39,503 nucleotides of DNA, taken from NCBI GenBank assembly GCA_021739625.1, contig JAIPBJ010000018.1, positions 1-39,503 on the forward strand, in the 5' to 3' direction. A program made the translations under genes and the position numbers. Source of the DNA: Flavobacteriales bacterium. Its GTDB lineage: Bacteria > Bacteroidota > Bacteroidia > UBA10329. Shown one piece after another: positions 1 through 39,503 of the stretch (the first letter of the stretch is position 1; each line of letters starts with the position of its first letter). The notes beneath the pieces are model-generated. The model had not been told where the DNA came from. It saw only the letters and a list, made by a program, of their open reading frames with translations, and ran no database searches.

Positions 1-119
1 GCTATGAGGCCATGAACAACATCGAGCTGGCCAAGCGCGAGTACTCCTACCTGCTGCAACTGAATCCGAACCACCTGAGGGCTTCGCAACGATTGAATGC
101 ACTTTTGAAGAAGCGATAA
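1..119 (+). CDS. C-terminal end of a TPR-like protein (partial)
   Basis: Only the last 38 codons are inside the window; the frame runs from base 3 to a TAA at 117-119. The visible residues form amphipathic helices ending in LLQLNPNHLRASQRL, the pattern of the last helix pair of a tetratricopeptide repeat. TPR proteins usually act as scaffolds for protein contacts, but nothing here says with which partner. The start, signal peptide and any other domain lie outside the window, so no further function can be given. The gap of about 85 bases to the next gene and the promoter-like element there suggest that the downstream gene is transcribed on its own. Confidence 0.6.
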   Translation, partial: YEAMNNIELAKREYSYLLQLNPNHLRASQRLNALLKKR

Positions 120-172
120 GTGCAATCATGTTCGATCGATAAGCCAGTGATACTGGAGTGACATTCGTTTTA

Positions 173-180
173 TACTTTTA
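173..180 (+). promoter_or_regulatory. Candidate -7 promoter element for the secreted protein at 205
   Basis: TACTTTTA matches the Bacteroidota -7 consensus TAnnTTTG at all fixed positions but the last. It lies 24 bases before the ATG at 205. No clear -33 TTG is seen at the usual 19-21 base spacing, so this is a weak call. Confidence 0.3.
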
Positions 181-204
181 CCCGCACACCAGACCCCATT
201 GAAG

Positions 205-738
205 ATGAGACATATACTTTCTGCAATCGTAATGCTCACGTTTGTCATGCCGACCACCGTTGCAACTGCTCAGGACAATCAGTGCGACAATGTGAATGCG
301 CTGCTCACGGCTTCTCAAGAGTATTTCAAGGATGTGCGTGGCGAAGTCACCACCTTTGAGATCAGGGGTGTTGCCAAGCCCTATCAGAAATCGAACACCA
401 GCATCAAGGAAGGGGTGACCACCTACATCACAGAAGATGAATGGTATCCCGAGCTGGTGTCCTATCTGGCCAAGACAAGATTCTATTCTGAGGAGCTGCA
501 GAATGAGTACGACCGCATGAAAAAGCTGATGGCCGACTGCCTTGGCCCTGATTGGGTGTTTGTGGAGAAGGACAAGACCAACGACATCTATCTGGAGGAC
601 ACAGAATACAAAAAGGCCGTTTTCACTGAGAATAAGAAGGGCAAGAAGGTGAAGATAGAAGTGTTCATGTACAACCAGCGCGAACTCGATTCGTGGTGCG
701 TGGAGTTCAAAATGTACGGCATCGGGAAAAAGCTCTGA
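205..738 (+). CDS. Small secreted protein of unknown function
   Basis: A 177-residue protein starting MRHILSAIVML. Residues 1-22 form a typical Sec signal peptide with likely cleavage after an ATA-type site just before QDNQCD. The mature part is charged and lysine/glutamate rich (for example ENKKGKKVKIEVF), has no membrane segment, and has three cysteines, near the mature N-terminus, in the middle (DCLGPDW) and near the end (WCVEF). I recognise no family. A TTG two codons earlier (199) is an alternative start, but the ATG at 205 gives the cleaner signal peptide. The gene is monocistronic by position: a strong terminator follows at 764-798 and the next gene is convergent. Location is probably periplasmic or extracellular. 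Confidence 0.7.
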   Translation: MRHILSAIVMLTFVMPTTVATAQDNQCDNVNALLTASQEYFKDVRGEVTTFEIRGVAKPYQKSNTSIKEGVTTYITEDEWYPELVSYLAKTRFYSEELQNEYDRMKKLMADCLGPDWVFVEKDKTNDIYLEDTEYKKAVFTENKKGKKVKIEVFMYNQRELDSWCVEFKMYGIGKKL

Positions 739-763
739 CCCGGATCGGACTGCACGGAAAATC

Positions 764-798
764 CCTGAAAAGCACGAAGCTTTTCAGGCATTTTTTTG
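764..798 (+). terminator. Rho-independent terminator
   Basis: A perfect 9-bp stem, CCTGAAAAG (764-772) and CTTTTCAGG (780-788), with a 7-base loop, is followed by CATTTTTTTG. It ends transcription of the secreted-protein gene. The stem may also serve the convergent protease gene ending at 812, since a short T-run follows it on the other strand. Confidence 0.85.
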
Positions 799-811
799 TG
801 GTCAAAGAATT

Positions 812-2152
812 TCAGACCCGTTTCACAAAGATCTGAGCAGTCTCATACTTCACCACTTTCACAGACTCGCCCTTCTCTATGAAGCCAGTCAGGGCGGTCG
901 CATCATGGATTTCGCCATCGATCTCCACTTTTCCTGACGGACGAAGCACCGAGAATGCCACGCCTTCCCTGCCAATAAGTGCGTTCTCGGCAGTGTCCAC
1001 ACCAATGAAACCCTCTGCCCGCTGCTGAGTGGCCTGCAGCACGAGCGAACTGAGCATGTGCGTTTCGAGCAGACGCTTTGCCAAAGCGATGGAGCCGAAA
1101 AGCCCCACCACAGTGGCCAGCAGCACAGTGAGAGATGCGGTGATGAGCCTGCCGGGAACCACTGGGTCGAAATCGAAGCCCACGTTGCCCACCAGACTCA
1201 GCACAAGGCCGGTGAGAATAAGTGCAATGCCAGAGATGCCCGCCACACCGAAACCGGGAAGTACGAACACCTCGACAGCTACAAGGACAATTCCGGCAAG
1301 AAAAAGGATGATCTCCCAATTGGCGGCCAGCCCTTCCAGATAGAGCGGGGCGAAATACAACGCTGCCGCAGTGATGGACGCGGCAATGGGAAATCCAATT
1401 CCGGGCGTCTGCAGTTCGAAATAGATGCCACCGATGATGATCATGATGAGAATGCCGCTCACCGCAGGATGCACCAACCATCCGATGACCTCATCCAGAA
1501 CGGTGGGGACGAACTCCTTCATTTCATAATCGGTGATGCCATTAAGGGCAAGTACTTCCGCCACATTCTCTGCCATGCCTTCACAGAACCCGTGGCGCAT
1601 GGCCTCGCTGGCAGTGAAAGTGAGCACCTTGCCGCTGTCGCTCACCCCATCGACCTTGATGCTGGCATCGACCATGGCCTGGGCAATGTCGGGGTTGCGG
1701 CCCTGAGCCTCAGCAGTGGCGCGCATCGTGGCCCGCATGTAGCTCTGATACTTGTCGGGCATCTGGCTGCCTTCCTGATCGACAACGGTGGCTGCACCGA
1801 TGTTGGCCCCTTTTCGCATGAAAATGCTGTCGCATGCAATGGAGATCAACGCACCGGCAGAAGCCGCATTGTTGTCTATGAAAACCCACACCGGGATGTC
1901 TGAATTCAGAATCTTGGTGCGCATCGAATCCGCATGGATCACCATACCACCGTATGTGTTCATGTGCAGCAGGATGAGGTCTGCGCCCCATTTGTCCGCA
2001 TCAGCGAACGCCTTCTGCATCTCGCGCCAGACAGGTGGCCCGATCTCTTCTTTGATGTCGAACTTATAGACCTTGCGAATGGCGGTCGAATCCTGAGCGT
2101 TGGCCCATTGAGAAGCGAAAAGGACAGTAAATAGAAAGAGTAGCTTTTTCAT
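812..2152 (-). CDS. NfeD family membrane-bound serine protease (ClpP class)
   Basis: 446 residues, the length of full NfeD1b proteins. A signal peptide (1-19) precedes a ClpP-like protease domain (about 27-220). The motif NNAASAGALI places a nucleophilic Ser at residue 98, and Lys134 (PDKYQSY) fits the Ser/Lys dyad known from the archaeal homologue PH1510 (Ser97/Lys138). Several hydrophobic segments follow (about 220-360), then a C-terminal OB-fold-like NfeD domain (about 375-446, with IGREGVAFSVLRPSGKVEIDGE). The family cleaves membrane-associated substrates and often works with a slipin/stomatin partner; no such partner is in this window. The gene lies 35 bases after hepT on the same strand. 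TACCTTTC (2164-2157) just upstream resembles a -7 element and would give a very short leader. Confidence 0.9.
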   Translation of the reverse strand: MKKLLFLFTVLFASQWANAQDSTAIRKVYKFDIKEEIGPPVWREMQKAFADADKWGADLILLHMNTYGGMVIHADSMRTKILNSDIPVWVFIDNNAASAGALISIACDSIFMRKGANIGAATVVDQEGSQMPDKYQSYMRATMRATAEAQGRNPDIAQAMVDASIKVDGVSDSGKVLTFTASEAMRHGFCEGMAENVAEVLALNGITDYEMKEFVPTVLDEVIGWLVHPAVSGILIMIIIGGIYFELQTPGIGFPIAASITAAALYFAPLYLEGLAANWEIILFLAGIVLVAVEVFVLPGFGVAGISGIALILTGLVLSLVGNVGFDFDPVVPGRLITASLTVLLATVVGLFGSIALAKRLLETHMLSSLVLQATQQRAEGFIGVDTAENALIGREGVAFSVLRPSGKVEIDGEIHDATALTGFIEKGESVKVVKYETAQIFVKRV

Positions 2153-2187
2153 GGTGGAAAGGTAGAGGTGGTGGCAGTTCCACAGCT

Positions 2188-2535
2188 TCAGAATTCTCGG
2201 TCAATGATGTGGGCCACCATTTCCTTCAATTGCGGAAGGTCGTTCTCGACCGTGTTCCAGATTATCTCCATTTTGATTCCGAAATACTGGTGAGTGATCA
2301 CATTTCGCATTGCCCGCACCTGATGCCACGGATACGGATGCCTGTCCAGAATCTCGCGTTCCACATGAATGATGGCCTCACCTATCACTGAAAGTCTGAA
2401 AAGCACAGCCTCGTTGGTGCGCCTGTCATCGAGGAACGATTCTTGGTCAATGTCAGTGATATATGACTGGATGAGGTCAATGGCCTCAAGAATGTGGCGG
2501 AGCCGCTCCAAGCTCCGTTGCTCATGTGTTTTCAT
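2188..2535 (-). CDS. hepT: HepT-like ribonuclease toxin (DUF86)
   Basis: 115 residues, the usual length for HepT, all helical. The catalytic motif of HEPN RNases of this group, R-X4-H-X-Y, is present as RNVITHQY at residues 77-84 (Arg77, His82, Tyr84). In characterised MNT/HepT pairs the toxin cleaves RNA and is neutralised when the antitoxin attaches AMP groups to the tyrosine of this motif. The gene overlaps the end of the antitoxin gene by 14 bases (2522-2535), with the antitoxin first, so the two are translationally coupled. All catalytic residues are kept, so there is no sign of decay. Confidence 0.92.
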   Translation of the reverse strand: MKTHEQRSLERLRHILEAIDLIQSYITDIDQESFLDDRRTNEAVLFRLSVIGEAIIHVEREILDRHPYPWHQVRAMRNVITHQYFGIKMEIIWNTVENDLPQLKEMVAHIIDREF

Positions 2536-3118
2536 AGATCAACTGCGCTTCCTGCCTGATATTCTGGGCCGCATGGTCTCGCAGGCTTGATGCGAAACCG
2601 ATATCCACCTTTCGCTTCAGAAGATTTTCCAGCTTGAATTGAATGTCGGCCAGATCGAAATAGCTGAAAGAACCATTCGGGTCTTCTTCAATCATCAGGT
2701 CGATGTCGCTCTTGGGGCCGTCATCGCCACGGGCGAACGACCCGAACATCCAAGCACGCAGCACACGCCCGTCCAAACTGAGAAAATTCTTGATCAACTT
2801 GACAATGGCAGTGCGGTCACTCTTTTGAAAGATGCCATACGCCACCCGTGCTTCGGCCACCATGATTGCTTCCTTGGCGAATTCTTCGTATTGCAATTCC
2901 TGATAGATGTTCTCACCCAACCAGGCAATGCGCATTTCGCGCGCATCGGCCCCGAGGTGAGTTGAGAGTTGTTCCATCTGGGCGCGTGTCGCCCTGCGTT
3001 CGCCACGTTCAATGCGGCTAAGGAGTGTGGCGTCCATGCCCGTTGCTAGCGCGGTCGAATTCAAGGTCTCTTTCTTGGCCTTGCGCAATTCACGGATTCT
3101 TTCTCCGAAGGGTTTCAT
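2522..3118 (-). CDS. Antitoxin fusion: XRE-type HTH plus MNT nucleotidyltransferase
   Basis: 198 residues from the ATG at 3118. Residues 1-60 are a Cro/C1-type helix-turn-helix (FGERIRELRKAKKETLNSTA, then LLSRIERGER). Residues about 105-198 are a minimal nucleotidyltransferase of the MNT class: GS at 126-127, then ten residues, then D138-I-D140, an exact GSX10DXD motif, with a third acidic residue at D172 (VDIG). MNT antitoxins AMPylate HepT. Most MNT antitoxins I know of consist of the nucleotidyltransferase alone, so the fused DNA-binding domain suggests one protein does both neutralisation and operon repression. An upstream in-frame ATG at 3139 would lie inside the operator palindrome and is unlikely. 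The toxin gene overlaps its 3' end. Confidence 0.88.
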   Translation of the reverse strand: MKPFGERIRELRKAKKETLNSTALATGMDATLLSRIERGERRATRAQMEQLSTHLGADAREMRIAWLGENIYQELQYEEFAKEAIMVAEARVAYGIFQKSDRTAIVKLIKNFLSLDGRVLRAWMFGSFARGDDGPKSDIDLMIEEDPNGSFSYFDLADIQFKLENLLKRKVDIGFASSLRDHAAQNIRQEAQLIYENT

Positions 3119-3123
3119 CACTC

Positions 3124-3152
3124 CAAAAATACTTGACAAAAATAGTCAAGTA
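3124..3152 (-). promoter_or_regulatory. Palindromic operator enclosing a -7 promoter element
   Basis: TACTTGAC (3130-3137) and GTCAAGTA (3145-3152) are a perfect 8-bp inverted repeat with a 7-base spacer. Read on the minus strand, the spacer plus one flanking base is TATTTTTG (3144-3137), a full match to the -7 consensus TAnnTTTG; a second TATTTTTG lies at 3131-3124. The palindrome ends 11 bases before the antitoxin ATG at 3118. An XRE regulator bound here would block RNA polymerase, which fits autoregulation by the HTH domain of the first gene. Confidence 0.75.
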
Positions 3153-3173
3153 TCTGAATGGTCATCAGATCCC

Positions 3174-3722
3174 TCAATTCCAAGAGTGTCCATGCTTCAC
3201 GGTCCATCCCAGAACCCCCTCGCCAAAAAGGAATGTGACCTTTTTGGCACGCCCCACTTCATCTGCATCGAACTTCCGAATCCGATAGAAATTCTCGTAG
3301 GCATCGTTCTCCAAATGGATCACTGCCATGCTGCCGCTGCGTTCCACGTCCAATATCCTGTGCGTTTCGCTGAAAGGTGTGCTGAAATACCAGTTGATGG
3401 TGAGCATTCCGGCCATCAGCAGCGGTGCCAGACCGAAGATGCTGAGAATGAGTCCGTCTGTGAGGTCGAGGCGCATAAGGTTGCGGAGGATGTAGAGCAA
3501 CAGGAATCCCACTGCACCGAACATTACCAGCCATCGGCTGGCCTCCAACAAGGGTATGAGCGTAATGTCCAACAGAAAATAGATAACGAAGGCGCAGAGG
3601 AAGAAAAGCGGAACGAGGGCCATGAGATTCTGGCTGCCACTGTTGTCACCGGTCCAAAGCGTCAATCTGGAACGGCCGCTGCTTGGGAATGGGGGCGTAT
3701 GACTGGCAAGACTTGATGACAT
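3174..3722 (-). CDS. Hypothetical membrane protein with three transmembrane segments
   Basis: 182 residues from the ATG at 3722. Three hydrophobic segments are visible at about 34-57 (LMALVPLFFLCAFVIYFLL), 63-83 (WLVMFGAVGFLLLYIL) and 90-109 (LILSIFGLAPLLMAGM), followed by a soluble C-terminal part of about 70 residues with charged strands. I recognise no family. The last part contains alternating hydrophobic residues (MAVIHLEND, KKVTFLFGEG) like a small beta domain. A longer reading starting at 3806 adds 28 residues without a convincing start context, so I chose the shorter form. It lies 21 bases upstream of the operator of the toxin-antitoxin operon and is transcribed in the same direction, but the operator suggests a separate promoter for that pair. 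Confidence 0.6.
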   Translation of the reverse strand: MSSSLASHTPPFPSSGRSRLTLWTGDNSGSQNLMALVPLFFLCAFVIYFLLDITLIPLLEASRWLVMFGAVGFLLLYILRNLMRLDLTDGLILSIFGLAPLLMAGMLTINWYFSTPFSETHRILDVERSGSMAVIHLENDAYENFYRIRKFDADEVGRAKKVTFLFGEGVLGWTVKHGHSWN

Positions 3723-4044
3723 GAAGCAAAGGTCGGGGATTGTTAGCCACCGAAATGGCATGGTCAGATGCATCGGAATCACGGTAGTAAACTGTAGTTT
3801 TTTCAATGACCAAACAACTGATGGATAGTAAGTTAATTCAGATTATTACCTGTTAGAACTGCAATTTGGCGGAAAATTTGGCAGATGTGAAATTTACTGA
3901 TTATGGAAGTTGTAGAAATCATAAGATGAACACTTTAGCTGAAAAATATCAAGTTTAGAACTGTAATTTATGCGTGATTCTTTGTAATGTTGGTATGTTG
4001 AAGAGCACCTTCCTTTGTGTTGGAACGAACCAAAGAACGGACAC
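3723..4044. other. A+T-rich divergent intergenic region
   Basis: About 320 bases between divergent genes, clearly richer in A+T than the flanking genes, especially 3830-3990. It must hold the promoters for the membrane protein (leftward) and the giant surface protein (rightward). I see several partial -7-like strings close to 4000 but no full TAnnTTTG match, and no open frame worth calling. Confidence 0.5.
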
Positions 4045-7000
4045 ATGAAACTGAAATACACTATCGCAATACTACTGGCAACGGGCCTTCAGGTACAGGC
4101 CCAGCAGCGGTGGCTGAACAAGGCCGGTGGCGCGGGCAATGACGAGGCGCACGATATGGCCCGTGATGCAGCAGGTGACCTCTACATCACCGGCTACTTC
4201 TCATTCGGTGCGCAGTTCGGTGACGAATCGTTCACCGCTGTGGGCAGCACTGACATCTTTGTGGCCAAGGTCAGTGGAAGCACTGGCGAATTCATTTGGG
4301 CCAAGGCTTTCGGCGGTGCAGGGGCTGATGCCGGCATCTCCATTTCCACTGTCGGCAGTGGTGGAATTGCGGTCACAGGTTTCTTCGAGGGACAGGCCAC
4401 CTTCGGCTCACAGCAGGTGACCGCAATGGCGGGTTCGCAGGACATATTCGTGCTGCGGTTGGATGCTGACGGTAATGTGCTGTGGCAGCGCACGGGCGGT
4501 GGCCCGGACTCCGATATCCCATACGGCATAGCGACCGACTTGGATGGCAACATTGTCACAACAGGGTCTTTCAAAGGCGCGGCCAACTTCAGCGGGCAGG
4601 CCATGGTCAGCGTCATCGACCCCATTCTGGAAGAACCATCCTATGACATCTACATCCTGAAGTATGGCCCACAAGGTGCGTTGCAATGGGGGTTGCAAGG
4701 AGCGGCAGAGTACGAGGACAGAGGCATGGCCATAGCCACGGGGCAGGACGGCACCATTTTCGTTGCAGGCCAGTTCTCAGATACCATCACCTTCAATCAG
4801 ACCTACAACAATGGCATGTTCAATGCCGGCTTTCTGCTCCGTCTCGCACCAGATGGAACCGAGCAGTGGCTCACACGGTTCGGGGCAACGGTATGCCTGC
4901 CACGTTCAATGACTGTTGACAACAGTGGGAAGATTTACATGACCGGTGATTTTCTCGGAAACATGGCCGTGTTCGGCCCGCAGACCGTCTATGCGTCCAA
5001 CCCTTATCAGCGGAAAGTGTTCCTCGCAAAATTCGATGGCGATGGGGGCGCGGACTGGATCAGAACGCTCGGATCAGACAATCAGTTGAGTTCGCAGAAG
5101 GTGGCTCTGGATGCAGCAGGTGCGCCATACATCGCTGGAGATTTCAAATGCTCGTTCTCCGAATTGGCGGCTCAACATGGTGAAGGTGTGTTCTATAGCG
5201 TGGGTTTCCGTGACATTTTCACCGCGAAGTTCAGCTCTGATGGCGCACGGCTGTGGGAGCATCATATTGGCGGCCCGCGCGATGACCGGGCCGGAGGGCT
5301 GGCACTCCGCGAGGTGGACAGGCCAATAGTGGCCGGAGGTTTTCAGGCGCAATTCAATGTGCCGTATGTTCCTCAGGCGTTTCAGATCAACAATGAGGTG
5401 AATGAGGTTTTCAATCACATCAATCCTTCCTACCTTAATTACTGCGGTGACCCCAACTATGCCCGGTTTGTGAGTGTGGTCTCCAGCGGCCAGCGCGATG
5501 TGCTCATCACCGAGGGACACAATCCGTCAAGGCAGCCGTATGACTATTTCCTGCGAAGCGGAACTCAGTGCGACCGCGACTATCTGATCCCGCAGATAAA
5601 CGGGGGCCTACAGACATTGTCGGTCTGCGACTCGGCACTCATTCTGCTGCGCACCCGCACCGACCGCGCCTCGCGCATCGGCCCCATCCATACCTACGAC
5701 TGGTCCAATGGTCTGGCAGTGGATTCCTTCTGGGTGACTGCCTCCGAGGTGCTCACGTTGCAAACATCCCGTTTGGACGGATGCCGTGTTTTTTACGATA
5801 CGATAGATGTGACCGTGAATCCACCTGCCATACCGCCACTGGTGAGTGACGACCAGGGCATCAATTCGTTCGCTGCACCTGATGCCTATCCGATCTTCAA
5901 ATGCCATCCCGATTCGGTGACCATTTGGGGCGAGAACATGCAGCCCGATCACACCTATCGCTGGGTCACTTCGTTCGGGACATTCTACACCGATACAGTT
6001 CATATCACCCATACCGCAGGTATGCTCCGCATCGCAGAGACCTCTGCCGGATGCACAGACACCAATAAGGTTTTCGTGTCGATCGATGACTTTGCCAATT
6101 TTGAACCTGTCGATCCGCATATCATAGTTTACCGGCCCGATGGTGTAATGCTTACGGGCGATACCATGCATGTCTGCAGGCTCGACACGTTTCTTGTGCG
6201 CCCTTTTGATAGCCTGCAAGTCTCTGGAAATGGATTTTCCATGCCCTACATGCACTATGCGTGGTCTGAGACTCCATACGGCCTCATCAGTCTCCTACCT
6301 GATATTTCAGATGCGTACTACCGCAACTACAGTGTTCTTCAATCAGGTGGGGTCACGATTCAGGTTACCATTGTCGATGGGTGTAACGTGCAGTATCCGT
6401 TCTATGATCTCAGCCGGACATTCTACCTGGACATGGTGGATTGGTCGAATGACCCGCATGTGAGCGGGCCGTCCGACATCTGTCCGGGCGACACGGTGGT
6501 GCTCACGGCCACAGGCGGTCAGGAGTACTATTGGACAGGGCCGGGCGTGGTGCCTCCTGGGACGGGGGCAACCGTGGAGGTCGTGCTTGGAGGTGAATAC
6601 ATCGTCTATTCTTCGATTCTCACCGAAGAGGGCTGCTACAATTTGGACACCGCAGAATTCAGTTTGCCCGAAAGGCTGGCCCCGCTCATCTCTATGATTC
6701 CGTTCAGTGGCATCATCTGCCCTTATGATTCTGTGCTGATGACCTTGCCGGCAGGCAGCGGCTATCAGTGGATCGGGCCAGATGGTGAGGTCATCGGAAA
6801 CGCCCAATCGGTCTATGGTCAGGTGGCAGGCCCCTATTATGGTACGATGAACCACCCCACGGGCTGCGCGCTCGTTTCCGATGGGGTCGAACTGGCCGAA
6901 TACACATCGCCCTACATCGTGGCAGAACCTTCGCTGTCCCTTTGCGAGGGGCAGACCATCACGCTTGAAGTATTTGCCAATGACGGTTCCATCCTACAAT

Positions 7001-9942
7001 GGGGGCCACCACTCACAGGGGGCGGATATTACCAGACCGTGAGCGACACAGGCACCTACACGGTTTCGGCCACGCTCTGCGGATTCACGGAGACTGTGAG
7101 TGTGACCATCACAGAGTTCAACCTGCCAGTGCAGGCCATCATTGTGGGTCAGGATTCGGTCTGCCATGGCGAGACCATATTGCTCACTGTCATTCCGGCC
7201 TATCCGTTCATGGAATGGTCGGACGGCTCGCAGTCGCAATATCTACAAGTGGATCAAGGCGGCAACTATTCGGTGTCCATCATGGACGACAGCGGCTGCG
7301 AGGCGGTTTCTAACGTGGTGACGCCCTACTTCAGACCCGCATTGCCCGTGCCTGCCGGGCTTGACACCACCGTGTGCCATGGCGACACGCTCGTGCTGCC
7401 TGCAGAGACGCAGAACGGACTGCATCTGCTCTGGTCGCCCACCACCACACAGCCCCTCTGGTCAACGGTCTCAGATTCCATTCTCATTGGGCCTGTCACA
7501 CAGCAGGGCAGCAGTGCCATTGCGTTCACCGACAGCGTTTGCAACAGCGGGGCCGCATTCATCAACTATGCTCCTGTAGTTGCTTCGGGCCCGCCTGCGA
7601 TAGCTGGTGACAACATCCTCTGTTTGGGCGACACGCTGAATCTGTTCGTTACAGACACAGGCGGAGCGATCATCAATTGGACATTTCCAGATGGCGAAAC
7701 GCACGTGGGAAGCTCCATCAATATGCCGGTTCCTCTCGAAGGAGAATATATCCTGAGCATCGACCCCCTGGTGTGTTCCGTGGTGGACAGCACGTTCGCT
7801 GTGGTGGTGAATGTGCCGATGGAGATTCCGGTGCTGACCTCGTCCCTCCATTTCTGCATCACAGATTCGGTGATACTTTCGGTGGAGAACGTTACTGATG
7901 CAGTCTGGCATCCCATGGGATCGGAAGGGAACAGTTTCCATATTCAGGAGGAAGGACTCTCGGAGATTTTCGTCACTGGGATCGACACGAACGGATGCAG
8001 CGTCACCACTGATACTGTGATGGTCACGGGGCATGCCCCACCGTTGGCACCGATGGTTTCCGACACGATTTTCTGCCAATGGCAGGAGGTGCTCATTCCC
8101 TTCGAACAAACGGGCGTTTCGCACAGTTGGCAGTTCGAAGGCGACAGTGTTTCCACAGATTCTGACACGCTGTTCATTGCAGCCATCGACAGCGGTGGAT
8201 GGGTGATAGTGACCCCATTCGACAGTCTCTGCATCGGAATGCCTGATTCGTTCCATATCACCGTGATCCCGTTTCCATCTCTGGAAGGTATTGACGACAG
8301 TCTGCTGGTCTGCTATCATGGCCCGTTGGTGCTCGGTGTGGTCGGCACTGGGGAGGCCACTGTGGAATGGACACTGCCCGATGGTCTGGCTGTAATGTCT
8401 GATTCTCTGTTGATGGACATTCCGCAGGAAGGCATTCACGTCATTTCTGCTGCGAATGGCGCGTGCAGCGTCACAGATACGTTCTTGGTGACGATAGTGC
8501 CGCAATTGCCCGTGGAGGTGACTGCCGATGTCCCGCTCTTTCTCTGCCCAAACACTTCTTTGGAGCTATCAGGGCCGGATGGATTCTCTAGTTATCACTG
8601 GATGCCCGACAGCGTTGCGGGCGCGCTGTTGACTGTTTCGGAGGAAGGCCAGTATCTGTTGCTTGCCTTGGATTCAGTGGGCTGTGTACATCTGTCAGAC
8701 ACGGTATTGGTGACCGCTGTCCCGGCTCCGATGCTGCCTGTGGGCCTCAGCGACACGCTGGTGTGCGAGGGTATGGGACTCACGTTTTCCACCGACAGTA
8801 TATCCGTGCTCCACCACTGGACGGTTGACGGCACTTTGGCAGGAAACACCCCTGTGCTGGAGGTGGAAGCGTTGATGCAGGAAACACTTGTCTCCCTGAG
8901 CGTGAGCGATACTGTGACGGGTTGCATGTCAGATACGCTGGAGATCACTGTGGGCATCATCACTTTGCCTGAAACGCCTGCCGTCATCATCAGCAGCCCG
9001 ATCTGCGAGGGAGACATGGCCATGCTCGAAGCCACAGAATATCCTGAGACCGACTATCTGTGGATTGGCCCGTTCGGAGAGGTGGGCGAAGGCGCATCTG
9101 TTGCATTCGGCCCTGTGGGTACCGTTGATGCGGGCAGCTACATACTTCAGTACTCCGTGCTGCATTGCTCCGCAGAAACAGCCCCAGTGCTGCTGGAGGT
9201 CATCGAACGGCCAGATGCACCTTCCATCGTGGGAAAATCAGTCATCTGTGAAGGCGACACGCTGCGTCTCGTATTGCAGCATTTTCAGGAGGTAGAACTC
9301 TTCTGGACAGACCCTCTGCCCGGTGCCGAGCATGCTCCCGAATTGGAAATACCTGACATTCAGCTGTGGCAGGGCGGTCAGTTCGGAGCTTATGCATCGA
9401 ATGAGGGTTGCTTGGGCGATACCACCTGGACAGAGGTCAATGTATCTGCACCACCGCTGCTCGACCTTGGTGTTGACAGCACCATCTGTGACGATGCGCC
9501 TTTGCTGCTGGAGGTTGATGAGGACATTTTCAGTGCGGTGGGGTGGTCAACGGGCGAGCAGACCTACCAGATACTGATCGTGGAATCGGGCGCGTATCAC
9601 GTCACTGCGTGGACGGACGGGGGCTGTGTGCTTTCAGACAGCCTTGCGGTTGACGTCATCGACTGCGATCCGATGGAGGCCACGGTGTTCACGCCCAACG
9701 GTGACGGGGTGAACGACTCCTTCACGCTCTATACCCGAGGCGTGGTCGAGCAACTGGTGACCATATACAACCGCTGGGGGCATGTGGTGTCGGTTCTCAG
9801 GACAGTGGATGACAGTTGGGACGGCACGCATCACCTCACCCTCCAGCTGGAACCGGCCGGAACCTACTATTATGTGGGCGAGGTGACCCTGATGAGCGGG
9901 ACCATCGCGCAGAAGAAGAACTGGTTGCAGCTGATGAGGTAA
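4045..9942 (+). CDS. Giant T9SS-secreted surface protein with propeller-like and Ig/PKD-like repeats
   Basis: 1965 residues. The ATG at 4045 gives a clean signal peptide (MKLKYTIAILLATGLQVQAQ); an upstream in-frame ATG does not. Residues about 25-440 hold SBBP-like beta-propeller repeats recognisable by DLYITGYF, NIVTTGSFKG, TIFVAGQFSD and KIYMTGDFLG, each about 55-60 residues apart. From about 530 to 1870 there are some 17 Ig/PKD-like modules, each opening with a Cys such as ICPGDTVVL, VCHGDTLVL, LCLGDTLNL or ICEGDTLRL and a Trp about 15 residues later. The last 85 residues, starting VFTPNGDGVNDSF with IYNRWGHVV and PAGTYYYVGEV, are the type B (CHU_C-like) T9SS sorting domain. Export through the outer membrane and surface attachment or release are expected; adhesion is likely but unproven. 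No catalytic domain is visible. The gene stands alone. Confidence 0.9.
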   Translation: MKLKYTIAILLATGLQVQAQQRWLNKAGGAGNDEAHDMARDAAGDLYITGYFSFGAQFGDESFTAVGSTDIFVAKVSGSTGEFIWAKAFGGAGADAGISISTVGSGGIAVTGFFEGQATFGSQQVTAMAGSQDIFVLRLDADGNVLWQRTGGGPDSDIPYGIATDLDGNIVTTGSFKGAANFSGQAMVSVIDPILEEPSYDIYILKYGPQGALQWGLQGAAEYEDRGMAIATGQDGTIFVAGQFSDTITFNQTYNNGMFNAGFLLRLAPDGTEQWLTRFGATVCLPRSMTVDNSGKIYMTGDFLGNMAVFGPQTVYASNPYQRKVFLAKFDGDGGADWIRTLGSDNQLSSQKVALDAAGAPYIAGDFKCSFSELAAQHGEGVFYSVGFRDIFTAKFSSDGARLWEHHIGGPRDDRAGGLALREVDRPIVAGGFQAQFNVPYVPQAFQINNEVNEVFNHINPSYLNYCGDPNYARFVSVVSSGQRDVLITEGHNPSRQPYDYFLRSGTQCDRDYLIPQINGGLQTLSVCDSALILLRTRTDRASRIGPIHTYDWSNGLAVDSFWVTASEVLTLQTSRLDGCRVFYDTIDVTVNPPAIPPLVSDDQGINSFAAPDAYPIFKCHPDSVTIWGENMQPDHTYRWVTSFGTFYTDTVHITHTAGMLRIAETSAGCTDTNKVFVSIDDFANFEPVDPHIIVYRPDGVMLTGDTMHVCRLDTFLVRPFDSLQVSGNGFSMPYMHYAWSETPYGLISLLPDISDAYYRNYSVLQSGGVTIQVTIVDGCNVQYPFYDLSRTFYLDMVDWSNDPHVSGPSDICPGDTVVLTATGGQEYYWTGPGVVPPGTGATVEVVLGGEYIVYSSILTEEGCYNLDTAEFSLPERLAPLISMIPFSGIICPYDSVLMTLPAGSGYQWIGPDGEVIGNAQSVYGQVAGPYYGTMNHPTGCALVSDGVELAEYTSPYIVAEPSLSLCEGQTITLEVFANDGSILQWGPPLTGGGYYQTVSDTGTYTVSATLCGFTETVSVTITEFNLPVQAIIVGQDSVCHGETILLTVIPAYPFMEWSDGSQSQYLQVDQGGNYSVSIMDDSGCEAVSNVVTPYFRPALPVPAGLDTTVCHGDTLVLPAETQNGLHLLWSPTTTQPLWSTVSDSILIGPVTQQGSSAIAFTDSVCNSGAAFINYAPVVASGPPAIAGDNILCLGDTLNLFVTDTGGAIINWTFPDGETHVGSSINMPVPLEGEYILSIDPLVCSVVDSTFAVVVNVPMEIPVLTSSLHFCITDSVILSVENVTDAVWHPMGSEGNSFHIQEEGLSEIFVTGIDTNGCSVTTDTVMVTGHAPPLAPMVSDTIFCQWQEVLIPFEQTGVSHSWQFEGDSVSTDSDTLFIAAIDSGGWVIVTPFDSLCIGMPDSFHITVIPFPSLEGIDDSLLVCYHGPLVLGVVGTGEATVEWTLPDGLAVMSDSLLMDIPQEGIHVISAANGACSVTDTFLVTIVPQLPVEVTADVPLFLCPNTSLELSGPDGFSSYHWMPDSVAGALLTVSEEGQYLLLALDSVGCVHLSDTVLVTAVPAPMLPVGLSDTLVCEGMGLTFSTDSISVLHHWTVDGTLAGNTPVLEVEALMQETLVSLSVSDTVTGCMSDTLEITVGIITLPETPAVIISSPICEGDMAMLEATEYPETDYLWIGPFGEVGEGASVAFGPVGTVDAGSYILQYSVLHCSAETAPVLLEVIERPDAPSIVGKSVICEGDTLRLVLQHFQEVELFWTDPLPGAEHAPELEIPDIQLWQGGQFGAYASNEGCLGDTTWTEVNVSAPPLLDLGVDSTICDDAPLLLEVDEDIFSAVGWSTGEQTYQILIVESGAYHVTAWTDGGCVLSDSLAVDVIDCDPMEATVFTPNGDGVNDSFTLYTRGVVEQLVTIYNRWGHVVSVLRTVDDSWDGTHHLTLQLEPAGTYYYVGEVTLMSGTIAQKKNWLQLMR

Positions 9943-10007
9943 GCCATGCCCCGATCTGAGTACTTGCCAATGTGACCAATGTTTCGGTGCGCGCAAAGAC
10001 TACTTCC

Positions 10008-10015
10008 CATCTTTG
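10008..10015 (+). promoter_or_regulatory. Candidate -7 element before the SCO gene
   Basis: CATCTTTG matches TAnnTTTG except for the first base and lies 17 bases before the ATG at 10033. No -33 TTG is seen at the right spacing. It would serve the copper/heme cluster. Confidence 0.35.
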
Positions 10016-10032
10016 CATCCGCAATCAGCGAA

Positions 10033-10695
10033 ATGAAAGGCTACACTTGGATCATATTGACTATGCTGGCCATCTGGGTGGCGGGCATGTTCATCGCCTA
10101 TCGGATATTGAAGCAGGAGGAGCGGTTGCGCATCTATCAGCCTGCGGATGTGAATGCCAAGCTGGTGGACGAGGACATGCAGCGCGTGGGGCGCGACCAC
10201 TGCATAGCACCGTTCAAACTCATTGACCAGCGGGGCGACACGGTGACCAACGCCACCTTTGACGGAAAGATCTATGTGGCCGATTTCTTCTTCACCACCT
10301 GCCCCAGCATCTGCCCCAAAATGACCGCCAACATGGGCGCGGTGGTGGCCCACTACAAGGACGACCCGCGCATCATGTTCCTCTCGCACACCGTGATGCC
10401 GCGCGTGGACAGCGTGCCCGTGCTGGCGGCCTACGGGCAGGAGCACGGGGCCGACCCCGACCGCTGGAAACTCGTGACCGGACCCAAGGAGCACATCTAC
10501 GAACTGGCCCGCAGAAGCTATTTCGCAGTGACCACAGAGGGCGATGGGGGTGAGGCCGATTTCATCCACACCGAAAATTTCATCCTCGTTGACAATAAAG
10601 GCCGCATACGTGGGTTCTATGATGGCACATCGAAGCAGGAGATGGACAGGTTGAAGAAGGATGTGGGGCTGTTGATGAAAGAAGTGTTCCCCTGA
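10033..10695 (+). CDS. SCO1/SenC family copper chaperone-like protein
   Basis: 220 residues from the ATG at 10033 (a start at 9979 would add 18 residues before the membrane anchor). One N-terminal transmembrane anchor (about 3-24) is followed by a thioredoxin-like domain. The SCO copper site is complete: the CxxxC motif in TTCPSICPKM (Cys90, Cys94) and a distal His179 in FIHTENFILVDNKG. SCO proteins deliver copper to the CuA centre of cytochrome oxidase or act as thiol reductases in the periplasm. The next gene downstream, 57 bases away, encodes a diheme peroxidase, followed by an MbnP-like protein, so the copper role here may be tied to that system rather than to oxidase assembly; no oxidase subunit is in the window. 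Confidence 0.92.
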   Translation: MKGYTWIILTMLAIWVAGMFIAYRILKQEERLRIYQPADVNAKLVDEDMQRVGRDHCIAPFKLIDQRGDTVTNATFDGKIYVADFFFTTCPSICPKMTANMGAVVAHYKDDPRIMFLSHTVMPRVDSVPVLAAYGQEHGADPDRWKLVTGPKEHIYELARRSYFAVTTEGDGGEADFIHTENFILVDNKGRIRGFYDGTSKQEMDRLKKDVGLLMKEVFP

Positions 10696-10752
10696 CCCCA
10701 CAAGGGAGAAATCTGTAAGCAACCATTCTATGAACCCCCTGTTCGATAGGAG

Positions 10753-11820
10753 ATGAACATGATGCCCCGAACCATTTCCCGTGCTCTCATTCCTGTTTTC
10801 CTCATGGCCGCAGTGGGCTGCGATACGGGTCCGACCAACACCGACCACATTCCCACGCCCTATGAACTGACCATCCCTCCCGGTCTTCCACCGATGGAGA
10901 TACCGGCCGACAACCCGATGACGGTGGAAGGTGTGGCCCTGGGACGCAGACTGTTCTTCGAGCCCATGCTGTCGGGCGACAACACCATGTCGTGCTCCAC
11001 CTGCCATAGACCGGAGAATGGGTTTTCGGAACCACAGCAGACCAGTGTGGGCATCAACGGTGAGGTGGGCACGCGCAATGCCATGGCCATCATCAACCTG
11101 GGGTGGGTGAGGACGGGGCTGTTCTGGGACGGCCGTGCCGCCACGCTCGAAGCGCAGGCCCTTGGCCCGGTGACAAACCCCATAGAGATGAATTCGAAAT
11201 GGCCCGAGGTGGAGTCGAAGCTCAATGCCCATGCCGACTACCCGCAGCTTTTCAAGGATGCCTTCGGGGTGGACCGCATCGACTCGCTGACGGTGGCCAA
11301 GGCCATCGCTCAGTTCGAGCGCACCCTCATATCTGGAAATTCAAAGTTCGACCGTTGGTACAACCGTCACGAGATCCAACTGAGCGAGCAGGAGATGCGC
11401 GGCTTCGTGATGTACAACACCGAAGTGGCCGACTGCTTTCACTGCCACGGGCTGGGAGGTTTCATCACCGACAATCAGTTTCAGAACAATGGCCTTGACG
11501 AGACCTTTGCCGACATGGGCCGCTATGATGTGACCGGTGAGGAGGGGGACCGCGGCAGATTCCGAACGCCAACGCTGCGCAACATCGAAATGACCGCCCC
11601 CTATATGCACGATGGCCGGTTCTTCACCTTGGAGGAGGTGGTGGACCACTATAGCGACCACGTGAAGATATCGCCCACCATAAGCCCCACCATGGAGCTG
11701 GTGGGATTTGGTGGAGCACAGCTCACACAGCAGCAGAAAGAGGACCTCGTGGCCTTTCTACGTACCTTCACCGACCCGGAATTCCTCAGCAATCCCGATT
11801 TCAGCGATCCGAACCAATGA
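10753..11820 (+). CDS. Diheme cytochrome c peroxidase, MauG/MbnH type, lipoprotein
   Basis: 355 residues. An N-terminal lipobox (AAVGC, Cys23) predicts a membrane-anchored periplasmic lipoprotein. Two heme c sites are present, CSTCH (81-85) and CFHCH (228-232). The inter-heme Trp is kept in the motif FWDGRA (about 124-129). After the conserved APYMHDG (His286), the residue fourteen places on is Tyr300; classical bacterial peroxidases have the axial Met there, while MauG uses Tyr. This supports a MauG/MbnH-like enzyme that builds high-valent hemes and oxidises tryptophan on a partner protein. The partner is probably the MbnP-like protein encoded next, whose start overlaps this stop (ATGA). AGGAG directly before the first ATG is spaced better for an in-frame ATG at 10759, which may be the true start. 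Confidence 0.9.
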   Translation: MNMMPRTISRALIPVFLMAAVGCDTGPTNTDHIPTPYELTIPPGLPPMEIPADNPMTVEGVALGRRLFFEPMLSGDNTMSCSTCHRPENGFSEPQQTSVGINGEVGTRNAMAIINLGWVRTGLFWDGRAATLEAQALGPVTNPIEMNSKWPEVESKLNAHADYPQLFKDAFGVDRIDSLTVAKAIAQFERTLISGNSKFDRWYNRHEIQLSEQEMRGFVMYNTEVADCFHCHGLGGFITDNQFQNNGLDETFADMGRYDVTGEEGDRGRFRTPTLRNIEMTAPYMHDGRFFTLEEVVDHYSDHVKISPTISPTMELVGFGGAQLTQQQKEDLVAFLRTFTDPEFLSNPDFSDPNQ

Positions 11821-12623
11821 CCATGACCCCCATGAGAGACCGCCTCTTCCCATCGGCCCTTTTCGCCCTATTCATCGTGCTTGCCACAGGCTGCGAACGC
11901 AAGGAGGGATGCATGGACCCCTTGGCCATCAACTATGATGCTGAGGTGGAGACGGACAACGGAAGCTGTGTCTATGAGGTGCCGGGGACGTACCTCAACC
12001 TGCGGTTCAACCACAGGCTCGGAGGTGTGGATTTCGGCTATGGCGCGGTGGCCACCAATTGGGAGGGGCGCAAGGTCAAGTTCACCCTGGCGCAGTTCTA
12101 TATGAGCAAGATCAAGCTCGGAACGACCACTTTCGAAGACAGCTATCTGCTGGTGTCGGCACGCAAGGACCTGTTGGGCGTGGGCCACATCGGTGCGGGC
12201 GACCATGCCGGCCTGTCGTTCAATGTGGGGGTCGATTCGGCTGTCAACCACCTCGACCCGGCCACTTGGCCCTTTGACCACACGCTGTCGTCCAACAACA
12301 TCGACCATGCCCACTGGAGCTGGAATCCGGGCTACATCTTCATGAAACTGGAAGGACGGGTTGACACCACCGCTGCCATGGACGGTGATGCGGACGCGGC
12401 CTTCAGCATCCACATAGGGCTTGATGAACTGCTGACCAATGTGGCATTGGCCGGCAATATGAACGTTTCGGGCGACACCGCCATCATCGGCATCAACGTG
12501 GACTGGCTGCGGTTCTTGGACAACGTGGACCTTCGGCTCGAACGTAGCACCGACTCTTTCAACAATCCGGGCCTGGCGGTGGCTGTGAAAGGCAACATCG
12601 CATCGGCCTTCAGTCTCGAATAG
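11817..12623 (+). CDS. MbnP-like copper-binding lipoprotein
   Basis: 268 residues. A signal peptide ends in the lipobox LATGC (Cys26). A short motif GCMDPLAINYD (31-41), common near N-termini of Bacteroidota surface proteins, comes next. The main domain (about 58-268) resembles MbnP: the strand FTLAQFYMSKIKL, the GAGDHAGLSFNVGVD block (127-140) and the signature HAHWSWNPGYIFMKLEG (164-180) with Trp167 and Trp169. Characterised MbnP from methanotrophs binds copper with help of a kynurenine made from Trp by its diheme partner MbnH. Here a MbnH-type gene lies on each side: 4 bases of overlap upstream and 4 bases of gap downstream, so the three form one operon. Which Trp, if any, is modified cannot be read from sequence. 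Confidence 0.85.
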   Translation: MTMTPMRDRLFPSALFALFIVLATGCERKEGCMDPLAINYDAEVETDNGSCVYEVPGTYLNLRFNHRLGGVDFGYGAVATNWEGRKVKFTLAQFYMSKIKLGTTTFEDSYLLVSARKDLLGVGHIGAGDHAGLSFNVGVDSAVNHLDPATWPFDHTLSSNNIDHAHWSWNPGYIFMKLEGRVDTTAAMDGDADAAFSIHIGLDELLTNVALAGNMNVSGDTAIIGINVDWLRFLDNVDLRLERSTDSFNNPGLAVAVKGNIASAFSLE

Positions 12624-12627
12624 CGCT

Positions 12628-13638
12628 TTGCAGCGGACACTGTTCCATCTTGCCCTTTGCGCACTGATGGGCCTTGCGGCCTGCGAAAGAGATGTGGAGC
12701 ATCCTCTTCCGGTGGATGTGCCCGAATGGTTCCCCGAGATGGTCGTGCCTGCGGACAACGCACTGACGGCCGACCGCATCGCCCTCGGCCGCAGACTGTT
12801 CTACGACCCGCTGCTTTCGCGCGACACCTCCATATCTTGCTCCAGTTGCCATGCGCAGGCCATGGCCTTCACAGACGGACGGCAGGTGGGCCTTGGGGTG
12901 GGCGATAGGGCAGGCAAGCGCAATGCGCCCTCGCTCACCAACATCGCATTCGTGCCCGCATTCAATGCCGATGGGGGAATAGGTACGCTCGAATTGCAGG
13001 CGCAGGGCCCCATATTCCTGCACGAGGAGATGGATTTCACCATTGCGGGCTTTCTGGAGCGGATTGCGGGCGATGATACCTACACGGCCATGTTCGGGGC
13101 AGCCTATGGGCGCAGGCCCGATGCGTTCGGCATTTCGCGCGGGCTGGCCGCCTTCGAGCGCACCTTCGTGAGTGGCGGGTCGCGGTTCGACCAATATGAA
13201 TATCAGAGCGTTTCCACAGCGCTGTCTGCGGCCGAGCTGCGGGGCCGCGACCTTTTCTTGGGCAACGTGGCGCAATGTGCCCAATGCCATACCCCTCCGC
13301 TGTTCACCACCTTCGCCTACGAGAACATAGGGCTCTATGCCGTCTATGCCGATTCGGGGCGGGCGCGCATCACCGGCCTTGCGCAGGACAATGGGCGGTT
13401 CAAGGTGCCCACGCTGCGCAACATCGCCCTCACCGCGCCCTATATGCACGATGGCAGCATGGCCACGCTGCGCGATGCGGTGGCGCATTTCAACAATGGG
13501 GGAGTGGGCCATGCCAACCAGAGCGCGCATGTGCGCCCCTTGGGCCTCGCCCCGCAGCAGGTGGACGACCTTGTGGCGTTTCTGCAATCGTTGACGGACG
13601 AGGGGTTTGTGAACGACCCGGAGCTCTCAGAGCCCTGA
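12628..13638 (+). CDS. Second, divergent diheme cytochrome c peroxidase-like lipoprotein
   Basis: 336 residues, starting with TTG four bases after the MbnP stop; no ATG or GTG is available before the signal peptide, whose lipobox is GLAAC (Cys19). Both heme c sites are intact, CSSCH (71-75) and CAQCH (217-221), as is APYMHDG (His274). Two key positions differ from the upstream paralogue: the FWDGRA inter-heme Trp motif is replaced by FNADGG (about 112-117), and the residue fourteen after the APYMHDG His is Phe288 instead of Tyr or Met. Without an axial side chain the second heme may be five-coordinate, and electron transfer between hemes may be altered. It may have a distinct role, such as electron entry, or work as a heterodimer with the first enzyme. 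It is the last gene of the cluster. Confidence 0.85.
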   Translation: MQRTLFHLALCALMGLAACERDVEHPLPVDVPEWFPEMVVPADNALTADRIALGRRLFYDPLLSRDTSISCSSCHAQAMAFTDGRQVGLGVGDRAGKRNAPSLTNIAFVPAFNADGGIGTLELQAQGPIFLHEEMDFTIAGFLERIAGDDTYTAMFGAAYGRRPDAFGISRGLAAFERTFVSGGSRFDQYEYQSVSTALSAAELRGRDLFLGNVAQCAQCHTPPLFTTFAYENIGLYAVYADSGRARITGLAQDNGRFKVPTLRNIALTAPYMHDGSMATLRDAVAHFNNGGVGHANQSAHVRPLGLAPQQVDDLVAFLQSLTDEGFVNDPELSEP

Positions 13639-13745
13639 ACCGGCCATCAGGAACAGCAGGGTATTGCTGACAGGTGCGGCAAGATGCGTGAGTCAGCCAT
13701 GCAGCTCGAAATTGAAGTCTGTCCGGTCGGACGGGTAGGAAAGGT

Positions 13746-14081
13746 TTATCTCAACAGGCCCAAGCTGTCGAGTTCTGCCACTGATATGGTGGGCGGAACA
13801 ATGTTCTTTTTGATCTTATGGACTGTGAAGTTGCCTGCGGCCCGGGCATCCTGTTCTGAATGGAAGCCCTTGGTGCCTTGAATGGCGGGAATGGTAGGCT
13901 GATGGATGTAGAGGGCATCATCGGCATATATGTCATAGCCCCAACCCTTGACAATACTGTCATTCCGGTAGGTGCTCACTTCCAGTCTCATGCTCTGCAT
14001 GGCATGGTCTGCGTTGCGGCTTTCCATGCTGATTAGACATAGTGCCAAAGGCAGGACCAAGAGTGCCGGAAGCGATCTCAT
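13746..14081 (-). CDS. DUF4907 family small secreted protein
   Basis: 111 residues with an N-terminal hydrophobic signal (MRSLPALLVLPLALCLIS). The body matches the pattern I know for DUF4907: GWGYDIYADDALYIHQPTIP, then a GFHSEQDARAAGNFTVHKI segment and the end PPTISVAELDSLGLL. No enzymatic motif is evident and the function of the family is unknown. It starts 21 bases after the kelch gene stop, on the same strand, as the last gene of a three-gene set. DUF4907 genes often accompany kelch-type genes in this phylum, which suggests a shared export or surface role. Confidence 0.8.
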   Translation of the reverse strand: MRSLPALLVLPLALCLISMESRNADHAMQSMRLEVSTYRNDSIVKGWGYDIYADDALYIHQPTIPAIQGTKGFHSEQDARAAGNFTVHKIKKNIVPPTISVAELDSLGLLR

Positions 14082-14102
14082 CTTATCCTCTTGACGGCAT
14101 TT

Positions 14103-15845
14103 TCATTGGCAGTATTCCCAGAAGTCCTTTTGGTCTGAACCGTCAGAACCTGTTCCCATGTATCCCTTGCTTCCGATGGAGAAGCCAGTGGAGAAACTCC
14201 TTGCCGTTCCTCCGAAGTCCGCTTTTTTTGTCCAGCTATTGCTGTTGGGGTCATATTCCCAAAAATCGTTCGTGGTGGATGTATAATCGTATCCGGCACC
14301 TATGTATCCCTTGTTCCCGATTGAGAATCCTGTGGCCTGTATCCTTGCTGTTCCTCCGAAATCGGCCTTCTGCGTCCAATTGTCTGTAGTTGGGTCGTAT
14401 TCCCAGAAATCGCTGAAGGCCGGAGGATTGTTGTTGAAGCCGGTGCCGATATATCCTTTGTTTCCGATGGAGAATCCGGTGGCATAATAGCGTTGCGAAC
14501 CTGCGAAATCGGCTTTCTGTGTCCAGATGTCGGTGCCTGGGTCATATTCCCAGAAATCGTTGGCAGGGGGGCTTTGAGCGTTCCCTACCCCTATATATCC
14601 CTTTGCACCGATGGAGAATCCTATGGCAGACGTTCTTGCCGTTCCTCCAAAATCGGCCTTCTGTGTCCAGGTGTTCGCCACAGGGTCAAATTCCCAGAAA
14701 TCCTTTGTCTGCGAAGGATCATAACCTGTGCCTACATATCCTTTTGTTCCGATTGAGAAGCCGGCAGCGACCATTCTTCCGGTTCCCCCGAAATCGGCCT
14801 TCTGTGTCCAGCTATTGTTGGAAGGATCGAATTCCCAAGTGTCTTTGGTGTAATTGCCTCCGACAGATCCGGTAACGACATAGCCCTTCATTCCAATGGA
14901 GAAACTCACCGCCCCGATCCTTCCGATCGCTCCCAGATCCGCTTTCTGTGTCCATGAGTCCGGCACACAGCCGATGATGGCCTGACCATTGAAAAGTAGG
15001 CTGCCTCCGCAAAAGGACATCCAACCGTTGGTGTTCCATACTTCGAGACAGTGGATGTCGGTGTTGTAGATCTGCAGCCCATCGGCCGGGGAAGCGATGG
15101 CATTGCGCTGGGCGGTGGTCATCCTTGAGATGAGAACGCCCCCGGTGGTCGATGACACCTCTACTTTGGCGGAGGCATCGGGAGTGGCGGTGCCGATGCC
15201 CACAGTGCCGTTATCGAAGATGGATGAGGTGACCAATGCGGTGCCGTTCCATTTAGAAAGATGGTCGGTCGCATTTATTCCAACCTTAGGGTCTGTTTCG
15301 GTGAAGGAAGTAAGGTATCCCGCTGCTGAATGATCGCCCCATCCAAAGGCCGTGTTCCAATTGTTGACATGGGTTGAAGAGATGCCATTTGCAGGAGAGG
15401 CCCCGAAGAGCGGGTCGGTCTCGGCAAGTGTCCCTGTCACACTTTCTGCGGTCTGTGCGTGCAGGGCATAGGGTGTGCTGAGCAATTGGCTTACGCCAGT
15501 GATGGTGTAATTCGCGCCTCCGGCCGGGTCGGTCTCTGTTCTGATGTAGTACGGCCCGTTTGCCCAGTCAATGGCAGCGAATGACCCTGAAAGCGGGATG
15601 CCGTTGCCTATCTCCAGACTCACAAGTCCATTGGCATTGGTGGTCGGGGCCTGGGTTTCGGAGTATGCCACCGTGCCTGTCGGTGTGCCTTGCTGTATGC
15701 TTATTCTCATGCCCACCGGTGCTGATACCAACAGCGCATCGCTGCTGTTGCGGACCACGGCCTGATAGCTCATCTTCTGTGGGGCCTGTGCAATTGCGCC
15801 CGTTGTCAGCAGCAGACCTGCAATCACTTGACAGATTCTTTTCAT
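14103..15845 (-). CDS. Secreted kelch-repeat protein
   Basis: 580 residues. A signal peptide (1-19) is followed by a beta-rich domain (about 22-130) typical of Bacteroidota collar or tail-like proteins (MSYQAVVRNSSDALL), a linker with two ETDP-type repeats (about 142 and 183), a GTVGIGTATPDASAKVEV segment (about 213-230) and then six kelch repeats from about 297 to the end. Each repeat runs about 48 residues: WTQKADFGGTAR, GFSIGxKGYxGTG, DFWEYDP. The repeats would build a six-bladed propeller. The protein ends right after DFWEYCQ with no T9SS sorting domain of its own. It starts 4 bases after the stop of the short T9SS protein and is probably co-translated with it. Substrate or ligand is unknown. 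Confidence 0.88.
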   Translation of the reverse strand: MKRICQVIAGLLLTTGAIAQAPQKMSYQAVVRNSSDALLVSAPVGMRISIQQGTPTGTVAYSETQAPTTNANGLVSLEIGNGIPLSGSFAAIDWANGPYYIRTETDPAGGANYTITGVSQLLSTPYALHAQTAESVTGTLAETDPLFGASPANGISSTHVNNWNTAFGWGDHSAAGYLTSFTETDPKVGINATDHLSKWNGTALVTSSIFDNGTVGIGTATPDASAKVEVSSTTGGVLISRMTTAQRNAIASPADGLQIYNTDIHCLEVWNTNGWMSFCGGSLLFNGQAIIGCVPDSWTQKADLGAIGRIGAVSFSIGMKGYVVTGSVGGNYTKDTWEFDPSNNSWTQKADFGGTGRMVAAGFSIGTKGYVGTGYDPSQTKDFWEFDPVANTWTQKADFGGTARTSAIGFSIGAKGYIGVGNAQSPPANDFWEYDPGTDIWTQKADFAGSQRYYATGFSIGNKGYIGTGFNNNPPAFSDFWEYDPTTDNWTQKADFGGTARIQATGFSIGNKGYIGAGYDYTSTTNDFWEYDPNSNSWTKKADFGGTARSFSTGFSIGSKGYMGTGSDGSDQKDFWEYCQ

Positions 15846-15849
15846 CGGT

Positions 15850-16338
15850 TCAGTTCTTAATGATCTTGAATGTTCTCACTTCTTTTCCGTTGTCCGTCAC
15901 GCTCAGGAAGTAGGCCGCGCTTGGCAGATGGTCCATACGTATCGATTCGGTGTTTCCGGTCATCTTTCTGTGCTCGACCGTTCTCCCGTTCAGGTCATAT
16001 AGCTGAAAATTGAGACCGGAGATTTCGGGACCGCCCACACTCAGCATCAATTGACCGGTAGTAGGGTTGGGGCATGCCTGAACATCGCGGCCGGTCTGAA
16101 GGTCTTGCACGCCTACCACATAAGAGATCTCGTAGGGCTGCTGCACACCCTGTGCCACAGACCCTGTTGCCCCGGTGTGGGTGATGCAGACCGATTGTCC
16201 TATGCTGTAGGCGACCGTGCCACCAATGCCCGATGCATCGCCACCTGTGGCCATGGCCGCCTGCTGTGCCTTTGCTGTTGTCAGTCCAAGGCACAGCGCT
16301 ATCGACAATGCAAAGGTTCTTCTGCTCATGCTGTCCAT
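15850..16338 (-). CDS. Short secreted protein with T9SS type A sorting domain
   Basis: 162 residues from ATG 16338; ATG 16329 (MSRRTFALSIALCLG) is an equally good start. A longer frame to 16464 lacks a sensible N-terminus. A signal peptide ends at TTAKAQ. The small middle part (GGTVAYSIGQSVCITHTGAT, then GSVAQGVQQPYEIS) belongs to a common Bacteroidota module that I recognise by pattern but cannot assign a function. The last 75 residues (QACPNPTTGQLMLSV, FQLYDLNGRTV, LPSAAYFLSV, KIIKN) form a type A T9SS C-terminal domain, so the protein should be exported and anchored through T9SS. It is the first gene of a set with the kelch and DUF4907 genes and may act as their surface anchor. Confidence 0.85.
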   Translation of the reverse strand: MDSMSRRTFALSIALCLGLTTAKAQQAAMATGGDASGIGGTVAYSIGQSVCITHTGATGSVAQGVQQPYEISYVVGVQDLQTGRDVQACPNPTTGQLMLSVGGPEISGLNFQLYDLNGRTVEHRKMTGNTESIRMDHLPSAAYFLSVTDNGKEVRTFKIIKN

Positions 16339-16525
16339 TCTATTCACTTGTTGAGACCCTTCCGAGGCGGCTGCCATGCGGATGGCATTTGGATGACCGG
16401 CCAATGTTCCGTTGGTCTGCAGAAGCGGACCGGTGTCCTGCCAGGTGTCTGCGGTGCGCAACATTCGGTGAAACTACACATTCATTGGGGGTCATCGGCC
16501 ATGATGAGAGGACCATTGGGCAGGG

Positions 16526-16533
16526 CAAATGTA
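16526..16533 (-). promoter_or_regulatory. Candidate -7 promoter for the T9SS-kelch-DUF4907 set
   Basis: On the minus strand TACATTTG is a full match to TAnnTTTG. It would give a leader of about 180 bases before ATG 16338. No -33 TTG sits at the standard spacing. Confidence 0.4.
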
Positions 16534-16612
16534 TTATTATGGGAACACAATGCTTCCGTACGCGCAACAGGCCTCGACCCGGGATATGAACCTCCGCTTC
16601 CTACCGGTCCTT

Positions 16613-16630
16613 GGCCCCGATGGGGCCTTT
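16613..16630. other. Hairpin at the head of the 42-bp repeat array
   Basis: GGCCCC (16613-16618) and GGGGCC (16622-16627) pair across a 3-base loop and are followed by TTT. It is terminator-like on the plus strand but the T-run is too short for a firm call. It directly precedes a degenerate copy of the 42-bp repeat (16631-16652). Confidence 0.45.
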
Positions 16631-16652
16631 CGGCAGGGGCATCACCACGTTT

Positions 16653-16963
16653 GGCAACCTGCCTTCCAGAGCTGGAAGGGGCATCACTGCTTCCAGCAAC
16701 CTGCCTTCCAGAGCTGGAAGGGGCATCACTGCTTCCGGCAACCTGCCTTCCAGAGCTGGAAGGGGCATCACTGCTTCCGGCAACCTGCCTTCCAGAGCTG
16801 GAAGGGGCATCACTGCTTCCGGTGACCTGCCTTCCAGAGCTGGAAGGGGCATCACTGCTTCCGGCAACCTGCCTTCCAGTGCTGGAAGGGGCATCCCTGC
16901 ATCCGGTGACCTGCCTTCCAGAGCTGGAAGGGGCATCCCCGCGTCCGGTGACCTGCCTTCCAG
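16653..16963. repeat. 42-bp tandem repeat array with an invariant palindrome (7.4 copies)
   Basis: Seven full 42-bp units start at 16653, 16695, 16737, 16779, 16821, 16863 and 16905, with a half unit from 16947. A degenerate half unit precedes at 16631. Each full unit carries the arms CCTTCCAG and CTGGAAGG around a 2-base centre (AG, or TG in unit 6). All unit-to-unit changes fall outside the arms, for example GGCAACC or GGTGACC at the left edge and ATCACTGCTTCC, ATCCCTGCATCC or ATCCCCGCGTCC at the right. Since 42 is a multiple of three, open frames run through the array on both strands, but they consist of the repeat only and lack gene features. Confidence 0.9.
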
Positions 16964-17089
16964 TCTGAAAATCAATCATTTGAATACTTCGGATCCCTTT
17001 TTAACCCTTTTACCCTAAAACCATGGTACTTACCCGCAGATTGCCCATCAGTAACATCGGCTAATCGCACCCGTGAAGGAGTTTCCCCC

Positions 17090-17128
17090 AAGCCCCGCCA
17101 CCTCTGGGTTGGCGGGGCTTCTGTTTTT
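17090..17128 (+). terminator. Strong rho-independent terminator without an upstream gene
   Basis: AAGCCCCGCCA (17090-17100) and TGGCGGGGCTT (17110-17120) form a perfect 11-bp stem with a 9-base loop, followed by CTGTTTTT. No plus-strand gene lies upstream within more than 3 kb, so it ends either an unseen short transcript from the repeat region or shields the peptidase promoter from read-through. Confidence 0.8.
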
Positions 17129-17138
17129 GGTATCATTG
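17109..17138 (+). promoter_or_regulatory. Promoter of the M36 peptidase gene overlapping the terminator
   Basis: TTG at 17109-17111, 19 bases of spacer, and TATCATTG at 17131-17138 (seven of eight bases of the spaced consensus kept) fit the Bacteroidota promoter layout. The implied start of transcription is near 17144, about 28 bases before ATG 17172. The -33 element lies within the loop and right arm of the terminator hairpin. Confidence 0.5.
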
Positions 17139-17171
17139 CACCTGCCGCCTCCTTCCACCTTCCGCACCCGC

Positions 17172-20100
17172 ATGATCCCTTCACTGCACATCAAAGCCTT
17201 GGCCCTGCCGGTGCTGTCCTGCTGCGTTGCGCTGTTGGGGCCAACGGCCGCCAGGGCGCAAGCAGATGCCCGGTCTGAGGTGGGCCGCCTCGCAGCCGGT
17301 CACTTCGCAGCATCGGCCACGCCCATGCAGTTCATTGTGAACGATGCCTACACCGACACCGACCTCGGCATCACCCATGGATATGTTCAGCAGGTTTACG
17401 GAGGGGTTCCTGTTCACAATGCCATTGCGGTGGTGGCGCTGAGGAACGGGCAGTTGGCACACATCGCAGAGGACTTTGTAAGGGACATCGCCTCGAAGGC
17501 CAACGCCAGCACACCTTCCATCAGCGCAGCACAGGCGGTGGTCAGTGCATTGCAACATCTCAAGAGGCCCATTCCTGATGATCTGGTGCAGATGGGGAGC
17601 AATGCGCAGAACGGCCATCTGCGGTTCTCCCTCCCCGAGGTGTCGGCCCGGCCTGTCGAGGTGGGAAAGGTCTATCTGCCCGTAGGCGATGAGGTGCGCC
17701 TTGCCTGGAATGTGAGCATCGAGATGAAGGACGTGGCGCACTGGTGGAACATCCGCGTGGATGCGCATTCGGGCCAATTCATCGACCGTGATGACTACAC
17801 GGCAAGCTGCAGCCTGCATCCTGCCACGTATCGCGACCGAACGCGGAAAGAGGGGAGGGCACAGGGCCTGCATCCCCATCCGGCCCCGCTTCCCATGCCA
17901 GTGGCCACTTCGTCCTACCGGGTGTTCCCGCTGCCTGTGGAGGCCCCGACCTTTGGCACACGCAGTCTGATGGAAGACCCCGCAGACCCCATCGCATCGC
18001 CATTCGGCTGGCACGACACCAACGGGGCCGATGGGGCAGAATACACCATTGCCCGGGGCAACAACACCCATGCCTATGAGGATGCCGACAATGATAACCT
18101 TCCCGGATACTCGCCCGATGGAGGCGGGGCACTGGCATTCGATTTCGCCTTGCTGCCCGATGTGGAGCCGATGGACAATCGGGATGCCGCCCTCACCAAT
18201 CTCTTCTATCAGACCAACGCCATCCACGATGTGCTCTATGCACACGGGTTCAACGAGGCTGCCGGCAACTTCCAGCAGAACAACTATGGGAGGGGCGGAT
18301 CGGGCGGTGACCACGTGTGGGCCGAGGGCTTTGACGGATCGGGCACCAACAACGCCAATTTCAGCACCCCGCCTGACGGTTCCGAACCACGGATGCAGAT
18401 GTATCTCTGGAATTCTGAGCCCGTGGGATGCAGCACGCTCGGCATCGTGTCGGACGGGTTCACCGGGACGATGGAAGTAGGCACGGCCGAGTTCACGGCC
18501 GTTGGAACTGTGACCGCACCCCTCATCCTTGCTGACGATGAGGTAGGAACAGGTTCTGACGCCTGCACCGACATACTGAACAATGTGGCGGGAAAGATCG
18601 TCCTCATAGACCGTGGAGGATGCAATTTCATATCGAAGGCGCAGCGTGCAGAAGCGGCAGGGGCCGTTGGCCTCATCATAGCCAACAATGTTGCAGGTGG
18701 GCCCACAGGCATGGCAGGCTCGCCCCAAGTGGGCATCCCGGTGCTGTCCGTATCGCTGGCAGATGGAGGTCTGCTCAGATCGGAACTGCTCCTTGGAACG
18801 GTGGAGGCCTCCTTGGTCACCTGTGCCCGCGACACCTTCGATTCCAATTTCGACAATGGCATCATAGCCCATGAATACGGCCACGGACTGTCGAACAGGT
18901 TGACCGGTGGCCCATCGCAGTCCAGCTGCCTTGCCAACGAGGAGCAGGGTGGCGAAGGCTGGAGCGATTGGCTGGCGCTCATGCTCACCATCACTCCCGC
19001 AGACCAAGGGGCCGATGCCAGAGGCATGGGGTCCTATGTGGCCAACGACCCCAACGAAGGGGGCGGGATCAGAACCTTTCCCTATAGCACCGACATGGCC
19101 GTGAACCCGCTCACCTACGGAGACCTTGACCCCGTTATGGGCGTGCATGCCCGGGGCGAGATATGGTGCGCTGCCATCTGGGACATGTCGTGGCTCCTGA
19201 TGGATGCGCACGGATTCAACAGCAGTCCGGCCGATGTGGCGGCCGGCAACAACATCGCCATCAGGCTCGTGCTCGAAGGGTTGAAACTGCAGCCGTGCAG
19301 CCCCGGCTACCTCGATGCCCGCGATGCCATTCTGGCGGCCGATGAGCTCCTTTTCGACAAGGCGCACAGACCCCTCATCTGGGAGGCGTTTGCCCGAAGG
19401 GGCATGGGATGCAGCGCAGCGCAGGGCAGTGCCAACGCGGTGGGCGATGAGACCGAGGCCTTCGACATGCCCACCCTTTTTTATCGCGATCAGGATGAGG
19501 ACGGCCATGGCCACCTGTGGTCAACCGAATTGGCCTGCACCCAGCCGATCGGATTCGTGACCAATTCAGTTGACTGTGACGATACGGATCCATCGGTCGG
19601 CCCCGACTGTCTGCAATGGATCGGCACTTTGAGTGAAGATTGGGATGCCCCGGGCAACTGGAGCAATGGAACAGTGCCCACCTCATCGGACGATGTGAGA
19701 ATTTCGGCAGTGCCGTCCAATCAGCCCGTGATAGGCGGAGCGTTGGCAGAATGCCTCGGTCTGGAGGTGCAGAGCGGGGCCTTGCTCACCATCGCGCCCG
19801 GCCATGCCCTCACAGCCAATGGCGACCTCACCAGCGCGGGCACGGTGCATGTCATGGCCGATGAGCTTGGCATCGGATCGCTCATTACCCTCGGCAGTGT
19901 CACCGGTGCAGGCACATTCCAGGCCGATCAGTATCTCACAGGTGCGGGCGGGGCCACACCCAGCGGGGTGTTCTACTACGTGAGCAGCGCTGTGGCAGGG
20001 GCCAATGCGGCCAGCTATGGTCTCGCCAGCGGCAACAGGCTCTGGAGCGCAAGCGAGTCCACGCAGACCTACCCACAGATGACCGATGGCGCCACGGTGC

Positions 20101-21188
20101 TCAATGCAGGTCAGGGCTATGTGGTGCGCATGGGCGGCAGCGGCAGTCGCGAGCTAAGCGGCACCGCCTTCAACACCGGCAACGTGACCCTCAATGGCCT
20201 CACCCGCACAGGGGCAGGGGCCAACGCAGGCTACAATCTGGTGGGCAACCCTTATCCGTCCTCCGTGAGCTGGGATGCGGCCATCAAGGGCAATCTGGAG
20301 GACGACATCTGGTTCCGCACCCATACCGATGCGCTGCTCATGAACTTCGATGTGTATAATGCCGTCAGCGGCATCGGTACGGACAACAACCGTTTCAACC
20401 AGGATGTGACAGGCATCGTCCCACCGGGCCAGGCATTCTGGGTGCGGGTACTGGACGGAGAGACCAGCGGTTCGCTCGGCTTCGATAACGCCATGCGCAG
20501 CCACGGCATGCAGAGCGCACTCTACCGTCTGGCGGCCGAAGAGGGCACGGTGCGCATGCGCATCACCGGGGCCACAGGCAGCGATGTGACCATCGTGCAT
20601 TTCACCACGGAGGCCGAGAACGGCTATGATGCGTTCGACAGTCGCAAGATGTTCGGGGCGGCCACCCTGCCGCAGTTGCACACCACCGCAGCCAATGAGG
20701 CGATGGCCATCAACGGCCTCTTCAGCACCGCGACCAACCCCATCGTTGACCTCGCGGTGCGCATTCCCGCAACTGGCGATTACATCCTCACCGCACACAG
20801 CATCACGTTGAATGAGGAGGTATGGCTTGAGGACCGCCTGCTCAACGCATTCGAGCATCTGAATCTGAACCCCGTGTATGCCTTCACTGCCGATGCCGGC
20901 AACATGGACGACCGCTTTGCGCTGCACTTCGGGGCTGTGGCGGTCGGGGTGGAGGAGAACACTTCAATTTCACACGTGTTCGCATCCGATGGAGTGGTCA
21001 ACATCATTGTGGGCAACGACCTCGCCAGTGGCACCATCGCAATCCTGGACATGGCGGGCCGCATGGTCCGGACAGCATCCATCAGTGGCAACCGCACGGT
21101 CATGGCCACCGATCTTGCCACGGGCATCTACCTCGTTCGTATAGAAACTGTGAATGGTTCGGAGACACACAGAATTCTGTTGCGGTAG
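17172..21188 (+). CDS. M36 fungalysin-type metallopeptidase with PA domain and T9SS type A sorting domain
   Basis: 1338 residues from ATG 17172, which gives a standard signal peptide (MIPSLHIKALALPVLSCCVA); a start at 17073 would place the terminator hairpin inside the gene. Order of parts: FTP-like propeptide (about 40-200), peptidase with zinc motif HEYGH (His567, Glu568, His571) and third ligand Glu595 in GGEGWSDW, interrupted by a protease-associated insert (about 440-540, with AGKIVLIDRGGCNF and AAGAVGLIIANN), then a calcium-type DQDEDGHG stretch, a long beta-rich region (about 815-1250) and a C-terminal type A sorting domain (GTIAILDMAGRMV, LATGIYLVRI, HRILLR). It should be a secreted, self-processed zinc protease for extracellular protein degradation. 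All catalytic residues are kept. A 49-residue peptide gene follows, with its own promoter. Confidence 0.93.
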   Translation: MIPSLHIKALALPVLSCCVALLGPTAARAQADARSEVGRLAAGHFAASATPMQFIVNDAYTDTDLGITHGYVQQVYGGVPVHNAIAVVALRNGQLAHIAEDFVRDIASKANASTPSISAAQAVVSALQHLKRPIPDDLVQMGSNAQNGHLRFSLPEVSARPVEVGKVYLPVGDEVRLAWNVSIEMKDVAHWWNIRVDAHSGQFIDRDDYTASCSLHPATYRDRTRKEGRAQGLHPHPAPLPMPVATSSYRVFPLPVEAPTFGTRSLMEDPADPIASPFGWHDTNGADGAEYTIARGNNTHAYEDADNDNLPGYSPDGGGALAFDFALLPDVEPMDNRDAALTNLFYQTNAIHDVLYAHGFNEAAGNFQQNNYGRGGSGGDHVWAEGFDGSGTNNANFSTPPDGSEPRMQMYLWNSEPVGCSTLGIVSDGFTGTMEVGTAEFTAVGTVTAPLILADDEVGTGSDACTDILNNVAGKIVLIDRGGCNFISKAQRAEAAGAVGLIIANNVAGGPTGMAGSPQVGIPVLSVSLADGGLLRSELLLGTVEASLVTCARDTFDSNFDNGIIAHEYGHGLSNRLTGGPSQSSCLANEEQGGEGWSDWLALMLTITPADQGADARGMGSYVANDPNEGGGIRTFPYSTDMAVNPLTYGDLDPVMGVHARGEIWCAAIWDMSWLLMDAHGFNSSPADVAAGNNIAIRLVLEGLKLQPCSPGYLDARDAILAADELLFDKAHRPLIWEAFARRGMGCSAAQGSANAVGDETEAFDMPTLFYRDQDEDGHGHLWSTELACTQPIGFVTNSVDCDDTDPSVGPDCLQWIGTLSEDWDAPGNWSNGTVPTSSDDVRISAVPSNQPVIGGALAECLGLEVQSGALLTIAPGHALTANGDLTSAGTVHVMADELGIGSLITLGSVTGAGTFQADQYLTGAGGATPSGVFYYVSSAVAGANAASYGLASGNRLWSASESTQTYPQMTDGATVLNAGQGYVVRMGGSGSRELSGTAFNTGNVTLNGLTRTGAGANAGYNLVGNPYPSSVSWDAAIKGNLEDDIWFRTHTDALLMNFDVYNAVSGIGTDNNRFNQDVTGIVPPGQAFWVRVLDGETSGSLGFDNAMRSHGMQSALYRLAAEEGTVRMRITGATGSDVTIVHFTTEAENGYDAFDSRKMFGAATLPQLHTTAANEAMAINGLFSTATNPIVDLAVRIPATGDYILTAHSITLNEEVWLEDRLLNAFEHLNLNPVYAFTADAGNMDDRFALHFGAVAVGVEENTSISHVFASDGVVNIIVGNDLASGTIAILDMAGRMVRTASISGNRTVMATDLATGIYLVRIETVNGSETHRILLR

Positions 21189-21214
21189 TGTCCGGAATTC
21201 CATAATGACAATTT

Positions 21215-21222
21215 ATATTTGA
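21215..21222 (+). promoter_or_regulatory. -7 promoter element of the 49-residue peptide gene
   Basis: TATATTTG is a full match to TAnnTTTG, 28 bases after the peptidase stop and 28 bases before ATG 21251, in a short A+T-rich stretch. It supports separate expression of the peptide. No -33 TTG at ideal spacing. Confidence 0.6.
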
Positions 21223-21250
21223 CCACTTCAACAAAACATTCACAAAGACC

Positions 21251-21400
21251 ATGAACAAGAAAAAGAACTACACCCGCCCGGCTATCCGCAAAGTGACCAT
21301 CGACAAGGAGATCAGCATGGTGATGATGTCACCGTTCGGCCCTGGTGGCGATCCAGAGGGAAGCATGAAACTGATGAATCCGATGAAGTGGTTGAGGTAG
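21251..21400 (+). CDS. 49-residue peptide gene of unknown function
   Basis: An ATG at 21251 opens a 49-codon frame ending in TAG at 21398-21400. The product begins MNKKKNYTRPAIRKVTIDKE, continues ISMVMMSPFGPGGDPEG and ends NPMKWLR. There is no signal peptide or membrane segment; the N-terminus is very basic, the middle holds a hydrophobic ISMVMM block and the C-terminal half is Gly/Pro rich. Evidence for a real gene is the perfect promoter element upstream, the codon use like that of its neighbours and the hairpin after it. From memory, many Bacteroidota carry short hypothetical proteins of the pattern YxxPxIxxVxID-EISxVMxS with a Pro/Gly tail, but I can name no family. It could be a precursor of a processed peptide, or a small regulator. 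Confidence 0.6.
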   Translation: MNKKKNYTRPAIRKVTIDKEISMVMMSPFGPGGDPEGSMKLMNPMKWLR

Positions 21401-21427
21401 ATCCGATTTTCTTGTGAATTGACACTG

Positions 21428-21452
21428 ACGGCCCGATGAGGGCCGTTGGTGT
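21428..21452 (+). terminator. Possible terminator after the peptide gene
   Basis: ACGGCCC (21428-21434) and GGGCCGT (21440-21446) form a 7-bp stem with loop GATGA, 27 bases after the peptide stop. The following TGGTGTTC is T-poor, so termination may be inefficient. Confidence 0.45.
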
Positions 21453-21542
21453 TCATGGCAGATGAGATACGAATGCGAGTATCCCTTCTGCAGCCCCCTG
21501 CCCACAATGCAGGCAAGGCCATTCAACAGAAGAGCGTAGCCC

Positions 21543-22046
21543 ATGGTCGTCAGCGTGACCGTCACCACCATTTTCGAATGCCCGTTGGAGCGCGCATTCC
21601 GCACCCCCATGCTGTGCGACATATCGAAGGTTCACACCGGCTATGGGGTAATGCCCAAGGTGACCCACTGCACGGATGACGCGCATTGGGGCCGACCGGG
21701 CCATGGCAAAAAAGTGTTCGCAGCCCCGTCACTCACCCAGAAGGGCGGTTTCATCTCGGTGGACAGGGTCGTTGAGCGCATCGAGAACGCCTACTGGAAA
21801 ATAGAGGTCAGCGATTTCCAGTCGTGGATGTTGGGCTTCCACAGGTTCGTGGGCGAATGGACCACCACCGCGCTTGGCCCCGACCGCACACGGGTGGTCT
21901 ATACCTATTCGCTCCATTCCGACACGCCATTGCTCTATCCGCTCAACTGGATCTTCGCCAAGGTCTTCTGGAAGCGCTACATGAAGAGGATATTGGAGAA
22001 CGTGCGCACCATGGCCAGCGACAGCGAGCCTTATCAGTATGCATGA
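21543..22046 (+). CDS. SRPBCC-fold (polyketide cyclase/START-like) protein
   Basis: 167 residues, cytoplasmic by sequence (no signal peptide). The start VSVTVTTIFECPLERAFR, the middle GFISVDRVVERIENAYWKIEV and the C-terminal helix FAKVFWKRYMKRILENVRTM follow the beta-alpha-alpha-beta6-alpha order of the SRPBCC superfamily, whose members bind hydrophobic ligands in a deep pocket. Length fits a single domain. No catalytic residues can be pointed to. It lies 142 bases after the peptide gene and is followed by a heptamer repeat array; transcription from the peptide promoter past the weak hairpin is possible, as no clear own promoter is seen. Confidence 0.75.
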   Translation: MVVSVTVTTIFECPLERAFRTPMLCDISKVHTGYGVMPKVTHCTDDAHWGRPGHGKKVFAAPSLTQKGGFISVDRVVERIENAYWKIEVSDFQSWMLGFHRFVGEWTTTALGPDRTRVVYTYSLHSDTPLLYPLNWIFAKVFWKRYMKRILENVRTMASDSEPYQYA

Positions 22047-22054
22047 CCGCTTCG

Positions 22055-22145
22055 ACAGACCGCAGAACACAGACCATAGACCAAAGACCACAGACCATTG
22101 ACCACAGACCATCGTCTATCGACTATCGACCGTGGACTATCGACT
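22055..22145. repeat. Heptamer array, 7-bp period (ACAGACC/ATCGACT type)
   Basis: Thirteen consecutive 7-mers run in phase from 22055: ACAGACC, GCAGAAC, ACAGACC, ATAGACC, AAAGACC, ACAGACC, ATTGACC, ACAGACC, ATCGTCT, ATCGACT, ATCGACC, GTGGACT, ATCGACT. The core is ANNGACY. The array fills the space between the SRPBCC stop and the thiolase promoter. No gene is in it. Confidence 0.85.
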
Positions 22146-22176
22146 GAATTCTGAAGTCCCGCCCTTTTCCCTTCCG

Positions 22177-22184
22177 TACTTTCG
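22177..22184 (+). promoter_or_regulatory. Candidate -7 element for the thiolase gene
   Basis: TACTTTCG is close to TAnnTTTG (one base inserted or changed near the end), a form seen before other genes in such genomes. It lies 23 bases before ATG 22208 and directly after the heptamer array. Confidence 0.45.
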
Positions 22185-22207
22185 CGCGAAATAAAATCCA
22201 GATCGAA

Positions 22208-23389
22208 ATGAAAGAAGTAGTGATCGTAAGTGCCGTGCGCACACCCCTCGGAAGTTTCAACGGCAAACTGAGCACCGTTCCCGCCCCGCGATTGGGCGCT
22301 GCGGCCATCAAAGGCGCTGTGGAGAAGGCGGGCATCGACCCGATGAGCGTGCAGGAGGTCTTTATGGGCTGTGTGATCCAGGCCGGAGTGGGGCAGGCCC
22401 CCGCAAGGCAGGCGGCCAAGTTCGCAGGGCTGGGCGACCATGTTGCGGCCACCACTGTCAACAAGGTCTGTGCCTCGGGCATGAAGGCCATCATGCTGGG
22501 CGCGCAGAGCATCATGCTGGGCGAGAACGACATCGTGGTGGCAGGCGGCATGGAGAACATGAGCCTTGTGCCACACTATCTGCCCAACTCGCGCATCGGC
22601 ACCAAGTATGGCAACATCACCATGCAGGACGGCCTCGCGGTCGATGGCCTCATTGATGTCTATCACCAGTATCCGATGGGCAACGCGGCCGAGCTGTGCG
22701 CCAAGGAGTGCAACATCACCCGCGAGGAGCAGGACGCTTATGCCATCGAGAGCTATACCCGCAGTGCAAAGGCGTGGGCTGCCGGGGCCTTCGCCAACGA
22801 GATCGTGCCTGTGGCCGTGCCGCAGCGCAGTGGCGACCCGCTGATGGTGGACACCGATGAGGAGTTCACCAACGTGAAGATGGACAGGATCGCTTCCCTG
22901 CGTCCGGCATTCATCAAGGACGGCACAGTGACCGCTGCCAACGCATCGACCATGAACGATGGTGCTGCGGCCGTGGTGCTGATGAGCAAAGAAAAAGCTG
23001 CTGAGCTCGGACTGAAGCCCTTGGCCACCATCCTCTCCTTTGCCGATGCGGCACAGGCTCCGGAGTGGTTCACCACCACACCGTCAAAGGCCATCCCCAA
23101 GGCACTGGCCAAGGCCGGACTGACCACCGACAGCATCGACCTGTTCGAGATCAACGAGGCATTCTCGGTGGTGTGCATCGCCAATAACAGGGAGATGAAG
23201 CTCGACCCGTCCAAGGTGAATGTGAACGGTGGCGCGGTGTCGCTCGGCCATCCGCTGGGGTGCAGCGGTGCGCGCATCATCGTCACCCTCATCCACGCCC
23301 TCCACAATCGCAACCTGACCACCGGTGCTGCGGCCATCTGCAACGGTGGTGGTGGGGCAAGTGCACTTGTGCTTCGCAAGTCCAATTAA
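22208..23389 (+). CDS. Acetyl-CoA C-acetyltransferase (thiolase)
   Basis: 393 residues, the standard length of biosynthetic-type thiolases. The catalytic residues are all in place: acyl-accepting Cys88 in NKVCASGMKA, His348 in GGAVSLGHPLGCSG and the base Cys378 in CNGGGGASA. The enzyme condenses two acetyl-CoA to acetoacetyl-CoA or cleaves it in the reverse direction, in the cytoplasm, in ketone-body-like, branched fatty acid or polyhydroxyalkanoate metabolism. No neighbouring 3-hydroxyacyl-CoA dehydrogenase or CoA-transferase narrows the pathway. Heptamer arrays flank the gene on both sides. A dehydrogenase E1 gene lies 1.8 kb downstream, but intervening genes of unrelated function make an operon unlikely. 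Confidence 0.95.
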   Translation: MKEVVIVSAVRTPLGSFNGKLSTVPAPRLGAAAIKGAVEKAGIDPMSVQEVFMGCVIQAGVGQAPARQAAKFAGLGDHVAATTVNKVCASGMKAIMLGAQSIMLGENDIVVAGGMENMSLVPHYLPNSRIGTKYGNITMQDGLAVDGLIDVYHQYPMGNAAELCAKECNITREEQDAYAIESYTRSAKAWAAGAFANEIVPVAVPQRSGDPLMVDTDEEFTNVKMDRIASLRPAFIKDGTVTAANASTMNDGAAAVVLMSKEKAAELGLKPLATILSFADAAQAPEWFTTTPSKAIPKALAKAGLTTDSIDLFEINEAFSVVCIANNREMKLDPSKVNVNGGAVSLGHPLGCSGARIIVTLIHALHNRNLTTGAAAICNGGGGASALVLRKSN

Positions 23390-23517
23390 CAATTGGCAAT
23401 GAACAATGAGCAATTTCGCGAATGCAACATGGCAACTTCAATTGATAATTGCCCATTGTTCATTGATAATTGCCCATTGCTAATTGATAATTGCCCATTG
23501 ATAATTGATAATTGAAC
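23390..23517. repeat. Heptamer array, 7-bp period (ATTGNNN type)
   Basis: From 23441 eleven 7-mers run in phase: ATTGATA, ATTGCCC, ATTGTTC, ATTGATA, ATTGCCC, ATTGCTA, ATTGATA, ATTGCCC, ATTGATA, ATTGATA, ATTGAAC. Four related CAATNNN units start right after the thiolase stop (23390-23417), separated by a less regular stretch. The array reaches to within four bases of the next gene's likely GTG start. Confidence 0.88.
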
Positions 23518-23520
23518 CAA

Positions 23521-24309
23521 GTGGCCGAATACGGAATCTGCAACCTCAGTGTCATCCCTTGCAGGGAGGAGCCTTCTGACAAGAGTCAGATGGTGACGCA
23601 ACTGCTGTTCGGAGAGAGTTTTCAGATCATTGGCAGACAGGGCAACTGGCGCAAGGTGCGCAACGGGCTTGACGGCTACGAGAGCTGGATCGATGTGAAA
23701 CAGTTCGTTGCGTTGGAGGAATCGGCCTACAACACCTTTGCCGGCCACAGGCAGGTGTGCGCATCAGACCTTGTGCAGATTGTAACCAATGACGTTTCGG
23801 GCGCCATGATGCCCATCGTGGCCGGGAGCTCGCTGCCCAACTATCATCAGGGCCACATCGCCTTCGGCAGCGAGGCATACACATTCGATGGCGAGATCAA
23901 TCATCCGCCTGAGGCGGACGACATCCGCAGGCAACTGCTCGAACTGGCCATGGTCTATCGCAACGCACCCTATCTGTGGGGCGGACGCTCGCCTTTCGGC
24001 ATCGACTGTTCGGGCCTCACACAGGTGCTGTTCAAAATGGTGGGCATCGCCATCAGGCGCGATGCATCTCAGCAGGCCGAGCAGGGCCACACGCTCAGTT
24101 TCATCGAGGAGTCGGACATCGGAGACCTCGCCTTCTTCGACAACGAGGAGGGCAACATCATCCATGTGGGCATGCTGCTGGGAGGCAATTCCATTCTCCA
24201 TGCCTCAGGCAGGGTGCGGGTCGATAAGCTGGACCATCAGGGCATCTTCAATGTCGATACGGGCCGCTATTCGCACAAACTGCGGTTGATAAGGAGGGTC
24301 ATCGACTGA
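23521..24309 (+). CDS. C40 family NlpC/P60 peptidase with N-terminal SH3-like domain
   Basis: 262 residues from GTG 23521; a TTG at 23512 lies within the heptamer array and would add three residues. Residues about 1-65 form a bacterial SH3-like domain (YGICNLSVIPCREEPSDKSQ, WIDVKQF). The C-terminal NlpC/P60 domain (about 135-262) has the catalytic Cys163 in GIDCSGLTQ, His215 in IIHVGM and His227 in LHASG. Such enzymes cut cell-wall peptides, usually between D-Glu and diaminopimelate. No signal peptide is visible, which is common in the Bacteroidota group of this family that recycles muropeptides in the cytoplasm; export by another route is not excluded. The gene is alone between the array and a lipoprotein gene. 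Confidence 0.9.
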   Translation: MAEYGICNLSVIPCREEPSDKSQMVTQLLFGESFQIIGRQGNWRKVRNGLDGYESWIDVKQFVALEESAYNTFAGHRQVCASDLVQIVTNDVSGAMMPIVAGSSLPNYHQGHIAFGSEAYTFDGEINHPPEADDIRRQLLELAMVYRNAPYLWGGRSPFGIDCSGLTQVLFKMVGIAIRRDASQQAEQGHTLSFIEESDIGDLAFFDNEEGNIIHVGMLLGGNSILHASGRVRVDKLDHQGIFNVDTGRYSHKLRLIRRVID

Positions 24310-24403
24310 CACTCCTGCGCGTCATTCTTGCCGTACCGCAATCAGCATAATCCCTGTGAAACGGGTCAGGAAACTGTACTTTGGTGGCTCTGAATTGAGA
24401 CCC

Positions 24404-25126
24404 ATGAGGTTATTGCGCATATTCTTTCCATACATGGTCTTTCTGACCACCGGGTGCGCTCTTTATCTGCCGTGCAAGCAGTTGTCAACTGCGTCTTTCA
24501 GAATGCCCACCATCGTATCCGCAGACTGTGGGGATGACAGCAATGGGTTCGGTATTGATGCCTATCCTGTCTTCACACAGGGCATGAGGTACATCGGCAT
24601 CCTTCCCGATACGCTTCCTGACACGGTCTATGGCCCTCGATACCGTGAGTATTGCGTGATACCCAAGTCAGGCGGGACAATCGAACTCCATCTCGACCGC
24701 TCCGGTTCCCTGTGTGCACAATATGGGGTCAATTATCTGAACTGGTTGAATGGGGGAACGCGACTCTCATACCCAGACAGCTCTGACCAGATTCGGGTGC
24801 GAAGATTCGGGGTTTACATCTACAATCCCGGCCCTGGATATTCAGGTTACTGGGTCTGGGATGCTCAAGCGATGCTAATTTATCAGATTCAGGTGAATGA
24901 CGAGTGGGTGGATATTGACAAGTACTCTGCGCCCTGCGGTTCAGAGACGAACCCAAATACACTTGGTCCGAACGAGACCGCCCTATACACCTTCATCGAG
25001 CGGGATGGCCCTGACCTCGTGAAAAGCAGGGTGTGCATGGGGGCATTTTGCACCGAGGAGTTCCTCTCACTGACTGACCTCGCCAAACTGCACAAGGTCG
25101 AACCTTGGTGGAACCGTCAACGCTGA
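24404..25126 (+). CDS. Hypothetical lipoprotein
   Basis: 240 residues from ATG 24404. A short signal peptide ends at the lipobox LTTGC (Cys18), so lipid anchoring in the envelope is likely. A start at GTG 24356 would put 16 charged residues before the signal. The mature protein is rich in Tyr, Pro and Asp with strands such as YREYCVIPKSGGTIELHLD and GVYIYNPGPGYSGYWVWDAQ. I recognise no family and no catalytic motif. Several cysteines (about nine in the mature part) may form disulfides. TACTTTGG near 24378 resembles a -7 element. Codon use appears somewhat less biased than in the metabolic genes around it. Confidence 0.65.
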   Translation: MRLLRIFFPYMVFLTTGCALYLPCKQLSTASFRMPTIVSADCGDDSNGFGIDAYPVFTQGMRYIGILPDTLPDTVYGPRYREYCVIPKSGGTIELHLDRSGSLCAQYGVNYLNWLNGGTRLSYPDSSDQIRVRRFGVYIYNPGPGYSGYWVWDAQAMLIYQIQVNDEWVDIDKYSAPCGSETNPNTLGPNETALYTFIERDGPDLVKSRVCMGAFCTEEFLSLTDLAKLHKVEPWWNRQR

Positions 25127-25201
25127 CGCATGGATTACCTACCATTCCGTCAGTAGAGACCTCCGCTTTCCCATTTCTCATTTTCCCCATTTCCGCTGCC
25201 T

Positions 25202-25209
25202 TATTTTTG
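25202..25209 (+). promoter_or_regulatory. -7 element immediately before the E1 start codon
   Basis: TATTTTTG fully matches TAnnTTTG but ends only four bases before ATG 25214. If used, transcription would begin at or inside the start codon, giving a leaderless mRNA. Otherwise it is a chance match in a T-rich stretch. Confidence 0.4.
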
Positions 25210-25213
25210 CCTC

Positions 25214-27304
25214 ATGCCAACAGCAACTTTGAAGAGAAAGGATTCTGCCGTGGAAAAGGAGGTGCTGGAGAAGGCCTACCGCCTGATGTCCACCGCCAAG
25301 GCCATGACAGAGCTGTACGAGCGCAACGCCCGCGTCACCAGCAAGTATGTCCATGCCACCAGTCGCGGGCACGAGGCCATCCAGCTTGCCCTCGGCCTCC
25401 AGTTGAAACCGCAGGATTTCGTGGCGCCCTACTACCGTGACGACAGCATCCTGCTCGGCATCGGGATGCAGCCCCACGAGCTGATGCTGCAACTGCTCGC
25501 CAAACGCGATGACCCCTTTTCGGGCGGACGCACCTACTACTGTCACCCAAGCCTCAGGCGGGACGATATGCCCAAGATACCGCACCAGAGCTCGGCCACG
25601 GGCATGCAGGCCATCCCCACCACGGGCATCGCCATGGGCATCCAGTACCGCGAGAAGATGGAACTTGACGCGAAGACCGAGGAGCCGCCCATCGTGGTCT
25701 GTTCCATTGGCGATGCGGCCATGACCGAGGGCGAGATCAGCGAGGCGTTGCAGATGGCCGTGCTCAAACAGTTGCCCATCATCTATCTGGTGCAGGACAA
25801 CGAATGGGACATCAGCGCCCGGGCCGATGAGGTGCGCGCCATGGATGCCGCTGAATATGCCAAAGGCTTCCCCGGACTGGAGGTGCGCAGGGTCAACGGC
25901 AGCGATTTCACCGAATGCTACAACGTGCTCAACGGGGTGATCGGGCAGGTGCGCAACGAGCGCAGGCCGTTCCTCGTCCATGCCAAGGTGCCGCTGCTCA
26001 ATCACCATACCAGCGGGGTGCGGATGGACTTCTATCGTAGCACCGAAGATCTGGAGGCCCATGCCGCACGCGACCCGTTCCCCATACTGCATGCCCAGAT
26101 GCTGGAGACCGGTTTCGCAGAGGCCGAACTGCTCACCTTCGAGGCCGAGGCCAAGGAGCTGGTATCCTTAGAATATGACAAGGCGCTGGCCTTCGAGGAT
26201 CCGAGGCCCGAAGACCTCTTCACCCACGTGTTCGCCCCCACGCCCATTACCGAGGAAAAGGGAGAACGCGCACCGGCCGGCAAAGAGCCCACTGTGATGG
26301 TCGATAGCGCCCTCTTCGCCATCCGCGAGCTGATGGAGCAGCATCCCGAGTGCCTGCTCTACGGGCAGGACGTGGGCCGCAGACTGGGCGGGGTGTTCCG
26401 CGAGGCGGCCACGCTGGCCGAACGTTTCGGGGATCACCGAGTGTTCAACACCCCCATTCAGGAAGCATTCATCATCGGCAGCACAGTGGGCATGAGTGCT
26501 GCAGGGCTGAAACCGATTGTTGAGGTGCAGTTCGCAGACTACATCTGGCCTGGGCTGAACCAGCTTTTCACGGAAGTAAGCCGCTCGTGCTACCTCAGCA
26601 ACGGCAAATGGCCCGTGAGCTGCATCCTGCGTGTTCCCATCGGGGCATACGGCAGCGGTGGACCCTATCACAGCAGCAGCGTGGAGAGCGTGCTCTGCAA
26701 CATCAAGGGCATCAAGGTGGCCTATCCAAGCACGGGTGCCGACCTCAAGGGGCTGATGAAGGCCGCCTACCACGACCCGAACCCCGTGGTGATGCTGGAG
26801 CATAAGGGACTTTACTGGAGCAAGATAAAAGGCACCGAAGAGGCCCGTACCATTGAGCCGAGCGAAGATTATGTCATTCCCTTCGGCAAGGGCCGTGTGG
26901 TGTTGGAGGCGGATGATGATTTCATTTCCAAGGGAAAAAGCTGCGGAATCATCACCTACGGGCGCGGGGTCTATTGGTCGAAGAATGCGGCCAAGGATTT
27001 TGCAGGACAGGTGGAGATCATCGACCTGCGCACGCTGCAACCGCTGGACGAGGAACTGATCTACAACACCGCCCGCAGTCATGGCCGTGTGCTGGTGGTG
27101 ACCGAAGAGCCTGTGTCCAACTCCTTCGCCCAGAGCATCGCGGCCCGCATCTCCTCCGAATGCTTCGAGGCGTTGGATGCGCCTGTGCGCGTGGTCGGTT
27201 CGGAGGACATTCCCGCCATCCCGCTCAACAGCACTCTGGAGTCCGCCATGATTCCATCGGACGGGAAAGTGGGCCGGGCCATCGGAGCGCTGTTGGGGTA
27301 TTGA
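25214..27304 (+). CDS. 2-oxoacid dehydrogenase E1, fused alpha and beta subunits
   Basis: 696 residues. The first half (about 15-350) is the E1 alpha part with the thiamine diphosphate motif beginning GDAAMTEGE at 166 and ending in DN at 195-196 (the GDG...NN motif with Ala and Asp variants). The second half (about 360-696) is the E1 beta part, with YGQDVGRRLGGVFREA, FNTPIQEAFIIGSTVGMSA and the C-terminal transketolase-like domain with RTLQPLDEELI and VVTEEPVSNSFAQSIA. The enzyme decarboxylates a 2-oxoacid and passes the acyl group to lipoyl-E2 in pyruvate or branched-chain complexes. Fused forms of this kind are frequent in Bacteroidota; the best guess is branched-chain or pyruvate substrate, undecided here. 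No E2 or E3 gene lies in the window. Confidence 0.92.
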   Translation: MPTATLKRKDSAVEKEVLEKAYRLMSTAKAMTELYERNARVTSKYVHATSRGHEAIQLALGLQLKPQDFVAPYYRDDSILLGIGMQPHELMLQLLAKRDDPFSGGRTYYCHPSLRRDDMPKIPHQSSATGMQAIPTTGIAMGIQYREKMELDAKTEEPPIVVCSIGDAAMTEGEISEALQMAVLKQLPIIYLVQDNEWDISARADEVRAMDAAEYAKGFPGLEVRRVNGSDFTECYNVLNGVIGQVRNERRPFLVHAKVPLLNHHTSGVRMDFYRSTEDLEAHAARDPFPILHAQMLETGFAEAELLTFEAEAKELVSLEYDKALAFEDPRPEDLFTHVFAPTPITEEKGERAPAGKEPTVMVDSALFAIRELMEQHPECLLYGQDVGRRLGGVFREAATLAERFGDHRVFNTPIQEAFIIGSTVGMSAAGLKPIVEVQFADYIWPGLNQLFTEVSRSCYLSNGKWPVSCILRVPIGAYGSGGPYHSSSVESVLCNIKGIKVAYPSTGADLKGLMKAAYHDPNPVVMLEHKGLYWSKIKGTEEARTIEPSEDYVIPFGKGRVVLEADDDFISKGKSCGIITYGRGVYWSKNAAKDFAGQVEIIDLRTLQPLDEELIYNTARSHGRVLVVTEEPVSNSFAQSIAARISSECFEALDAPVRVVGSEDIPAIPLNSTLESAMIPSDGKVGRAIGALLGY

Positions 27305-27351
27305 TGTTTTCAAGTCCGAAACGCACCTTTTAGGTGTACAAAACATCCAGA

Positions 27352-27359
27352 TATCTTTG
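27352..27359 (+). promoter_or_regulatory. -7 promoter element of the DUF4476 gene
   Basis: TATCTTTG fully matches TAnnTTTG, 48 bases before ATG 27408. The expected leader is about 40 bases. Confidence 0.55.
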
Positions 27360-27407
27360 GCACTTCATTTGACATCCCGACAGACTTCCAACTAAAAACT
27401 GAAAACC

Positions 27408-27911
27408 ATGACAAGATCACTTCTTTTCGCATCCATGTTCATTACTTCCATTGCGATTGCACAGGAAGATGTGGACATGAACATTGACATGGGCGGTATG
27501 GGCATTGACATGAATGTCAATGTGCGCACCACCACGACCACCACCACCACCACTGGTGGCACCAATAGTGCCACACCTCAGCACTATGTGATGCCCGGCT
27601 ACAATGGCCCCATCGGCTGTCCCTGGCCTATGGACCAATCGCAGTTCGCAGGCGCGCGCCAGTCGGTGGCAGGCAAGACTTGGGACGAGAGCCGCCTCAC
27701 GGTGGCCAAGCAGGTCATTGGTTCCAACTGCCTCACTGCCGCGCAGGTGCGCGACCTAATGACCGTGATGGAGTGGGAGCAGACCCGCCTCGACCTCGCC
27801 AAGTTCGCCTATGGCTACACTTACGATCTGGGCAACTATTATAAACTCAACGATGCCTTTGAATGGGAGCAGAGCATCACCGATCTCAATGCCCATATCA
27901 ACGGCAGATAG
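27408..27911 (+). CDS. Secreted DUF4476 domain protein
   Basis: 167 residues with a signal peptide (MTRSLLFASMFITSIAIAQ). An acidic, Met/Asp-rich stretch (DVDMNIDMGGMGIDMNVNV, about 21-40) leads into nine threonines in a row (41-49), then a linker, then a C-terminal DUF4476 domain (about 75-167) recognised by ESRLTVAKQVIGSNCLTAAQ, the TRLDLAKFAYGYTYDLGNY segment and DAFEWEQSITDLN. The domain is helical, common in Bacteroidota and without a known function. The Thr run is coded mostly by ACC and could vary in length by slippage. The gene has its own promoter element and a hairpin after it, so it is probably single. Confidence 0.85.
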   Translation: MTRSLLFASMFITSIAIAQEDVDMNIDMGGMGIDMNVNVRTTTTTTTTTGGTNSATPQHYVMPGYNGPIGCPWPMDQSQFAGARQSVAGKTWDESRLTVAKQVIGSNCLTAAQVRDLMTVMEWEQTRLDLAKFAYGYTYDLGNYYKLNDAFEWEQSITDLNAHINGR

Positions 27912-27933
27912 GTGCGGCCCTGAGTGCAATTGC

Positions 27934-27975
27934 AACGGTGCGTTTGCCATTTAGGCATTCGCACCGTTCTCCGTT
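27934..27975 (+). terminator. Hairpin after the DUF4476 gene, probable terminator
   Basis: AACGGTGCG (27934-27942) and CGCACCGTT (27960-27968) form a perfect 9-bp stem; the loop contains a second small stem TGCC/GGCA. The T content after it (CTCCGTTTA) is low, so strength is uncertain. Confidence 0.55.
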
Positions 27976-27985
27976 TATGGAATAC

Positions 27986-27993
27986 TAAATTTG
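27986..27993 (+). promoter_or_regulatory. -7 promoter element of the 865-residue propeller protein gene
   Basis: TAAATTTG fully matches TAnnTTTG, 39 bases before GTG 28033. It lies in a short A+T-rich stretch after the hairpin. It probably starts transcription of three genes up to the OmpA-family gene. Confidence 0.55.
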
Positions 27994-28032
27994 CGATTCT
28001 TACGTTAATAGGAATCACCAGACCACCGGCCA

Positions 28033-30630
28033 GTGAACCGTCTCATTTGGATCTTCCTTGCCATTGTGGTTGCCGGTGCGGCCTTGGGCGGCTACCTGTG
28101 GTCGCAGCATGAGGTGGAAGCGCCTGCCCATCCGCTACAGGCCATTGCAGCCGATGCCCCGTTGATATTGGAGTTCAATAATCTCAATGCCGCCATCGCA
28201 CCACTTGCGGCCACCGACTATGCCCAGAAGATGCTGCTGTCGGAGATGTTCGGTGGGGTTTGGTCGCGCACAGCGGTGCTCGACTCGCTCTTCGCTCGTG
28301 ATGCCATGCTGTCCTCGTCCAGCGGTTTCCATGCCCTGTCGATGGACGCTGCCAAGGGCCTGCTCACCGTGTTGAAGCCCGTGGGTGAGATTCCGAGTGC
28401 CGAACTGCGCGAGCATCTGCTTGCACTTGCCGGCATGGCCGCGATAAATGAATCCGCCCCCGATGTCATGCACCATCCCGGTCTTGCGCTTCGGTTCGCG
28501 GTGAGCAACGGATTGATACTGGTGGCAGCTGATTCGGCACGGCTCCGGGAAGCTATGGAGATGCTCAGGTCGGGCCGCTCTGCCTTCAACGATGAAGTGT
28601 TGACGGCCGCAAGGGCATCTGCCGGAAAGAATGTGCAGATGAACATTTACGCCCGCATGCCTTCGCCCATGTTCGGTCAAGGTTCGCTATGGCACGAGGT
28701 GGGCGACCTTCTTGCCCTTGACCTCACCACCAAGGCAGAAGGACTGGTGATGAACGGCTTTGCCCATTTGCCCGATTCTTCGGCCCAGATGCTGACCCAT
28801 TTCCGAGACCAGCAGCCACAGCCCATGGCATTCCAAGGAGGCATTCCGGCCGATGTCTCATCGTTCCTCATGTTGGCAGTGAGCGACCTCACCGCGTGGC
28901 GCGCAAGCGTGGCGACAGAGGCGCGCGGGCAGTCTCGGCTCGATTCGCTCAGCTTGGCCATCGGGTCTGATGTCGCAGCGCATTTCCTGCCTTGGATGAC
29001 CGGTCAGTTCGGAGTGTGCCGCCTCCCCATCAGGAGCGGACGGTCTGAGGATTTTGTCCTCATGCAGGCCAACTCCCCCGAGCTGGCCGATCAGCTGCTG
29101 CACAGTCTGGCCAAGGCCGTGGGGGCCGACAGTTCGGCATTGCGCCCATTGCCCATCAATGGCCTGATTCGGATGCTTTTCGGCCCCATGTTCCCATCGG
29201 CACAGCAGCTTTATTTCGCAAGGCACAACGAATTCGTGGTGTTCGGCCCCGATGCTGAGTCGCTTGGCATATATCTCCATCAGCTGCGTGCCGACCACAC
29301 GCTTGCCTCCGACCTGGGCTATTCCACCTTCAGCGAACAGTTCAGTTCCTCGTTCAATGTGTTCAGCTATCAGCGGCTGCCGCTCGAAATGGAGCGCATC
29401 GCAGACCAGATCACAGGCCATGGCAGGGCCATGCTCGGTGATCTGAAGGAGATGTCGGCCGACTTTCCCGCCTTCGGGGTGCAGTTCAGCAATGCCGGGG
29501 GGGCCTTCTATACCAACATCCATTGGAAATACGACCCCGATTGGACAAGCAGGCCCTTGGATGAGGCGGTGGCCACCATGGACGCCCCTATGCACGGACG
29601 GCCCGCGTGGATGGTCAACCATCTTTCAGGAGAGCCCGAGATCATCGTTCAGGATATGAACAACATGCTCTATCTGTTCAACCGCAACGGGCAGGAACTT
29701 TTCAGAAGACAGTTGTCTGAGGCCATCCATGGCGATGTGGTGCAGGTGGACCGCTATCGGAACAACAGTCTCCAATATGTGTTTGCGACCAACAACTACA
29801 TCTATCAGATGGACCGAAACGGCAAGGACGTGGATGGATTCCCGTTGGAGCTTGAGTCGCCATTGAGCGTGCCTTTGACGGTGGTGGACTATGAGGGCAA
29901 ACGCGACTATCGATTTCTGGCCGTGTGCAAGAACAACAGGGTCTATAATTATGGGGTGGACGGCAAGGCGGTCAAGGGATGGAAATTCGACCGTTTGAAC
30001 ACTGCGGCAGCGACCCCGTTCGCCTATCTGTCTCACGACAGAAAAGATTATCTCGTCATCGGTGAAACTTCGGGAAAACTGCACCTGCTGGACCGTACCG
30101 GCTCTCGCAGGTCGGCCATCAGAGAGTCTGTGAGCCCCGGCCAGACCATGCATTTCCAACCCTTCACGGCAAAAAAGAAGGACCATGTCGGATTCTATAC
30201 CTCAGACTCCGAAGGCACGGTGATGCATCTGCTGCCCAACGGGAAAGTGAAACTGCTCAGCTTCGGAAAATTCACCGTAAACCACAGGTTCCTTGTCACC
30301 GACCTGAACGGTGACGGTGAGCCGGAGTTCATCATCAGCGACCTCAATATGATGAAGGCGTTCTCATGGGACAAGAAACTTCTTTTTGAACAGCGGCTGG
30401 TTCCTGGTGCCATCGGCCCGTTTGCAGTAAGGACAGGCGACAGGCAGTGGTCAATTGGCATTTCGCTGCCCGATGACGGTCAGATCCTGTTGGTCGGGCC
30501 GGGTGGGGCAGTGGCCAATGGGTTTCCCTTGGGTGGACAGACAGAGTTCGGGCTTGTGGCCCTTCCATCAGGCGAACGTCTTGTTGCAGTGGGAACTGCA
30601 CAGGGACTGATCGTTCACACTTTGAAATAG
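28033..30630 (+). CDS. Membrane-anchored DUF3352-like protein with C-terminal propeller-like domain
   Basis: 865 residues from a GTG start. One N-terminal transmembrane anchor (about 4-24) precedes a large extracytoplasmic region. Residues about 30-515 look like DUF3352-type proteins (AADAPLILEFNNLNAAI, NIYARMPSPMF, FVLMQANSPELADQLLHSL). Residues about 530-865 hold repeated blades such as EIIVQDMNNMLYLFNRNGQE, YRFLAVCKNNRVYNYGVDGK, LVIGETSGKLHLLDRTGS and FLVTDLNGDGEPEFIISDLN, close to PQQ/FG-GAP-type propellers. The function is unknown; a role as a periplasmic or surface scaffold is possible. The next gene starts 43 bases on and the OmpA-like gene 33 bases after that, so the three are probably one operon concerned with the envelope. 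Confidence 0.8.
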   Translation: MNRLIWIFLAIVVAGAALGGYLWSQHEVEAPAHPLQAIAADAPLILEFNNLNAAIAPLAATDYAQKMLLSEMFGGVWSRTAVLDSLFARDAMLSSSSGFHALSMDAAKGLLTVLKPVGEIPSAELREHLLALAGMAAINESAPDVMHHPGLALRFAVSNGLILVAADSARLREAMEMLRSGRSAFNDEVLTAARASAGKNVQMNIYARMPSPMFGQGSLWHEVGDLLALDLTTKAEGLVMNGFAHLPDSSAQMLTHFRDQQPQPMAFQGGIPADVSSFLMLAVSDLTAWRASVATEARGQSRLDSLSLAIGSDVAAHFLPWMTGQFGVCRLPIRSGRSEDFVLMQANSPELADQLLHSLAKAVGADSSALRPLPINGLIRMLFGPMFPSAQQLYFARHNEFVVFGPDAESLGIYLHQLRADHTLASDLGYSTFSEQFSSSFNVFSYQRLPLEMERIADQITGHGRAMLGDLKEMSADFPAFGVQFSNAGGAFYTNIHWKYDPDWTSRPLDEAVATMDAPMHGRPAWMVNHLSGEPEIIVQDMNNMLYLFNRNGQELFRRQLSEAIHGDVVQVDRYRNNSLQYVFATNNYIYQMDRNGKDVDGFPLELESPLSVPLTVVDYEGKRDYRFLAVCKNNRVYNYGVDGKAVKGWKFDRLNTAAATPFAYLSHDRKDYLVIGETSGKLHLLDRTGSRRSAIRESVSPGQTMHFQPFTAKKKDHVGFYTSDSEGTVMHLLPNGKVKLLSFGKFTVNHRFLVTDLNGDGEPEFIISDLNMMKAFSWDKKLLFEQRLVPGAIGPFAVRTGDRQWSIGISLPDDGQILLVGPGGAVANGFPLGGQTEFGLVALPSGERLVAVGTAQGLIVHTLK

Positions 30631-30642
30631 GGTCGAAAAGGT

Positions 30643-30650
30643 TACATTCG
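30643..30650 (+). promoter_or_regulatory. Possible -7 element before the 544-residue lipoprotein gene
   Basis: TACATTCG is a near match to TAnnTTTG located between the stop at 30630 and ATG 30674, with an implied leader of about 17 bases. It could be an internal promoter of the operon. Confidence 0.35.
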
Positions 30651-30673
30651 CCCCAAGTTCAAAGCACCCCGTC

Positions 30674-32308
30674 ATGAAATCATTCTTCCGATTCGCCCCT
30701 GTGGCAGCGTTGGCTGCGGCCATACTTTCAGTTCCCGCCTGCACCGAGGACTACTTCGACTTCGACCGCATGCAGGACGAGATCTTCGTCTGGAACCCCG
30801 ATCTGGCCTTCCCGCTGGTGTTCTCATCGCTTACGGTCGAGGACATCATCGTGGAGGACGATGAGAACCAGTACGTGACCGACAGCGACAATTTCATCAC
30901 CCTCGTAAAGACCGTCACTGTATTCTCAGAGACGCTCAATGAGTTCCTTCGCCTCACATCGCCTCAGGGTCTGGGCACGGTGGTTTCGCTCAACCAGGGC
31001 GAGATCGATCAGTTCACCGGCTCTGGTCAGGTGCAGAAAGTGGTCAGTCCACCCTATACACTCAGTTTCGACAATGTATCAGGGGCCGAGCTGCAACATG
31101 CGGTCTTTTCAAGTGGACTCATGTCGATTCATGTGACCAGCGATTTCCAGCACAGTGGTTCGCTGCTCGTGTCCATGCCAGAACTGCGCTTGAACGGCCT
31201 TCCATTCTCTCAGAGCTATCCTATCAGCTACACCGGTGGAGTATTCGACCAGACCTTCACTGCCGACCTTACAGGATATGAGATGACCCTCAATTCGGGA
31301 GGTGGCACCCATAGCATCCCGATCTTCTATACGGTGCTGTTGCAGAACGGGGGCGGTGCGGTACCGAACACTGGCAACAGTGTCAACATAGATCACAGTT
31401 TCACCACGCTCGACATGGCCTTTGCCGATGGCTATTTCGGCCAGTTCGACCTCGATGTGCCGGAGGGTGTCGTGCAAATGGACCTCTTGGACAATGGTGC
31501 CCTCTACTTTGAAGACCCACGCCTTCGCTTGGTGGTCACCAATCAGATCGGGGCCTCCATGCGTGTGAATGTGCAGCATCTCTATGGTCAGGGCGATGCA
31601 GGGCTGCTCCCTTTCGACTATTCGCAGGCCATGGGCACACCGTTCATCATCGCTGCGGCACCATCGGTCGGTGATTCTTCCGTGCAGAGCTTCTACTTCA
31701 CCCGCACCAATAGCAATATCGCCACCTTGGTCAATGGGCAATACAACGACCTGTTCCACGATTTCGATGCCACGGTCAATCCCGCTGGACAGAGCTACAA
31801 CTTCGCCAGCCGCAACAGTACTGTGCGGGTCACTGCCGAGGCCGAGCTGCCATTCTGGGGCAAATCGAACCACTACATTTTCGAGGACACCCTTGACAAT
31901 CCATTGGCCGAGATCGGTGACATCAAGGACAATATTGAGCAAGGTCTGCTGCGCATAAACACCCTCAACGGGTTCCCGATGGACGGCATCCTGAAACTCT
32001 ATCTCATGGACAGCCTTAACAACGTGGTCGATTCGCTGCTGGCCAATGGCGAGTACACGATACGTTCAGGCCCTGTCAATAGCAACGGGCGCGTCACATC
32101 CCCAGCCAATACCAACAACGACATCCCTATTGACACCGCAAGGGTCAACACCCTCTTCGGTGCCAAATACCTTATCGTTCATGCCGATCTGACATCTACT
32201 GGAAATGCCGTGGAGAACATCCGCATCTATGGCGATGACCGATTGCAGGTGCGCATCGGGCTTCAGGTGAAACTGAAGGCCAGTCCTGCCGATCTTGAAG
32301 GTCTCTGA
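30674..32308 (+). CDS. Large hypothetical lipoprotein, beta-rich
   Basis: 544 residues. Signal peptide with lipobox LSVPAC (Cys23), then TEDYFDFDRMQDEIFVWNPD, which is the kind of start seen in Bacteroidota surface lipoproteins. The mature part is mostly beta strand by pattern, with low Cys content and many Asn, Gly and Ser, and no catalytic motif that I recognise. Two similar half-domains may exist (about 40-280 and 290-540), each with strands of the type LRLVVTNQIGASMRVNVQHL. It precedes the DUF5723-OmpA gene by 33 bases. A working guess is an outer-membrane accessory lipoprotein that interacts with that barrel; this rests on context only. Confidence 0.75.
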   Translation: MKSFFRFAPVAALAAAILSVPACTEDYFDFDRMQDEIFVWNPDLAFPLVFSSLTVEDIIVEDDENQYVTDSDNFITLVKTVTVFSETLNEFLRLTSPQGLGTVVSLNQGEIDQFTGSGQVQKVVSPPYTLSFDNVSGAELQHAVFSSGLMSIHVTSDFQHSGSLLVSMPELRLNGLPFSQSYPISYTGGVFDQTFTADLTGYEMTLNSGGGTHSIPIFYTVLLQNGGGAVPNTGNSVNIDHSFTTLDMAFADGYFGQFDLDVPEGVVQMDLLDNGALYFEDPRLRLVVTNQIGASMRVNVQHLYGQGDAGLLPFDYSQAMGTPFIIAAAPSVGDSSVQSFYFTRTNSNIATLVNGQYNDLFHDFDATVNPAGQSYNFASRNSTVRVTAEAELPFWGKSNHYIFEDTLDNPLAEIGDIKDNIEQGLLRINTLNGFPMDGILKLYLMDSLNNVVDSLLANGEYTIRSGPVNSNGRVTSPANTNNDIPIDTARVNTLFGAKYLIVHADLTSTGNAVENIRIYGDDRLQVRIGLQVKLKASPADLEGL

Positions 32309-32341
32309 ACCACACGTTCCCAATAACAGAACAATCTTGTC

Positions 32342-34663
32342 ATGAACAGATATCTCATCCTTTTGGCAATGCTGGTGCTCGGTCTGAGTGAGGCCCATGC
32401 GCAGTATGATTTCACCATTCAGGGCATGAACATCGTGCCGCAGCGAAGCTATATCAACCCTGCGTTCATCCCCGACAGCAAAGGACACCTTGGCCTGCCG
32501 TTGCTCTCAAGCAACCACATTGCCGGTGGTTTCAGCGGTTTTGCCTACTCAGACCTCGTCAGGAAGAATGGCGACTCGCTCTTCTTCGACTTCGACAATG
32601 CCCTTGACAAGATGGGCAAGACAGGCTATCTGAGTGTCAACGCCAACCTCGACCTGCTTTCCTTCAGTTTCAAATTCGGCAAGCAGCAGGAGAACTTCAT
32701 CTACATAAACGTTACCGAGCGTCTTGCGGCCCGGTTCTCATTGCCTAAGGAGCTACCTGATTTCGTGGTGAGAGGAAATGCTGCGTTCCTCGGTCAGGAG
32801 GTCGATTTCAAACGCCTCAATGTGGATGCAAGCCACTATCGCGAATATGGCATCACCTACGCCCGCACACTGCTCGATAAAAAGCTGAATGTGGGACTCA
32901 CGGCCAAGTATCTCTATGGTATGGAGAACATCTCGTCCGATGTGACAAGGTTGGATGTGTTCACGGACGAGAACACGTTCGACATCACTGCCCGCTCTGA
33001 TTTCCGCATCAATACCTCTGGTGCGTTCGGGGGCGAATTCGACAATTTCGGCAATGACATGGGCGGATATCTCTTCACACGCAACAACCATGGTTTTGCC
33101 TTCAATGTGGGTGCGCAGTACAAGATCAATGAGAAATGGGAAGTGGCCGCCAGTGGTCTCGATCTCGGCATGATCTTCTGGAATGAGAATCCGGTCAACT
33201 ATGTGATGAACGATGCCAATTTCACCTATCAGGGCCTTGACATAGCCCAGTTCATAGCTCAGGACAGCACCGACTATCTGCAGAACTTCCTCGATTCCAT
33301 CGTAAACACCTTTGATATTACCGAGACCAACAACACTTATTCCAACGTTCTGCCATCGCGCATCTATGTGAGCGGTGCATACAACATCAATAAGAACAAC
33401 CGCGTGGGCCTCGATTTCTATGGTGAGGTGTTCAAGGGTCATTTCGAACCGGCCGTGTCAATCAGCTATACCAAGCGATTCGGGAAGATCTTCAACCTCA
33501 GCGGCAGCTACATGTACAACAATCAGAGCTGGGCCAACCTCGGTGCCGGTTTCGCATTGACACTCGGCCCGTTGCAGTGGTATCTCACCATGGACAACAT
33601 CCTTGCGCCCATCATCCCACAGCACGTTCAAAACTTCCATTTCCACAGCGGACTCAATATGGTCTTCGGCTACAAGGACAAGAAACCTGTGGCCAGTGAC
33701 CGTGACGGTGATGGGATACCGGACACCGAAGATGCCTGCCCGGACGAGTATGGCCTCAAGATATTCAACGGTTGTCCCGACCGCGATTGGGACGGCATTC
33801 CAGACAAGGACGACAACTGCCCTGACGAGGCCGGACCAGTGGAGAACAAAGGCTGCCCATGGGGCGACCGCGATGGCGACACGGTGCTGGACAATGTGGA
33901 TGATTGTCCCGATGTGGCTGGCGACCCTGCCAACAAGGGCTGCCCTTATGGCGACCGCGATGGCGACACAGTGCTGGACAATGTGGATGATTGTCCCGAT
34001 GTGCCTGGCGATCCGGCCAACAAGGGCTGTCCGTGGGGCGACCGCGATGGTGACGGTGTTCTTGACAATGTGGACAAATGCCCGGATGTGCCCGGCCCTG
34101 TTGAAAATGAGGGATGCCCTTATGGTGACCGTGATGGTGACGGGGTCATGGACAATGATGACCGATGCCCAGATACCCCCGGCCCTGTGGAGAACGCTGG
34201 ATGTCCTTGGCCCGATACGGACGGTGACGGGGTGTTCGACCATGTGGACGATTGTCCACGCACACCCGGCCCGCCAGAGAACAAGGGATGCCCTGTCATT
34301 GAGGTGCAGGAACAGGAGGTGCTCAACACCGCATTCTCAAACCTTGAATTCGAAACTGGCAAGGACGTGATCAAGGCATCGTCCTATGGTTCGATGGACG
34401 AGTTGGCCGATCTGCTCAAACGCAAGGAGAACTATCGCCTGCGCATCAGCGGCCATACAGATAATGTGGGCAAGCCCGAATCCAACTTGCGCCTCTCTGA
34501 GAAGAGGGCCCGCGCAGTGGAGAGCTATCTGAAAAACAAAGGGGTAGCTCCTGCACAGTTCGATGTGAAGTGGTTCGGACAGACCAAACCGGCCTATCCC
34601 AACGACACGCCCGAAGGACGACAGAAGAACCGGAGGGTGGAGATGGAGGTCGTCTTCGACTGA
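32342..34663 (+). CDS. Outer-membrane protein: DUF5723 barrel, thrombospondin-3 repeats and OmpA domain
   Basis: 773 residues. Signal peptide (1-21). Residues about 22-445 form a DUF5723-like outer-membrane barrel (QGMNIVPQRSYINPAFIPD, YGITYARTLLDKKLNVGLTA, GSYMYNNQSWANLGAGFALT). Residues 453-650 hold seven thrombospondin type 3 repeats of the form DRDGDGVLDNVDKCPD, each about 29 residues with calcium-binding Asp and a CxxxxG-Cys pair. Residues about 655-773 are an OmpA peptidoglycan-binding domain (FSNLEFETGKDVIKASSYGS, LRISGHTDNVGKPESNLRLS, GRQKNRRVEMEV). The protein should tie the outer membrane to the cell wall, with a calcium-stiffened spacer. It ends the three-gene operon; a strong terminator follows. 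Confidence 0.92.
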   Translation: MNRYLILLAMLVLGLSEAHAQYDFTIQGMNIVPQRSYINPAFIPDSKGHLGLPLLSSNHIAGGFSGFAYSDLVRKNGDSLFFDFDNALDKMGKTGYLSVNANLDLLSFSFKFGKQQENFIYINVTERLAARFSLPKELPDFVVRGNAAFLGQEVDFKRLNVDASHYREYGITYARTLLDKKLNVGLTAKYLYGMENISSDVTRLDVFTDENTFDITARSDFRINTSGAFGGEFDNFGNDMGGYLFTRNNHGFAFNVGAQYKINEKWEVAASGLDLGMIFWNENPVNYVMNDANFTYQGLDIAQFIAQDSTDYLQNFLDSIVNTFDITETNNTYSNVLPSRIYVSGAYNINKNNRVGLDFYGEVFKGHFEPAVSISYTKRFGKIFNLSGSYMYNNQSWANLGAGFALTLGPLQWYLTMDNILAPIIPQHVQNFHFHSGLNMVFGYKDKKPVASDRDGDGIPDTEDACPDEYGLKIFNGCPDRDWDGIPDKDDNCPDEAGPVENKGCPWGDRDGDTVLDNVDDCPDVAGDPANKGCPYGDRDGDTVLDNVDDCPDVPGDPANKGCPWGDRDGDGVLDNVDKCPDVPGPVENEGCPYGDRDGDGVMDNDDRCPDTPGPVENAGCPWPDTDGDGVFDHVDDCPRTPGPPENKGCPVIEVQEQEVLNTAFSNLEFETGKDVIKASSYGSMDELADLLKRKENYRLRISGHTDNVGKPESNLRLSEKRARAVESYLKNKGVAPAQFDVKWFGQTKPAYPNDTPEGRQKNRRVEMEVVFD
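33698..34300 (+). repeat. In-gene 87-bp repeats coding for thrombospondin-3 units
   Basis: Seven units of about 87 bp (29 codons); clear starts of the GCGACC/GTGACC motif are seen at 33864, 33951, 34038 and 34125. Units three and four are nearly identical at DNA level (for example GTGCTGGACAATGTGGATGA in both), which suggests recent duplication. Confidence 0.85.
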
Positions 34664-34685
34664 GACCGCCCATGGTAGAAATGAG

Positions 34686-34725
34686 AAAATGGCCTTCTGC
34701 GGATGCAGGGGGCCATTTTTATTTC
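34686..34725 (+). terminator. Rho-independent terminator after the OmpA-family gene
   Basis: AAAATGGCC (34686-34694) and GGCCATTTT (34711-34719) form the outer stem; CTGC/GCAG pairs inside it. The stem is followed by TATTT. It closes the 28.0-34.7 kb operon. Confidence 0.8.
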
Positions 34726-34830
34726 CAAATGATCTGAATGACTACGAGTTTCACGCAAAGAGCCCAGTGTTGACAAGGGATTGTTAATAATTCGCAACGA
34801 TATTGTATGGCATGCCCGCTATCCGGGAAA

Positions 34831-34838
34831 TACTTTTG
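34831..34838 (+). promoter_or_regulatory. -7 promoter element of the small CTD-like gene
   Basis: TACTTTTG fully matches TAnnTTTG, 34 bases before ATG 34872. With terminators on both sides, the gene is an independent unit. Confidence 0.55.
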
Positions 34839-34871
34839 CGGCCACAAATCAGACCTTAACAACTATTCCAG

Positions 34872-35195
34872 ATGAAATCGATCTTCTTAGTCCTTTTTTC
34901 AATTTCCGTTGCCTACACTTCCAGTGCATCAGGTGTGTTTGATGGAGCCGACCCTGTGAATATCAGCATCATGGCGAAGGACAGTGGAGAGGAGATACTT
35001 GTCGATGTGGCCGCAGAGGTGGAAGGCAGTGTCACCCTGTCCATTTTCAGTGAGACAGGTGAAATTGTAATCAACGAGCATCTGAATGCCGGTGGCAATC
35101 GCATAAAACTGCGTCACCTCCGCCCAGGCCAGTATGTTGCCGTGGTGAGGCAGAACGATGAGTTCCGCCAAAAGCAGACCTTCAAGGTGAACTGA
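34872..35195 (+). CDS. Small secreted protein resembling a free T9SS-type C-terminal domain
   Basis: 107 residues: a signal peptide (MKSIFLVLFSISVAYTSSAS) and one beta-sandwich-like domain of about 85 residues. The strands VTLSIFSETGEIVINEHLN, then NRIKLRHLRPGQYVAVVRQ, and the end KQTFKVN follow the type A T9SS sorting-domain pattern (xxLxxGxYxxxV...K). There is hardly any cargo before it. It could be a DUF3244-like protein or a stand-alone sorting-domain-like module; the sequence does not decide. It has its own promoter and terminator. Cell location would be periplasm, outer membrane or outside. Confidence 0.7.
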   Translation: MKSIFLVLFSISVAYTSSASGVFDGADPVNISIMAKDSGEEILVDVAAEVEGSVTLSIFSETGEIVINEHLNAGGNRIKLRHLRPGQYVAVVRQNDEFRQKQTFKVN

Positions 35196-35213
35196 TCATT
35201 CGCAGCATAAAGG

Positions 35214-35254
35214 GAGCGCCCCTGTCCGCATCAGCCGGGCAGGGGCGTTCTTTG
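35214..35254 (+). terminator. Rho-independent terminator after the small CTD-like gene
   Basis: GAGCGCCCCTG (35214-35224) pairs with CAGGGGCGTTC (35240-35250), an 11-bp stem with one G-T pair, followed by TTTGTT. Confidence 0.75.
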
Positions 35255-35645
35255 TTAGCAATGCTGCGCAAAAGGCGGTCATCGGTCGGCCATGCCAACG
35301 CTTCGTTACGCTATGTGCCCACCTCGGAGAGCCAATGGACCGCTTTGTCCGGATAACCTGAAACCCTTGACAGCAGAGGGCTGGCGGAGGCGCGGGACTT
35401 CTGCTGGGAGGCGCGGGACTTCTGCGGATTGGCGCGGGACTTCTGCGGATTGGCGCGGGACTTCTGCGGATTGGCGCGGCACATTGGCCGCATGGCGCAT
35501 TGGAACAGCAGATGGGCGGGTCACATCCGCTTAGTGACGCATCTCTTTCACGGCATGTTGCAATGCCTTGGCTCGATAGTGTACGTCATTGTCGATATGA
35601 TGAAGTCAAGCTGCTGAATGGTGAATGACGCTGCACCATCAGCAA
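35255..35645. other. Non-coding stretch between convergent units
   Basis: About 390 bases without a credible gene. It holds the 21-bp tandem array (35391-35516) and, next to the stop of the barrel gene, an imperfect hairpin: TGCTGAATGGTG (35612-35623) with CACCATCAGCA (35634-35644), one bulged base, no T-run on either side. Short open frames exist on both strands but are made of the repeat. Confidence 0.6.
35391..35516. repeat. 21-bp tandem repeat array
   Basis: Units of 21 bp start at 35391, 35412, 35433 and 35454; the last three are identical (CGCGGGACTTCTGCGGATTG plus G) and the first differs at five bases in its right third. Two diverged units follow at 35475 and 35496. No palindrome is evident. 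It sits between the terminator of the CTD-like gene and the end of the barrel gene. Confidence 0.85.
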
Positions 35646-36242
35646 TCACTTCTGCTTCATCGTGTTCACATTCCATCCCAGCCCAAAGGAGAATCGGAAT
35701 TCATCCAGCGGACGGTTTCCCCAAGGCGTGGCGTGCTTGCCATGTACGTAGCGCACGTTGGTCATGAAGTGAACGAAGCGGCTCACATAGAAATTGAGTC
35801 CGGTGGTGAGTGAAATGTTGGGAACGACAGTGCCTGTTGAACTCACTGCGATCTCCGCCCCCTCATCGCCCCAAGGCATGTTCTTTTCGGCCTGCACATA
35901 ACTTGCCCCAGGTTGAATGCCGATGTAGGGGTCGAAACGTCCCTTAGGGAAGTGATAGTTGGCTCCGAAGAATATGCCGTGGTTGTGCCGCAGGTCGCCA
36001 TCGCCCTGTGTGTCGATAAAGTAATAGCAGTCGCCCCGCACCGAGACATTCCTGCTCAGGAAAAAGTCCATGTCGCCATGGATGTAAATGTTAAGTGCAC
36101 CATCATTGATGAGTACCGCAGGGGTGATGGTGGCCTGCGCCCTGAGAAGTCCCTTGCGGACGATCTCGGGCCTTTCTTTCTGCTGTGCATTGACCGCAAC
36201 GGCTATAAGCAACAAAGAGGGGAGGAGGGATGCTCTTACCAT
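35646..36242 (-). CDS. Outer-membrane beta-barrel protein
   Basis: 198 residues with a signal peptide (MVRASLLPSLLLIAVAVNAQ). The mature part alternates hydrophobic and polar residues in strands such as LNIYIHGDMDFFLSRNVSVR, GIFFGANYHF, DPYIGIQPGASYV and FVHFMTNVRYVHG and ends in FSFGLGWNV, which fits an eight-stranded OMP barrel of the OmpW/porin-like type. No enzymatic role is visible. It begins seven bases before the stop of the upstream barrel gene, so both are translated from one message. Pairing with the other barrel suggests a shared complex or a recent duplication, though the two sequences are quite different. Confidence 0.78.
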   Translation of the reverse strand: MVRASLLPSLLLIAVAVNAQQKERPEIVRKGLLRAQATITPAVLINDGALNIYIHGDMDFFLSRNVSVRGDCYYFIDTQGDGDLRHNHGIFFGANYHFPKGRFDPYIGIQPGASYVQAEKNMPWGDEGAEIAVSSTGTVVPNISLTTGLNFYVSRFVHFMTNVRYVHGKHATPWGNRPLDEFRFSFGLGWNVNTMKQK

Positions 36243-36865
36243 AGGTCGGCTATTTTGTAGTTGAGACTGACTGTGAAAAGAAGATGTCCTTCAAGGCTGA
36301 AACCGCCATATTCGTGAATCTCGAACACATCATTATTTACATGGGCCTCCACATGGTCGCCAAGGTGGAACATGTACTGTGCCTTGAGGGTGATGTCGAA
36401 ATGCTCTGTCAAATTGAAGTGGTTTCCTATTCCCGCTTGGATGGCGGCACTCCAGCGCTCCATGCTGTTGGCCTCATTGCGGTTCTCTGCCACTTTGGTA
36501 TAATCAAAGCAATGACCCATCACGATGTAGGGTTTCATCAGTTGTTTGAAGCCCGTCTGCTTCAGCGGGTAGTACATCACCGACCAGCCGATGTGGGCAT
36601 CCTGCCGGTGGCCCACCCCACTCAGGTCGGTGTTCATCCAATCCGCGAACCATTCGGTGTTCACCTTTTCATGGAACTGAAGGCGGAACTGACCACCGAC
36701 CCCGGTGCCCAGCTCGCCCCAGCTTCCGTGGTTGAATGTGCTGACGGTGGTTCTCATGCCCATCGAGAACATGCCTCCGTGGTTTTTTTTCACTTTGAGT
36801 TCCGATTGGGCCAAAAGTCCCAGCGGCAATAGACAGATGGTGATCATTGCGATTGTGCGTGCCAT
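36236..36865 (-). CDS. Outer-membrane beta-barrel protein
   Basis: 209 residues from ATG 36865, which begins a proper signal peptide (MARTIAMITICLLPLGLLAQ); a start at 36919 would add 18 residues ahead of it. The mature protein has barrel-like strands: GGMFSMGMRTTVSTF, GTGVGGQFRLQF, HIGWSVMYYPL, KPYIVMGHCFDY and the end HLLFTVSLNYKIADLW. The closing aromatic/hydrophobic residues suit recognition by the BAM machinery. The family is not certain. It is the first gene of a two-gene unit and overlaps the second by seven bases. No clear -7 element was found in front of it on this strand. Confidence 0.75.
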   Translation of the reverse strand: MARTIAMITICLLPLGLLAQSELKVKKNHGGMFSMGMRTTVSTFNHGSWGELGTGVGGQFRLQFHEKVNTEWFADWMNTDLSGVGHRQDAHIGWSVMYYPLKQTGFKQLMKPYIVMGHCFDYTKVAENRNEANSMERWSAAIQAGIGNHFNLTEHFDITLKAQYMFHLGDHVEAHVNNDVFEIHEYGGFSLEGHLLFTVSLNYKIADLW

Positions 36866-37025
36866 GGCGTCAGGTGTTGGTCTGGGGCTATAACTGAAAA
36901 ACAGGGGTGGATATTGCATCCAATGCCCGTGTTTGAAAAGTCGTGCAACATTACTACATGAACTGGCCCTGAAGCAGGTCTATTCGACCACGGAAAACGA
37001 CAGGTGGCGACCGCCCGTGACGCAC

Positions 37026-37033
37026 TATCTTTC
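37026..37033 (+). promoter_or_regulatory. Candidate -7 element before the thioesterase gene
   Basis: TATCTTTC matches TAnnTTTG except the last base, 18 bases before ATG 37052. It favours the ATG at 37052 over a GTG at 37004, which would lie upstream of the transcription start. Confidence 0.4.
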
Positions 37034-37051
37034 CAACCTCAACCGCAGCAG

Positions 37052-37477
37052 ATGTCCTCAGAAATGCCATTGGCCACCCGCGTGGTGAACCGCATGTTCG
37101 ACAACGACCCTTTCAGCCAATGGCTCGGTATTGTGCGTGTGGAGGACGGTGCGGGCAGCAGTGTGATCCGAATGACTGTCAGCGAAGAGATGCTCAACGG
37201 ATTCGGAATCGCGCATGGAGGGATCGCCTATTCATTGGCCGACTCTGCCCTCGCATTTGCTTCCAATGGGCACGGTATCAAGAGTGTGAGCATAGAGACT
37301 TCCGTATCGCACACACGGCCTGTCAAGGCAGGAGATGTGCTGACGGCAACTGCCCGTGAACTGAGCCTCACTTCACGATTCGGGATCTATGAGGTGAGCG
37401 TGGAGAATGCCGATGGCAGGACCGTGGCACTGTTCAAAGGCACGGTTTTCCGAACCGGAGAGCCTTGGGATGTATGA
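37052..37477 (+). CDS. PaaI-type hotdog-fold acyl-CoA thioesterase
   Basis: 141 residues from ATG 37052, the usual length for this family; the promoter-like element at 37026 argues against the GTG start at 37004. The hotdog helix carries the signature NGFGIAHGGIAYSLADSALA with HGG and the Asp in SLAD, followed by the typical strands SVSIETSVSHTRPVKAGDVL and GIYEVSVENADGRTVALFKG. PaaI-type enzymes hydrolyse acyl-CoA, notably ring-hydroxylated phenylacetyl-CoA, or act as housekeeping thioesterases in the cytoplasm. No phenylacetate degradation genes are in view, so the substrate is open. Confidence 0.9.
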   Translation: MSSEMPLATRVVNRMFDNDPFSQWLGIVRVEDGAGSSVIRMTVSEEMLNGFGIAHGGIAYSLADSALAFASNGHGIKSVSIETSVSHTRPVKAGDVLTATARELSLTSRFGIYEVSVENADGRTVALFKGTVFRTGEPWDV

Positions 37478-37560
37478 CCTTTGCAAGCTTCACTCAGACC
37501 CCTTGCATAATTGCGCAATCTTTTGACCTTTGCAACCCAATTGATTCAAAGCTTTAAGCC

Positions 37561-37998
37561 ATGATGAGAACACTATTCCTGCTCATTGCCCTTGCCTTGG
37601 GCACCAATGCCGCATCGCTTGCCCAGTGCATCGAAGGCAACTGCTATGATGGCAATGGGAAATTTCTTTTCGAGAATGGTGACATGTTCAACGGTCTTTG
37701 GAAAAAGGGACTGCAGGACGGTTATGGAGTCTATGACTTCAGGAATGGAGATGTGTATAAAGGGGCTTGGAAGGCCGGAAAGATGGATGGGAGAGGAACC
37801 TACGTCTATGCCAATGGAGACAAGTATATCGGGATGTGGAAAGATGCCAAAATGGAGGGCCGTGGTCATTTCCATTGGAGTCTGCCTGGCGACCTCATGT
37901 CCAATGCCATCTATGAAGGAAATTTCAAAGCTGGAAAGCCAGTGAATATCGAGGTCAAAGACACAGGTGTTCCGTCACAGGCGCCTAAGATGAAATGA
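37561..37998 (+). CDS. Secreted MORN-repeat protein
   Basis: 145 residues with a signal peptide (MMRTLFLLIALALGTNAASLAQ). Three MORN repeats follow: NGDMFNGLWKKGLQDGYGVY, NGDVYKGAWKAGKMDGRGTY and NGDKYIGMWKDAKMEGRGHF (about 40-105), with a fourth partial copy NAIYEGNFKAGKP near residue 120. MORN repeats form an extended beta-hairpin surface and in bacteria have no single function. There is a Cys pair after the signal (QCIEGNCYD). GACCTTTG at 37525 resembles a -7 element. It does not appear to be in an operon with its neighbours, 83 bases from the thioesterase and 127 bases from the OmpH gene. Confidence 0.88.
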   Translation: MMRTLFLLIALALGTNAASLAQCIEGNCYDGNGKFLFENGDMFNGLWKKGLQDGYGVYDFRNGDVYKGAWKAGKMDGRGTYVYANGDKYIGMWKDAKMEGRGHFHWSLPGDLMSNAIYEGNFKAGKPVNIEVKDTGVPSQAPKMK

Positions 37999-38125
37999 GC
38001 CTGCTGCCGTTTCACAAAGATTAACGATGACAATAGTTCGCCCAGAGTCATTTTGACCTTTCTTCGCGCAGCATTGTCGCACTCACCAACTTTACAGCAT
38101 TCAAACCCAACCAAGTCTTCACAAC

Positions 38126-38707
38126 ATGAAAAAGATTTTACTCACGATCGCGATCTGCTCCGCATCATACGCCACATTCGCCCAGAAGATCGCCTACGCT
38201 GACATCAACGCCATCATCGGAGTGATGCCTGAGAATGAGAAGGTGAACGAGGATCTGAAGATCTATGCCACAGGCCTACAGAAAGGATTGGATGATATCC
38301 GTGCGCAGCAGGAGCTTTATGCCAAGAAGTTCCAGCAGGCACTTGCCAAAAAGGATACCGCTACGGCCGTAGGCATTCAAGAAAAGGCCATTGAGGGCGA
38401 TAAACAACTGCAAGAGGCCACTGCCAAGGCCGAACAGCAGCTTCAGCAGAAACGCGGTGAGATGATGCAACCTGCCTTGACCCGCATTCGCACGGCCATG
38501 GAAACCATTTCCAAGCGCGATGGCTATACCTACGTTCTCAATTCTATTGACGGTGCAGGAACATCTGTTGTGCTGTATGGTCCCGAAGAGAACAACATCA
38601 CCATGAAACTTGTGGATGAGTTGGGAATCAAATTGGAGGGAAGGCAGGATGCAGCCCCGGCCCCGGCTTCTGCGCCATCTGAACCAAAGGATCCTAAGAA
38701 GAAGTAA
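38126..38707 (+). CDS. OmpH/Skp family periplasmic chaperone
   Basis: 193 residues. Signal peptide (MKKILLTIAICSASYATFAQ), then the family start KIAYADINAIIGVMPE, a long coiled-coil region rich in Lys, Gln and Glu (about 50-130, LQKGLDDIRAQQELYAKKFQ and AEQQLQQKRGEMMQPALTRI) and the C-terminal segment METISKRDGYTYVLNSIDG. A low-complexity Ala/Pro tail ends the protein. Skp-like chaperones hold unfolded outer-membrane proteins on the way to the BAM complex; with the barrel proteins nearby this is fitting, although a functional link is not shown. In other Bacteroidota the gene often follows bamA, which is not in this window. A strong terminator follows. Confidence 0.9.
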   Translation: MKKILLTIAICSASYATFAQKIAYADINAIIGVMPENEKVNEDLKIYATGLQKGLDDIRAQQELYAKKFQQALAKKDTATAVGIQEKAIEGDKQLQEATAKAEQQLQQKRGEMMQPALTRIRTAMETISKRDGYTYVLNSIDGAGTSVVLYGPEENNITMKLVDELGIKLEGRQDAAPAPASAPSEPKDPKKK

Positions 38708-38729
38708 ATCGCAACCGGATTGAACACTG

Positions 38730-38766
38730 AGGCCACCTTGATCGCATCAGGGTGGCCTTTGTGTTT
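38730..38766 (+). terminator. Rho-independent terminator after the OmpH gene
   Basis: AGGCCACCTTGAT (38730-38742) pairs with ATCAGGGTGGCCT (38746-38758), a 13-bp stem with one G-T pair and a CGC loop, followed by TTGTGTTT. Confidence 0.85.
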
Positions 38767-38883
38767 CATGGCACCATGGCCATTTAGTGGCCCTGCATCT
38801 GAATCGATGTGATCGGCCTAAACTTGATTCAAGGATAATGTTCGCATGATGCGTACCCTCGGTGCGTGCCAAAATGAGATGGC

Positions 38884-38891
38884 TATCTTTG
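38884..38891 (+). promoter_or_regulatory. -7 promoter element of the phosphatase-like gene
   Basis: TATCTTTG fully matches TAnnTTTG, 28 bases before ATG 38919; the implied leader is about 22 bases. Confidence 0.55.
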
Positions 38892-38918
38892 ATGCTCAAA
38901 TTCAATTGACAATCCTTC

Positions 38919-39503
38919 ATGAAGAAATTTCTCATACTTCCGATTCTTATTTCCACACTCTCATCAGCATCGGCCCAGGAGCTGCTGCGTGGCCCTTATC
39001 TCCAATTCCCTACAGACCACAGCATGAAAGTGATGTGGCGTACCGATGTTCCCACATCAGGCAGGGTGTATTATGGCACTTCGCTCGACAACCTGATGGA
39101 CAGCAATGTGGAAGTGACCGATGAAGTGACCGACCATACAGTTCAGATCACAGGCCTTGAGCCTTATACTGAGTATTATTACGCTATAAGTGACGGTAGC
39201 AATGTGCTGAGCGGTGGCGATGCCTTGCATCGTTTCCGCACATGGCCTACCATTGGCACCGACATGCCGGTGAGTATCTGGGCCATAGGTGACTTCGGCA
39301 AAGGGAACACCAAGCAGGCCAGTGTGATGCAGGCGTATGAGGATTATGCGGACGATGATCTGTCGAACGTATGGCTGTGGCTTGGTGACAATGCCTATGA
39401 CGAGGGTCTGGACGAGGAGTATCAGGCCAAGGTCTTTGACCCACAATGGGGAATGACCGACCTGATGAAGCGCATGCCATTCCTTGCAACGCCCGGAAAC
39501 CAT
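38919..39503 (+). CDS. Purple acid phosphatase-like metallophosphoesterase (3' end outside the window)
   Basis: 195 codons are visible, open to the window edge. The start MKKFLILPILISTLSSASAQ is a signal peptide. Residues about 21-108 form a fibronectin-like domain as in purple acid phosphatases (LLRGPYLQFPTDHSMKVMWR, ITGLEPYTEYYYAI). The metal-binding motifs then follow in order: GDFG (124-127, Asp125), GDNAY (156-160) and GNH (193-195) at the very end of the window. The remaining ligand motifs lie beyond it. The enzyme would hydrolyse phosphate esters outside the cytoplasm. Full length and any T9SS sorting domain cannot be seen. Confidence 0.88.
   Translation, partial: MKKFLILPILISTLSSASAQELLRGPYLQFPTDHSMKVMWRTDVPTSGRVYYGTSLDNLMDSNVEVTDEVTDHTVQITGLEPYTEYYYAISDGSNVLSGGDALHRFRTWPTIGTDMPVSIWAIGDFGKGNTKQASVMQAYEDYADDDLSNVWLWLGDNAYDEGLDEEYQAKVFDPQWGMTDLMKRMPFLATPGNH

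What the first reader, a model, noticed from the sequence alone, without database searches (positions are those of the whole stretch)
16613..16963. 42-bp tandem array with an invariant palindrome at four-helical-turn spacing
Seen: seven full units in perfect register, each with arms CCTTCCAG/CTGGAAGG untouched by variation while the flanks vary. The period of 42 bp equals four turns of B-DNA (4 x 10.5), so every palindrome faces the same side. It lies between two divergent promoters for T9SS-secreted products. Inferred: an array of binding sites for a dimeric protein, or a set of hairpins in a transcript, rather than a coding repeat.
Basis: partly seen in the sequence, partly recalled or inferred. 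Interest (0 to 1): 0.6.

Follow-up and report, generated by a model that had tools for sequence, protein, structure and literature searches.

The report
Untranslated 42-bp hairpin repeat array
A real, untranslated array of eight 42-base repeats, each carrying a perfect hairpin-forming palindrome, turns out to be one of a large set of mostly unrelated intergenic repeat arrays in this bacterial genus whose repeat length is almost always a multiple of 21 bases (two turns of the DNA helix); nobody seems to have described that rule, and its cause is not yet known.

Summary
In detail: 7.8 units of 42 bp (16635-16963, 93% match, no indels) and seven perfect CCTTCCAG-NN-CTGGAAGG palindromes exactly 42 bp apart. 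The array is untranslated and single-copy in this genome; no array like it was found in the other collections searched. The wider result is that it belongs to a class. In five genomes of the genus, 28 of 37 non-coding arrays (score >=80, period >=18) have a period that is a multiple of 21 bp (null 1/21, P~8e-30). They are mostly unrelated in sequence, and the lags 7, 10/11 and 31/32 show no signal inside them. Non-coding arrays show no codon-phase bias (0 of 28; coding arrays 19 of 28). A sister palindromic 42-bp family in the same genome (three loci) keeps its dyad through two-sided base changes, and its arrays end at the palindrome centre, as here. A 54-bp leader is shared only by this locus and one of those three. 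At an orthologous gene junction such arrays come and go between species. Most likely this is a slippage-born minisatellite of hairpin units locked to whole two-turn steps. A hairpin RNA or a phased array of protein-binding sites remains open.

The parts
16635..16963 (.). 42-bp tandem array, 7.8 copies, untranslated
   Evidence: TRF; no codon-phase bias; only copy in the genome
16662..16679 (.). palindrome 1 of 7, CCTTCCAG-AG-CTGGAAGG
16704..16721 (.). palindrome 2
16746..16763 (.). palindrome 3
16788..16805 (.). palindrome 4
16830..16847 (.). palindrome 5
16872..16889 (.). palindrome 6, central dinucleotide TG instead of AG
16914..16931 (.). palindrome 7
16956..16963 (.). terminal half-palindrome CCTTCCAG; the array stops exactly at the palindrome centre
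   Evidence: homology to the unit ends at 16963
16584..16637 (+). leader shared with one other palindromic 42-bp array locus of the genome (C108; 46 of 54 identical); holds hairpin GGCCCCGATGGGGCC at 16613-16627
17090..17128 (+). intrinsic terminator: 11-bp perfect stem AAGCCCCGCCA/TGGCGGGGCTT then CTGTTTTT
   Evidence: sequence, folds
17109..17138 (+). candidate Bacteroidota-type promoter of the M36 gene (TTGG, 18 nt, TATCATTG), inside and after the terminator
   Evidence: consensus match only
16526..16533 (-). candidate -7 element TACATTTG for the minus-strand T9SS cargo gene, with no good -33 box at the right distance
   Evidence: consensus match only
15850..16329 (-). neighbour: small protein with T9SS sorting domain PF18962 (frame open to 16464)
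17172..21188 (+). neighbour: M36 fungalysin-type metallopeptidase, probable T9SS cargo
22057..22111 (.). another array of the class: 21 bp built of heptads ACAGACC, just after a stop codon
23440..23514 (.). another array of the class: 21 bp built of heptads ATTGNNN
35387..35498 (.). another array of the class: 21 bp, GGCGCGGGACTTCTGCGGATT, with relatives on two other contigs

Best explanation
The array is an untranslated intergenic minisatellite of hairpin-forming 42-bp units, one of an extrapolated hundred or so arrays in this genome whose period is locked to multiples of 21 bp. SHOWN: the array, its dyads, no sign of coding, the 21n rule across five genomes of the genus, dyad conservation through paired changes in a sister 42-bp family, array edges at the palindrome centre, gain and loss of arrays at one orthologous gene junction, and a leader shared with one sister locus. 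INFERRED: units are born by replication slippage or template switching at the hairpin, which would put duplication ends at the dyad centre and keep the two arms matched. Steps of 7 bp are favoured by slippage (an idea of Mrazek 2007, as quoted in PMC4679880 and PMC4692102), and inserts persist when they are whole two-turn steps; 21 is the smallest number that is both 3x7 and 2x10.5. Any local effect would be indirect: spacing, supercoil-driven cruciforms, or hairpins in read-through RNA.
For: 28 of 37 non-coding arrays (score >=80, period >=18) in five same-genus genomes have period 21n, P~8e-30; of 23 periods above 21 that are multiples of 7, 22 are multiples of 21, P=5e-10; Markov-simulated non-coding DNA gives no array of score >=80. 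Non-coding 8-mer autocorrelation peaks at 42, 84, 126, 21, 63, 105 and 147. Short young repeat pairs outside arrays sit at 14, 21 and 7 bp (25 of 56 multiples of 7). Identity inside arrays is raised at 21, 42 and 63 and not at 7, 10, 11, 14, 31 or 32. No codon bias. Sister family: core stem paired in 80 of 80 cells, two pairs changed on both sides, covariation score reached by 3 of 500 shuffles. Edges at the dyad centre. Arrays present or absent at the thiolase junction: five of eight species compact, three with unrelated repeat-rich inserts.
Against: Slippage does not by itself explain why 28, 35, 49 and 56 bp are missing; the two-turn persistence step is an assumption. Conserved cores with variable linkers in part of the arrays (Fisher P=2.6e-4) and a conserved leader hint at selection on sequence. 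The dyad covariation rests on three loci and few events. Only about 18% of the own genome and 5-10% of four relatives were sampled, with a home-made gene caller.
Confidence: 0.45

Rival explanations
1. A structured RNA: a plus-strand transcript carries the leader hairpin, a string of 42-nt stem-loops and the terminator at 17090-17128, and acts as a small RNA or 3'-UTR element (RNase block, sponge, or mRNA stabiliser).
For: Leader, palindromic 42-bp array and plus-strand terminator occur in the same order at this locus and at C108. In the sister family the changed pairs go G-C to G.U to A-U, and the wobbles are G.U on the leader strand in the array and in the leader hairpin. All three sister arrays lie 3' of a gene on the leader strand. 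The plus-strand fold is 4.3 sd below shuffles.
Against: No promoter-like element on the plus strand between 16330 and 17089. Here the upstream gene is on the other strand. The terminator sequence is generic in this genome. No Rfam family. Template switching at quasi-palindromes can also produce paired changes.
Confidence: 0.25
2. A phased array of DNA-binding sites: a dimeric protein binds each palindrome, and the 42-bp (four-turn) spacing puts all sites on one face, so that the dimers polymerise or wrap DNA; other arrays would serve other proteins.
For: Dyads exceed column-permuted units in 9 of 28 arrays at P<=0.03. Conserved 7-12 bp cores every 21 bp with variable linkers. The same cores recur at unlinked loci.
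Against: Most arrays have no dyad; sequences are mostly unrelated, so many different proteins would be needed. The 10.5-bp phase alone would also allow 31-32 and 52-53 bp, which are not seen. Arrays are not promoter-proximal as a class and are lost at an orthologous junction. No regulator gene lies next to this one.
Confidence: 0.2
3. A coding repeat of 14 residues (or a decayed gene).
For: Period divisible by 3; four of six frames are open across the array.
Against: No codon-phase substitution bias here or in the class, while coding arrays of the same genomes show it; sister arrays have stops in several frames; no protein relative of the repeat was found.
Confidence: 0.03
4. An assembly artefact of a metagenome-derived genome (collapsed or expanded copy number).
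For: 179 contigs; an array of 329 bp is long for short reads.
Against: Units differ in an ordered way, the array sits inside a 39-kb contig, and the same rule appears in five independent assemblies.
Confidence: 0.04

Closest known systems
Heptamer short tandem repeats (STRRs of cyanobacteria; TAACTGA repeats of Beggiatoaceae and some Bacteroidetes; PMC4679880, PMC4692102)
   Same: Untranslated intergenic tandem repeats, many loci per genome, lineage-specific, length steps tied to 7
   Different: Unit here is 42 bp with no 7-bp sub-period; sequences are mostly unrelated between loci; the rule is 21n, not 7
REP/BIME palindromic repeats
   Same: Intergenic palindromic units in groups, dispersed sister family
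   Different: This array is single-copy; units are strictly head to tail at 42 bp; no link to a RAYT transposase was looked for
Iterons and other helically phased protein-binding arrays
   Same: Direct repeats spaced by whole numbers of turns (architecture known from general knowledge)
   Different: No replication or regulator gene beside it; many arrays with unrelated sequences
Type III toxin-antitoxin RNA arrays (ToxI)
   Same: Tandem repeats, then a terminator, then a gene
   Different: The downstream gene is an M36 peptidase, not a ToxN-type RNase
Bacterial minisatellites (VNTR)
   Same: Nearly identical head-to-tail units, edge units degenerate, copy number differs between sister loci (about 7, 6 and 3)
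   Different: Period quantised to 21n across a genus

Membership tests
Heptamer STRR / long simple sequence repeats | 7-nt repeat unit | tested here: not met
   Identity at lag 7 is 0.28, expected 0.27
Heptamer STRR / long simple sequence repeats | intergenic and untranslated | tested here: met
21n intergenic array class of this genus (defined here) | non-coding array with period a multiple of 21 bp | tested here: met
CRISPR array | conserved repeats separated by unique spacers | tested here: not met
   The linkers are near-identical between units
Type III toxin-antitoxin | ToxN-type toxin gene directly downstream | tested here: not met
   Downstream gene is peptidase M36
REP/BIME | same palindrome dispersed at many loci | tested here: not met
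   Exact palindrome only in this array; elsewhere only 2-mismatch single sites
REP/BIME | cognate RAYT transposase in the genome | not tested
   Not searched
Iteron array | adjacent replication initiator gene | tested here: not met
   The nine neighbouring genes searched (10.7-23.4 kb) gave no Rep-type Pfam hit
Structured RNA element | compensatory base changes | tested here: inconclusive
   Seen in the sister family; no homologous copies of this array exist to test
Structured RNA element | transcript exists | not testable with these tools
   No expression data

The most novel reading that the evidence does not exclude
Bacteria of this genus carry a large class of intergenic arrays selected or built in exact two-turn (21-bp) steps, with mostly unrelated sequences. 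This would mean that some cellular machine or physical constraint measures DNA in 21-bp units, with the palindromic 42-bp arrays as its hairpin-bearing subset.
Probability: 0.35. Interest if true: 0.75.

Novelty: new variant of a known kind. Interest (0 to 1): 0.55.

Why it matters
A length rule that holds across mostly unrelated sequences points to a mechanism acting on DNA geometry or on the replication machinery, not on sequence. It makes an old puzzle (why heptamer and longer tandem repeats favour certain lengths in bacterial intergenic DNA) directly testable by census and by slippage assays. If the hairpins are transcribed, it would also add a tandem stem-loop RNA class.

Tried and rejected
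Look for the same array elsewhere: none in 98 relatives (best E 0.02, short chance hits), phages, plasmids, IMG/VR or GTDB contigs (two single chance palindromes). Syntenic array in sister species: neighbours are not conserved there. A-tract curvature or a 10.5-bp sub-period: no signal. Heptad sub-period: none except in two arrays of the window. Coding: rejected. Rfam: no hits, or chance hits to eukaryotic families. Sequence homology between this 42-bp unit and the sister palindromic family: not detectable (15 of 42, P=0.10). Dyads as a general rule of the class: only 9 of 28. Divergent-promoter placement: not enriched. Literature search for a 21-bp rule: nothing found in nine searches.

Full report
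OBSERVATION. The array is real and as described: period 42, 7.8 copies, 16635-16963, no indels; seven exact 18-bp palindromes at 42-bp spacing. Variation is confined to thirteen adjacent linker columns and the central dinucleotide; the arms are invariant (hypergeometric P=0.004), but so is some flanking sequence. Against column-permuted units the palindrome has P=0.005. The array occurs once in its genome and was not found in relatives or in the phage, plasmid, viral and GTDB collections.

SURROUNDINGS. Left: a minus-strand protein with a T9SS sorting domain. Right: a plus-strand M36 metallopeptidase, probably T9SS-exported. Between array and M36 gene stands a strong plus-strand terminator (11-bp stem, 17090-17120, then T-rich), followed by the best M36 promoter candidate. 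No plus-strand promoter-like element was found upstream of the terminator.

NOT CODING. Four of six frames happen to be open, but differences between units are not concentrated at any codon position (P=0.12). None of 28 non-coding arrays of the genus show such bias, while 19 of 28 coding arrays do.

A CLASS, NOT A SINGLE CURIOSITY. A census of 655 kb of the own genome and 1.2 Mb of four sister species showed many intergenic arrays with mostly unrelated sequences and periods of 21, 42, 63, 84 and 126 bp: 28 of 37 (score >=80, period >=18) are multiples of 21 (P~8e-30). In eleven other families of the class the figure is 1 of 7 (Fisher P=0.005), with 22, 46 and 49 bp instead. Non-coding 8-mer autocorrelation peaks at 42, 84, 126, 21, 63, 105 and 147. 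Inside the arrays identity is raised at 21n only, so neither heptads nor single helical turns are visible. Among periods above 21 that are multiples of 7, 22 of 23 are multiples of 21 (P=5e-10). About 19 such arrays in 655 kb extrapolate to roughly a hundred in the genome.

INTERNAL ANATOMY. Some arrays are built of 21-bp units with a conserved 7-12 bp core and variable linker. Others, like this one, repeat only at 42 bp with two unrelated halves. Dyads beyond chance occur in 9 of 28 arrays at P<=0.03. Arrays form small dispersed families in the own genome: GTTCGGGAAGGG (three loci), GGCGCGGGRCTTCTGC (three loci) and a palindromic 42-bp family (C142, C12, C108).

THE SISTER PALINDROMIC FAMILY. 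Its unit junction reads CCGTGCA-GT-TGCACGG, CCGTGCA-AG-TGCACGG (or TGCATGG), CCATGCT-TA-AGCATGG and CCATGCA-CG-TGCATGG. The eight core pairs form in all 80 cells, two pairs have changed on both sides, and one passes through a G.U intermediate. These arrays have about 7, 6 and 3 units, begin next to a conserved box CGCTCCCAGAGC, and begin and end at the centre of the palindrome. The window array also ends exactly at the palindrome centre (16963). A 54-bp leader with its own hairpin (16584-16637) is shared only with locus C108 (46 of 54 identical), where it also precedes a palindromic 42-bp array, with a similar terminator further on. The 42-bp units of the two loci are not detectably homologous.

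TURNOVER. At the conserved thiolase gene junction the own genome has a 21-bp array, two sister species have other repeat-rich inserts, and five are compact. Class members lie nearer to the 3' end of the upstream gene in 13 of 16 tandem cases (P=0.011). Both facts speak against a fixed promoter-operator role.

MECHANISM. The most economical reading is a DNA-level one. Hairpin-forming units are duplicated by slippage or template switching at the hairpin, which explains edges at the dyad centre and the co-changing arms. The step length follows the 7-nt preference of slippage reported for bacterial repeats (Mrazek 2007, as quoted in PMC4679880 and PMC4692102; the original paper was not read), and arrays persist at whole two-turn lengths. 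The last step is inference. The RNA reading gains from the leader, the terminator and G.U wobbles that all fall on one strand; the protein-site reading gains from conserved cores. Neither could be tested without expression or binding data.

LIMITS. The genomes are draft, metagenome-type assemblies; sampling was partial; genes were called with a home-made codon model; leader and family evidence rests on two and three loci. Novelty is judged from nine full-text searches of open papers only.

Noticed in passing
window 22055-22160 and 23380-23520: Heptad repeats on either side of a thiolase gene. Around 23380-23520 a left block of CAATNNN heptads faces a right block of ATTGNNN heptads, so the two could pair as one long multi-register hairpin after a stop codon.
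   Followed up: partly
window 35387-35498; G000 C99:11994-12145; C75:80091-80157: Dispersed 21-bp array family GGCGCGGGRCTTCTGC on three contigs, in both orientations.
   Followed up: partly
L087:15543-15747, L180:6714-6914, L235:1435-1722: Dispersed 21-bp array family GTTCGGGAAGGG.CAACC at three loci of the genome.
   Followed up: partly
L226-L233, downstream of the thiolase gene: Same gene junction in eight species: five are compact, three carry unrelated repeat-rich inserts, a natural experiment on gain and loss of such arrays.
   Followed up: partly
L222:18148, L223:15053, L147:19522: Other Bacteroidia families have 22-bp instead of 21-bp intergenic arrays.
   Followed up: no
window 10753-13638: Two MauG-type di-haem peroxidases flank an MbnP-domain protein (PF20243), resembling an MbnH/MbnP copper-protein pair.
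   Followed up: no
window 33778-34195: 87-bp coding repeat with clear third-position substitution bias; the peptide (DRDGDGVLDNVD...CPD) looks like a calcium-binding TSP3-type repeat.
   Followed up: no
L193:13977-14086: Perfect 14-bp array GCGTCTCACACACA x 7.9 in a sister species.
   Followed up: no

Follow-up and report, generated by a model that had tools for sequence, protein, structure and literature searches.

The described systems closest to the locus analysed here are the linear polyphosphorylated peptides (LPPs), RiPPs of the Bacillota that were published in May 2026 with the components LppA, K, B, S, D and N (PMC13381572). Their precursors share the consensus YxxPxVLxHQxIxFETxxS. LppB is the RRE, LppK puts several phosphates on Ser3 of the core, and LppS, a SpI-like protease, cuts after T-1; LppN had no visible effect in the authors' host (PMC13381572). 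A change of Asp70 in LppB weakened binding, and a change of Asn33 nearly abolished it (PMC13381572). The role of LPPs is given as unknown in this source, whose discussion restricts them to Bacillota and whose network is described as predominantly Bacillota.

A second group comprises the lasso peptides paeninodin, pseudomycoidin and Bsf, which likewise have an RRE and an HprK-like kinase with the His-Lys-Asp-Asp motif named for lasso kinases (PMC9266682, PMC10368454). They also have a nucleotidyltransferase, which in pseudomycoidin (PsmN) acts on the phosphate (PMC9266682). The Bsf leader contains YxxPxL. Paeninodins have a WxxP leader and, in the RRE, a Gly where the RREs described below have Asn.

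A 49-codon gene and its relatives

The window, by which we mean the whole 39,503-nucleotide stretch analysed, is contig C20 of a 3.69 Mb Flavobacteriales genome in 179 contigs (G000). A preliminary description of it had proposed a 49-residue peptide gene with its own promoter and a 3' hairpin, lying between an M36 peptidase gene and an SRPBCC gene. The open reading frame is there as described, with an ATG start and 49 codons at 21251-21400 of the forward strand, which also carries the other features of this gene and its upstream neighbour discussed below. Its product is MNKKKNYTRPAIRKVTIDKEISMVMMSPFGPGGDPEGSMKLMNPMKWLR (49 residues), which, judged by sequence alone, has no signal peptide. Pfam and NCBIfam searches with the peptide alone gave zero matches, as did an Rfam scan of the whole window at gathering cut-offs. 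The upstream gene (17073-21188; start codon putative) does encode an M36 peptidase, scoring 447.3 bits against PF02128 and 830.7 bits against NF038113, the T9SS-dependent M36 metallopeptidase family (below the cut-off of 885), and it bears in addition a C-terminal T9SS type A sorting domain (TIGR04183, 38 bits; cut-off 23). The downstream gene matches Polyketide_cyc slightly below the cut-off (22.6 versus 23.4 bits), consistent with an SRPBCC neighbour. Repeats are found at two places in this part of the window. Long in-frame repeats, open on both strands and with units such as GRQVAGSSDAPSSS, lie just 5' of the M36 gene (16600-16960), and intergenic runs of GACCACAGACCATAGACC-like repeats lie at 22055-22150; comparable runs are seen before or after other peptide copies in G000 and G005.

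The window genome has four copies of the peptide gene, on four contigs. Across the nine genomes of the genus, which also make up our family- and order-level sets, 17 copies without a stop codon were found in five genomes (one copy is cut by a contig end), plus one broken copy; neither peptide nor kinase set was detected in G008, a member of the same genus that is 98% complete. Among the 17 copies pN is lower than pS in 136/136 pairs, the median dN/dS is 0.136 (77 pairs with finite dS), and third codon positions carry approximately 2.6 times as many differences as the other positions. The frame is thus conserved with the synonymous bias on which the preliminary description had made its proposal depend. 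Because it is multi-copy and under purifying selection, the 49-codon ORF is a real gene, far beyond chance.

Searched against 395 genomes of the class, a profile built from these 17 copies (A1) matched additional peptides in four other families, in six genomes altogether (G099, G189, G219, G251, G268 and G371), among them four copies in tandem in G189. Peptides in G424, G433, G468, G499 and G541 come from a second sample, 160 genomes of the family to which G371 belongs. The usable total is 39 copies in 16 genomes, leaving out G004f (L029), whose frame is broken and which is also absent from the motif and selection counts, and a third G371 copy that a contig end truncates. Weaker candidates were rejected. 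In the first single-sequence search, weak matches (E 0.009-0.7) in ten genomes of the class fell within longer ORFs, of 412-439 residues in nine cases and 209 in the tenth. The profile matched none of them, and they were dropped as chance, as was a G006 match (L020, E 0.74). Two weak A1 matches, in G215 and G246 (E 0.008-0.009, within ORFs of 721 and 210 residues), were gone with profile A3 and were dropped, as were A3 matches in G103 (E 0.008) and G047 (E 0.003). Among named genomes eight peptide loci were found, seven under Flavobacteriales MAG titles and one under the title Chryseobacterium gleum. The latter (CAMDOM010000081.1, L051) has the peptide in the same position as contig C81 of G006, in the window's genus, and its title is probably wrong.

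The motif counts come from copies anchored on [ILV][DS]x[ED][IF]. Asp at Tyr+11 and Glu at Tyr+13 are nearly constant, but conservation at Tyr+10, +11, +13 and +14 is partly built in because the anchor pattern covers these positions, and nothing rests on those counts. The positions Tyr, +3, +5, +15 and +20 are independent of the anchor. Among the 39 copies, 37 have YxxPx[VIL]; position by position, Tyr is found in 38, Pro at +3 in 38, V/I/L at +5 in all 39 and Ser/Thr at +20 in 38. The residue at Tyr+15 is small in every copy (S 32, T 5, A 1, N 1). In the window copy the first motif is Y7xxP10xI12 (21269-21286), a proposed RRE-docking motif of the leader, by conservation and by the meaning given to it in PMC13381572. 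The preliminary description had noticed this YxxPxI head, which is indeed present, and had missed its connection with a known RRE-docking motif. A conserved leader end follows, D18xE20-I-S22 (21302-21316), in which Ser22 stands at Tyr+15, the offset of T-1 in LPPs, and may mark the cleavage site. If the peptide is cut after Ser22, the predicted core is M23-R49 (21317-21397; 27 residues), and it contains Ser27 (Tyr+20; 21329-21331), the proposed phosphorylation site. The C-terminal part of the peptide is variable between genera, and the four G189 peptides stop 0-2 residues past the conserved Ser/Thr.

Partner genes and their co-occurrence with the peptide

A compact set of four genes, encoding a PqqD-type RRE, an HprK-related kinase, an archaeal-type signal-peptidase-like protease and an NTP_transf_5 protein, adjoins the peptides in full in G005, G099 and G189. 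In G000 the set lies on contig C148 (L119:9170-12022), so the window copy, on C20, is unlinked to it. A search led by NTP_transf_5 found the compact set, besides G000, also in G002, G004 and G371; the protease was not found at the sets of G219 and G433. NTP_transf_5 alone is not specific: it is present in 39 of the 395 class genomes, and several of the 20 regions that we opened showed it in other settings. The densest locus seen is in G499 (L199), where three peptide genes are interleaved with S26, NTP_transf_5, kinase and PqqD genes and a fourth stands at the contig edge. In G251, a PqqD gene precedes one peptide by 25 bp, the kinase, the protease and an ABC exporter are elsewhere on the same contig, and NTP_transf_5 is on another contig. 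For 8 of the 12 genomes with both peptide and kinase, the distance between a peptide and a set gene is 10 kb or less (G005, G099, G189, G219, G251 [PqqD], G433, G499 and G541); the two are unlinked in G000, G004 and G371, and G424 is ambiguous owing to contig ends.

The sequences of the set genes were examined against family models and against the described systems. The RRE matches PF05402 with 49-64 bits in 4/4 scanned and the LppB structure 9x8z at 3e-5, and the residues aligned with N33 and D70 of LppB are invariant in 8/8 RREs (N40 and D77 of the first row, with a spacing of 37 in both). In the kinase, His, Lys and Asp-Asp are invariant in 8/8; its matches to the Pfam and NCBIfam HprK models are below cut-off only. 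TIGR02228 is the best family for all seven proteases scanned (three above the cut-off of 51.85, four below), and their candidate catalytic Ser/His/Asp are invariant in 7/7. PF14907 is above cut-off in the five NTP_transf_5 proteins scanned. As to further partners, the preliminary description had pointed to an ABC peptidase or transporter or a radical SAM enzyme at homologous loci. An ABC exporter adjoins the G251 kinase, and inspection of the other sets by eye recognised none; neither a radical SAM enzyme nor an ABC peptidase was noticed in looking over the homologous loci.

Some more distant loci resemble the set. At L130 (G143) and L133 (G047), genes that by eye resemble capsule genes surround those for PqqD, an S26-like protease, a distant HprK-like kinase and NTP_transf_5 or a relative, and a weak YxxP peptide (E 0.003) occurs elsewhere in G047 (MKKKYSSPTVSVVKIH...). 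The peptide and set may thus have a Bacteroidales branch. L125, L128 and L135, in other Bacteroidia, combine NTP_transf_5 with PqqD, kinase-like genes and genes that by eye resemble the asparagine-synthetase type, and are possible lasso clusters.

Do the peptide and the kinase occur in the same genomes? Kinases were counted with a profile (A2) at an E-value cut-off of 1e-40, placed after seeing a gap between 2e-48 and 7e-21, and genomes whose kinases are more distant, six in all (G173, G256, G047, G201, G143 and G377), were excluded from the count. The Fisher p-values, which are indicative only because the genomes share ancestry, some of the loci behind A2 had been located by way of the peptide and the cut-off was set post hoc, are 5e-13 for the class sample (n=395; kinase 10, peptide 11, both 8), 9e-9 for the 160-genome sample (kinase 7, peptide 8, both 6) and 1e-6 for the latter minus the genomes used in the profiles (n=157; kinase 5, peptide 5, both 4). 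In the class sample, peptide and kinase are found in the same five families. The two do not go together in six genomes: G002 (83% complete) and G244 (kinase cut by a contig end) have the kinase but no detected peptide, and G006, G007, G268 and G468 have the peptide but not the kinase. Because these last four are 95-99% complete, enzyme loss or another enzyme set is possible in them.

Position behind type IX secretion cargo genes

The peptide genes are commonly found next to genes for T9SS cargo. Three of the 39 copies are too close to contig ends to be judged (G004e, one in G499, one in G541); 28 of the 36 evaluable copies stand directly behind a same-strand gene that ends in a T9SS type A sorting domain. 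Among these 28 upstream proteins, 19/19 scanned match TIGR04183; the other nine were assessed with a home-made model (seven) or, being truncated at contig ends, by eye (two). The distance from cargo to peptide gene, where measured, ranges from a 4-nt overlap to 287 nt and is 62 nt in the window. The cargoes are diverse (M36 protease, beta-propeller, DUF285 and others); the T9SS-dependent M36 metallopeptidase (NF038113) is a neighbour only, and the cargo at other copies is mostly different. Eight copies are not behind cargo. Seven of them are within or beside the enzyme set (four in G189, G251a and two in G499), and G004d sits behind what appears by eye to be a decayed cargo gene. Sorting-domain matches in the window genome number at least 150, and copy G000b adjoins at least one close cargo paralogue that has no peptide. 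Because cargo genes are common and such a paralogue exists, the peptide marks a small subset of the cargo. A background count of sorting domains gave 16/162 ORFs, but the model behind it was derived from these cargoes, so the count does not serve as a fair control.

The sequence TATATTTG (21214-21221), which starts one base to the left of the position given in the preliminary description, fits TAnnTTTG, which we take to be the Bacteroidota -7 consensus. The match alone means little because the window contains nine exact TANNTTTG sites against 7.4 expected from shuffling. A TANNTTTG-type site within 150 nt upstream is present at 1 of 16 same-genus copies (0.3 expected), namely the window's own. 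Given this count and the near-chance number of sites in the window, a promoter of its own finds no support as a general property of the peptide gene. The hairpin after the gene (21422-21452) is real, with 13 pairs and a z of -4.67 for the folded 73-nt stretch, though it lacks a T run; it is a possible terminator, where a terminator scan called none and a laxer home-made scan accepted a weak one. The home-made scan, run with no shuffle control, found a hairpin with a T run after 4 of the 15 other same-genus copies. Hairpins of this kind would fit a transcription unit that starts with the cargo gene and ends with the peptide gene.

Proposed pathway and alternative explanations

We consider it likely, by comparison with the described systems, that the gene encodes an LPP-like RiPP precursor and that its copies act in trans. 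Like LPPs, the system has a discrete PqqD-type RRE, an HprK-like kinase, an archaeal SpI/SipW-like protease and an NTP transferase, together with a YxxPxV leader, a small residue at Tyr+15 (the LppS cut site), a conserved Ser a few residues on and a variable C-terminus. In contrast to LPPs, it is found in Bacteroidota, and its precursor genes are scattered in trans, mostly behind T9SS-cargo genes. Where the LPP leader reads LxHQxIxFET, the leader here goes on ..(I/L)DxE(I/F)S, and the conserved Ser is at Tyr+20 rather than +18. An MsbA-like transporter belongs to the LPP cluster, whereas here an ABC exporter was seen near the G251 set only. The system thus appears to work like LPP, yet we do not file it as a member because the full precursor motif is absent (the part after YxxPx[VIL] differs) and a transporter was recognised beside one set only. 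Several observations count against even an LPP-like reading: the four peptide genomes without the kinase, the kinase without the peptide in G002 and G244, the unlinked window copy, a set that is not always whole, and a leader that departs from the LPP consensus beyond Tyr+5 and has its conserved Ser two residues further from Tyr.

The position of 28 of the 36 copies directly behind a cargo gene, and the four genomes with peptides and no kinase, would also be expected if the peptide worked in the cytoplasm as a small regulator of the neighbouring T9SS cargo or as its partner, in expression or secretion, with the PqqD/kinase set as a mere frequent companion. We regard this as unlikely. The combination of YxxPx[VIL] with matching RRE contacts argues against it, as do the co-occurrence of peptide and set in five families, the copies in or beside the enzyme set without cargo (four in G189, two in G499 and one in G251) and the G189 peptides, which are hardly more than leader. 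The preliminary description had left the choice between a small intracellular regulator and the precursor of a processed or exported peptide; the latter fits the evidence, and nothing specific to the former was found. Copies at the enzyme set without cargo are also at odds with a functionless passenger spread by copying or recombination of the 3' ends of cargo genes. Such a passenger would explain that the cargo C-termini of a genome resemble one another, that several copies are close to contig ends and that one copy (G004f) is decayed; however, the arrangement recurs in other families, and the strong purifying selection makes this explanation very improbable.

The RRE motif, the kinase and the nucleotidyltransferase are shared with lasso peptides, and the peptide might accordingly be taken for the precursor of a phosphorylated and cyclised lasso peptide like paeninodin or Bsf. 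However, leader peptidase B2 (PF13471) is found in 0/9 genus genomes, with a signal-peptidase-like protease in its place; no cyclase-like (PF00733-type) gene was seen by eye at the compact sets, the loci inspected for it; and the Gly1/Asp8 ring pattern is, by eye, absent from the predicted core. By the features tested, the peptide is not a lasso peptide, and we give the lasso explanation an extremely small chance. As for a chance ORF, shortness and the lack of Pfam and NCBIfam matches would be in its favor, but it is refuted by the selection test and by the existence of a multi-copy family with a conserved motif, and its probability is negligible.

In an LPP-like pathway, the PqqD protein would grip Tyr7 and Pro10 of the leader and present the peptide, as we infer from Bacillota LPPs and pseudomycoidin. 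By analogy, the HprK-related kinase would phosphorylate Ser27, the NTP_transf_5 protein may add a sugar or nucleotide to the phosphate on Ser27, as PsmN acts in pseudomycoidin, and the signal-peptidase-like protease would remove the leader near Ser22 to give a core of approximately 27 residues. The cut is proposed after Ser22 because the LPP leader ends at Tyr+15, which is Ser22 here and is small in 39/39 copies. A single set of these genes would act in trans on several precursors. Because most precursor genes are directly behind T9SS-cargo genes, peptide and cargo are probably made together, and our guess is that the modified peptide may act with the cargo at the cell surface. A bolder version, which we put forward tentatively and with considerable doubt, is an LPP-like pathway dedicated to the T9SS: scattered two-gene units of cargo and precursor would be served by a central kinase, nucleotidyltransferase, RRE and protease set, and the resulting phosphate-linked core, possibly bearing a sugar or nucleotide, would be joined to the cargo or delivered with it at the cell surface.

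Titles and abstracts in the open-licence literature yielded no account of the peptide and set system or of its link with the T9SS, which does not establish its absence in print. In the main text of PMC13381572, type IX secretion does not appear, nor does any word starting with Bacteroid or Flavobacter, and passages of a survey of Bacteroidales RiPPs (PMC10352776) and of a survey of RREs (PMC12710340) do not mention the system. What is new here is the occurrence in Bacteroidota, the dispersed precursors and the location of 28 of 36 copies directly behind a T9SS-cargo gene. The peptide supplies a probable substrate for the Bacteroidota set of PqqD, HprK-like, NTP_transf_5 and SpI-like proteins, and a family of RiPPs that had been described as restricted to Bacillota would extend to Bacteroidota. 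Short precursors distant from their enzymes would be missed by mining confined to gene clusters. Peptide modification would be tied to type IX secretion, whose cargo load is large in the window genome, and the recurrent genetic link to secreted proteins makes the role of LPPs testable.
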